Shown here: positions 1 through 40,278 of the stretch, in pieces
Numbering within the stretch: the stretch's first letter is position 1
How the letters are laid out: each line of letters opens with the position of its first letter
Origin: Bacteroidota bacterium
Lineage (GTDB): Bacteria; Bacteroidota; Bacteroidia; Bacteroidales; Prolixibacteraceae
Assembly (NCBI GenBank): GCA_030684645.1
Contig: JAUXUF010000179.1
Location: 1 to 40,278, forward strand
Direction: 5' to 3'
DNA length: 40,278 nucleotides
The notes under the pieces: model-generated
What the model was told of the DNA's origin: nothing
The model's input: the letters and a program-made list of their open reading frames with translations, nothing else
The model's database searches: none
Made by a program: the position numbers and the translations under genes

Positions 1-49
1 GTCCGCAACCCTTGGCTACGACTTGCTCAAAGTAAACTTCTGATGCCAT
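1..49 (-). CDS. IS110-family transposase, N-terminal fragment (cut by window edge)
   Basis: The reverse strand reads ATG at 49 and stays open to the window edge, giving MASEVYFEQVVAKGCG. This resembles the start of many IS110-type transposases, in which a short lead ending in 'GCG' runs directly into the first catalytic motif of the RuvC-like DEDD domain (typically 'IDVHK'). That motif would lie just outside the window, so the catalytic residues cannot be seen. IS110 enzymes move a circular intermediate without terminal inverted repeats, guided by a bridge RNA. Only 16 residues support the call, so a different small gene is possible. It is divergent from the DUF1573 gene. Confidence 0.5.
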   Translation of the reverse strand, partial: MASEVYFEQVVAKGCG

Positions 50-354
50 AGTTAATGATCTTTAGAGTGAATACCTTCAGCAAAGGTAGCTCCATTTTCA
101 TCATCTTTGGCGAACGAAGTCGGTCATGAGGGTTTCATATTGAAATTTATTACATTGAATTGCCTCACGAAACTACTCAAAAAAACACATCTGTCTGATT
201 CATTAACATCTCATTAACAAAAGTTTGCTGGCATTAACAGCAATTCAAAAAAAGGTTTTTTAGTTTTGCGATTATAGTATAGCCTGATTAATTAAATTTG
301 AATCCTGTATTTCATCACCCTTGAAATAGTTACCACTTAAAATAACATACAAGT
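50..354. other. Intergenic region between the IS110-like fragment and the DUF1573 gene
   Basis: No gene is seen here. Next to the IS110-like start there is a perfect hairpin, TACCTT (72-77) and AAGGTA (83-88) around a 5-nt loop. If the element is real, its left end and any bridge-RNA gene would fall in about 50-200. Towards the DUF1573 gene there are two matches to the Bacteroidota -7 consensus TAnnTTTG: TAGTTTTG at 261-268 and TAAATTTG at 293-300. Neither has a well-spaced TTTG -33 box: a TTTTG at 264-268 lies 24 nt before the second one, against the usual 19-21. The promoter is therefore only approximate. Confidence 0.4.
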
Positions 355-1443
355 ATGAAAAAAAGTATTTTATTATTGTTGGCCATTGTTCTATGTTTAC
401 CCGTTGTAAACTTTGCGCAGGCTGCAAAATCGCGAATTGCGTTTGAAAAACTGCAACACAATTTTGGGACTTTTAAAGAAGAACTTGGAGCTCAAAGCGT
501 TTCATTCAGTTTCAAAAACAACGGAGCAGTTCCGTTAATCCTGAACAATGTGCAGGCTTCGTGTGGTTGTACTACCCCCGAATGGACACGCGAACCCGTA
601 GCTCCCGGAGCTAAAGGAGTGATCAAAGTCAGCTACGATCCCAGAAACCGTCCCGGAGTATTCAACAAAACCATCCGTGTTAGCTCAAATGCCGAAAACG
701 CTGATGTAATACTAACTATTTTAGGCGAAGTAACTCCCAGAGCCAGGACCATCGAAGAAGATTATCCCAACGAAATAGGTCCCCTGCGTGCTAAAACAAA
801 CCATGTAGCTTTTCCTCAGATTAAGGAAAATGAGGTAAAAAAAGACAGCGTCGAAATTATCAACAATTCTGACCAGCCCGTTCAGTTAAGTTTTAAGACG
901 CCTCCTCCTCACCTGACTGCTACCATTAAACCAGCCAAGCTTGCCCCAAAACAAAAAGGATACATCGTGGTAACTTTTGATGCTTCAAAAATCAAAGCCT
1001 ATGGTTTTGTAATGCACCGCATGTATTTGAACATTGATGGTCAGGATGACTACAAAAATTCGATAGCAGTGAGTACAACACTCGAAGAAGATTTCTCGAA
1101 GCTGACAGCTGACCAGTTAAAGAATGCACCGATCGTAACCTATGATATGGAATCTTTTGATTTTGGCGACATTAAACCAAACACGAAAAATGAGCACACC
1201 TTTAGCTTGAAAAATACCGGTAAAATGGATTTAATTATCCGGGACGTAAAAAGCTCCTGTGGTTGTACCGCTGTTTCTCCATCAAAAAATGTTGTTTCAT
1301 CAGGAGAAAGTGTTCCGTTGAAAGTAGTGTTTGATTCAACTGGTAAAAGTGGACGCCAAAACAAAACAATTACTGTGATCACCAACGATCCTAAAAATCC
1401 GACCAATATTTTAAGAATCGCATCCAATATTTTGGCCCAATAA
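355..1443 (+). CDS. Exported protein with two DUF1573 domains
   Basis: A 362-residue exported protein of unknown role. A signal peptide is clear: KK, a Leu/Ile/Val-rich core, then a cut near FAQA at residues 20-23. Two DUF1573 immunoglobulin-like (ASPM/SPD-2/Hydin-type) domains lie at about 30-125 and 265-360. Each carries the family's 'SCGCT' signature, once as SCGCTTPEW and once as SCGCTAVSP. The central 130-250 segment looks like a third, divergent beta-sandwich without the Cys pair. The paired Cys residues could form a disulfide in the periplasm. A strong terminator at 1463-1503 shows the gene is transcribed alone or is last in its unit. DUF1573 proteins are very common in Bacteroidota, but their function is not established. 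Confidence 0.9.
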   Translation: MKKSILLLLAIVLCLPVVNFAQAAKSRIAFEKLQHNFGTFKEELGAQSVSFSFKNNGAVPLILNNVQASCGCTTPEWTREPVAPGAKGVIKVSYDPRNRPGVFNKTIRVSSNAENADVILTILGEVTPRARTIEEDYPNEIGPLRAKTNHVAFPQIKENEVKKDSVEIINNSDQPVQLSFKTPPPHLTATIKPAKLAPKQKGYIVVTFDASKIKAYGFVMHRMYLNIDGQDDYKNSIAVSTTLEEDFSKLTADQLKNAPIVTYDMESFDFGDIKPNTKNEHTFSLKNTGKMDLIIRDVKSSCGCTAVSPSKNVVSSGESVPLKVVFDSTGKSGRQNKTITVITNDPKNPTNILRIASNILAQ

Positions 1444-1462
1444 CCTTAATTTTAATGGATTG

Positions 1463-1503
1463 AAAATAAGCCGCTTCAAATTTCTGATGCGGCTTATTTT
1501 TTA
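1463..1503 (+). terminator. Rho-independent terminator after the DUF1573 gene
   Basis: Perfect 12-bp stem AAAATAAGCCGC (1463-1474) and GCGGCTTATTTT (1489-1500) with a 14-nt loop, running into a T tract. It lies 19 bp after the stop codon. Confidence 0.9.
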
Positions 1504-1590
1504 ATCCGGACTCAGCTATCTTCAAAATATTTTTGTCAGGTAACACTCAATATCCCCGGTTGATTCTTACATTCGCATTAAATTAGGAAC

Positions 1591-2718
1591 ATGATTGGAG
1601 ATCAATCCCATTACCACATCGAAAATGACCCCGAATACTCGGGGTTAAATGTCAATCAGGGCATTGAACCGTTGCCATCGGTTAATGCTGATTCGGTAAA
1701 ACGGTTTTTGAAGAACAAGAAAAATCGTTCATTATCCATTCAGCAATATGTCGATGGAATCCTGAATGGTGATATTACCCTGTTAAGTCAGGCCGTTACT
1801 TTAGTCGAAAGTTCAAAACCCGAACATCAGGAGATTGCCCAGGACATCATTGTCAAATGCCTGCCATTCAGCGGAAATTCAGTTCGGATTGGTATTACAG
1901 GCGTTCCCGGAGTAGGCAAAAGCACCTTTATAGAGGCTATGGGAAAACACATAACCTCGCAAGGGAAAAAGCTGGCTGTTCTAGCTATTGATCCGAGCAG
2001 CGAGCGCACCAAAGGAAGTATTTTGGGAGACAAAACCCGAATGGAGGATCTTTCAACCGATCCGAATGCTTATATCCGCCCTTCCCCGGCAGCAGGTTCG
2101 TTGGGTGGAGTTGCCCGTAAAACACGAGAAACCATTATCTTGTGCGAAGCTGCAGGTTTTAACCACATCTTTATTGAAACCGTTGGTGTTGGACAAAGCG
2201 AAACAGCAGTACATTCGATGGTTGATTTTTTCCTTTTGCTGATGCTTTCAGGCGCCGGTGACGAATTGCAGGGAATTAAAAGGGGAATTATGGAAATGGC
2301 CGATGCGATAACCATTAACAAAGCCGATGGGAACAACATGGAGAAGGCCGCATTAGCCCGTATTCAATATCTGAACGCGTTGCACTTGTTTCCCGCAACC
2401 GAATCGGGATGGAAACCTAAAGTACTTACTTGTTCAGCCTACCTGAAAACCGGGATCAGCGAAATCTGGGATACCATTAATGAATACCTTGTTCTTGTAA
2501 AAAGCAATGCCTATTTTCAGCATCGGAGAAATGAGCAATCGAAATTCTGGATGTACGAAACCATAAACGAGCATCTCCGGAATAACTTTTATCAGAACGA
2601 ACAGATCAAAAAGCTGATGGTAGAATCGGAGAGAAAAGTGATGAAAGAAGAAATTTCATCGTTTGTAGCAGCGAAAAAAATACTCGACTTGTATGACCAA
2701 ATCAGGAAAAACAATTAA
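1591..2718 (+). CDS. meaB: Methylmalonyl-CoA mutase-associated GTPase MeaB (ArgK family)
   Basis: A SIMIBI-class G3E GTPase that escorts adenosylcobalamin into methylmalonyl-CoA mutase and protects the enzyme. It is cytosolic and belongs to the propionate/succinate branch. The P-loop GVPGVGKS lies at 104-111, followed by the conserved 'AIDPSS' region, the 'ETVGVGQSE' switch near residue 200, and the guanine-specificity motif NKAD near 243. The C-terminal about 60 residues form the helical dimerisation arm typical of the family. At 375 residues it is slightly longer than most homologues because of a roughly 40-residue N-terminal extension, and the start could be internal. The mutase genes are not in the window. 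A possible -7 element (TATTTTTG, 1528-1535) lies upstream without a clear -33. The downstream lipoprotein starts 22 bp after its stop. Confidence 0.95.
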   Translation: MIGDQSHYHIENDPEYSGLNVNQGIEPLPSVNADSVKRFLKNKKNRSLSIQQYVDGILNGDITLLSQAVTLVESSKPEHQEIAQDIIVKCLPFSGNSVRIGITGVPGVGKSTFIEAMGKHITSQGKKLAVLAIDPSSERTKGSILGDKTRMEDLSTDPNAYIRPSPAAGSLGGVARKTRETIILCEAAGFNHIFIETVGVGQSETAVHSMVDFFLLLMLSGAGDELQGIKRGIMEMADAITINKADGNNMEKAALARIQYLNALHLFPATESGWKPKVLTCSAYLKTGISEIWDTINEYLVLVKSNAYFQHRRNEQSKFWMYETINEHLRNNFYQNEQIKKLMVESERKVMKEEISSFVAAKKILDLYDQIRKNN

Positions 2719-2740
2719 CCAAAATAAAAAAATCACAGTA

Positions 2741-3841
2741 ATGAAAAAATTTATTGCAATTTTAGTACTTGCCCTGGCTATCGTTTCGTGTCAACCGGCA
2801 AAAAATGATTTTTCCATCAAAGGATCAATTGCCGGTGTTGAAACCGGCAAAGTTTATCTTCAAAAGCTGGTTGACGGACAACCACAAAGTTTGGATACCG
2901 CCGATGTTATTGGTGGCAAATTTTCGTTTAAGGGCAAAATGGAAATCCCGGATATCAGGTATCTCCGCCTGAATGAGCAAGACTATTTTGCCCAGTTCTT
3001 TCTCGACAATGCCAACATTAACGTGAAAGCCAATAAAGACAGCCTTCGCAGCACCAAAATTACCGGTTCACCTACGCAGGATGTTTTTCAGATTTACATC
3101 AGCGAAATGGAAAAGTTGAACAAAGAGATCATATCGCTTCAGGGAAAATATCGAACTGCCATGTCAACCGGAAATACCAGTGAGGCAGATAAAGCTGAAA
3201 TTGACTATAAGGCTATGCTTGATAATAACAAGGTTTACGCAAAGAATTTTGTTAAAGAACATTCCAATTCAGTAGTCGCAGCCTATATAGCTTTAGTTCA
3301 GCTATCCAACCAACTTGATGGCGCCGAGTTGGATTCGATTGCCAGCAAATTTGCCCCTGAAATCAGCAAGTCAGAATATGTGGTCAAATTAAAAGAAATT
3401 GTGGAGGAACAAAATAGGACATCTGTTGGTACTGTTGCTCCTGATTTTACGATGAATGACCCCGAAGGAAAGCCGGTACAATTATCATCCTTCCGCGGTA
3501 AGGTTGTACTGATCGATTTTTGGGCCGCCTGGTGCGCACCTTGCCGTCAGGAAAATCCAAATGTCGTAAAAGCCTACCAGCAATTCCACAGTAAAGGATT
3601 TGAAATCATTGGCGTTTCGCTCGACCGGGCCAAAGAAGACTGGGTCAAAGCTATTCAGGATGATCATCTTACCTGGACACAAGTTTCAGATCTGCAATAC
3701 TTTCAGAATGCAGTTGCCCGCTTGTATGGCGTAAATTCTATTCCTCAATCTTTCCTGCTCGATAAGGATGGGAAAATTATAGCAAAAGGCTTGAGGGGCG
3801 AACAACTGACGAAAAAACTGGCGGAATTGTTCCCGAATTAG
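2741..3841 (+). CDS. TlpA-like thiol-disulfide lipoprotein with DUF4369 domain
   Basis: A periplasm-facing thioredoxin-fold oxidoreductase anchored as a lipoprotein. I chose the ATG at 2741 because it starts a clear lipoprotein signal (MKKFIAILVLALAIVSC, lipobox AIVS|C). An in-frame ATG at 2693 lies inside meaB and would add 16 polar residues ahead of the signal. The N-terminal part (about 25-115) is a DUF4369 beta-domain, a helical linker covers 120-220, and the AhpC/TSA-thioredoxin domain occupies about 235-365. The redox motif is WCAPC at 264-268, preceded by the typical 'VLIDFWA' strand. Such Bacteroidota proteins are usually assigned to disulfide reduction or cytochrome maturation; which one applies here cannot be told. 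It is probably co-transcribed with meaB (22-bp gap). Confidence 0.93.
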   Translation: MKKFIAILVLALAIVSCQPAKNDFSIKGSIAGVETGKVYLQKLVDGQPQSLDTADVIGGKFSFKGKMEIPDIRYLRLNEQDYFAQFFLDNANINVKANKDSLRSTKITGSPTQDVFQIYISEMEKLNKEIISLQGKYRTAMSTGNTSEADKAEIDYKAMLDNNKVYAKNFVKEHSNSVVAAYIALVQLSNQLDGAELDSIASKFAPEISKSEYVVKLKEIVEEQNRTSVGTVAPDFTMNDPEGKPVQLSSFRGKVVLIDFWAAWCAPCRQENPNVVKAYQQFHSKGFEIIGVSLDRAKEDWVKAIQDDHLTWTQVSDLQYFQNAVARLYGVNSIPQSFLLDKDGKIIAKGLRGEQLTKKLAELFPN

Positions 3842-4273
3842 AACAAGGCAAAAGTAAATTTGAATATTCATATCAAAGGGTTGTACTTCGCTACACCCTT
3901 TGCTGTTACAGGCCGTCCCTTCAGGACTTTGACAATAAAAGCTTGCAGGTTATCGGGACAAGGGGCAAAGCCCCGAAATGTAAAAGCATAGGACAAAATG
4001 AAATGGAGTCCTATGACTATCATTTGTGCTGAGAGCATGAGTAGCATGAGTGCGAAAACCGTCCGTGAGAAAACGGTGTTTAAAAAGAACTCTTTGTATC
4101 GGACGGAATAGAAATGGACAATACCTCGAAGTTCAATATTTTTTATCGGCAAAAGTCGCTTAAAAGCGGCTTTTGCTATTCTGTTAAGTCTTGAAATATT
4201 GTTTCATGTAAAACTTTTCATCCTTCCGGAGTGTTATTATGCTGTTTGAATAAAAACTAAAAAACCGAATATA
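3842..4273. other. Structured 430-bp intergenic block, possible dispersed element
   Basis: I see no convincing gene here. The block is rich in paired elements: GGGGC-AAA-GCCCC (3962-3974), GTCC/GGAC around CTTCA near 3915-3927, CCGTCCG (4059-4065) pairing with CGGACGG (4100-4106), a tandem GCATGAG repeat (4035-4041 and 4044-4050), and a hairpin at 4149-4176. A 94-codon reading frame exists on the minus strand (4152-3868), but its Leu/Phe-rich product has no recognisable domain. The composition suggests a repeated non-coding element or a decayed mobile sequence rather than a gene. The promoter of the following dehydrogenase gene should lie in the last 80 bp. Confidence 0.45.
4149..4176 (+). 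terminator. Hairpin in intergenic block, weak terminator candidate
   Basis: Stem GCAAAAGTCGC (4149-4159) and GCGGCTTTTGC (4166-4176) with one G-T pair and a 6-nt loop. The following bases (TATTCTGTT) are only moderately T-rich, so termination is uncertain. It could be the end of a repeat element. Confidence 0.35.
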
Positions 4274-5665
4274 ATGAGTTACGATTTATTAGTAGTAGGC
4301 AGTGGTCCGGGAGGATATGTAGCTGCCATCAGGGCCGCTCAGTTAGGCCTGAATGTCGGGGTTGTTGAAAAAGAAAACCTGGGTGGCATCTGCCTCAACT
4401 GGGGTTGTATCCCAACAAAATCGCTCCTGAAAAGTGCACAGGCCCTGGAATATGCCAAACATGCTGCCGATTATGGCGTTTCAATTTCCGGAGAAATTAA
4501 ACCCGATTTTGAAGCCATGGTCAAACGAAGCAGAGGTGTAGCTGAAGGAATGAGCAAGGGAATTCAGTTTCTCTTTACCAAAAATAAAATAGAGGTGATT
4601 AATGGCTTCGGACGGTTAATTGATAAAAATACCGTCGAAGTGACTGATGAAACCGGAAATAGAGCTTTGCATCCAGCCAAAAACATCATCTTGGCCACAG
4701 GCGCCCGATCGCGCGAGTTGCCCAATCTGGAGCAGGACGGCGAAAAAATAATCGGCTACCGCGAGGCAATGACTCTTCCCAAACAGCCGAAATCAATGGT
4801 GGTGGTTGGTTCGGGTGCAATCGGGAGCGAATTCGCCTATTTCTACCAAAGTATCGGCACTGATGTAACCCTGGTGGAATATTTGCCCAACGTGGTTCCA
4901 AACGAGGACGAGGAAGTCTCAAAAGTGCTCGAACGTTCGTTCAAAAAAATGAAAATGAAGGTTTTCACCAATGCTTCGGTCGAATCGGTTGATACCTCAG
5001 GCCCATTTTGCAAGGTTACGGTTAAAACTAAAAAAGGCGAAGAAATTATTGAGGCTGAAATTGTTCTGTCAGCCGTAGGAATTGCCCCGAACATCGAAAA
5101 CATCGGTCTGGAAGATTTGGGGATTGTTCTTGAAGGAGGAAAAGTAAAGGTGAACGAGTTTTACCAAACCAATGTGGATTCTGTTTTTGCCATTGGCGAT
5201 ATCATTGCCGGACCTGCACTGGCTCATGTTGCATCGGCTGAAGGAATTCTGTGTGTTGAAAAAATTGCAGGTTTAAATCCGCATCCGATTGATTATTCAA
5301 CCATACCGGGCTGCACCTATACCAATCCTGAAATTTCTTCGGTTGGACTGACCGAACAAAAAGCCAGAGAAGCCGGTTACGAAATTAAGGTAGGCAAATT
5401 CCCATTCTCGGCTAGTGGGAAAGCAAGCGCTTCGGGCCAGAAAGAAGGTTTTGTAAAACTTATTTTCGATGCCAAATACGGAGAATTACTCGGAGCCCAC
5501 CTGATTGGAGCAAATGTGACCGAGATGATTGCCGAACTGGTTGTAGCCAAAAAACTGGAAATTACAGGTCATGAACTGATCAAATCCATCCATCCGCACC
5601 CAACTATGAGCGAAGCTATTATGGAAGCGGCGGCAGCTGCCTACGACGAAGTCATTCATCTTTAA
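4274..5665 (+). CDS. lpdA: Dihydrolipoyl dehydrogenase (E3)
   Basis: A flavoprotein disulfide reductase that reoxidises dihydrolipoamide in 2-oxoacid dehydrogenase complexes or the glycine cleavage system, using FAD and NAD+. The FAD-binding GSGPGGY lies at residues 9-15. The redox-active pair is C40 and C45 in GGICLNWGCIPTKS. The NAD-binding GSGAIGSEFA lies near 180. The second FAD motif 'VFAIGDI' lies near 300. The C-terminal catalytic HPHPTMSE has H442 and E447. At 463 residues it has the normal length with no missing residues. No E1 or E2 genes adjoin it, so its partner complex is unknown. It appears to be a single-gene unit closed by the terminator at 5713. Confidence 0.97.
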   Translation: MSYDLLVVGSGPGGYVAAIRAAQLGLNVGVVEKENLGGICLNWGCIPTKSLLKSAQALEYAKHAADYGVSISGEIKPDFEAMVKRSRGVAEGMSKGIQFLFTKNKIEVINGFGRLIDKNTVEVTDETGNRALHPAKNIILATGARSRELPNLEQDGEKIIGYREAMTLPKQPKSMVVVGSGAIGSEFAYFYQSIGTDVTLVEYLPNVVPNEDEEVSKVLERSFKKMKMKVFTNASVESVDTSGPFCKVTVKTKKGEEIIEAEIVLSAVGIAPNIENIGLEDLGIVLEGGKVKVNEFYQTNVDSVFAIGDIIAGPALAHVASAEGILCVEKIAGLNPHPIDYSTIPGCTYTNPEISSVGLTEQKAREAGYEIKVGKFPFSASGKASASGQKEGFVKLIFDAKYGELLGAHLIGANVTEMIAELVVAKKLEITGHELIKSIHPHPTMSEAIMEAAAAAYDEVIHL

Positions 5666-5712
5666 CAAGATATGCAGATACAAAAGATTATATTTTCACC
5701 TTTTATCACATT

Positions 5713-5745
5713 AACCCGGTTGTAATCAACCGGGTTTTGTTTTAT
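5713..5745 (+). terminator. Rho-independent terminator after lpdA
   Basis: Perfect 10-bp stem AACCCGGTTG (5713-5722) and CAACCGGGTT (5727-5736) with a 4-nt loop, followed by TTTGTTTTATT. It lies about 48 bp after the stop codon. Confidence 0.92.
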
Positions 5746-5780
5746 TAGAACATTAAGGCCATTTGTTCATTTATTTTCAT

Positions 5781-5834
5781 TTTGTTGATTTTCAAGTATA
5801 TTATTTTTGGAAGTCATAAATATTTATATTTTTG
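5781..5834 (+). promoter_or_regulatory. Candidate Bacteroidota sigma-ABfr promoter(s) for the FadL-type gene
   Basis: Two -7 matches of the form TATTTTTG occur at 5802-5809 and 5827-5834. Each has a TTTG 17 nt upstream (5781-5784 and 5806-5809). The usual spacer is 19-21, so these are imperfect. The second lies 28 bp before the start codon of the FadL-type gene. Confidence 0.35.
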
Positions 5835-5861
5835 TTACAGTTAAATCTTTAAAAAACCACT

Positions 5862-7463
5862 ATGAAGAAAATTGCTGTCTTAATTACCGGGACTTTTTTG
5901 TTGATGAACACTGCCTTTGCAGGTGGAATTTTAACAAATACCAACCAAAGTGCGCAATTTGCACGGATCCTCTCTCGTAATGCTTCCACCGATCTGGATG
6001 CAGTGTATTTTAACCCTGCCGGATTGACTCAACTGGAAAACGGATTTTATTTTGGACTCCACAACCAAACGATCTCCCAAACGAAAACGATTAGCAGTGA
6101 ATTCCCGCTTAAATACAGCGAATATATTGGAAAAGTAAGCGCACCGGTTTTTCCGACTGCCTTTGCTGTTTACAAACTCGACAACTGGGCTTTCTCAGCC
6201 GGGTTCGGACCCAATGGTGGTGGTGGTAGCGCCAAATATGACAAGGGGCTTCCTTCTTTCGAAAAACAAATAGCACGTCTTGTACCTGCTTTGTCTGGAT
6301 TATCAGCTCTGGGATATCCTGTTGCTGATTATGGAGTAGATATTTCGTTCGAAGGTACATCCGTATTCTGGGGAATACAGCTTGGTGCAACCTACAAAAT
6401 CAACGACATTTTATCGGTTTATGGTGGTGCACGTTATATGCCTTCCACAAATACATACAATGGCTACATTAAAAACATTCAACTTGGACCAAAAGGAGCA
6501 TTGGTAAATGGCAAAACCTACCTGATGGGCGCTGCAACTGTTGCAACAGCCAAAGCACAGGCAACTGCTGCCGGAGCTGCCAGCTTACAACCACTTGTAG
6601 CAGCCGGAGCCGGAGGTTATACCCTCGCTCAGGTAGAAGGCGCCGGTTATATTACTGCCGCACAGAGGGCACAAATTGAAGGAGGATTACTACAGCTCGG
6701 GGTGACACAAACACAAATTAATGTAATGCCTATTACTGCAGCCCAATCAACCTATTCAACTGCTTCTGCTACTCTTTCTGCTACAGCAAGTCAACTGAAT
6801 GCCAACAGTGCAGGTCTGGCCGATAAGAATGTTGATACCAAACAAACAGGAACCGGAATTACTCCAATTATCGGATTTGACATCAAGCTTGACAAGCTGA
6901 ACATTGGTCTGAAATACGAACATAAAACTACGCTGAAACTGACCAATGCCACCACCGTTGACGATACCGGACTGTTCCCCCACAAAGGCACCTCAAACAG
7001 TGATCTTCCGGCCATAATTGCCGGTGGAGCCGACTATAAAATCCTCAGTAACTTAAAAATTTCAGGTTCATTCGATATTTACCTGGATAAAAATGTAAAC
7101 TGGGGTAAAAATATTTATTTGCAGAACCGGACCATCGACAAAAACTATGTGGAACTGGCTTTGGGATTGGAGTACAATTTAAATGACAAGTTTGCCATCA
7201 GCGCTGGCTACCTGAATTCAAATACCGGCGTCAGCGAGCAATACCAGAGCGATTTCAGTTACAGCAACGATTCTTATACTGCTGGACTAGGATTTCAATG
7301 GAACCTGAATAAAAAATTAGTGCTGGATGCAGGTATGATGTTGACAACCTATAAAGACGCAAACAAATCCTTTACTGAACCAGCCCCATTTGGCACCTAT
7401 TCCGAAACCTACGGAAAAGACACGTTCACCTTTGCTTTTGGACTTGGCTACAAGATTTTCTAG
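5862..7463 (+). CDS. OmpP1/FadL-family outer-membrane channel with an Ala-rich insert
   Basis: An outer-membrane beta-barrel related to E. coli FadL, expected to admit hydrophobic compounds such as long-chain fatty acids or aromatic hydrocarbons. A signal peptide (MKKIAVLITGTFLLMNTAFA) is followed by the family's hatch signature 'DAVYFNPAGLTQL' near residues 47-59. The barrel continues to a C-terminal aromatic residue (GLGYKIF), as expected for BAM recognition. Residues about 215-325 form an insert very rich in Ala, Thr, Gln and Gly, predicted helical, where most FadL homologues have a short loop. This makes the protein 533 residues, longer than the common 420-480. The substrate cannot be read from the sequence. 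It is a single-gene unit between terminators at 5713 and 7551. Confidence 0.92.
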   Translation: MKKIAVLITGTFLLMNTAFAGGILTNTNQSAQFARILSRNASTDLDAVYFNPAGLTQLENGFYFGLHNQTISQTKTISSEFPLKYSEYIGKVSAPVFPTAFAVYKLDNWAFSAGFGPNGGGGSAKYDKGLPSFEKQIARLVPALSGLSALGYPVADYGVDISFEGTSVFWGIQLGATYKINDILSVYGGARYMPSTNTYNGYIKNIQLGPKGALVNGKTYLMGAATVATAKAQATAAGAASLQPLVAAGAGGYTLAQVEGAGYITAAQRAQIEGGLLQLGVTQTQINVMPITAAQSTYSTASATLSATASQLNANSAGLADKNVDTKQTGTGITPIIGFDIKLDKLNIGLKYEHKTTLKLTNATTVDDTGLFPHKGTSNSDLPAIIAGGADYKILSNLKISGSFDIYLDKNVNWGKNIYLQNRTIDKNYVELALGLEYNLNDKFAISAGYLNSNTGVSEQYQSDFSYSNDSYTAGLGFQWNLNKKLVLDAGMMLTTYKDANKSFTEPAPFGTYSETYGKDTFTFAFGLGYKIF

Positions 7464-7550
7464 ATTCAAGTAAAAAGTAAAAAGGCAAAAACGCTGAATA
7501 GAAGTAATACATCTTAAATTACATTCTTCAGTGAAATTGACTACACATTC

Positions 7551-7587
7551 AAAAGGTGCTTATTGATCGCAATAAGCACCTTTTTTG
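7551..7587 (+). terminator. Rho-independent terminator after the FadL-type gene
   Basis: Perfect 14-bp stem AAAAGGTGCTTATT (7551-7564) and AATAAGCACCTTTT (7571-7584) with a 6-nt loop and T tract. Confidence 0.93.
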
Positions 7588-7623
7588 TTTGCCGGAAAAC
7601 ATCCTCTATATATTCCAACTTCG

Positions 7624-7655
7624 ATTGTATAGCGCTGAAGATTGATCTATCTTTG
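7624..7655 (+). promoter_or_regulatory. Bacteroidota housekeeping promoter for the lycopene cyclase-kinase unit
   Basis: A -33 element ATTG (7624-7627; consensus TTTG) and a perfect -7 element TATCTTTG (7648-7655; consensus TAnnTTTG) are separated by 20 nt, within the normal 19-21. The start codon follows 38 bp later. This is the best-formed promoter of this type in the window. Confidence 0.6.
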
Positions 7656-7693
7656 TTGCCTGAATAAATTCCCTGGATACCAAAATTTAGATA

Positions 7694-8383
7694 ATGGAAC
7701 TTAAAAATTACACCTACCTGCTCTTGTTGCTTTTTACAATCGCCGGGCCTTTGGTCATGAGTTTCGAAAAGCAGATTCAGTATTACCGGAAGCTGAAATA
7801 TATCCTTCCGGCTATTCTGATTACCGCAGCCTTTTTCCTGATTTGGGACATCCGGTTTACAGAAGCAAATATCTGGAGTTTTAATTTCGAAAATACAATC
7901 GGGATCGTTTATAAAGGTTTGCCGCTGGAAGAATGGCTCTTCTTCATTGTCATCCCTTATGCGTGTATATTCATTTATGAAGTGACCAAAGTCTATTTAA
8001 AAAAATACGAATACCCGAATGTTTTTGTGGCTTTCAGCTTGCTTCTGATTGTCGCATTTGCTATGATCAGCTATTTTTTCAGGCACCAGGCATACACATT
8101 TCTGACTTTCCTCTTTTCAGCGGTTTTTCTCACCTACACAGTCTTCCGGAACAGGTTCAAACCACACATGACCAAATTCTACTTCGCCTATTTCATTTCG
8201 ATCGTACCGTTTGCGTTGGTTAACGGATTGCTCAATTCGCTGGATGTTTTTGTCTGTAACAAAACCCAGATACTGAACATCAAGATATTGAACTTTCCTG
8301 TCGAAGATTTTGGCTATTTATTCCTGATGCTTCTGATGGTGACCACCATTTATGAGACTCTGAAGGAAAGCAAATATTATTAG
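7694..8383 (+). CDS. Lycopene cyclase domain-containing membrane protein (CrtYc/CrtYd type)
   Basis: A 229-residue integral membrane protein with about seven hydrophobic segments. It contains two copies of the lycopene cyclase domain. The first has 'FLIWDIRFTEANIWSFN', then 'GLPLEEWLFFIVIPYAC' near residues 76-92. The second has 'NFPVEDFGYLFLMLL' near 200-214. The PxE(E/D) motifs carry the acidic residues held essential in CrtYc/CrtYd cyclases, which form beta- or epsilon-ionone rings on lycopene. This copy is the fused single-chain form. No phytoene synthase or desaturase gene is nearby, so involvement in carotenoid or another isoprenoid pathway is inferred from family only. The stop codon is 14 bp before the histidine kinase gene, so the two are likely one transcript. 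Confidence 0.85.
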   Translation: MELKNYTYLLLLLFTIAGPLVMSFEKQIQYYRKLKYILPAILITAAFFLIWDIRFTEANIWSFNFENTIGIVYKGLPLEEWLFFIVIPYACIFIYEVTKVYLKKYEYPNVFVAFSLLLIVAFAMISYFFRHQAYTFLTFLFSAVFLTYTVFRNRFKPHMTKFYFAYFISIVPFALVNGLLNSLDVFVCNKTQILNIKILNFPVEDFGYLFLMLLMVTTIYETLKESKYY

Positions 8384-8397
8384 CGATATATCATTTG

Positions 8398-10803
8398 ATG
8401 AAGAAATTAAAGATTGAAATACAGGTTATCCTTTTAACATTCTGCATCGCGGTTGCAGTGATTGTTTCAGGGTATCTGGCTTATCAAAGCCTTTCTGAAA
8501 TTGTTGAAACCATCCACAAGGAAGCACGTCCCGATCTCAAATTACTCCTGATTAAGGATATTGCATCCGATTTAAATGAAGTCGAAAATACAATCCGCCT
8601 TTACAGTCTGACCGGAGACACATCGTTCCTTCATCCGTACCGGCAACTTGATGCCGCCATTCAGGGAAAGCTAAACACACTGACCGGTTATGCTATTCCC
8701 GGTTCAAGTGAAATTATTCATATTGATTCCATTGCGTTACTTGCCAATCGGAAACTGCTGATCTGGGATGAAATCAGGGCACTTCATCACTCGAAAACTA
8801 ATGCGCACAATACGTTTTCAAGTCTCTATTCCAGAATTGATACTGTCATCATTCAACCCGACACAATCAGGTTTAAACCGGAAGAGCAAAAAGGATTCTT
8901 CAAACGGATTTTCAGCAAAAAAGATACAACAACGAGGCAACCTGTTATCATCAATAAAGCCAAAGAAAAGGAAATCCTCAAAAAAGAAATTGCCGGCATT
9001 GAACAGCAAATCACCAATCAAACCAAACGATTGCAAACCAAAGAAATGGTTTTGCTCGAACAGAACATTCAGTTAACCAAAACTCTGAACCAACATATTA
9101 CAAGTCTTGAAAACAGCGAACAAAAACGTCTGGAAACGAAAACACAGGAAGCTGATTCTTTGGCAGCACAAACCTACCGGCGAATGGCCATTTTTACCAT
9201 TGCAGCCGTAATCCTGTTGATCATTATTCTGATCCTGTTCTTCCGGAACCTCCGGAAAAACAGAACTTACCAGCAAGTGCTGAGAAAAGCAAAAGCTGAA
9301 GCCGAAAACCTGGCCAAAGCCAAAGAAATGTTTGTGGCAACGGTCAGCCACGAAATGAGAACGCCGGTAAACGCCATCTACGGGCTGACCGAACAGATGC
9401 TTCAGAAAACAAATTCGGATGAAACGACTGCCGATCTGAAAGTTGTGCAAAAATCTGCAGAACACCTGATTGCGCTGGTAAACGACACCCTTGATTTCTC
9501 GAAAATCGAATCTCAGAAATTAAAAATTGAGCAAATAGATTTTTTACCTGATGAAATTATTACTGAGGTTCATACCCTGCATAAAGATTCGGCACAAAAA
9601 AAGGGCCTTGAATTGATTTTCAACAACAATACTGATAAAAATCTGGTTCTCCAGGGAGATCCGATCAGGCTGAAACAAATCCTGATCAATCTGATTACCA
9701 ACGCCATTAAATTCACCAACCAGGGGCAAATCACACTGATAGTTTCCGGAGAGGAAACTTCGGAACAAAATTACCTGTTACACATTGAAGTTTCGGACAC
9801 CGGTATTGGCATTTCAAAAGAAGACCTGCACCTGATTTTTGATGAGTTTGTACAATTGAATACCGATCTCACCCAAAAACAGCGCGGCGCCGGACTGGGA
9901 CTGTCCATCGTAAAAAAACTGGTTCTTCTCCAAAATGGGAAAATTGATGTCGATAGTTCCTTCGGAAAAGGAACTCGTTTTACATTACAAATACCTTATC
10001 AAAAAGGAAATCCGGACAATATGAAAAAACAATCGGTTGAACAGCTGCAAATCCCATCCTGGTTCCGGAAACTCCATTTTCTGATTGTTGATGACGAAGA
10101 ATTCAACCTTTATCTGATCAAAAACATCCTAAAAAAATGGGGAGTGTCGTTTACCGAGGCGAATAACGGACAGGAAGCCGTTGAACTCGTGGTGAAAAAT
10201 TCGTATGACTTGGTTCTTATGGACATCCAGATGCCGGTAATGGATGGATTTGAGGCAACCAGACTGATTTTGCAGCATTGTCCATCGTCCAAAATTATTG
10301 CCTTGACTGCCACCTCTAAGCCAGCAGATATTCAAAAGATAGAGATGACCGGAATACACGCCTATTTACTGAAGCCATTTGCTGAATCAGCCTTGCTCAA
10401 TACCATCCTGAAACTACTTCCGGAGAAAAACGAGAAATCCAATCAGGAAACAATTGAAAAGGAAACAACGATCGATCTGGATGAACTGGAACGGATTTCA
10501 GGAGGCGACACCGCTTTTTTCAATGAGATGCTGAGAATTTTTATCCGTTCGAGCGAAGAAACATTAGTCAGATTCCAGCAAAATTTTCAAAGCGCAGACT
10601 GGAGTGCCATCACTGAAACGGCCCATAAACTTGCAGCCCCGGCGAAACATTTACAAGCAACCACGCTTTACCATCATTTAAAGAAACTTGAAAACACCAC
10701 TGAAAACAGTAATCTGGAAGAGCTGAAGAAACTGATCGGGGTAATCGAACTGGAAATCAATCGCATCAATTCCATCCTGAAACAAAAACTAGAAGAAGGA
10801 TAA
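8398..10803 (+). CDS. Membrane-bound hybrid sensor histidine kinase with REC and Hpt domains
   Basis: An 801-residue sensor kinase. Transmembrane segments lie at about 8-30 and 263-285. They bracket a 230-residue periplasmic sensor with a long charged coiled-coil (about 160-250) and no named sensor fold that I recognise. The HisKA domain has the phospho-acceptor H318 in 'VSHEMRTP'. The ATPase domain has an N box 'NLITNAIKF', G1 'DTGIGI' and G2 'GAGLGLS'. The receiver has acidic 'VDDEE', D609 in 'LMDIQMPVMDG' and a Lys in 'LLKPF'. The C-terminal Hpt domain has H743 in 'ETAHKLAAPAKH'. The complete His-Asp-His relay could feed the adjacent NtrC-type regulator. A TTG three bases upstream is an alternative start; ATG at 8398 is preferred. 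Confidence 0.95.
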   Translation: MKKLKIEIQVILLTFCIAVAVIVSGYLAYQSLSEIVETIHKEARPDLKLLLIKDIASDLNEVENTIRLYSLTGDTSFLHPYRQLDAAIQGKLNTLTGYAIPGSSEIIHIDSIALLANRKLLIWDEIRALHHSKTNAHNTFSSLYSRIDTVIIQPDTIRFKPEEQKGFFKRIFSKKDTTTRQPVIINKAKEKEILKKEIAGIEQQITNQTKRLQTKEMVLLEQNIQLTKTLNQHITSLENSEQKRLETKTQEADSLAAQTYRRMAIFTIAAVILLIIILILFFRNLRKNRTYQQVLRKAKAEAENLAKAKEMFVATVSHEMRTPVNAIYGLTEQMLQKTNSDETTADLKVVQKSAEHLIALVNDTLDFSKIESQKLKIEQIDFLPDEIITEVHTLHKDSAQKKGLELIFNNNTDKNLVLQGDPIRLKQILINLITNAIKFTNQGQITLIVSGEETSEQNYLLHIEVSDTGIGISKEDLHLIFDEFVQLNTDLTQKQRGAGLGLSIVKKLVLLQNGKIDVDSSFGKGTRFTLQIPYQKGNPDNMKKQSVEQLQIPSWFRKLHFLIVDDEEFNLYLIKNILKKWGVSFTEANNGQEAVELVVKNSYDLVLMDIQMPVMDGFEATRLILQHCPSSKIIALTATSKPADIQKIEMTGIHAYLLKPFAESALLNTILKLLPEKNEKSNQETIEKETTIDLDELERISGGDTAFFNEMLRIFIRSSEETLVRFQQNFQSADWSAITETAHKLAAPAKHLQATTLYHHLKKLENTTENSNLEELKKLIGVIELEINRINSILKQKLEEG

Positions 10804-10819
10804 TTTCAAATCAAATATT

Positions 10820-10834
10820 TTCTCAAAATGAGAA
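10820..10834. promoter_or_regulatory. Palindrome TTCTCA-N3-TGAGAA ahead of the sigma-54 activator gene
   Basis: Perfect 6-bp arms TTCTCA (10820-10825) and TGAGAA (10829-10834) with a 3-nt AAA spacer, between the kinase and activator genes. It shares its architecture, and most of each arm, with the TTTATCA-N3-TGATAAA palindromes upstream of the two sigma-54 promoters. It could be a weaker site for the same activator (autoregulation) or an RNA hairpin. No T tract follows, so it is not a typical terminator. Confidence 0.4.
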
Positions 10835-10912
10835 TATGATCGTCCATTTCAGCTAAAAACTTACTAACTTGCCGGTACAGATTGAAATTCAAAATAACAA
10901 ACCGTCGTAAAA

Positions 10913-12268
10913 ATGCCCGAAAAAGCCTTCAAAATATTTGTCGTTGAGGATGATGAATGGTACAACCGCCTGCTCGTTCATACCTTGTCCCTCAATCCCG
11001 ATTACGAAATACAATCCTTTACCACCGGAAAAGACTGCCTGGCCAATTTATACCAGGAACCGGATGTAATTACCCTGGATTACCGGCTTCCCGACATGAA
11101 AGGGTTGGAAGTATTGAAACAGATCAAGGAAATTAACGAAGACATCCAGATCATTCTTATTTCGGAACAAGATGATATTGAGGTGGTGGTCTCGTTATTA
11201 AGACTCGGCGCCTTTGATTACATTGTTAAGTCGAAAGACATCCGGGAACGGTTGCTGAATACGGTTAGCAACATCAGGCAGGGTAGCAACCTGAAAAAGG
11301 AAATTGTGACCTTGAGGCAGGAGGTCAAAAAGAAATATACTGACCAAGGCACCATCATCGGCAACAGCGCTGCTACGCGGAAAGTATATGAACTGATTGA
11401 GAAAGCTACCCGAACCAACATCACAGTAACCATTACCGGAGAAACCGGTACCGGTAAAGAACTGGTGGCCAAAGCGATACATTATAATTCAAACCGTTCG
11501 AAACAACCGTTTATCCCCGTTAATGTTGCAGCAATTCCCAGAGAGTTGATTGAAAGTGAACTTTTCGGGCACGAAAAAGGCGCTTTCACAGGGGCAGCTT
11601 TCCGCCGGATTGGTAAGTTCGAAGAAGCCAACGGTGGTACATTATTTCTCGACGAAATAGCCGAAATGGAGATTTCCCTTCAGGCAAAATTGCTGCGCGC
11701 CCTTCAGGAAAGAGAAATTATCCGGATAGGTAGCAACACACCCGTAAAATTTGATTGCCGGATCATCATTGCAACCAATAAAGATTTGCTGGAAGAAATC
11801 AAGAAAGGAAATTTCAGGCAGGACCTCTATTACCGGTTATATGGCCTTCCCATCGAATTACCACCTTTGCGCGAACGTGAAAATGATGTGATTATATTGG
11901 CCAGGCACTTTATAAACGTATTCTGCAAGGAGAACAAAATGGCCCCAAAAACTTTAACCCCCGAGGCCTCAACCCGTTTGCTCACCTATTCATTTCCCGG
12001 AAATATCCGCGAATTAAAGTCGGTGATCGAACTGGCAGTCACACTGGCCGATCAGGATGAAATATCCGCCGAGTATATTGTTTTGGGCAGAGGGCCGGAT
12101 TTACTCGATGACTTATTCAGCCAGGAACTCAGCCTCCGGGAATATGATATCCGGATCGTCAGAAAGTTTCTCGACAAATATGATAACAACATCAAACTGG
12201 TGGCCGAAAAATTGGATCTTGGAGTGGCAACCATCTACCGGATGTTGAAGGAAGACAATAAAGAATAG
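10913..12268 (+). CDS. Sigma-54-dependent response regulator (NtrC family)
   Basis: A 451-residue enhancer-binding protein that, when phosphorylated, should remodel sigma-54 RNA polymerase. The receiver domain (about 5-120) has the acidic pair in 'VVEDDE', phospho-acceptor D56 in 'ITLDYRLPDMKG' and a Lys in 'YIVKSKD'. The AAA+ domain has Walker A GETGTGKE at 176-183, the sigma-54-contacting loop GAFTGA at 223-228, Walker B 'GTLFLDEI' and 'FRQDLYYRL'. The C-terminal Fis-type helix-turn-helix is 'VAEKLDLGVATIYRML' at about 431-446. It sits 109 bp after the hybrid kinase, its likely phosphodonor system. The two sigma-54 promoters downstream (12393 and 13727), each with a conserved palindrome at the same distance, are its obvious targets. 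Confidence 0.96.
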   Translation: MPEKAFKIFVVEDDEWYNRLLVHTLSLNPDYEIQSFTTGKDCLANLYQEPDVITLDYRLPDMKGLEVLKQIKEINEDIQIILISEQDDIEVVVSLLRLGAFDYIVKSKDIRERLLNTVSNIRQGSNLKKEIVTLRQEVKKKYTDQGTIIGNSAATRKVYELIEKATRTNITVTITGETGTGKELVAKAIHYNSNRSKQPFIPVNVAAIPRELIESELFGHEKGAFTGAAFRRIGKFEEANGGTLFLDEIAEMEISLQAKLLRALQEREIIRIGSNTPVKFDCRIIIATNKDLLEEIKKGNFRQDLYYRLYGLPIELPPLRERENDVIILARHFINVFCKENKMAPKTLTPEASTRLLTYSFPGNIRELKSVIELAVTLADQDEISAEYIVLGRGPDLLDDLFSQELSLREYDIRIVRKFLDKYDNNIKLVAEKLDLGVATIYRMLKEDNKE

Positions 12269-12288
12269 AACATCTTCAGTTTATGAAA

Positions 12289-12327
12289 TTTATCAATTAA
12301 GGATTATTTTTTTATCATTTTGATAAA
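12289..12327. promoter_or_regulatory. Upstream activator site A (half-site plus palindrome)
   Basis: Half-site TTTATCA at 12289-12295 is followed 22 bp later (start to start) by the perfect palindrome TTTATCA-TTT-TGATAAA at 12311-12327. The palindrome begins 83 bp before the -24 GG of the promoter at 12393, a normal enhancer distance. The same arrangement recurs at 13624-13661. It is inferred to bind the adjacent NtrC-type regulator. Confidence 0.7.
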
Positions 12328-12392
12328 ACAAGACTTCATCAAAATCCATATATAACTTTAATTAACAGGACTTTAACGCAATGTCTTCATAA

Positions 12393-12408
12393 TGGCACAG
12401 GCATTGCT
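12393..12408 (+). promoter_or_regulatory. Sigma-54 promoter A (-24/-12)
   Basis: TGGCAC-AGGCA-TTGCT matches the sigma-54 consensus, with GG at 12394-12395 and GC at 12406-12407 exactly 10 bp apart. The expected start point is about 12418. Downstream come a leader hairpin, a remnant of the coiled-coil gene, and the AraC-type regulator gene, which this promoter probably drives. The 16 bases are identical to promoter B at 13727. Confidence 0.88.
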
Positions 12409-12429
12409 TTGCCTTTTTCTGAAATCGAA

Positions 12430-12448
12430 CAGCACCCATAAAGTGCTG
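12430..12448 (+). other. Leader hairpin A
   Basis: Perfect stem CAGCAC (12430-12435) and GTGCTG (12443-12448), starting about 12 nt after the predicted start point of sigma-54 promoter A. It is followed by a GATCnTTAAAACAA block shared with leader B. Confidence 0.5.
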
Positions 12449-12486
12449 ATCCTTAAAACAAATAATTATTTTAACTCTTAATTTTT

Positions 12487-12636
12487 GAAATCGAAAACAA
12501 TTTGAAATTAATAAAAGAAAAAAGGAACCAAATCTCGATGGTTCAATCAGAAGGTGGCAAAAACAGAAAACAGGCAATTATTGACGACATCAATCTGTTG
12601 AACAACCTGGTAGAAGGAAACCATAAAAAAATTTAA
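12487..12636 (+). pseudogene. Truncated remnant of the sigma-54-controlled coiled-coil gene
   Basis: From 12487 to 12633 this stretch aligns without a gap to 14065-14211 of the intact gene at 13867, covering its residues 67-115. Both read EIE-NL-IKEKRNQI-M, then SEGGKNRKQ and IIDDI at matching positions. A TAA at 12634-12636 stands where the intact gene has GCC (Ala116). The start codon, transmembrane anchor and whole C-terminal half are absent. An internal ATG at 12538 would give only 32 residues (MVQSEGGKNRKQAIIDDINL and 12 more). It follows an intact sigma-54 promoter and leader, so the RNA is probably still made. A functional small protein cannot be excluded. Confidence 0.8.
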
Positions 12637-12676
12637 CGAACCATTGAACTAAATATTAACCTAAAATTGAAATCAT

Positions 12677-13255
12677 TTGAAACTATACATTAAATACATG
12701 GTTAGCAACCGATGCAAAGTAGCAGTTAAAGATGAGTTGAAAAAACTAGGGCTGCACTATATACTGGTTGATCTGGGAGAAGTAGAGATCATGGAAAATC
12801 TCTCGGATAAAGCACGGGAGCATGTAAAGGCTGCTTTATTTAGCATCGGATTTGAATTAATGGACGATAAACGTTCGGTGTTGATTGAAAGAATAAAAAA
12901 TACAATTATTGAAATGATCCATCATTCGAACGAAATAATCAAAACAAATTTTTCCATTTTTTTAAGCGAAAAATTAAACTACGATTATACTTATCTGGCC
13001 AATTTATTTTCGGAAGTGCAGGGAATTACAATTGAGCAATTCATCATCTCTCACAAAATTGAAAAAATTAAAGAATTGATTATTTACGGAGAACTAAACA
13101 TTACCGAAATTGCATGGAAGATGAATTACAGCAGTGTAGCACACCTATCCAACCAATTTAAGAAAATGGCAGGTCTTACACCTTCACATTTTAAACAATT
13201 GAAAGAAAAAAGACGAAGCCCGATTGATGAGATTGGAAATAAAATGATGAATTAA
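12677..13255 (+). CDS. AraC-family helix-turn-helix regulator (short Bacteroidota type)
   Basis: A 192-residue transcription factor. The N-terminal about 60 residues (MKLYIKYMVSNRCKVAVKDE onward, with 'LGLHYILVDLGEVEI') form the small domain seen in a common Bacteroidota group of AraC proteins. The C-terminal 85-180 region is the double helix-turn-helix, with 'LNYDYTYLANLFSEVQG' as the first motif and 'LNITEIAWKMNYSSVAHLSN' then 'FKKMAGLTPSHFKQL' as the second. I use a TTG start because it restores the family's usual MKLYIK N-terminus; the next ATG would remove it. It lies 269 bp downstream of sigma-54 promoter A with only a gene remnant between, so it may be a second-tier regulator induced by the kinase/activator pair. 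Its ligand and targets are unknown. Confidence 0.9.
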   Translation: MKLYIKYMVSNRCKVAVKDELKKLGLHYILVDLGEVEIMENLSDKAREHVKAALFSIGFELMDDKRSVLIERIKNTIIEMIHHSNEIIKTNFSIFLSEKLNYDYTYLANLFSEVQGITIEQFIISHKIEKIKELIIYGELNITEIAWKMNYSSVAHLSNQFKKMAGLTPSHFKQLKEKRRSPIDEIGNKMMN

Positions 13256-13398
13256 AAGGCATAACAGAAGGAATAAAATGGAAAGAACAGAAGCAGGAAC
13301 AAACTCGATTTCCATTTGTAAATACGATTTCAGATAAAAAATCTGAAACATCATTAATTCAGGAACAGAAACCACCAATTCAACCCGGTGTTACCTGT
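13256..13398 (+). other. Region after the AraC gene with an 8-bp hairpin
   Basis: Perfect hairpin TTTCAGAT (13328-13335), loop AAAAA, ATCTGAAA (13341-13348). A 19-codon frame beginning at ATG 13278 with an upstream AGAAGGA could be translated (MERTEAGTNSISICKYDFR), but nothing else supports it. Confidence 0.35.
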
Positions 13399-13435
13399 AA
13401 GGCTGCTACGGTTATTTCCGGGCAGCCTTTTTAAA
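13399..13435 (+). terminator. Terminator after the AraC-type gene
   Basis: Stem AAGGCTGC (13399-13406) and GCAGCCTT (13422-13429), with an inner CGG/CCG pair in the loop, followed by TTTAAATTTT. It separates the AraC unit from the next sigma-54 module. Confidence 0.75.
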
Positions 13436-13468
13436 TTTTGCACGGACGGTTTTTTTTGATTCTTTCCT

Positions 13469-13551
13469 ACCCGGGGCGCCACTTCCCGAATTCCCGGGAT
13501 CGTTTGCCCCGGGCTACAAATCCCACAGCCGACGGATCGCCCATACTGGGC
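13469..13551. repeat. REP-like GC-rich palindromic element
   Basis: CCCGGGGC (13470-13477) pairs perfectly with GCCCCGGG (13506-13513), and a nested TTCCCG/CGGGAT palindrome lies between. A second stem GCCCA-TAC-TGGGC follows at 13539-13551. The GC-rich run is sharply different from its AT-rich surroundings. The 'CCCCGGGCTACAAAT' type of sequence resembles repetitive extragenic palindromes I know from Bacteroidota genomes. Only one copy is in the window, so repetition is inferred. Confidence 0.5.
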
Positions 13552-13623
13552 TGAACCCCCAATGCGCCAAAGTTAATCGTTTATGGGCTGTATTCTTGAT
13601 ATACTGAGGGTCCCTTATTCAAA

Positions 13624-13661
13624 TTTATCAATTCAGGATTAATCTTTATCATTTTGATAAA
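13624..13661. promoter_or_regulatory. Upstream activator site B (half-site plus palindrome)
   Basis: Half-site TTTATCA at 13624-13630 and palindrome TTTATCA-TTT-TGATAAA at 13645-13661, which begins 83 bp before the -24 GG of the promoter at 13727. Sequence and spacing match site A almost exactly (half-site offset 21 against 22). Confidence 0.7.
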
Positions 13662-13726
13662 ATTTGATTCTTTCACTTTTCACACAATGAATTAACAAAC
13701 AACACTTTAACACATTTTCATTCAAT

Positions 13727-13742
13727 TGGCACAGGCATTGCT
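13727..13742 (+). promoter_or_regulatory. Sigma-54 promoter B (-24/-12)
   Basis: TGGCAC-AGGCA-TTGCT, with GG at 13728-13729 and GC at 13740-13741, 10 bp apart. The expected start point is about 13752, leaving a leader of about 115 nt before the coiled-coil gene at 13867. The core is identical to promoter A. Confidence 0.88.
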
Positions 13743-13757
13743 ATCCCTTATTGCGAA

Positions 13758-13824
13758 ATCAAACAGCGCTAAAGTGTGTGAACCGGATTATTACAAGAAA
13801 GAAGTGCTAAAGTGACTGTTTGAT
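13758..13824 (+). other. Structured leader B with long-range stem
   Basis: ATCAAACAG (13758-13766) is perfectly complementary to CTGTTTGAT (13816-13824) and would close a stem over almost the whole leader. Within it an imperfect direct repeat occurs, AGCGCTAAAGTGTGTG and AGTGCTAAAGTGACTG (near 13765 and 13803). The left arm starts within a few bases of the predicted transcript start. A role in RNA stability or translation control is inference. Confidence 0.5.
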
Positions 13825-13860
13825 CTTTAAAACAATTAAAAATTCATTTACTTAATAGAA

Positions 13861-14053
13861 TATGACATGGAAAACAAAAACAAAACACAGTTAGTGACAA
13901 TCATTATTGCAGGTTTAATTTTGATTGTCGGAATCGTTGGCGGAGTGTATGTTTATAACCAAAAGGAAGCAGAAATCAAATCCTTGATGGTTGAAAAGAC
14001 TAACACAAACCAAATGATCCAACAGAAAGATTCGATCATGTATGACATGGAAA
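13861..14053 (+). repeat. 13-bp direct repeat at the start codon and inside the coiled-coil gene
   Basis: TATGACATGGAAA occurs at 13861-13873, overlapping the start codon, and again at 14041-14053. The copies are exactly 180 bp (60 codons) apart. Recombination between them would remove the start and membrane anchor in frame and leave a start codon at residue 61. Confidence 0.7.
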
Positions 14054-14778
14054 GCACTTTTAATGAAATCGAAAGCAATCTGAAGACCATAAAAGAAAAA
14101 AGAAATCAAATCGCCATGGTACCATCAGAAGGTGGCAAAAACAGAAAACAGGTAATTATTGACGACATTAAAATGCTGGACAATTTGATGGATGAAAACA
14201 ATAGAAAAATTGCCGACCTGGAGCAGAAACTAAGAAAATCAGGATTGAACATGAAATCTTATGAAAAAAGACTTCAGAGTTTAACTGCAACTATCGAAAG
14301 CCAGAATACTGAAATTGCCGAATTGAAAACGATGATTGAAAACAAAAATATCACTCTGGCAGAGTTGGACTCCAGGATCCAAAACCTGAATTCTGATATG
14401 CAAAGACAGTCTGATACCATCAGTTACAAGCAAAAACAGATTGTGGATAAAACGGATAAGCTAAACACAGCTCATTATGCACTTGGAACCTTCAAGGAGC
14501 TAAAAAAAGAAGGCATACTTAACCGCGAAGGTGCAATCCTTGGAATTGGCGGAGATAAAGCAATTCAGGGAAATTTTGATCCGAAATATTTTACTGAACT
14601 TGACATTCGCAAAACAAAAACAATCCCTTTAAATGCAAGAAAAGCCGTTGTGATTTCAGAACATCCAAGCAGCTCCTATAAGTTGGTTGAAGAAAACGGA
14701 CAGATAGCTTACCTGCAAATCGAAAACCCGGAAGAATTCTGGAGAATTTCGAAATATGCCGTCATTCAGGTAAAATAA
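13867..14778 (+). CDS. Membrane-anchored coiled-coil protein under sigma-54 control
   Basis: A 303-residue protein of unknown function. One transmembrane segment (about 9-30, TIIIAGLILIVGIVGGVYVY) follows a short polar N-terminus. A long heptad-rich coiled coil (about 33-205) comes next, and then a compact C-terminal domain (about 206-303) with 'ELKKEGILNREGAILGIGG', 'FTELDIRKTKTIPL' and 'VISEHPSSSYKLVE'. The topology suggests an inner-membrane anchor with the coiled coil and terminal domain in the periplasm. The C-terminal domain resembles that of proteins widespread in Bacteroidota and usually left as hypothetical; I cannot name its function. Promoter B and its activator site precede it. 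A DUF4382 lipoprotein gene follows after 82 bp and is probably co-expressed. Confidence 0.88.
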   Translation: MENKNKTQLVTIIIAGLILIVGIVGGVYVYNQKEAEIKSLMVEKTNTNQMIQQKDSIMYDMESTFNEIESNLKTIKEKRNQIAMVPSEGGKNRKQVIIDDIKMLDNLMDENNRKIADLEQKLRKSGLNMKSYEKRLQSLTATIESQNTEIAELKTMIENKNITLAELDSRIQNLNSDMQRQSDTISYKQKQIVDKTDKLNTAHYALGTFKELKKEGILNREGAILGIGGDKAIQGNFDPKYFTELDIRKTKTIPLNARKAVVISEHPSSSYKLVEENGQIAYLQIENPEEFWRISKYAVIQVK

Positions 14779-14860
14779 TAGAACCTTGTACGATCGCATT
14801 TGTTTATACATCAATGAAACATATTACCAAATCCAAATTTATAAATTTAAAATTACAAAC

Positions 14861-15817
14861 ATGAAAACAAAAATTTTTCTTTTTACATTAACCGTATTTG
14901 TATCGTTAGTGTCAGTTCAATGTTCAAAAGATGAAGGAACACAAAACCCAAACAATGGACAACTCTCGGTTAAAATCACGGATGCCCCTTCGGATGACGC
15001 CAATATTCAGGCCACTTTTGTCACAATTGCTGATGTGAAAGTTGATGGACAATCCATGAAAGGCTTTCAAAAACAGACTGTTAGAATTTCTGACCTTCAA
15101 TCCGGAAAAACCCAGGTATTATTTTCAGGCGACGTTCAGGCTAATACTTACAGCAATATTTCGCTGGTTATGGATTACGAGAAAGATGCATCAGGAAATG
15201 CACCCGGCTGTTATGTTTTGGATAAAGCAAATGCCAAACACAACTTAAACGCTTCATCTTCAACAACGGGCGAAATTAAGCTTGATAAAAGTTTCCTGGT
15301 TACAGCCAGTGGTTCCAGCAATTTGATTATTGATTTTGACCTAAGAAAATCGATTGTTTACAATGCAAATTCGACTGAATCTCAGAAATACAAGTTTGTT
15401 ACTGAAGCCGAATTAAAAAGTTCACTGCGCGTGGAAAGTCAGGAAAAGTGTGGCGACATTAAGGGTAAAGCAAGTAACTATTCGAGCAATAGTGATTTGA
15501 TTGTTTATGCTTATCACAAAGGTCAATATAATGCAAGCACAGAAACCCAGGGACAGGGAAGCAGCAGTGTCACTTTCGCCAAGGCTGTTACCAGTTCAAA
15601 AGTAAATACTGACGGAACTTACCAACTTTCATTTTTGAACGAAGGGGACTATGAAATCCATGTGGCCTCTTATAGTAAAGATGCCGCTAGCGGTAAGTTG
15701 ACCTTCAATGGAATGGCAAATGCAAACAGTATGATATCTGGATTGCTAATGAATAGTATATCGGTTTCAGCTAATGCCAACATCGAATTGAATTTCAATA
15801 TTTCAATTCTTCCCTAA
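14861..15817 (+). CDS. DUF4382 domain lipoprotein
   Basis: A 318-residue cell-surface or periplasmic lipoprotein. I start at ATG 14861, which gives a classical lipoprotein signal (MKTKIFLFTLTVFVSLVSVQC, Cys at 21); a TTG at 14786 would place 25 charged residues ahead of it. The DUF4382 domain covers about 33-180 and begins with the family's 'GQLSVKITDAPSDD', then 'VTIADVKVDG' and 'SNLIIDFDLRKSIV'. The C-terminal 190-318 region looks like a carboxypeptidase-regulatory-type beta-sandwich ('GDIKGKASNYSS', 'GTYQLSFLNEGDYEIHV'). Function is unknown; such domains occur in surface proteins. It has no promoter of its own that I can see and follows the sigma-54-driven gene by 82 bp, so it is probably part of that unit. 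Confidence 0.88.
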   Translation: MKTKIFLFTLTVFVSLVSVQCSKDEGTQNPNNGQLSVKITDAPSDDANIQATFVTIADVKVDGQSMKGFQKQTVRISDLQSGKTQVLFSGDVQANTYSNISLVMDYEKDASGNAPGCYVLDKANAKHNLNASSSTTGEIKLDKSFLVTASGSSNLIIDFDLRKSIVYNANSTESQKYKFVTEAELKSSLRVESQEKCGDIKGKASNYSSNSDLIVYAYHKGQYNASTETQGQGSSSVTFAKAVTSSKVNTDGTYQLSFLNEGDYEIHVASYSKDAASGKLTFNGMANANSMISGLLMNSISVSANANIELNFNISILP

Positions 15818-15911
15818 TAATTAAAAGTAATCCTTCTGAAAAAAGGATTGCATGAATACCTGGACAATTTAGTAGGGCTTCGATTAGGCCCGAGAAAGTT
15901 GTACTATATAT

Positions 15912-15950
15912 AAAAAGGCTGTCGGGACAAAATTCCTGGCAGCCTTTATT
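15912..15950 (-). terminator. Terminator between convergent units
   Basis: Stem AAAGGCTG (15914-15921) and CAGCCTTT (15940-15947). The minus strand continues into a good T tract (TTTTTATATATAG), so it best serves the GH29 gene ending at 15969. The plus-strand tail (TTTATTC) is weaker but may also stop the DUF4382 transcript. Confidence 0.7.
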
Positions 15951-15968
15951 CAAAAACGCTTCCGCAAT

Positions 15969-17258
15969 TTACCGGTATGCAGGTTCGGATGCCTTTGGCT
16001 CACCATCAAAAGTCAATTCAATAACATTCAACCAGGGATCTGGTGGAGTTTGCGGCAAATCGTGAAGCCACACCCTGTCGCCTTTTTGTTCGATACGGGC
16101 ATATTGGCCGGTTGTCAACATGCGTGCAGATTTTACTTTGCTGCCACACCAGGCAAACGGAACAGTTGTACCTGGCCAACGCTGGATCAGAAGATAAACT
16201 TTATTTCCAACCCTACTTGTCATTCCCAGGTTTGGAGCAACCACCGGAGAAGGACCTGCACCATATATCGCCTTGCCATTAAGCTTCATCCATTTCCCAA
16301 TATTTTTGAGTATTTCGGCTTGTTCCGGAGGTATTGTTCCATCTCCATCCGGACTGACATTCAGTAAAAAGTTGCCGCTTTGCGAAGCACATGAAGCAAG
16401 CAATCTTAAAATTTCCGCAACAGGCTTGTAATTGCGGTCATTTGGTGCATATCCCCAGGTACGGTTCATGCAAAAGCAAGATTCCCATGGCCTTGACTGA
16501 GCGGTAACTGCATTTTCAGGCGTTGCAAAATCACCGGGTAAGCCAGACCTGTCGTTAATGATGATATTGGGTTGAAGCTTCCGGGCCATTTCCAAAAGTT
16601 CCTTCGAGCGCCATGCTTCCGGGCCATCCACTGTCAGTCCGTCGAACCACAAAATATCAACCGCTCCATAGTTTGATAGCAATTCACGAATTTGTTCATG
16701 CGCCTGATCCGCAAGCATTTTTTGGAGTGAAGCACCAACGGGCGAACCCTGAGGTAAGACTCCGGGAAAATGCCAGTCCTGCAATGAATAATAAAATCCC
16801 ATCCGCATTCCGGCTGCATGACAGGCATCTGCGAATTCTTTGATCAAATCGCGTTTGGCCCCGGTTTTGGGTGCAGTAAAATCGGATACTTTACTGTCAA
16901 ACAGGCAAAAACCATCGTGATGCCTGGTGGTCAGTACAACGTATCTCATTCCTGCTTCTTTAGCTTTTGCCACCCATTCTTTTGGATTGTATTTCTGAGG
17001 ATTGAACTGATCTGCCAGCAAAGCATATTCCGAAAATGGAATGTGTTCCTGATACATCAGCCATTCGCCACGTCCGGGAGCAGAATAGACGCCCCAATGG
17101 ATAAACATCCCGAATTTGGCCTCTTGCCACCACTGTATTTTGGAATTATTTTGCTCCGGAAGAGTCGCCTTATCCAGGTTTTGAGCAAACGACTTGCTGG
17201 TAAATGCAAATAGAACAAATGTCAGTGTCAACAATTTCAATGTAAGCTTCATACTCAT
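15969..17258 (-). CDS. Alpha-L-fucosidase, GH29 (downstream tandem copy)
   Basis: A 429-residue secreted retaining alpha-L-fucosidase. A signal peptide ends at about residue 25 (SKSFAQ). The (beta/alpha)8 catalytic domain shows the GH29 landmarks 'FGMFIHWGVYS', 'YVVLTTRHHDGFCLFDSK', 'RMGFYYSLQDWH' and 'VDILWFDG', with D206 as the expected nucleophile. A beta-sandwich domain fills the last roughly 90 residues. It is very similar to the gene just upstream (17381-18670), including the leader, and is clearly a tandem duplicate. Differences cluster after the nucleophile (GLTVDGPEAW here, APAPDDPESW there), near the substrate pocket, so linkage preference may differ. The family also holds alpha-1,3/1,4-specific enzymes, and the linkage cannot be told from sequence alone. 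It is last in the minus-strand block. Confidence 0.95.
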   Translation of the reverse strand: MSMKLTLKLLTLTFVLFAFTSKSFAQNLDKATLPEQNNSKIQWWQEAKFGMFIHWGVYSAPGRGEWLMYQEHIPFSEYALLADQFNPQKYNPKEWVAKAKEAGMRYVVLTTRHHDGFCLFDSKVSDFTAPKTGAKRDLIKEFADACHAAGMRMGFYYSLQDWHFPGVLPQGSPVGASLQKMLADQAHEQIRELLSNYGAVDILWFDGLTVDGPEAWRSKELLEMARKLQPNIIINDRSGLPGDFATPENAVTAQSRPWESCFCMNRTWGYAPNDRNYKPVAEILRLLASCASQSGNFLLNVSPDGDGTIPPEQAEILKNIGKWMKLNGKAIYGAGPSPVVAPNLGMTSRVGNKVYLLIQRWPGTTVPFAWCGSKVKSARMLTTGQYARIEQKGDRVWLHDLPQTPPDPWLNVIELTFDGEPKASEPAYR

Positions 17259-17380
17259 AGTTTTAAAGACTGATTATTTTTCTTGAATTATATAAATCCG
17301 GGCATTTATGCCTCATTTAAAGATGCTCTTTTGTTTCCTTTTTATCCCTTTGCCTGAATTGACTGGGGTGTTTTCATATA

Positions 17381-18670
17381 TTATTGATAAGCCGGTTCGG
17401 ATGCCTTCGGTTCACCTTCAAAAGTCAACTCAATGACGTTTAAATAAGGATCGGACGGATATTGAGGCAAATCGTGAAGCCACATCCGGTCGCCTTTTTG
17501 TTCGATCCGGGCATACTGACCGGTTGCCAGCAAACAAGCTGATTTTACTTTGCTGCCACACCAGGCAAACGGTACGGTCGAACCCGGCCACCGCTGGATC
17601 AGAAGATAAACTTTATCCTTAACTCTGCTAGTCATTCCCAGGTTCGGTGCAACCACAGGTGACGGACCTGCTCCATAAATAGCCTTTCCGTTCACCTGCA
17701 TCCATTTTCCCATAGCATTCATTATTTCGACTTGTTCAATAGGAATAGCCCCTTCTCCATCAGGACTAACGTTCAATAAGAAATTGCCGCTTTGTGAAGC
17801 GCAGGAAGCCAACAAGCGCACAATCTCATGAACAGGCTTGTAATTACGGTCATAACGTGCATAACCCCAGGTCCGGTTCATGGTAAAGCAGGACTCCCAT
17901 GGTCTGGCTTGTGCCGAAACTACATTTTCAGGAGTGGCAAAATCACCAGGCAATCCAGCCCGATCGTTGATGATGATATTGGGTTGTAGTTTTCGGGCCA
18001 TTTCGAAAAGTTCTTTTGAACGCCAGCTTTCAGGATCATCCGGGGCTGGTGCATCGAACCATAGAATATCAACTACCCCATAATTGGTAAGCAACTCACG
18101 GACCTGCGCGTGGGCCTGTTCCCTAAGCAACTTCATGTTTGAAGGCGAAACCGGGCCTCCTTGTGGCAAGATCCCCGGGAAATGCCAGTCCTGTAAAGAG
18201 TAATAAAAACCCATACGCATTCCGGCTTCGTGGCAGGCATCGGCAAATTCTGCAATCAGATCGCGTTTGGCCCCGGTTTTTGGCGCTGTAAAATCGGAGA
18301 CTTTGCTATCGAACAGACAAAAACCATCGTGATGCCTGGTGGTCAGAACAATATATTTCATACCCGCTTCTTTGGCTTTCGTCACCCACTCTTTCGGATT
18401 ATACGCTTTCGGATTAAATTGATCGGCAAAGGCAGCATATTCCGAAAACGGGATATGTTCCTGGTACATCTCCCATCCGCCACGCCCTGGAATAGAATAG
18501 ACGCCCCAATGGATAAACATTCCGAACCTGGCCTCTTGCCACCATTGTATTTTGGAATTATTCTGCTCCGGAAGAGTCGCCTTATCCAGGTTTTGAGCAA
18601 AGGACTTGCTGGTGATTGCAAATAGAACAAGTGCTACGGTCAACAATTTCAATGTAAGCTTCATACTCAT
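17381..18670 (-). CDS. Alpha-L-fucosidase, GH29 (upstream tandem copy)
   Basis: Paralogue of the next gene, also 429 residues, with the same signal peptide pattern (MSMKLTLKLLT, SKSFAQ) and the same motif order. Expected nucleophile D206 lies in 'VDILWFDA'. The general acid cannot be placed confidently. Active-site His residues are present in 'FIHWGVYS' and 'TTRHHDGFCLF'. It starts 15 bp after the stop of the six-hairpin/GDPD gene, so the two are almost certainly co-transcribed. The 122 bp separating it from the other copy contain no terminator I can see. Retention of both copies at full length, without stops, indicates that both are functional. Confidence 0.95.
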   Translation of the reverse strand: MSMKLTLKLLTVALVLFAITSKSFAQNLDKATLPEQNNSKIQWWQEARFGMFIHWGVYSIPGRGGWEMYQEHIPFSEYAAFADQFNPKAYNPKEWVTKAKEAGMKYIVLTTRHHDGFCLFDSKVSDFTAPKTGAKRDLIAEFADACHEAGMRMGFYYSLQDWHFPGILPQGGPVSPSNMKLLREQAHAQVRELLTNYGVVDILWFDAPAPDDPESWRSKELFEMARKLQPNIIINDRAGLPGDFATPENVVSAQARPWESCFTMNRTWGYARYDRNYKPVHEIVRLLASCASQSGNFLLNVSPDGEGAIPIEQVEIMNAMGKWMQVNGKAIYGAGPSPVVAPNLGMTSRVKDKVYLLIQRWPGSTVPFAWCGSKVKSACLLATGQYARIEQKGDRMWLHDLPQYPSDPYLNVIELTFEGEPKASEPAYQ

Positions 18671-18685
18671 AATTTTAAATACTGA

Positions 18686-20821
18686 TTATTCTTTCCTGTT
18701 TTTTAAAAACTCAATTAGGGCAGCAGGATCATCAGTCTGGATTCCATCTGTTCCCCAATTGATAATCTGCTGCCATTCTTCCGGAGTTCCTTTATTTTCA
18801 TCGACAAAAACCTTTGCCTGAATTGCATGGGCTGTTTTCACAAAACTTTCATTCAATTGTCCCATATCACTGGCCAGTACTTGCGGATGTACCTGGTTTA
18901 CCACCTCACCAATATTCTTTTCCTGCCCCGGATCGGGCATTGGCACACATTTGTAGCAAAGGCTTTTGAGCTGTTTTATAATCTCCATGTGGGATGCCGG
19001 AATGTACCAGATAATATCCCTTTCCATGTCGTATTTATGAATGATTTGGAGCAATTCAGGAACTAAAGGTTCTTTGAGGTCGAGGTAAATTCCAATCTGG
19101 CCGCGGCACAATTGTAATATTTCCTCAATAGTAGGAATTTGGGTATTCTTCCAATCCGGACCAAGTTTCTCACCAATACTCATTTGTTTCAATTCAGCCA
19201 AGGTATAATCGCTTACCTTACCTGTTTTCCCGATAACATATTGATCGATAGTCGCATTGTGCACGCTGACTATTCGTCCATCTTTGGTTAACCGGGTATC
19301 AATCTCCACGAAGTCGCAACCCAGATCAATTGCTTTTTGAATGGCCGGCAGTGAGTTTTCCGGAATTCCAACATGTGCGCCACGGTGTGCAATAACATAC
19401 ATTTTGCCGTTTCTTGGTTTGGGGAAAAAGTCTTTTGCTTCCATCCGGACTTTTCCATCGGGTGTTTTTGAATTGGCCCATTCAGGAACAGCTTTAAGGG
19501 CATCCATGAAATTATGGATCACATCGGTATGACAATCTTCCTGCCACCCGCCTTCGCGGAGCCACGACCATTCGCCGGTCTGATCGCAGACGATGCCATC
19601 TTCCCGGATAAAATAGGTCATCCAGCTTAAGTTCCGGAAGGCCATTTCACGATATTGGTCTCCACCGCCAGCAGCATAAAACATGGCAGCAACCGCTCCA
19701 AAGGTAGAATTGATGCCACCCCATGCCCGCCGGTCGGTATCTTGTTCGCCAACACAGGTGACTCCACCCGGACGTTCCATTCCAAAATTGCGGACTGCGA
19801 ACTGGATGCACTGCTCCGCATGCTCTTTCCATTGTGGATCTATCGTATCCCGCTTTTCGATCAGGTAACGGGCCATGTTCAACGGTGCCCAGGCGTTTCG
19901 GTTATCCTCCTTTGGCATATCTTCAAAAAACTGAATCCACAGGCATTTATCCTTGTCATCAGGAGCCTTAAACTGGAACCCGGTGATCCAGCTCCACAAC
20001 GCTTCACGCGATTTTTTAAATTCAGGATAACCCATCGCAATCAATCCATCGAACAGGCGCAGATTATAAACCATGTTTCCACTGCGTTCGCCCCAGTATT
20101 TACCGGTACTGGCATCCACCCGAAACGGCCATGGAGAATGCAAGGCATCCCCCTTTCGCATATTCCTGACCAAGATCCGTGCATTGTGAATGGCCTGATC
20201 GAAGTAGCTTTTTTCTTTGGTCACTTTATACAATTCCAGAAGTGCAAATCCGGCCAAACCACCTTTATCCGGTTCTATTACATCCTTCCCGTAATTGGCA
20301 TCGCCCTGGGAGCTTTGTTTCAATGGAAAATCTGTATTGATGCCTGTTGACCGGGTAAAATTCGGATAAACCCCAGAATCCGGAGTATTGGCTTCTTTTA
20401 CCAGGTAGTCGCCCATCTTTTTGGCAACCTCCATAACTTTCGGATTTGATTTTCCTTGATATTCCCAGTATTTCAGGTACGAAATAATACCCATTCCATT
20501 TTGGGTTGCCGGAATAAAATCGTTCCGGTAGGCCTGGTATTTCTCGTCCATAAAAGTGATATACACATACGATGGATAGCCATGTTCATTTACCGGAGCT
20601 CGTAAATACCAGTTCATTTCCCTTTCAAGGGCATTGTTCCAGGTAGTCCAGGGCACCAGCTTTGGATCCTTTCTATTGTCATCATAAACGGCATCGTGCC
20701 AGCCGATTTTTGCGGGCATATAATGATAATCGGGTTGGGCAATTAATTCATTTTGCCGTACAAACAGCATAGACGCAATCATAAAAAAGCTGCGCAAATA
20801 ATTACTGCCGGGAATTTTCAT
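18686..20821 (-). CDS. Fusion of a six-hairpin (alpha/alpha) domain and a GDPD domain, exported
   Basis: A 711-residue exported protein with two parts. Residues about 30-465 are Trp/Tyr-rich and helical ('PWTTWNNALEREMNWYL', 'GMGIISYLKYWEYQG', 'KGGLAGFALLELYK', 'GNMVYNLRLFDGLIAMGYPE'), in the style of six-hairpin glycosidases or lyases, with no named family I can assign. Residues about 475-710 are a glycerophosphodiester phosphodiesterase-like TIM barrel: 'AHRGAHVGIPENS' (H479), 'FVEIDTRLTKDG' and 'VSVHNATID' (H521). The usual HD after the second His is HN here (N522), and the following 'LxRTT' is absent. The metal-site Glu/Asp appear present. A bifunctional enzyme on a phosphodiester-bearing glycan is a reasonable inference. 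Spacing is 15 bp on both sides, within a tight operon. Confidence 0.85.
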   Translation of the reverse strand: MKIPGSNYLRSFFMIASMLFVRQNELIAQPDYHYMPAKIGWHDAVYDDNRKDPKLVPWTTWNNALEREMNWYLRAPVNEHGYPSYVYITFMDEKYQAYRNDFIPATQNGMGIISYLKYWEYQGKSNPKVMEVAKKMGDYLVKEANTPDSGVYPNFTRSTGINTDFPLKQSSQGDANYGKDVIEPDKGGLAGFALLELYKVTKEKSYFDQAIHNARILVRNMRKGDALHSPWPFRVDASTGKYWGERSGNMVYNLRLFDGLIAMGYPEFKKSREALWSWITGFQFKAPDDKDKCLWIQFFEDMPKEDNRNAWAPLNMARYLIEKRDTIDPQWKEHAEQCIQFAVRNFGMERPGGVTCVGEQDTDRRAWGGINSTFGAVAAMFYAAGGGDQYREMAFRNLSWMTYFIREDGIVCDQTGEWSWLREGGWQEDCHTDVIHNFMDALKAVPEWANSKTPDGKVRMEAKDFFPKPRNGKMYVIAHRGAHVGIPENSLPAIQKAIDLGCDFVEIDTRLTKDGRIVSVHNATIDQYVIGKTGKVSDYTLAELKQMSIGEKLGPDWKNTQIPTIEEILQLCRGQIGIYLDLKEPLVPELLQIIHKYDMERDIIWYIPASHMEIIKQLKSLCYKCVPMPDPGQEKNIGEVVNQVHPQVLASDMGQLNESFVKTAHAIQAKVFVDENKGTPEEWQQIINWGTDGIQTDDPAALIEFLKNRKE

Positions 20822-20836
20822 ATTTCTGTATTATTG

Positions 20837-23569
20837 TTAGTGACTAAATGAAACAGGCGATGCCCCTTTGCCTTTCAGGTTCCGGACAACTTCCACTGCC
20901 TGAACAAAGGCTTCACTATTCTCTGTTGAATTTCCTTTAGAGAAAGGCAAGCCTTTGAAGCGAATTTGAATGATACCGTTGCGCGGAACAATATTTTTAA
21001 AGACCAGATCTACTGCTTTGTTCTTACCTTTTGCCGTAGCAATTACATCAAAGTTATGCACAACGGTATCTTCATTGATACTAATATCAAAGCCATTCGG
21101 GTATTGAATGGTATCCCGGGTAGCGGCAAACTTCAGTCGTACTCCATATTCCCCAGGTCCTACGGTGACATTCACCCAAAAATCACGGGCATGATACCCG
21201 TAGCGATACAACTCCGGATCGGAAGCGCCTGTAATCATATTTGGGGTTTCCTTCATCCAACATTCCGCAACATTGTCTCCCCTTACCGAGGTGAGACGCG
21301 TAACCACTTCCGTGCCCGGTCTCCACAGATGGCCATGAGTATCCTTGTAATCCTGCTGTTTTGTGTAACCAAAAATCATACGTTGCGGTCCGGTGGGGCC
21401 CGTTCCTGATGGAAAATTATAACTATCAGACGCTGATGAAAAATGGATGGCATCTATATTAATCCGGCTACCTTGTGCATAGGGATTGCAAGCCCCCCGC
21501 GCAACAATCTTCAACGTATGTTCTCCAGGTTCAAGGCCATTTTTGTAATAAAGTATTTGCTGTCCGCGTGAAGAAGGGTTCCAGAAATCAATATATACAA
21601 TTTGCTTCATACCGTCAATAAATACATCTGCCTGTCCGCCAAATTGATCAGCACGGCCAATTACCCGAATTTGATTGCCCTGAAATACGGCGGTAACCGA
21701 TGCATCTTTGGTGTCTGTCAAATGGATAGAGCCCGACATGGAAGAAGCTTCTTTTTCCTGCGTCCACGCACCTTCATAGTGCAAATCACTATTCTTAAGC
21801 GTTGTTTGCGGATCAGGTCCGGACACAATTATTTTTTTGCGGCCATCGTGACGTATCCGGACAATGGCATCGCCATTAGGAAGTTTTTTGACGACATAAC
21901 CATTGCTTTTTAAGTTACGCCGAAGAGATAGCTTCCCTCCATCGGCGGAGATTTTCGCTGGCACATAAGAAAGACGTAAGACATCAACTGTTTCGGGAGG
22001 CGAGCTGAAGGTAGAGTAAGTAATAATACCATTACCATAAACGATTGAATCAACCACTGCATTGGTTCGGACAAGATGATTTTCGCGGCTTGCGCCTAAT
22101 TCTTCGGGTAACCACCCGATTGCTTGCTGCACCCACAGCAATGGCCAGGGGTGCGCAATATTTAACCACCCCGAATTGACGAGAACACCACCATCAATAT
22201 TATCTTCACTTACTCCGGTTTCATGCACGTCGTAGGTTTGTAAAATCATCTGACGATAAGCAAGTTCCCGCATCCAGGCATCATCTGCCACTTCGCCGTA
22301 TTGTGCCATTACTGCTCCATCCATCAATGGCGCATACCATAACGAACGGCCACAACAGCTACTCGATTCCGGGTAAGCCCATGCTCCGCTGAACACATCT
22401 CCGCCGGATACTGTAAAAGCACTGCTGTGATTGAGAAATAGCGTCAGAATATTACGGGCATCATTGCGCCAGTTTGGAAACCGCTCTTTGTTCTTGATGA
22501 GATAACTGGCTACATCGGCAGTTGTCGAGCAATTTTGCGTCTCATTTAGCCAATCCCAGAAAAAATGGGCCCATGTATTATCGACCGTCCATCGTGGAAG
22601 CAATTGATCACGCAGATACCGGATACCTGCATCGCGTGCTGTAACAATTTCCTGGTTTTTGCCAGAGTATCCCAGCCGGATTAATTCATCCAGGAAGGAC
22701 AAGATCATCGTAACACCTCCTGTTTGCAGATTGCTCCTTGGATCGCCTTTGTAGCGGGCACCCACAGAAACGGCATAACGGTGCCACGGGGCCGAGTCCG
22801 GATTCAGGTTGCATTTTTCAGCAAATAAGTCGCCCCAATGTTTGGCAGCGTCCAACCATCGTTGATTTTTATTGACCTGATATCCCCGAAGGAGCGCTTC
22901 ACCCATTCCGGCAGAAATGTCAAGTTGAATCATTCCGTCCGGATTAGCTCTTCCGTATGCCTTACCTTTTGTTGGTACACTAATGGGGAAGTTTGGCCAG
23001 GAATGATCTGCAGGTGTCAAACAATAATCGAGCAGATAGTTTCCCATATAAGTGAAGTGAGCAATAGCTGCGGGGTCGCCGGAGTAACGGTAATAATCAA
23101 CCATACCTCTGAGCACACTCGTGGAACGTTGCCCAAGATCGCCGTTGCCCCAATCAGCAGGGCCTTTTGGTGTGATTTTGCCCTCGGATGAAATCTCCCA
23201 ATTGCTTGTAAACAAATAATCCGGAGCCAAAATCACCGCGTTTTCAAGGGTCGTCCAAGGATATCGCTTCAATGTTTCTGCGGCAATCCGGATGCGATAA
23301 TCGCATTGTCCATTCGGTTGATGATACCAGGGGGCAATCACTCCATAGCGATCTAAAACAGCGTCATGTCCATAATAATGTGTAAGTTTTGATGCGGCTG
23401 GCTCCGAATGTTCCGGGGATTTCTGGGAATAGCCAACCAACTGTAATCCAATGACCAAGACTAAGATCCCGAGGCAGACTGAATAGGGAATCATTCGCCT
23501 TGTAAGGGTACTCGCGCTGTTGGACTTGAGTAACCCGTTTTTCTTATCGTACTCTGGTGTATGCATCAT
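20837..23569 (-). CDS. Large six-hairpin glycosidase-like protein with C-terminal beta-sandwich domains
   Basis: A 910-residue exported or membrane-anchored protein with no named family that I recognise. A hydrophobic segment at about 29-47 is either a signal peptide, in which case M26 is a likely alternative start, or an anchor. Residues about 60-500 form a helical repeat region typical of an (alpha/alpha)6 barrel ('YPWTTLENAVILAPDYLF', 'GQRSTSVLRGMVDYYRYSG', 'DNTWAHFFWDWLNETQ', 'WAYPESSSCCGRSLWYAPL'). Residues about 595-715 look like a galactose-binding-type sandwich ('IRVIGRADQFGGQADVFIDG', 'LEPGEHTLKIVARG'), and about 735-900 like a malectin-type carbohydrate-binding domain. The N-terminal region shares a motif order with the six-hairpin half of the GDPD fusion next door (HDAV, PWTT, GM--YY--Y-G), suggesting a common origin. 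Confidence 0.75.
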   Translation of the reverse strand: MMHTPEYDKKNGLLKSNSASTLTRRMIPYSVCLGILVLVIGLQLVGYSQKSPEHSEPAASKLTHYYGHDAVLDRYGVIAPWYHQPNGQCDYRIRIAAETLKRYPWTTLENAVILAPDYLFTSNWEISSEGKITPKGPADWGNGDLGQRSTSVLRGMVDYYRYSGDPAAIAHFTYMGNYLLDYCLTPADHSWPNFPISVPTKGKAYGRANPDGMIQLDISAGMGEALLRGYQVNKNQRWLDAAKHWGDLFAEKCNLNPDSAPWHRYAVSVGARYKGDPRSNLQTGGVTMILSFLDELIRLGYSGKNQEIVTARDAGIRYLRDQLLPRWTVDNTWAHFFWDWLNETQNCSTTADVASYLIKNKERFPNWRNDARNILTLFLNHSSAFTVSGGDVFSGAWAYPESSSCCGRSLWYAPLMDGAVMAQYGEVADDAWMRELAYRQMILQTYDVHETGVSEDNIDGGVLVNSGWLNIAHPWPLLWVQQAIGWLPEELGASRENHLVRTNAVVDSIVYGNGIITYSTFSSPPETVDVLRLSYVPAKISADGGKLSLRRNLKSNGYVVKKLPNGDAIVRIRHDGRKKIIVSGPDPQTTLKNSDLHYEGAWTQEKEASSMSGSIHLTDTKDASVTAVFQGNQIRVIGRADQFGGQADVFIDGMKQIVYIDFWNPSSRGQQILYYKNGLEPGEHTLKIVARGACNPYAQGSRINIDAIHFSSASDSYNFPSGTGPTGPQRMIFGYTKQQDYKDTHGHLWRPGTEVVTRLTSVRGDNVAECWMKETPNMITGASDPELYRYGYHARDFWVNVTVGPGEYGVRLKFAATRDTIQYPNGFDISINEDTVVHNFDVIATAKGKNKAVDLVFKNIVPRNGIIQIRFKGLPFSKGNSTENSEAFVQAVEVVRNLKGKGASPVSFSH

Positions 23570-23650
23570 CTGGTTGTTTTTCTGGTTATTGTATGAAATA
23601 AAGTTGATAGATTATTTTCTATTGAATGCTCGTTTATTTGAAACGTTTGC

Positions 23651-26209
23651 TCAATGCGCATTTTTAATCATCCGGTGAAATGCATCTGTTTTCTCCAGAA
23701 AATCCGTATCCATCCAATTAATCACCTTCTCCCGCTCAACAATACGACTGAACTTTTCATAGGTCCCATCCTCACGGGCCAGAACCGGTGTGCGAATACA
23801 TTTCATATACAGAATTCCAATGGAGGCGAGCTCAACCCTGCGGATCAGTTCATCGCTGTTTGCCACCTTCTCAGCCTTTTCAAACAAATCGAGGGCTTTA
23901 TTTAAAAAATCATTGGTAAACAAGGTGTTTTCCACTGACATATTGATGGTCACATGAACATCTTTGGTTACCAGGCCCTGAACCAAATCAAAGTATTGCC
24001 TGATATACATGCCGGAATGACCATAATAACCGTACATAAAATCGTTCAGCAACTCTTCATAATTGAGATCCGGATTCCACAATAATTTGGCAAACACATA
24101 AGCCCGAAGTTCAGCAAATTCACCACCATCCGACTGAAAATCCGCCTCTTCCATTATTCCAATGGCATTGTTTTTTTGAAAGTCTTTAATATTTGGCTGC
24201 AGGACGTTGAAGTTAGGGAACGGGGAAAGATAATCAGCGAAACTCACTGCATAGTCCCAAATGTACATATTCGGAGCAATAGATCCCCACTCTTCCAGAT
24301 CTTTGATAAATGACGCATTTTGGGGACATGAATGAAGGTCATGTGAAAAGCAACATTCAATGCTGCACAATCTTACGACCACATTTTTTCGGGGATGTAT
24401 GGTTTTAGGCGGTTTACGGGTATAGACATACGCTAAAGTTCCGATGTACTTATCCGGAAACTCCTTCTCAATCGCAGCTGCTACCTGGTTGACAAACCAA
24501 ATCATTAAGCCCGATTCGCTCCCTTCTGCTTCTGATATGGCCTTACATTGATCACAGGTACAGTATCCCAGGCAGTCGTTTTGGGAGACATCGTAAATCA
24601 GGTATTGTGGATTGCTCCTGATTATTTCTTTAATATTTTCTATGGCAATGCGCAGTACGTCGGGATTTGTCAGGCACAACTGTGCATGATCGTGCGTGCG
24701 TTTTCCATCGATTAAGCTATAATATTCAGGGTGAGTCTCAAAATAGGTGTCAGGAGGCACCAATCCATAAAAGGTGTGCACACCCCAATAGCCTTCAACA
24801 CCTCCATGCTGATCCCGGTTGCCCATCGCCCCATTGATCCGGTTGTGTGCCGCATAGAGGGGATTAAACGCATCGAAATAAAAATCATTACGAACACGTA
24901 TGCCGGGTTTTTCGGTGTGGTAAAGTTCATCAAACTGATAGGAGGAACGTTGCGGAATATCCGTCACCCGTGAGGTGTACCACCGAACCCCCAGCTCCCG
25001 CTCCAGGAAAGAAAAGACTCCGTACATCGTTCCCCTCTGACTTCCGCCATAGATCAGGATGTCGCCCCCAACACTGGCGTAAACAAAAGATTCATCGTAT
25101 GCAGAGGGGGCTGCTGTTATACCTAATGACTGAGCGGCTTCGTTAAATCCCAGAATGATACGTCCCCCATCATGCACCTCCTGAGTCGATTTGATCGGAA
25201 GCAGGACGCCACTACCCTGTTTGATGCAGTCCTGAAGTTCTTTGGCCGCAAATTGTTCCGATTCCGAAGCGTTGGATCCCAGTACAATCGCATAAGCGGA
25301 GGCGCCGTTTTTAAATAACGGATAGACTATACGCTCACCAACAAAGAGTTTCTGTTCAGCATGCAACTTAATTCCGTTCCTGAGAGTTACATCGATTACC
25401 GCATCAAGTGGCCGGTAAAAAGCAGATTTCAACTTTATTCTTTTTAAGAAATCGCCCTGAAGCTCCTCGTCCACGATCATTATTCCTTTTTCTGAAACCT
25501 GAAGGTGGATCTGGTTAATAGCCGATGTTAACTGGTCCGGCGAGTACAGCGAAGTCAGACCAATCGTGCCATCCTTTTGATAGTTAAGGTTTAGCAGTGT
25601 ATTTTTTTCCTCCATTTTCGAACCATCAATAGGAAAGAACCGCAAAGCGAGGCGCCACATACCACCCTTTTCTTCAATCTTAAATAAGATGGTGTTCTTC
25701 CCTTTGTTCAGCAGAACCGGGAAAACGTCCTGATCAGTGTAAATACCACGATTTGGCGCATAATCCCATAACTGCTGTCCATTCACCCACAACCGACCTC
25801 CGTCGTTGCTTCCAAATGCCATTTTCCAGAACCCGGGTTCCTCCGCATAGACCTCAGTATAAGCATAGGCAAACGCCGGTTCCTTCGTAGAAACTGCACG
25901 ATCTAAATTCAGAATATTCTCGGGAGAAGTATAGAAATTCCATTTATTCGAGCCCCCTTTGAACTTTACTACATCGCCTGCCTTGACTTTTAACGATTGC
26001 TCGCCACCACTTTTCTTCAGGTAATCGGTTTCAAAACCGGTGCAATGGGCAAAGACATCTTTCTTTTGCACGAGGTCAAAGGGGCCGCAAAGCAACCAGT
26101 CAGTGATCCATTCGCCTGAAACCAAGAGTTTTTGTTTGAAAGATTGTGCACTTATTCCGGTTGAAAGGAGCATTGTAAACACACAGCTAAAAAGAATAAT
26201 TCGCTTCAT
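23651..26209 (-). CDS. DUF4838 domain protein with N-terminal beta-sandwich
   Basis: An 852-residue secreted protein. A signal peptide ends near residue 22 (STGISAQ). Residues about 90-195 form a PA14/galactose-binding-like sandwich ('FGSNDGGRLWVNGQQLWDY', 'LLNKGKNTILFKIEEKGG'). Residues about 295-420 form an alpha/beta domain like the N-terminal domain of GH20, GH67 and GH115 enzymes ('AAKELQDCIKQGSG', 'GSQRGTMYGVFSFLERELGV'). The DUF4838 TIM-barrel-like region follows (about 430-760), with 'CDQCKAISEAEGSESG', 'IECCFSHDLHSCP' and 'MYIWDYAVSFADYLSPFPN'. DUF4838 proteins are common in polysaccharide loci and are presumed glycosidases; no activity can be assigned here. Gaps of 81 bp (downstream) and 161 bp (upstream) leave room for its own promoter, but I see no good -7 box. 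Confidence 0.88.
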   Translation of the reverse strand: MKRIILFSCVFTMLLSTGISAQSFKQKLLVSGEWITDWLLCGPFDLVQKKDVFAHCTGFETDYLKKSGGEQSLKVKAGDVVKFKGGSNKWNFYTSPENILNLDRAVSTKEPAFAYAYTEVYAEEPGFWKMAFGSNDGGRLWVNGQQLWDYAPNRGIYTDQDVFPVLLNKGKNTILFKIEEKGGMWRLALRFFPIDGSKMEEKNTLLNLNYQKDGTIGLTSLYSPDQLTSAINQIHLQVSEKGIMIVDEELQGDFLKRIKLKSAFYRPLDAVIDVTLRNGIKLHAEQKLFVGERIVYPLFKNGASAYAIVLGSNASESEQFAAKELQDCIKQGSGVLLPIKSTQEVHDGGRIILGFNEAAQSLGITAAPSAYDESFVYASVGGDILIYGGSQRGTMYGVFSFLERELGVRWYTSRVTDIPQRSSYQFDELYHTEKPGIRVRNDFYFDAFNPLYAAHNRINGAMGNRDQHGGVEGYWGVHTFYGLVPPDTYFETHPEYYSLIDGKRTHDHAQLCLTNPDVLRIAIENIKEIIRSNPQYLIYDVSQNDCLGYCTCDQCKAISEAEGSESGLMIWFVNQVAAAIEKEFPDKYIGTLAYVYTRKPPKTIHPRKNVVVRLCSIECCFSHDLHSCPQNASFIKDLEEWGSIAPNMYIWDYAVSFADYLSPFPNFNVLQPNIKDFQKNNAIGIMEEADFQSDGGEFAELRAYVFAKLLWNPDLNYEELLNDFMYGYYGHSGMYIRQYFDLVQGLVTKDVHVTINMSVENTLFTNDFLNKALDLFEKAEKVANSDELIRRVELASIGILYMKCIRTPVLAREDGTYEKFSRIVEREKVINWMDTDFLEKTDAFHRMIKNAH

Positions 26210-26370
26210 TACTGACAGGATTAAAGGTTCGTGATCCCCTATCCAGGGGATGAAAATTAATTTTCAAAAATGTTCAAATATGCGGGAAAGCATTTCGTCA
26301 GTCGTTTATCCGAATGAATATGACACCGGATTTACCCAACTACAGTAAAGACAATCGCCTAAAGATGTAC

Positions 26371-29300
26371 CTACTTACTTACATTTTTTAAGACAAAAGG
26401 ACCGTTTTCCTTAAAGTCATCTGAAAGTGGTTGCAGGATTTGTACATCATCCGCATCCTTTTTCGCAACTGTTATGGCAAATATTTTTATTTTGAAATTA
26501 TCCGGCAAAGTAATCTCTCCTGCATTTTGAGGCAGATTAATTTCATACTTGAAAATGTAGGAATAAGTATAGGGCACGTTCTGGGTCGGATATCCAAAAT
26601 GATAATGTGAGGCAAACCAGGCAATATTGCCATGTTTTATGAATGGTTCTTTCACACTAAGTACGGTGTGTCCGTCCAGGTCAAACTGACGGTCATAGTG
26701 CTGCCCTATAAATCCAGTCCATTTTGCAACAGCTAAATTCACAGGTTTTCCGTTCACTGTAAATGTTCCTGAAGTTTCGTCGGTTGCAGCTGCCAAAATG
26801 TAGAGTTTATTATAGTCACCGGCAGGTAATTTTATCGTCTGCCCCTGGCAGGTAACCACATTCTTCTGTAAGTCGGCCGTGCTACCCATTTTAAACTTCA
26901 CGCCTTCGCTAACCAATTCGGAGGGGATCATTTCTGCCGGATAATTTCTGACATTTCCATGGTCAGTCGGGTCGTAATTTCGTGTCATATTTCCATCCGT
27001 TCGGTTGTCATCAAAGCTCATCACATCCTGATCGTATCCCAAATCAACATTTGATTGTACGAATGCAGGCTGAGAATGAGGCGCCAGTTTGAATGCGAAG
27101 CTGCGTATGGTGTAGTGCGAAAGGTCGAAATTCATAGAGTTCCCTGCAATGCTGGCTTCTCCGATCTTCTGCTCCTGTCCGTTGACTTCATAAGCATCCA
27201 TAATTTTACCCGGGAATTTAAGGTATATACCCGTTAAATCATTTCCGGAGAGTTCATTTACCCGAACTATAAAGTAGTCACCTTGCTCTGCTTTTTTCAA
27301 TGCCATCAGCCCTACCTTTGGCGAGCTAATACTCATAAACGAAAATTCTGAGCCTGCAATCCCTGCATGTTTTGGTGACTCAAAGGCAAGCAATGGTTGA
27401 TTCAGGAACTCAGCCTGCCACTGTGTTTCGCTTTGCGACCAGTCGCCGCTGTGGCTGTACAAACCATATTTCACATTTTGAATTCCCCAATCCTGAGATG
27501 CCTGATACAACCAAGTCGGACAAAGTTTTGCTGAAGGCGTGTATTCCAGGGTCAGGCGTAAAGTATTCGCATCGGGTTTATCCGAACCATACCTGCAATC
27601 TTCCAGAACGGAAACGCCAAATTCCCCCGATTGATCAGTCAGATCGAACCATTTCTTGGAAGGCACCTCAAATTTAGTTTCGTGATTCGTATTTCGCTGA
27701 ATAGTTCCAACGCCCAGGTTGTAGGTAGCATTTTCATTCTCAGCAACAAATGGAAACGAGGCTTTTAAGCTCACTCCGGTTGACTGCCAGTCAAGGATAT
27801 TGTCAACTTCAATCCGTTTCCCGGCATCTCCTGCCGACAGGCTGACGATTTGTTTTATGCCTGAATTTTGTCCTTTCTTCGAAACTTCTAAAGCAACCCG
27901 AACCGGTCCGTTTTCGATCATTTTAATGGATACTTCCTCATTCATAAAAGCAAATGGCGGATTTTTGCGGTCGTACCAAAACATGTTCCATGAAGGCTCC
28001 TTTTTTGGGATTTCGTGTTGAAATTCCAGACGGGCGGGATTTTTTAATATCTCCCGGTTCTGCTTTTTATCCAGAATACTTGCAATATCTCCGTTGTTAT
28101 TGATGGTGAGTTTGTAATATTCATTTTCCAGAATGTTTGGCTTAATGACAAGAGAAGCTGTCGTCAGTTTTGACGACGATGAAGATTCTCTCACATCGTA
28201 AACAGCAACTCCCAACGACGGAATCCGGGCAATAAATATGAATTTTATTTTATTTTCGCTCCTGACAGTGATTTGCGAAGGAACTTCCTTCCCTTTGGCA
28301 TCAAATACCCTGATGTGTGCGGGCATTGCAGCATATTCCATTTCAGCAGTGCAAACATCTTCCCGCTCAATAGCTACCGGGTTATAAACCGCAACAGCCC
28401 TGCCTTTTGTTTGCGTATTGAGCTGAGATGAAACTTCTCCCAGTGAATTTTTCAAAACCTCCGAGAATCCGTTTTGTGCAACAAATTCATCATTCCATGC
28501 CAGTTCGAAGGCACTGGGAATGGCAGTTCCAGGCAGCACGTCATGCATCTGGCTTCCCAATACCAGTTCCCACGAGTTATTCAGTTTTTCATGCGGATAG
28601 ACAGTATTCGTGAGGTAATTAGCCATGGATGCCATTAATTCTGAAGACTGCGCAAGAATTTCGTTTTTTCGGTTCAGCCGTTTCATGTACGATTGCGAAG
28701 TCATGGAGCCTGCGCTATGTTCAACCAGTAGTAAATCGCCGGAAAATACAGGTAATTTTTTCTTTATTTCAGGAGTGATGTCCTTGAACATCTGGTCGGA
28801 TGATGTCAGTACAACTTTAATTTTACTATCCTGATTGTTTAAACTACCCTGGGCATTGATCACATCCCTGTCGCGCAAACCACCGCCCATATCACCGCAA
28901 CCATAGTACCGGTAATCAAATGAGATCCCGTACTTTTTATAGTCCTCGGCTAAGCGGTTATCCCAGTATTTATCGATGTCCAGACGCGGCAATAAATCGC
29001 CGTCGTAATCAGTTGCATCCAGGCAGGCAACCAGTCCTTTTCCATCTGGACCGTTCCAGATACCAACATTGAAAGGTAATGGCACGGCTGTTGGAAGGTT
29101 CCCGATGGTTAACTTTTGTGTTGAAAAACCAATAAGCCCGGTATGATGCAAAACAGTTGGAAGACTGGCTACAAAACCAAAACAGTCGGGCAACATGTAA
29201 TCTGAACTTACCTTTCCGAATTCTTTGTGAAAATAATTATTACCATACAGGACTTGCCGGATCACGGACTCCGGAGAGGAAGCATTCACTTCACCTTCTT

Positions 29301-29652
29301 CCATCGAAGAACCTGCCACATTCCAGCGTTCTTTTTCGACATATCCTTTGATTTTTTTATATAACTCCGGATAATACTCCTTCATTAAACGATATCGGCG
29401 TGCACCGGTAAAGTTGAAAACATAATCGGGATACTTATCAAACAGTCGGAAATTTTCCTCCATGGTGTTTTTGAGATACTCGCTTACCGTAGTTTTGTAG
29501 TCCCACTCGTACTCCGAATCCAAATGAGTGTATCCTACGGTATATAGCACCCTGTCTTTTGAAATATCGTATTTAGCCCGCCTTTCCATAGGCTGTGCAA
29601 ACATGAGCACAGGTAGTATCAGGATCAAAAAAAGCAAGGATTTTCGTCTCAT
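26371..29652 (-). CDS. Alpha-mannosidase, GH38
   Basis: A 1093-residue secreted retaining alpha-mannosidase dependent on zinc. A signal peptide ends at about residue 20 (LMFAQ). The GH38 catalytic domain begins with the metal-binding 'YTHLDSEYEW' (H43, D45; the classical first His of HxHxD is Thr here). The nucleophile D156 lies in 'MLPDCFGFVASLP'. 'ASSMEEGEVNAS'-type loop residues near 113-124 and 'SHDVLPGTAIPSAFE'-like sequence (QMHDVLPGTAIP, about 370) follow the family order. The remaining roughly 650 residues hold the middle helical domain and the C-terminal beta domains. It is longer than typical bacterial cytosolic GH38 enzymes (about 880) and fits the secreted Bacteroidota type. With the GH92 gene it makes alpha-mannose the likeliest backbone or cap. 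A 244-bp gap upstream probably holds its promoter. Confidence 0.93.
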   Translation of the reverse strand: MRRKSLLFLILILPVLMFAQPMERRAKYDISKDRVLYTVGYTHLDSEYEWDYKTTVSEYLKNTMEENFRLFDKYPDYVFNFTGARRYRLMKEYYPELYKKIKGYVEKERWNVAGSSMEEGEVNASSPESVIRQVLYGNNYFHKEFGKVSSDYMLPDCFGFVASLPTVLHHTGLIGFSTQKLTIGNLPTAVPLPFNVGIWNGPDGKGLVACLDATDYDGDLLPRLDIDKYWDNRLAEDYKKYGISFDYRYYGCGDMGGGLRDRDVINAQGSLNNQDSKIKVVLTSSDQMFKDITPEIKKKLPVFSGDLLLVEHSAGSMTSQSYMKRLNRKNEILAQSSELMASMANYLTNTVYPHEKLNNSWELVLGSQMHDVLPGTAIPSAFELAWNDEFVAQNGFSEVLKNSLGEVSSQLNTQTKGRAVAVYNPVAIEREDVCTAEMEYAAMPAHIRVFDAKGKEVPSQITVRSENKIKFIFIARIPSLGVAVYDVRESSSSSKLTTASLVIKPNILENEYYKLTINNNGDIASILDKKQNREILKNPARLEFQHEIPKKEPSWNMFWYDRKNPPFAFMNEEVSIKMIENGPVRVALEVSKKGQNSGIKQIVSLSAGDAGKRIEVDNILDWQSTGVSLKASFPFVAENENATYNLGVGTIQRNTNHETKFEVPSKKWFDLTDQSGEFGVSVLEDCRYGSDKPDANTLRLTLEYTPSAKLCPTWLYQASQDWGIQNVKYGLYSHSGDWSQSETQWQAEFLNQPLLAFESPKHAGIAGSEFSFMSISSPKVGLMALKKAEQGDYFIVRVNELSGNDLTGIYLKFPGKIMDAYEVNGQEQKIGEASIAGNSMNFDLSHYTIRSFAFKLAPHSQPAFVQSNVDLGYDQDVMSFDDNRTDGNMTRNYDPTDHGNVRNYPAEMIPSELVSEGVKFKMGSTADLQKNVVTCQGQTIKLPAGDYNKLYILAAATDETSGTFTVNGKPVNLAVAKWTGFIGQHYDRQFDLDGHTVLSVKEPFIKHGNIAWFASHYHFGYPTQNVPYTYSYIFKYEINLPQNAGEITLPDNFKIKIFAITVAKKDADDVQILQPLSDDFKENGPFVLKNVSK

Positions 29653-29896
29653 GGAATATGAATTATGATTTTGGTTTTGCAGATTTCAATCCTGCATGCA
29701 GCAATACATTCACTTTGATGATTTTTGGATTTTACAGTTAATGTATTCTACATGTATAAAGCCAGACAATATTGCAACCAGTTAAAAGTATATCTATCTG
29801 TTGTCAGATATTTCTTTTATTTTGGAGAAAGCGCATTAAATATTAACCCTGATCCAATATGAGAAGTGTGTTTTAAAAATGATCAGGTTGGGGTTC
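29653..29896. other. Intergenic region upstream of the GH38 gene
   Basis: This is the largest gap in the glycosidase block (244 bp), AT-rich and gene-free, so it is the most likely place for an internal promoter reading left. I found no minus-strand TAnnTTTG match and no terminator. Confidence 0.4.
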
Positions 29897-30946
29897 CTAT
29901 TTGAGATAAGCGTCGATGCGTTCTTTTACATTTTGCCTGATATTCATCCAGAACAGGTTGTAATCCCAAACATGATAATTTTTAATCGCTTTCTTTTTTT
30001 CGTCAAGAACCACCTGCGTATTGATCCACAGGATTTTGGAAGAAGGCTCAATCCCGGCGCCAACCGTGTGCGGAACTATTGTTTCAAAATTACTCATTAT
30101 CCCCAGGTGAAGCTCCGGTGATGCCGACTGTTCAGAGGTTGTCCATGTCAATGGATTGACACAAACCGAATTTCCGTTTTCTTCAGCAATACCTTTGGGA
30201 ATCTCGCCTTTCGCATAGGTACGCCATCCGACAAAACATCCGGTCTGATCGGGACGCTCTCCTACCGGTAGTTTTCTGAATGCATCTTTCTTAATTTGAT
30301 AACCAACAATATAGGCACAAACCAGTTGTTTTTGCAAAGGTTTTCCGTCAAAAAATTCCTGCAGTAACCGGATTGCATGCAAGCTTCCCTGGCTATGGGA
30401 TGCAATAATAATCGGACGCTTTTTGTTGTAATGTTTCAGAAAATAAAGAAATGCCTTCTTCACATCGCTGTAAGCCAAATCAAAAGCCGCCTTGGCTTCA
30501 GGTGTATCGAAGACATAAAAAGCCTCCATATTCCCCTGACGGTAGCGGGGTGCAAAAACCCGGCAACTTCCGTTAAAAACGGTTGTCTGCAATAATATTG
30601 ACAAGTTATCAGTATTGTTATTGACTGCGGTATCGCGCAAATCGGCATTCCAGGGCGAGGTATCTTCCTCTCCAAAATAGGATGTCGGATGGATAAAGAA
30701 TACATCAGCACGTTTTTTACTGGTTTCATTTTTCAGAAATGCAGGAATGCTGTCGCTGGTATCATCCTTGAAAGGAGAAGCTGCCCAATTCTGAAGATCG
30801 CTGTAATCAGGTGCGGGTCCGGTATTGGGAACGGAATCACGATCAAGACGTTTTTCAACAACTTTCCGGAGAAGTTTGCCATTTTGTGCTTCAATTGAAT
30901 TGGATAAAAAAGCAATAGCAATCAGGAAGAATAACAGTTTTTTCAT
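29897..30946 (-). CDS. DUF3089 domain alpha/beta hydrolase, secreted
   Basis: A 349-residue secreted protein of the DUF3089 alpha/beta-hydrolase family. I start at the ATG at 30946, which begins a signal peptide (MKKLLFFLIAIAFLSNSIEAQ); an in-frame upstream ATG (31024) would add 26 residues that run into the repeat region. Family features are 'FFIHPTSYF' (about 80), 'RVFAPRYRQGNM' (about 130) and the nucleophile elbow 'IASHSQGS', with S185. The catalytic Asp and His cannot be placed with certainty. Substrates are unknown; an esterase removing acyl groups from the glycan, or a lipase, would fit the context. It lies between the two alpha-mannosidase genes. Confidence 0.9.
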   Translation of the reverse strand: MKKLLFFLIAIAFLSNSIEAQNGKLLRKVVEKRLDRDSVPNTGPAPDYSDLQNWAASPFKDDTSDSIPAFLKNETSKKRADVFFIHPTSYFGEEDTSPWNADLRDTAVNNNTDNLSILLQTTVFNGSCRVFAPRYRQGNMEAFYVFDTPEAKAAFDLAYSDVKKAFLYFLKHYNKKRPIIIASHSQGSLHAIRLLQEFFDGKPLQKQLVCAYIVGYQIKKDAFRKLPVGERPDQTGCFVGWRTYAKGEIPKGIAEENGNSVCVNPLTWTTSEQSASPELHLGIMSNFETIVPHTVGAGIEPSSKILWINTQVVLDEKKKAIKNYHVWDYNLFWMNIRQNVKERIDAYLK

Positions 30947-30972
30947 GCTCAATAACTTTATAATTTTTAATA

Positions 30973-31066
30973 AACCACAGAGAAAATGAGTTAAACAGAA
31001 GAAACAGAAATTAGAACGGTTCATTAAACTCTGTGTGCTCTGCTTCTCTCTGCGAACTCTGTGGTT
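30973..31066. repeat. CAGAG-periodic inverted-repeat element
   Basis: AACCACAGAG (30973-30982) and CTCTGTGGTT (31057-31066) are perfect inverted repeats bracketing about 75 bp. Read on the minus strand, the right part is a run of near-periodic units ending in CAGAG (CACAGAG, TTCGCAGAG, AGAAGCAGAG, CACACAGAG). It sits exactly between the DUF3089 and GH92 genes. Similar 'ACCACAGAG..CAGAG' sequences recur in many bacterial genomes as intergenic repeats; only one copy is present here. Confidence 0.6.
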
Positions 31067-31069
31067 AAA

Positions 31070-33421
31070 TTATTTACGTTCAGGCTTCCCACTCATTTCA
31101 AAACACAATTCACCTCCCTGGGCAATCTCCGAATGCTTAAACCAATATCGATCCAACAAAATGCCGTTTAACCAAACCTTACGAACATATTTATTTTCAG
31201 GTGCATAATTATCCGCTACAATGGTGAGCAGTTTGTCACCTATTTTCATTTCAGCCTTTTTAAAGAGTGGTGCTCCGATCTGGTAAATATCCGATCCGGC
31301 AACCGGATAAAAGCCCAAGGCGCTGAAGACATACCACGACGACAAGGTTCCCGCATCATCGTCGCCATCAATGCCATCGTATCCGGCACCGTATTTATTA
31401 TCCAGAATCCAGCGTACCCATTTCTGTGTCAGATCGGGCCGACCCGCTGCGTTGAACAGGTATGCAGCGTGCAAATCAGGTTCATTACCGTGCCAGTAAT
31501 ACGAACCCGGACTCCAGGTGCCACGAGTCGAGTCGGAAAGTGCAAAAAAATCATTCAGTTCTTTCACAAAATATTCCTTGCTTTTAAAGAGCGAGATCAG
31601 GCCTTCCGAATCAAAAAACAGGGGCCACCGCCATTGCAGCGCACTTCCCTCAACGTATGCCTTTGTATATTCTCCTTTGAAATCGAAGTAAGTTAATTTG
31701 AGTGGTTTAAATTTTTCTTCGAACTTTCCTGAAGAATTTCGCGGTTGGAAATACTGGGTTTCCGTATTCCAGATATTCCTGTAAAACCGGGAATGTTCGG
31801 CAAATAACAGGACATCTTCTTCTTCCCCAAGTGCCTTTGCCAGTTTTGAAATGGCATCGTCAGCATAGGCGTATTCAAGTGTTTTGCTTACAGCTTCATC
31901 CATCAAGTCAGCCGGGCAATATTGGTATTTAAGGCAATCAGTCATTCCTTCCCGTGGTTTAAAACCTTCCTTTGGGATATCGATTCCCAAAGCAGCCTTT
32001 CGCATGGCCTGATATGCGGTCTCCACGTCAAAATTCCGGATTCCTTTCTGAAAAGATTCAGAAATTACAATATCGGATGAAGCACCCAGCATGGAACCGG
32101 TATAACCGTATCCTGAAGGCCAGCGTGGAAGAACTCCACCCTGCCCGCACATTTTTACCAGCGAAACCATCATATCGCGCTGATCTTTGGGAACAATTAG
32201 TGTAAATAGCGGGTGAATAGTCCGGAAAGTATCCCACAATGATAAATCGGTAAAATAGCGGAAGTCGGTAGTTTGATGAACCTTTTTATCGAAGCCCATG
32301 TAGTCGCCGTTCACATCATTAAACAGCGTGGGCATTTGCAGGGAACGATACAGCGCCGAGTAAAATATCTTTTGTTGGTCCTTGGTTCCACCCTCAATTT
32401 TGATGAGTGAGAGCTTATCTTCCCATACCTGTTGGTCTTTATTCTGAATTTCATTAAATTCCTGATTGCCAACTTCAGCATCGAGATTAGACCGTGCATT
32501 TTCGATACTCACATACGAAATACCCAGTTTAAGTTCCACCACCTGTTCAGGAGAATTTTTACTGAAACTAAAATCAGCTCCAAGATCATCACCTTTAGCT
32601 GAAGCCTGATTTTTCAGGATATTTTTGCCAGACCAAATACTGTATTCCGAAAAAGCCTGGCTAAATCTGGCGCAGAAATAAACTTTTTCACCTCCATAAC
32701 GTGAAGCAAACGAACCAAAAGTGCGGATAGCTCCAGTAGCTTCCTGCTTTTCAGGATAAATTTGGACTTCACCTTCTGTCGAATTTCGCTTGCCAAGGGC
32801 ACTTGAAATATCGATTAAGATATGCGGCATTTCTTTTCCTGAGAATGTATAACGATGCACGCCTACCCTTTCGGTAGCAGTCAGTTCGGCAAGAATTCCC
32901 TGTTTGGGAAATTTCACTGCGTAATACCCAGGAAAAGCAACTTCGTCCCTGTGCGAAAACTTACTGAAATGCCCTTCCCTATAGTTCTTCTGTCCGTTTT
33001 CACCGGTAGTTGGAATTACCCTAAAATGCCCGCCTTCGTATGCACCAGTGCCAATCATACGGGTATGACTAAAACCCATTATTTTATGGTCGCCATAATA
33101 ATATCCGGCTGTACTGACGGTATTTTCATCGAAAAAATTGGCTCCCAGAAAAAATTCGGTATCCGGACTCAGGCGAACCATACCAAAAGGAACCGTAGCG
33201 CCCGGAATATCGTCACCGCTCGTGTAAGTAGGAAAACCACCCGTGCCGATAAATGGATTGACCCATTGACCAAATTCGCCCGGCCGTTCAGAAACGTTCA
33301 ACTGCCCTGGCTTTACATCAACAGCAAGATGATACTTGATGTATATGCCGGAAGCAACTAATAATGAGATTATAAGCAACGATAAAATCGTATAGATCAG
33401 GTACTTTAATATTAATTTCAT
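31070..33421 (-). CDS. Alpha-mannosidase, GH92
   Basis: A 783-residue exported exo-alpha-mannosidase; GH92 enzymes invert configuration and need calcium. I start at ATG 33421, giving 'MKLILKYLIYTILSLLIISL' as a signal or anchor; an in-frame ATG at 33481 would add 20 polar residues. The N-terminal beta-sandwich begins with the family's 'VNPFIGTGGFPTYTSGDDIP' and 'VPFGMVRLSPDT'. The (alpha/alpha)6 catalytic domain carries 'WHGNEPDLHAAYLFN' and 'YDGIDGDDDAGTLSSWYVFS', which hold the general acid Glu and the paired base Asp residues. Most GH92 enzymes read GNDDxGxMSAW in the last motif, so this is a divergent member. A possible minus-strand -7 (TAGCTTTG, 33479-33486) lies 58 bp upstream without a clear -33. 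Confidence 0.95.
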   Translation of the reverse strand: MKLILKYLIYTILSLLIISLLVASGIYIKYHLAVDVKPGQLNVSERPGEFGQWVNPFIGTGGFPTYTSGDDIPGATVPFGMVRLSPDTEFFLGANFFDENTVSTAGYYYGDHKIMGFSHTRMIGTGAYEGGHFRVIPTTGENGQKNYREGHFSKFSHRDEVAFPGYYAVKFPKQGILAELTATERVGVHRYTFSGKEMPHILIDISSALGKRNSTEGEVQIYPEKQEATGAIRTFGSFASRYGGEKVYFCARFSQAFSEYSIWSGKNILKNQASAKGDDLGADFSFSKNSPEQVVELKLGISYVSIENARSNLDAEVGNQEFNEIQNKDQQVWEDKLSLIKIEGGTKDQQKIFYSALYRSLQMPTLFNDVNGDYMGFDKKVHQTTDFRYFTDLSLWDTFRTIHPLFTLIVPKDQRDMMVSLVKMCGQGGVLPRWPSGYGYTGSMLGASSDIVISESFQKGIRNFDVETAYQAMRKAALGIDIPKEGFKPREGMTDCLKYQYCPADLMDEAVSKTLEYAYADDAISKLAKALGEEEDVLLFAEHSRFYRNIWNTETQYFQPRNSSGKFEEKFKPLKLTYFDFKGEYTKAYVEGSALQWRWPLFFDSEGLISLFKSKEYFVKELNDFFALSDSTRGTWSPGSYYWHGNEPDLHAAYLFNAAGRPDLTQKWVRWILDNKYGAGYDGIDGDDDAGTLSSWYVFSALGFYPVAGSDIYQIGAPLFKKAEMKIGDKLLTIVADNYAPENKYVRKVWLNGILLDRYWFKHSEIAQGGELCFEMSGKPERK

Positions 33422-33509
33422 TTGAATCTGTTTAAAGTTTGAATTCGTTATGCTGGAAAAAATTACATTCCGGCATTCCAAAGCTAATAGGTTCTTTATT
33501 TTATCCGGA

Positions 33510-35546
33510 TTAATTTTTAACCTGTTGATAACTAATCAACAAGGACTTTTGTTTTTCAGGCAGAGAAAGTTTAATCCCACTGCTAAGTTCTTCCCCTTTT
33601 TGAATTACTTTTTTACCTGAGTCTTCATCAAACAATTCATAGTCAGCATTTATATCCAGCCCCCGCAGTTTTACAGTAATCGATTCGTCCGGACAGTTAA
33701 TCCTGCGGAAAGCTACGATGATACCATCGCCCTTATCAGGCTTAAATAACTGATAAGCTAACCACACATCGTCTTTAGTCATTTTCTCTGTCGTAGTCAG
33801 GGGATAGTAATCGCTGTAATAATACGGGCGTAAACGTTTAAAATCCGAAAAATATTTTTGAAGTTCCGGCACCGAATGTTCCTTACTGTTTATATCCCAA
33901 TTGATCACCATCGAAGCGCTCATATTTGAACGAAAATTATAAGGCGATACTGTGAAATTGCCTGTGCCATGCAGCGGAAGATAAAAATTAAGTCCATAGG
34001 TATGACATTGAGAACCTTCCGGTTCACCATACTGGTAATCAGTCCTCCACAGCGGTGAACTACGCGATATCGTCTCCAGGTCAATACGCCGGCCGCCACT
34101 TGCGCAATTATCGATAATCAGATTAGGGAAACGCACCAGCAAGCTGTCCCAAAAAGCATATAAACCTTCAATATGCCTGATCTCAGAAATCCCGGTACGA
34201 TCAGGTTTGTCATTTGCTTCCCAATAAGGCATTGGATCAAAATTGAAATCCTGGCGATAATAGTCTATTCCTTCTTTTTTAATAAAGCCTGAAATATAGT
34301 TGGTTAGCCATAATCGTGCTTCGTCATCACCAAGATTAAATAATGAATTACCGCTGCCGGAAAGTTTCAGTAACCAATCGGGATTTTGATTGGCAAACAG
34401 AGTCCCTTTTGTCACCCGTTCAGGTTCAAACCATAATAGAAATTTAGCCCCAACCTGATGAGCTGCATCCGTAACAGGTTTTAAACCATTGGGAAAGTTT
34501 TCTATATTAGGTGTCCAGTTACCAACATTAGGCCAGCTCCCGTTACACGAATACCAACCGGCGTCAAGCCAAAACACTTCGGGAACGATATTAAATTGCT
34601 TGTGACGATTAATCATTGCAACAGCAAAAGATTCTGTTGCACAAGTATGTTCATTACAGGGACGTGGACCTTCGCGGGCAAGAAAAACCGAAAATGGCAA
34701 TTCCACATGCTTTCCATTTATTTTGCGTGTATGATGGGCTAAAACAAACTGCCTGAACTGATTATGACCAATCATCCGGTCGTCTCCTTTCCAGAAAAGC
34801 AGACAGATTTTCGGGGTGCGGATTTCTTCTTTCGGATACAGCCTTAGCTTCAGTTTTTCCATGCCCGATTTCAGTGAAACTGATTTTTCATCAGTCTGGC
34901 TAACATCGGCATACCACTTGCCTGTCCAACCAATGGCCACCATGATTCCCTGCCCTCCAGGCATCTCGATATTGAAAAACGGGAACGCGGTATTGTCAGA
35001 CGAACGTCCGCCGGCCGGGGTCATATAAGTACTTTTGCCGATCTGCATATTTTCGTCGATGGGTTGAAAGTCTGTTCTCTCGGCGTTGCTTCCCTTCGCA
35101 TGATGAAGCACAAAAGTTCCTTTACTTCCGGAACTAAAAGAATAATCAACAGCAGCTACTTTTTCTAAAATCGGAGTATTCGAAGCCGAGGTGTTTGAAA
35201 AATTCAGCACCCATTCAACGGCCTGGAAATCATTAAAACAGGTAACCAAACATTTTACGATAAGGCCGCTCTTTTTATCGGAATAAGTATAAACAGTTTC
35301 TTCCGCATCCGGCTCCGTTGAATTCAGCTTTTCGGCGCTGAATTGCCAGTTTTTGATAAAGCTGTTGGAGCTTTTCCCTCCGTACGAAAACGAAAACGGA
35401 GGAACTTTCCCCTTTGCAAAGTGTTGTTCGACCCATTGATGTGCATCAGCATTACTTGACGGGATACCAGAAATTGGTTGACTTTCGGCTACCAGATTGC
35501 AACTAAATACGATAAATACCAAAATAATGACAATTAATTTGTTCAT
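33510..35546 (-). CDS. Alpha-galactosidase, GH36 (clan GH-D)
   Basis: A 678-residue secreted retaining alpha-galactosidase. I start at ATG 35546 (MNKLIVIILVFIVFSCNLVAES); a further in-frame ATG at 35729 would overlap the upstream gene by 155 bp and precede no signal. An N-terminal beta-sandwich (about 30-280) leads into the TIM barrel with 'EVFWLDAGWYSCNG' and 'GAKFLLWFEPERV'. The nucleophile D433 lies in 'YYRQDFNFDP', and the acid/base D489 in 'NCASGGRRIDLE'. A C-terminal sandwich finishes the protein. Motifs are complete. The substrate is probably terminal alpha-galactose, though clan GH-D also includes N-acetylgalactosaminidases. 28 bp separate it from the upstream six-hairpin gene, indicating one operon. 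Confidence 0.93.
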   Translation of the reverse strand: MNKLIVIILVFIVFSCNLVAESQPISGIPSSNADAHQWVEQHFAKGKVPPFSFSYGGKSSNSFIKNWQFSAEKLNSTEPDAEETVYTYSDKKSGLIVKCLVTCFNDFQAVEWVLNFSNTSASNTPILEKVAAVDYSFSSGSKGTFVLHHAKGSNAERTDFQPIDENMQIGKSTYMTPAGGRSSDNTAFPFFNIEMPGGQGIMVAIGWTGKWYADVSQTDEKSVSLKSGMEKLKLRLYPKEEIRTPKICLLFWKGDDRMIGHNQFRQFVLAHHTRKINGKHVELPFSVFLAREGPRPCNEHTCATESFAVAMINRHKQFNIVPEVFWLDAGWYSCNGSWPNVGNWTPNIENFPNGLKPVTDAAHQVGAKFLLWFEPERVTKGTLFANQNPDWLLKLSGSGNSLFNLGDDEARLWLTNYISGFIKKEGIDYYRQDFNFDPMPYWEANDKPDRTGISEIRHIEGLYAFWDSLLVRFPNLIIDNCASGGRRIDLETISRSSPLWRTDYQYGEPEGSQCHTYGLNFYLPLHGTGNFTVSPYNFRSNMSASMVINWDINSKEHSVPELQKYFSDFKRLRPYYYSDYYPLTTTEKMTKDDVWLAYQLFKPDKGDGIIVAFRRINCPDESITVKLRGLDINADYELFDEDSGKKVIQKGEELSSGIKLSLPEKQKSLLISYQQVKN

Positions 35547-35574
35547 GATTATCCTTCTTATTTTATAATAATCT

Positions 35575-36915
35575 TCATTTCTGTTTAAATACGATATAAG
35601 GGCAGGATACCGTTGTGAGATATACTGCATTTTGAGCAGAGCCTGCATTATAACATTCCCAGGGAGCACCAAATTCAGGACCCTTTCGATAATCACCTGC
35701 ACGTAAATCGTCAATGTATTCTTTGGCAAGTTGTTTGGCAGTTATGACATCAACTTTGGCAATCGCATCACAAATCCATCCGGTTGGAGTACCCCAATAT
35801 GCTCCGTTTTGATAGGAGTTTTTTTCTGCAATACTACTCTCCCATGCCGTTGATTCACTAAAATCATCGCATGTTAGCACGTGCCGGATATTACCCCGGC
35901 TTGCTAAAGTTCCATTTTTGTATGCATCCCGAAGAAATTGACAGGTTTTTTTCATAGCATCACCCTCTAAAACACCCAAATATATGGCTAATGCGGTACT
36001 CCACACATCCGCCTGTTTGCTCTTTCCAGTTGAAGCTAAAAGCATTCCCCTCTTATCGGAAAAAACTCGGGGAATTTCATCTTTCAGTCGCATTGCAAGA
36101 GTTCTGTAAGCATCAGCTTTATCCTTGAGGTTCGTCATATCAAACAATTCAGCCAATTCCACTGACGTTTTATATTTAAGCAAAGATGGATAGCAAAGAT
36201 CGCCAGTTATATAAACAGCATCTCTGAAACCAAAGTCAACTCCCCTGAAGTCATCTGTTGTGTAAACTATTACACCATTTTGCCGTGTTGGGGGTACTTT
36301 GAATGCCATCTCCAAACGGTCAATCAATCTCACCCCGTTTATTTCATTGAACAAGAATTGGAGATCGGAAGTAGATTTTATATAATAATATGCCATGTGG
36401 ATGAAAAAAAACTGGTCGCAATACGGAGGCGCCATCCCCCATTTTTTTCCTCCCTGAATAATATAGTCATACGTTCCGGGATAATAAATTGGTTTACTAT
36501 CGTCAATTCTAATATGGTCAGCAACTGCTCCCAAAGGGATCATACTTCCGGCATTTGTAATCCATGGTTGGTCGCATTGCGTGGATGCCGCCAATTGCAA
36601 CATGTGTTTTTGCTCTTCATTCGTTACAAAACCACTTTCTAATGACATTGCATAATCTCTGATCCAAAATGCCGGATAACAGCTTCTTCCTCCTGGCCTT
36701 ATTAACATGCCACCCGTATTATTGCTCCCAAATTCATCAGAAATTTTTTGATCCGGATAGATGCGAGAGCTTTCCAGTACGTCTTTTGTTAATTCTTTGA
36801 GATATTCCAAATCATTTTCGGATAGTAAATTGTTGCTTTGAGTTTTAGTTTGTCCACTCAATGAAATAACGAAAACTAAATTCAGAAGAATTAAAGCGAT
36901 CCTATTGTTTATCAT
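35575..36915 (-). CDS. Secreted six-hairpin glycosidase-like protein, family unassigned
   Basis: A 446-residue protein with a signal peptide (MINNRIALILLNLVFVISLSGQ) and a single all-helical domain. The motifs 'YPAFWIRDYAMSLESG', 'YCDQFFFIHMAYYYIKS', 'QADVWSTALAIYLGVLEG', 'ESSIAEKNSYQNGAYWGTPTGW' cut at its conserved core, and 'GAPWECYN' are the kind that line an (alpha/alpha)6 glucosidase/trehalase-like active site (WxRD near 83-86). I cannot assign a family. Its start codon overlaps the stop of the upstream gene as ATGA, implying translational coupling. Substrate is unknown; exo-acting hydrolysis of a terminal sugar is likely from the fold. Confidence 0.75.
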   Translation of the reverse strand: MINNRIALILLNLVFVISLSGQTKTQSNNLLSENDLEYLKELTKDVLESSRIYPDQKISDEFGSNNTGGMLIRPGGRSCYPAFWIRDYAMSLESGFVTNEEQKHMLQLAASTQCDQPWITNAGSMIPLGAVADHIRIDDSKPIYYPGTYDYIIQGGKKWGMAPPYCDQFFFIHMAYYYIKSTSDLQFLFNEINGVRLIDRLEMAFKVPPTRQNGVIVYTTDDFRGVDFGFRDAVYITGDLCYPSLLKYKTSVELAELFDMTNLKDKADAYRTLAMRLKDEIPRVFSDKRGMLLASTGKSKQADVWSTALAIYLGVLEGDAMKKTCQFLRDAYKNGTLASRGNIRHVLTCDDFSESTAWESSIAEKNSYQNGAYWGTPTGWICDAIAKVDVITAKQLAKEYIDDLRAGDYRKGPEFGAPWECYNAGSAQNAVYLTTVSCPYIVFKQK

Positions 36916-38033
36916 TTCAGTCTATTGGTCTTAAGGTAATCGTATGGCAAGCCTTTGTAGGTTCGCGCTAAAATGGCAATATTCTTTCCATCTCCACTGA
37001 AATCGCTAACCGGTTGGGAAAGATACATATCAACAGGGGGCATTAAAGCTCCGACAATTGGTTTTGTAAAGCCATAAAGCCCGATGTTCGCTTTGATAGT
37101 CGCAGGCACAATTTCTTCCGGATCTTGTTTATTCCAGTTTGCCAAACAGGTAATCAGTTTAGTTTGACTTCCTACCAAGCTTCTCACAGCCTCTGTACTT
37201 GCAATATCTCCAGCTTCATTCATTAACCAATCTACTTCTTTTAACATATGCGATCCGGCAATCTCCTTACTGTTAAGATCATAACATGTTAACCAGATGA
37301 TGCAATCCGATTTTGTTTTCTTCGATATTTCCCTTATGTGTTTCCATGCCCTGTCAATAGCTTTACGTCGATAATCCAATTCAATTTCAGGTGTAATTTT
37401 ATCTTTGCCCGGGAAAGGTTGATTCATTAATTCGTGGTACATTACTTGCTCGCAGGGTAACCATCTTAGTGAAGGAAGAGGGTCTCTCCCACCTCCTGGA
37501 TTATAGAACCAGTCTAACATAATACCATCCACGTCGGTTTTCTTTATGGCATCTTCAATGGATGTACACAAGTAATCTATATATTGAGTTGTAAATGGAA
37601 TCTGCTGGCCATCCATCCGGTAGCACAAATCCGGATGGTCTTCCTCCCATTTATTATTCGCTCCGACACAAAAATAGCCAAATACCTTTATCTTCTTTTT
37701 GTGACCAATCTTTACCATTTCTGTAAGAAAATCGTATTTCAACCCCGGTTGTTCGGGAATAATCCCATTTTTGTACCACGCATATCCATTGCATGAAACA
37801 CCAAATGAATGAACCACATTACAACCCAAATCCTCGTACCACTTCATCAATATCTCTGGATTTGCATCTGCCCATAAGCCGGGCTTTGCAAAACCATGAG
37901 CGCCTCCGGGTCCCCAGTTATAATCAATATTGAAGGCTTTAATAGATTTTTCGGGAATAGTTGGATTACCTGCACATCCGCTGAACAATGCAACTAAGAT
38001 GGTCATAAATAATTTGTTTGTCTTCACAATCAA
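36912..38033 (-). CDS. Putative TIM-barrel glycoside hydrolase lipoprotein
   Basis: A 373-residue protein with a lipoprotein signal (hydrophobic core then LFSGC, Cys20). The rest reads as one TIM barrel: 'AFNIDYNWGPGGAHGF', 'WYEDLGCNVVHSFGVSCNGY', 'KKIKVFGYFCVGANNKW', 'DVDGIMLDWFYNPGGG' with acidic residues at a beta-4/5-like position, and 'KSDCIIWLTCYDL'. This layout is typical of the GHL/GH29-like/GH10-like superfamilies, but I cannot assign a family. It overlaps the downstream gene by 4 bp (ATGA) and lies 7 bp after the upstream one, so it is a member of the same operon and probably acts on the same glycan at the cell surface. Confidence 0.72.
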   Translation of the reverse strand: MIVKTNKLFMTILVALFSGCAGNPTIPEKSIKAFNIDYNWGPGGAHGFAKPGLWADANPEILMKWYEDLGCNVVHSFGVSCNGYAWYKNGIIPEQPGLKYDFLTEMVKIGHKKKIKVFGYFCVGANNKWEEDHPDLCYRMDGQQIPFTTQYIDYLCTSIEDAIKKTDVDGIMLDWFYNPGGGRDPLPSLRWLPCEQVMYHELMNQPFPGKDKITPEIELDYRRKAIDRAWKHIREISKKTKSDCIIWLTCYDLNSKEIAGSHMLKEVDWLMNEAGDIASTEAVRSLVGSQTKLITCLANWNKQDPEEIVPATIKANIGLYGFTKPIVGALMPPVDMYLSQPVSDFSGDGKNIAILARTYKGLPYDYLKTNRLK

Positions 38034-38040
38034 TTGATTT

Positions 38041-40278
38041 TTAGTTTTTATTCAGATTCACTAATTGTTCCGTTTTACGTATAGGATAGCTGGTAAGCGC
38101 ACGTCGGGCCCATGCATAACGTCCTTCTTTCAATGCCGTATTTATATCGGCAAGCAGTTTCTCCGTCCCGACAGGCAATTCAATTTTCTTGTTTTTCAGA
38201 GTATTAGCAGCCATTGCGGCTGTTTCCGCCTTTTGCGTCAGTTCGTTAGCTATCTCTGTTGGCACCGAGGTGGTAAAATCCACAACTTTCGTTCCCGGCA
38301 ACATCCCAAGAGAACGTAATTCATACGAACCAAGCGTTATTTCCCACTTTCGTGAAGCATTAAGTTTTTGTGAAGTTGCTAAATCTGTAAATTGTGAGGG
38401 CGTGTTATTGAAGTTGATGCTGACTTTTACCGGGTAATATTCCCGGTTTACCATGTATAGATATCGCTTCCCGTTTACGACCAAAGTACGCACCGCTACA
38501 GGATCTGTTGTTGTGCCCGCCGTTTCAAATTTTTGCTCCGGCAATGTTCTGAATGCCTTCGCAAAACCCTTGATCATTTTGTCATGGCCCGTATCTAAAT
38601 ATAATCCTCCCCGTGTAATCTTACAGGCATCAAGCTCCGCTATTGCGTGTGCAAAGGGTTCGAGATAATGTATTCCTCCCTGAAAGTGGGCCGTAATACG
38701 AAGTTGTGAATCCCACCAAAAACTATCTTTTGGATATTCAGAATTTAATCGACAAATACATTCGACCGGCTTTCCGTTTATTTCTGCCAGGTCTTTTCCC
38801 TGCTGATCGTTAGGATCACAAGGAAAATATTTAAATTTCCCCCACGCTTCAACCCATGAATCAAAAATATAGGCTCCCGAATGCTCATTACGACTAACAG
38901 CAGTTAGCGTTTCTTTGTCTAAATAATCATGATCCATGAAAGTACAGGTTTTTTCCAAAGGAGTTTGGTCCCCGGAGGTTCCCCAACCGTCTCTGTCTCG
39001 CGATGGACATAGGGAATAATCTATTTCTATTCCCGGCTCGTTCTTGAAAAGATTTACATCAAATCCTCCATCGCGATAAATTTTATACCACGAATCCCTA
39101 TTAAATATCTGGAACGAAGGATCATGTGGAAGACCTAACACACGTATAGTCGTTTCCGTCCACATGGTGACCGTCAATTTAAGGTCGGGACGAGTGGCAA
39201 CAACTACATCGCGCATCTTCAAAAATAATTCTTTTACTTTCTCACAACGCCATTTTACCCATGTTTCCAAATGATTTTTTGTTAAATACTCGTAGCGTTT
39301 CGAGAACCTGTCAGGCGCTCCCTGACTAACAGGTATCTTTATTCCGGTTTCTTTCTCAAATAAGTTTATTGTATAATCATCATAGCCGGAACGTAAGTGG
39401 GCAAACCACGCTATCGTTGCATGCCACATATTTAATGATATCCCTTTGAACGCCGGAGACTTTCCATACTTATCAACGATTTCCTTAACTACTCCAAGAA
39501 TCGCTTGCTGGACTCTCGGATGAAGCGGATTAAACATTGGTCCCTCAGGGAAATTTCCCCCTTTTTCTCCATAAGCCCATTGTCCGTTTAGTGTACCATG
39601 TGATTCCTTTTCAAAGTTAAGTGCATTGTAAAGCATTGTCCAGTCATTGGTAGACGATTGGACGCAATTGTTATACAACATATTATTGTAGGTTTCTTTG
39701 CCCGATTTTATTGCCGCAAGGTCTATATTCATGTCTTTCATCAAACTGCCCAGGCGTAACAGTGTCATCGATGCGTTAAATTTTAAGTCTTCTTTCTCAA
39801 ATCTCTTTAGCAAATCGGCCACCCAATCACCGGGATGAGATGTCCAACGCCAATATAACTTACGATCCTTTCCGGTAGCAATATCAACATAACTCATTGG
39901 TTCGCGACTCGAAGGATAAAGTGGCCCGTGGTACCAGATAACCGGATAAGTAAGTGTATTTTGTCCGGTGTAGTGCAAGTAGGAAACTGTCCTGTCCAAC
40001 CACTCCTTATCATTACTTGCCCCAATGCTGTAAGCTTTGCCGCAAGGATCTTCAAACTGAATACCAATATTCCGGCGTGGGATATTATCCGTATTTTTAG
40101 CAATGGACAATGCAGGCAAAGTATCCAGCTCATATATCTTAACATCCGATACTGCTGCCGACTCTCCATTGCCCCAGGTCATGAACACAATACTACAATC
40201 CTTCCAGCGTGGCCAAAAAATCTTCCTTATTTCTACCATATTATGCGTTAGCGGCTGATTGACCCCGGTAAAATTGCC
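38041..40278 (-). CDS. Large glycoside hydrolase-like protein, 5' end outside the window
   Basis: The frame stays open to the window edge: 13 further codons precede the Met at 40239, so this is the C-terminal 745 residues of a larger protein. The first about 45 visible residues ('MTWGNGESAAVSDVKIYEL') look like the end of a beta-sandwich carbohydrate-binding domain. A TIM-barrel region follows ('HYTGQNTLTYPVIWYHGPLY', 'LLKRFEKEDLKFNASMTLLR', 'AFKGISLNMWHATIAWF', 'RPDLKLTVTMWTET', 'SGAYIFDSWVEAWGKF'), in the manner of GH10-like/GH42-like enzymes. A small sandwich ('KRYLYMVNREYYPVKVSINF') and a helical tail come last. No family can be assigned. It is the most upstream visible gene of the tight operon that runs through 33510. 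Confidence 0.78.
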   Translation of the reverse strand, partial: GNFTGVNQPLTHNMVEIRKIFWPRWKDCSIVFMTWGNGESAAVSDVKIYELDTLPALSIAKNTDNIPRRNIGIQFEDPCGKAYSIGASNDKEWLDRTVSYLHYTGQNTLTYPVIWYHGPLYPSSREPMSYVDIATGKDRKLYWRWTSHPGDWVADLLKRFEKEDLKFNASMTLLRLGSLMKDMNIDLAAIKSGKETYNNMLYNNCVQSSTNDWTMLYNALNFEKESHGTLNGQWAYGEKGGNFPEGPMFNPLHPRVQQAILGVVKEIVDKYGKSPAFKGISLNMWHATIAWFAHLRSGYDDYTINLFEKETGIKIPVSQGAPDRFSKRYEYLTKNHLETWVKWRCEKVKELFLKMRDVVVATRPDLKLTVTMWTETTIRVLGLPHDPSFQIFNRDSWYKIYRDGGFDVNLFKNEPGIEIDYSLCPSRDRDGWGTSGDQTPLEKTCTFMDHDYLDKETLTAVSRNEHSGAYIFDSWVEAWGKFKYFPCDPNDQQGKDLAEINGKPVECICRLNSEYPKDSFWWDSQLRITAHFQGGIHYLEPFAHAIAELDACKITRGGLYLDTGHDKMIKGFAKAFRTLPEQKFETAGTTTDPVAVRTLVVNGKRYLYMVNREYYPVKVSINFNNTPSQFTDLATSQKLNASRKWEITLGSYELRSLGMLPGTKVVDFTTSVPTEIANELTQKAETAAMAANTLKNKKIELPVGTEKLLADINTALKEGRYAWARRALTSYPIRKTEQLVNLNKN

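Follow-up and report, generated by a model that had tools for sequence, protein, structure and literature searches.

A predicted sigma-54 circuit of a hybrid kinase, an NtrC-type activator and copied promoter modules for neighbouring envelope-protein genes in Prolixibacteraceae

Among the closest described systems is PrsK/PrsR, which together with RpoN controls PEP-CTERM surface proteins and for which an upstream enhancer has been predicted (PMC9850573). In the Bacteroidota, sigma-54 promoters of the -24/-12 type were mapped in Flavobacterium psychrophilum, including that of remFG-sprCDBF, and one of them was confirmed by mutation; they serve envelope, gliding and adhesin genes, other than those of the present locus, and the accessible part of that report links no activator with a DNA site of its own (PMC9723704). 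The statement of a reading made from the letters alone (hereafter the sequence-only reading) that sigma-54 circuits in Bacteroidota are little characterised is therefore fair but not absolute. In the open-licence literature we found no assigned DNA site for any Bacteroidota sigma-54 activator. A further point of reference is Cbp1 of Bacteroides fragilis, a collagen-binding lipoprotein, for which sigma-54 is not mentioned in the accessible part of the report (PMC3949742).

We analysed a window of 40,278 nt (contig JAUXUF010000179.1, forward strand), in which the locus comprises two promoter modules, P1 and P2, and the following features, where Cbp stands for the coiled-coil protein:

8395..10803, forward strand: hybrid sensor histidine kinase (CHASE3-like sensor, HisKA, HATPase_c, receiver, Hpt), from domain matches
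10820..10834, no strand: third palindrome TTCTCA-N3-TGAGAA, predicted autoregulatory site, kept in most same-genus close orthologs
10913..12268, forward strand: NtrC-type response regulator (receiver, AAA+ with GAFTGA, probable helix-turn-helix at the C-terminus), from domain matches and alignment
12289..12295, forward strand: distal half-site TTTATCA of P1, from sequence; across the genus the distal TATCA is conserved at 1.04-1.23 bits per column
12311..12327, no strand: candidate enhancer palindrome of P1, exact motif match
12393..12408, forward strand: sigma-54 -24/-12 core of P1, with transcription predicted to start near 12419
12484..12633, forward strand: Cbp1-like gene remnant, deleted at both ends, from comparison with the coiled-coil gene
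12677..13255, forward strand: AraC-type regulator with N-terminal HMA-like domain, predicted P1 output, intact, from domain matches
13624..13630, forward strand: distal half-site TTTATCA of P2, from sequence
13645..13661, no strand: candidate enhancer palindrome of P2, exact motif match
13727..13742, forward strand: sigma-54 -24/-12 core of P2, with transcription predicted to start near 13753
13756..13827, forward strand: putative hairpin in the 5' leader transcribed from P2, supported weakly to moderately
13867..14778, forward strand: Cbp1-family coiled-coil protein with N-terminal membrane anchor, predicted main output, from NF052320, sequence and model
14861..15817, forward strand: DUF4382 lipoprotein (lipobox-like ...SVQC); the reading frame opens at 14786, and an ATG precedes the signal sequence at 14861

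The system is of a known kind, that of NtrC-type two-component sigma-54 circuits, but unusually legible and with its rewiring visible. With a probability of roughly 0.8, kinase, activator and sigma-54 promoter would form a dedicated two-component circuit for the neighbouring envelope-protein genes. The full His-Asp-His relay and the GAFTGA-containing activator named by the sequence-only reading were both recovered: HisKA, HATPase, receiver and Hpt domains are all found in the kinase (its CHASE3 match, at 26.1 bits, lies below the cut-off of 28), and receiver and AAA+ domains in the activator, whose motif reads GAFTGA or GSFTGA in 29 of 30 aligned homologs and GSFTDA in one 57% homolog. Receiver and AAA+ domains with GAFTGA are features of the bEBPs NtrC, ZraR and AtoC too, and a helix-turn-helix probably follows at the C-terminus, where the match to the Fis-type HTH_8 scores 16.0 bits and the cut-off is 22; the activator reaches no NCBIfam cut-off among the matches listed (25 of 99). 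It aligns end to end with TIGR02915, the PrsR model, but its score of 353.8 bits falls short of the cut-off, 502.6. As in PrsK/PrsR, an NtrC-type two-component regulator and sigma-54 would be linked to surface proteins; the phylum differs, and the kinase here is of the hybrid type, carrying receiver and Hpt. The own genome holds one rpoN match above the Pfam cut-off (174.5 bits) and a second, at 20.6 bits, below it.

The enhancer palindrome TTTATCATTTTGATAAA occurs exactly at 12311-12327 and 13645-13661, and the sigma-54 core TGGCACAGGCATTGCT, a GG-N10-GC core of the TGGCAC-N5-TTGC type that is kept in relatives, exactly at 12393 and 13727, bearing out to the base the two promoters with a common 16-base core that had been proposed. 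In both modules the palindrome starts 82 bp before the TGG, i.e. 83 bp before the -24 GG as claimed, and the TTTATCA half-site lies 22 bp (P1) or 21 bp (P2) before the palindrome, a one-base difference. In 200 Markov-1 sequences matched to the window in length and composition neither the exact palindrome nor the composite was found, and the core, present twice in the window, occurred 0.08 times per sequence. At up to three mismatches the palindrome has 12 matches in the window against a shuffle mean of 5.9 (12 was reached in 1 of 100 shuffles), so most weak matches are uninformative; the one at 10819 turned out to be conserved. A sigma-70 consensus scan gave 17 matches against a shuffle mean of 16.0.

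Absence of the palindrome upstream in related genomes had been named as an observation that would speak against the proposed circuit. We found it 82 bp before the TGG in all 19 same-genus genomes with a readable Cbp promoter; in five other genera the distance is 81-84 bp. Overall, the distance is 81-84 bp in 24 of 24 core-bearing modules among 26 aligned Cbp loci (of 30; L077-L080 were left out, and L075 in G035 and L076 in G023, which lack a module at the usual position, are outside the 24); of five further named loci, four agree (80-82 bp). Information content is 1.59 bits per column in the site, 0.53 in the spacer and 1.74 in the core (17 of the 19 genus rows; L063, a near copy, and L069, whose upstream stretch was miscut, are left out). 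The module is also carried by a named strain, Maribellus maritimus 5E3, whose locus has the activator (74%) and, before Cbp, two palindromes and a core, and the gene order kinase-activator-Cbp is found in six genera. In G023, where Cbp lies 12 kb off, sites stand both beside the activator and before Cbp, the latter exceptional in that the core begins with AGG and the site is at 101 bp.

Composite scans, which covered 40-101 bases between palindrome and core and would let farther enhancers escape, returned only the two known sites in the own assembly (408 contigs). As no further composite site was found there, the predicted regulon appears to be local and confined to one locus. With one mismatch, TTTATCA-N3-TGATAAA has 10 sites in the own genome compared with 8 for the reversed control, so isolated palindromes look chance-like, and a sigma-54 core at the proper spacing accompanies only the two known palindromes. 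A relaxed scan of the genus gave 27 hits in 20 of 23 genomes, of which 19 are this locus, 2 a trans copy of the module and 6 others (G016:C208, G009:C30, G009:C90, G019:C23, G003:C4 and G006:C142). The latter overlap reading frames wholly or at one end, differ in span and lack such a leader, and were therefore set aside; chance does not fully explain them, as the reversed control gave 0.

The palindrome could instead be bound by another regulator, e.g. the AraC protein or a global factor, with the neighbouring activator working elsewhere. Binding by the activator is deduced, isolated palindromes occur at about the control rate, and one genome, G009, has a module in an assembly that yielded no activator ortholog, all of which would suit such a regulator. 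We nevertheless regard it as very improbable: AraC was found in 4 of 20 loci compared and the palindrome in far more, and the presence of the site largely tracks the activator ortholog and its recognition helix. This helix reads GVAT[IV]YRM in activator orthologs with the site and differs in three 55-57% homologs, whose best sites score 8-9 of 12; in G035 and L049 Cbp is present, but neither an activator ortholog nor a site was found. An exception is G004, in which the site is seen neither at the activator (72%) nor at the distant Cbp (36%). Co-occurrence and helix identity thus tie the site to one activator. For the third palindrome, which the sequence-only reading missed, a different factor is a more serious contender, if still the less favoured one. 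Among 20 same-genus close orthologs, 18 have TT[AC]TCA-N3-TGA[TG]AA in the kinase-activator gap, and G001 and G021 have a degenerate version, but the half-sites there are mostly TTCTCA/TGAGAA rather than TTATCA/TGATAA, and neither G004 nor five of the six orthologs from other genera have the palindrome. Against a different factor, the gap in G018, G011 and G017 reads TTATCA-N3-TGAGAA, with the right half as in most enhancers, and the enhancer of G005, departing from the TTATCA pattern, is itself TTTCTCA-N3-TGAGAAA. The exact TTCTCA-N3-TGAGAA occurs 13 times in the gap, once as enhancer and 6 times elsewhere in the 23 genomes (reversed control 6). The relatedness of gap palindrome and enhancer suggests autoregulation: with such a site before its gene, the regulator may also govern its own synthesis.

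P1 and P2 are paralogous copies, so the twin sites cannot serve as independent witnesses; the proposed compact circuit with a readable site is supported by the distance conserved in the genus. P2 is an intact promoter-Cbp-DUF4382 unit and P1 the deleted relic of a promoter-Cbp-DUF4382-AraC operon; in this copy DUF4382 and the greater part of Cbp are gone, so that P1 now precedes AraC. P1 might be dead, kept by chance or of recent origin, with AraC read from another promoter, and its position before a deleted Cbp fragment and the close AraC paralogs elsewhere in the genus, which have no module in the up to 260 upstream bases examined, are compatible with this. We consider a dead P1 unlikely, since every compared base of site (18/18) and core (16/16) is identical while the spacers have diverged (34/63 identical), and since the tree places P1 with G010/G014/G008 (99/98) and P2 with G002 (89/91), i.e. 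in different groups, so that the copies are not recent. In addition, the AraC gene is intact, and a trans copy of the module, missed by the sequence-only reading, precedes a multi-PAS histidine kinase gene in two relatives, G019, where that gene is intact, and G009, the exception noted above for which no activator ortholog was found. Tentatively, and at somewhat less than even odds, enhancer, promoter and leader may be a copied cassette that lands before regulatory genes (AraC here, the PAS kinase in G019 and G009), turning a local switch into a cascade.

Support for a real hairpin in the leader is weak to moderate. In the leader alignment (without L063, a near copy of L062, and other-genus leaders) 79.8% of cells are paired, compared with at most 40.9% for slid versions; after shuffling 77.5% are paired on average, and 6 of 500 shuffles are as high. 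RNAalifold predicted no pairs on the same alignment. The mean fold z is -1.6, with 15 of 22 genus modules under -1; the own P2 leader reaches just -0.92 and that of G005 +0.48.

The coiled-coil, DUF4382 and AraC-type genes named as outputs were confirmed as such genes, but their description as having no known role needs revision for the first: at 221.4 bits against a cut-off of 90 for NF052320, it belongs to the Cbp1 family, as does B. fragilis Cbp1. Unlike the latter, a lipoprotein according to the accessible text, the protein here has a transmembrane anchor; its membrane segment, read from the sequence, has no lipobox cysteine and thus no lipoprotein signal. The predicted structure is a coiled coil plus a C-terminal domain; a fold search with this model gave no match at E <= 0.001, and sequence-profile matches are mostly to generic coiled coils.

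Conservation and known bEBP biology would fit the following course. The membrane kinase would sense a signal and pass phosphate from His via Asp to His and on to the NtrC-type regulator, which would bind a palindrome of the TT[A/C]TCA-N3-TGA[T/G]AA type, some 82 bp upstream of the -24 element, probably aided by the distal half-site or, in several other genera, by a second palindrome, and remodel sigma-54 RNA polymerase at TGGCAC-N5-TTGC. The main target would be the next gene, encoding the membrane-anchored Cbp1-family protein, joined in some genomes by the DUF4382 lipoprotein and the AraC regulator; in the own genome, P2 would drive Cbp-DUF4382, and P1 would now serve AraC.

Taken together, a candidate activator site is legible from a phylogenetic footprint in Bacteroidota, and this readable site and the apparent one-locus regulon would make the chain from kinase to envelope protein simple to test, which may be possible outside metagenome-derived genomes, given that the module is present in M. 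maritimus 5E3. Duplication of a promoter and deletion are a route by which such a circuit may acquire members, as the copied modules illustrate.

The two sigma-54 promoter modules that the sequence-only reading had described, P1 and P2, were borne out: in each, the palindrome TTTATCATTTTGATAAA lies 82 bp 5' of the core TGGCACAGGCATTGCT, and a TTTATCA half-site precedes the palindrome at a distance of 22 bp (P1) or 21 bp (P2). Neither the exact palindrome nor the composite (the palindrome with the core at a set distance) occurred in 200 Markov-1 sequences of matching composition. The two regulators recognized in the earlier reading are likewise present upstream of the modules. The genome itself (5.2 Mb, 408 contigs, 99.4% complete) holds one rpoN match above the Pfam cut-off. 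The layout of the window is as follows:

8395-10803, hybrid kinase gene (HisKA, HATPase, receiver and Hpt domains)
10820-10834, conserved palindrome TTCTCAAAATGAGAA between the kinase and activator genes
10913-12268, gene of the activator, an NtrC-type regulator with GAFTGA
12311 and 12393, palindrome and core of P1
12677-13255, AraC-type regulator gene behind P1
13645 and 13727, palindrome and core of P2
13867-14778, gene of a Cbp1-family coiled-coil protein (Cbp) behind P2
14861-15817, DUF4382 lipoprotein gene, a predicted output

Two genes 5' of the kinase (5862-8383) encode an outer membrane protein of the FadL type and a protein with a lycopene-cyclase domain; their relatives precede it in 10/15 and 9/15 same-genus loci, respectively. 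An Rfam match to the Acido-Lenti-1 RNA (3961-4015, - strand) is barely above the gathering score (37.5 versus 37 bits).

A regulon search like the one proposed earlier, allowing 40-70 bases from palindrome to core, found the composite in the own genome at P1 and P2 only; the same two sites alone were recovered there in a genus-wide scan allowing 41-101 bases. A strict genus scan gave 10 matches in 9 of 23 genomes, all of them at the kinase-activator-Cbp locus (reversed control: 1). The predicted regulon would therefore be local. A relaxed scan also detected the module with the exact span away from this locus, at G019:C42 (L204) and G009:C53 (L205), where it stands 5' of a PAS-domain kinase gene and retains the leader as well as a remnant of the beginning of Cbp; the kinase in G019 combines several PAS domains with HisKA and HATPase and matches GAF more weakly. 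The gene upstream of this kinase is present in 10 of 23 genomes, and in the 8 others (own included) no module was found within 1.5 kb behind it. The module in trans is thus, to judge from the sequence, a copy that like P1 now stands before another regulator.

We aligned the regions 5' of 26 Cbp homologs. The palindrome, whose absence from related genomes would have spoken against the module, keeps one and the same distance in all 19 loci of the genus, counting the own P2. Its spacing is near-invariant (81-84 bp) across the full set of 24 loci that possess a sigma-54 core, among them loci from other genera (G024, G036, G031, G030 and G027). The remaining two do not fit: G035 lacks the site, and in G023 it lies 101 bp from a poor core. 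Of ten named loci, the five more distant ones were examined, and the module is present in four of them (L046, L047, L048 from Maribellus maritimus, and L050); read partly by eye, the core-nearest site starts 80-82 bp 5' of TGG, or 79, 79, 81 and 80 bp in its 15-base form, and a small lipoprotein-like gene intervenes between core and Cbp in L046 (5610-5780) and L050 (3680-3900). The fifth, L049, shows no site and no activator ortholog within the 12.8 kb examined. Two palindromes 19 bp apart occur in L047 and L048, in G031, G030 and G027, and adjoining the G023 activator, a spacing that would accommodate a pair of activator dimers, as with NtrC-type proteins. Across 17 rows from the genus, the information content is 1.59 bits per column for the site, 0.53 for the spacer, 1.74 for the core and 1.04-1.23 for the distal TATCA. 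Start codons lie at variable distances from the core (109-147 bp in the 19 same-genus loci).

The region behind P1 repeats that behind P2 (82% identity over 148 bases and 76% over another 76), and 12484-12633 is a fragment of the Cbp gene. Cbp, DUF4382 and AraC genes are contiguous behind the activator in 4 of 20 annotated loci (G015, G008, G010, G014). Parts 1-224, 426-577 and 2267-3059 of the G008 unit align to window positions 12268-12482, 12482-12633 and 12643-13431, and part 19-2228 to 13622-15817; therefore P1-AraC looks like a Cbp-DUF4382-AraC operon that has lost about 0.2 kb and about 1.7 kb in two internal deletions, and the P2 unit is a second operon copy without AraC. The copies are not recent, since the tree places them with different relatives, P1 with G010/G014/G008 (support 99/98) and P2, more weakly, with G002 (89/91). 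Site (18/18) and core (16/16) are identical in P1 and P2 despite a diverged spacer (34 of 63 compared bases), which speaks for selection acting on both. The AraC protein is closest to a paralog located elsewhere in relatives (93% versus 87% for the operon type), and the flanks of its gene match the operon type, a combination that gene conversion may explain.

That the adjacent activator binds the palindrome is suggested by several observations. The gene order kinase-activator-Cbp is common to six genera. In G023, where Cbp lies 12 kb away from the activator, a palindrome pair and a sigma-54-like core, TGGCCT-N5-TTGC, directly follow the activator (G023:C35, L145 4439-4650), and a further palindrome with a poorer core precedes the distant Cbp. 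In G035, a genome 84% complete, Cbp has an ortholog, but there is neither a close activator ortholog nor a site; close orthologs of both proteins were not found in the G009 and G020 assemblies. Site-bearing orthologs have the recognition helix GVATIYRM or GVATVYRM, with best site scores of 10-12 of 12 beside them, and in three homologs of 55-57% identity the helix deviates and the best nearby site scores 8-9 of 12. However, in G004 the helix reads GVSTIYRM, the best site scores 9, and the distant Cbp has no site, and G009 has the module in trans, yet no activator ortholog was found there. In the circuit we infer, the kinase would signal to the activator through a His-Asp-His phosphorelay, and P1 and P2 would depend on sigma-54.

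The palindrome in the kinase-activator gap likely reflects autoregulation by the activator. The form TT[AC]TCA-N3-TGA[TG]AA is present in the gap of 18 of 20 same-genus close orthologs (exceptions G001 and G021) and of one of six from other genera (G036); it was not found in G004. Exact TTCTCA-N3-TGAGAA occurs 20 times in 23 genomes (13 in the gap, 1 in the G005 enhancer, 6 elsewhere; reversed control: 6), and G018, G011 and G017 have the mixed form TTATCA-N3-TGAGAA in the gap. A conserved AAAACTTACTAACTTGC-like block follows 3' and resembles the consensus of a Bacteroidota -7 element.

Behind P2, a possible 5'-leader hairpin (13756-13827, and in relatives) begins a few bases past the predicted transcript start; it has some compensatory changes across relatives, and RNAalifold gives it no support.

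As for the outputs, Cbp matches NF052320 at 221 bits (cut-off 90) and has a transmembrane anchor; its model shows long helices together with a beta domain at the C-terminus (pLDDT 81.8, pTM 0.41); a fold search with this model gave no match at E <= 0.001. A second member in the own genome, on C142, is lipoprotein-like and 30% identical. The collagen-binding name of the family comes, as far as the available text tells, from a B. fragilis study (PMC3949742). The DUF4382 domain is named by one paper listed from the open-licence literature. The N-terminal domain of the AraC protein (12677-12860) is predicted to be beta-alpha-beta-beta-alpha-beta and HMA-like, resembling copper chaperones (Atx1, E 0.05), with SxxC in place of CxxC seen in 6 of 17 aligned proteins. 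Functions ascribed to these outputs are putative.

Among the matches listed from the open-licence literature, titles and abstract openings mentioned no sigma-54/RpoN circuit of this kind in Bacteroidota. According to the accessible portions of the papers, sigma-54 promoters were mapped in F. psychrophilum, one being confirmed by mutation (PMC9723704), and predicted sigma-54 trends were reported by phylum (PMC12316311). The outputs of the present circuit would fit the cell exterior as a common theme of sigma-54, as proposed in the part of PMC3162934 at hand.
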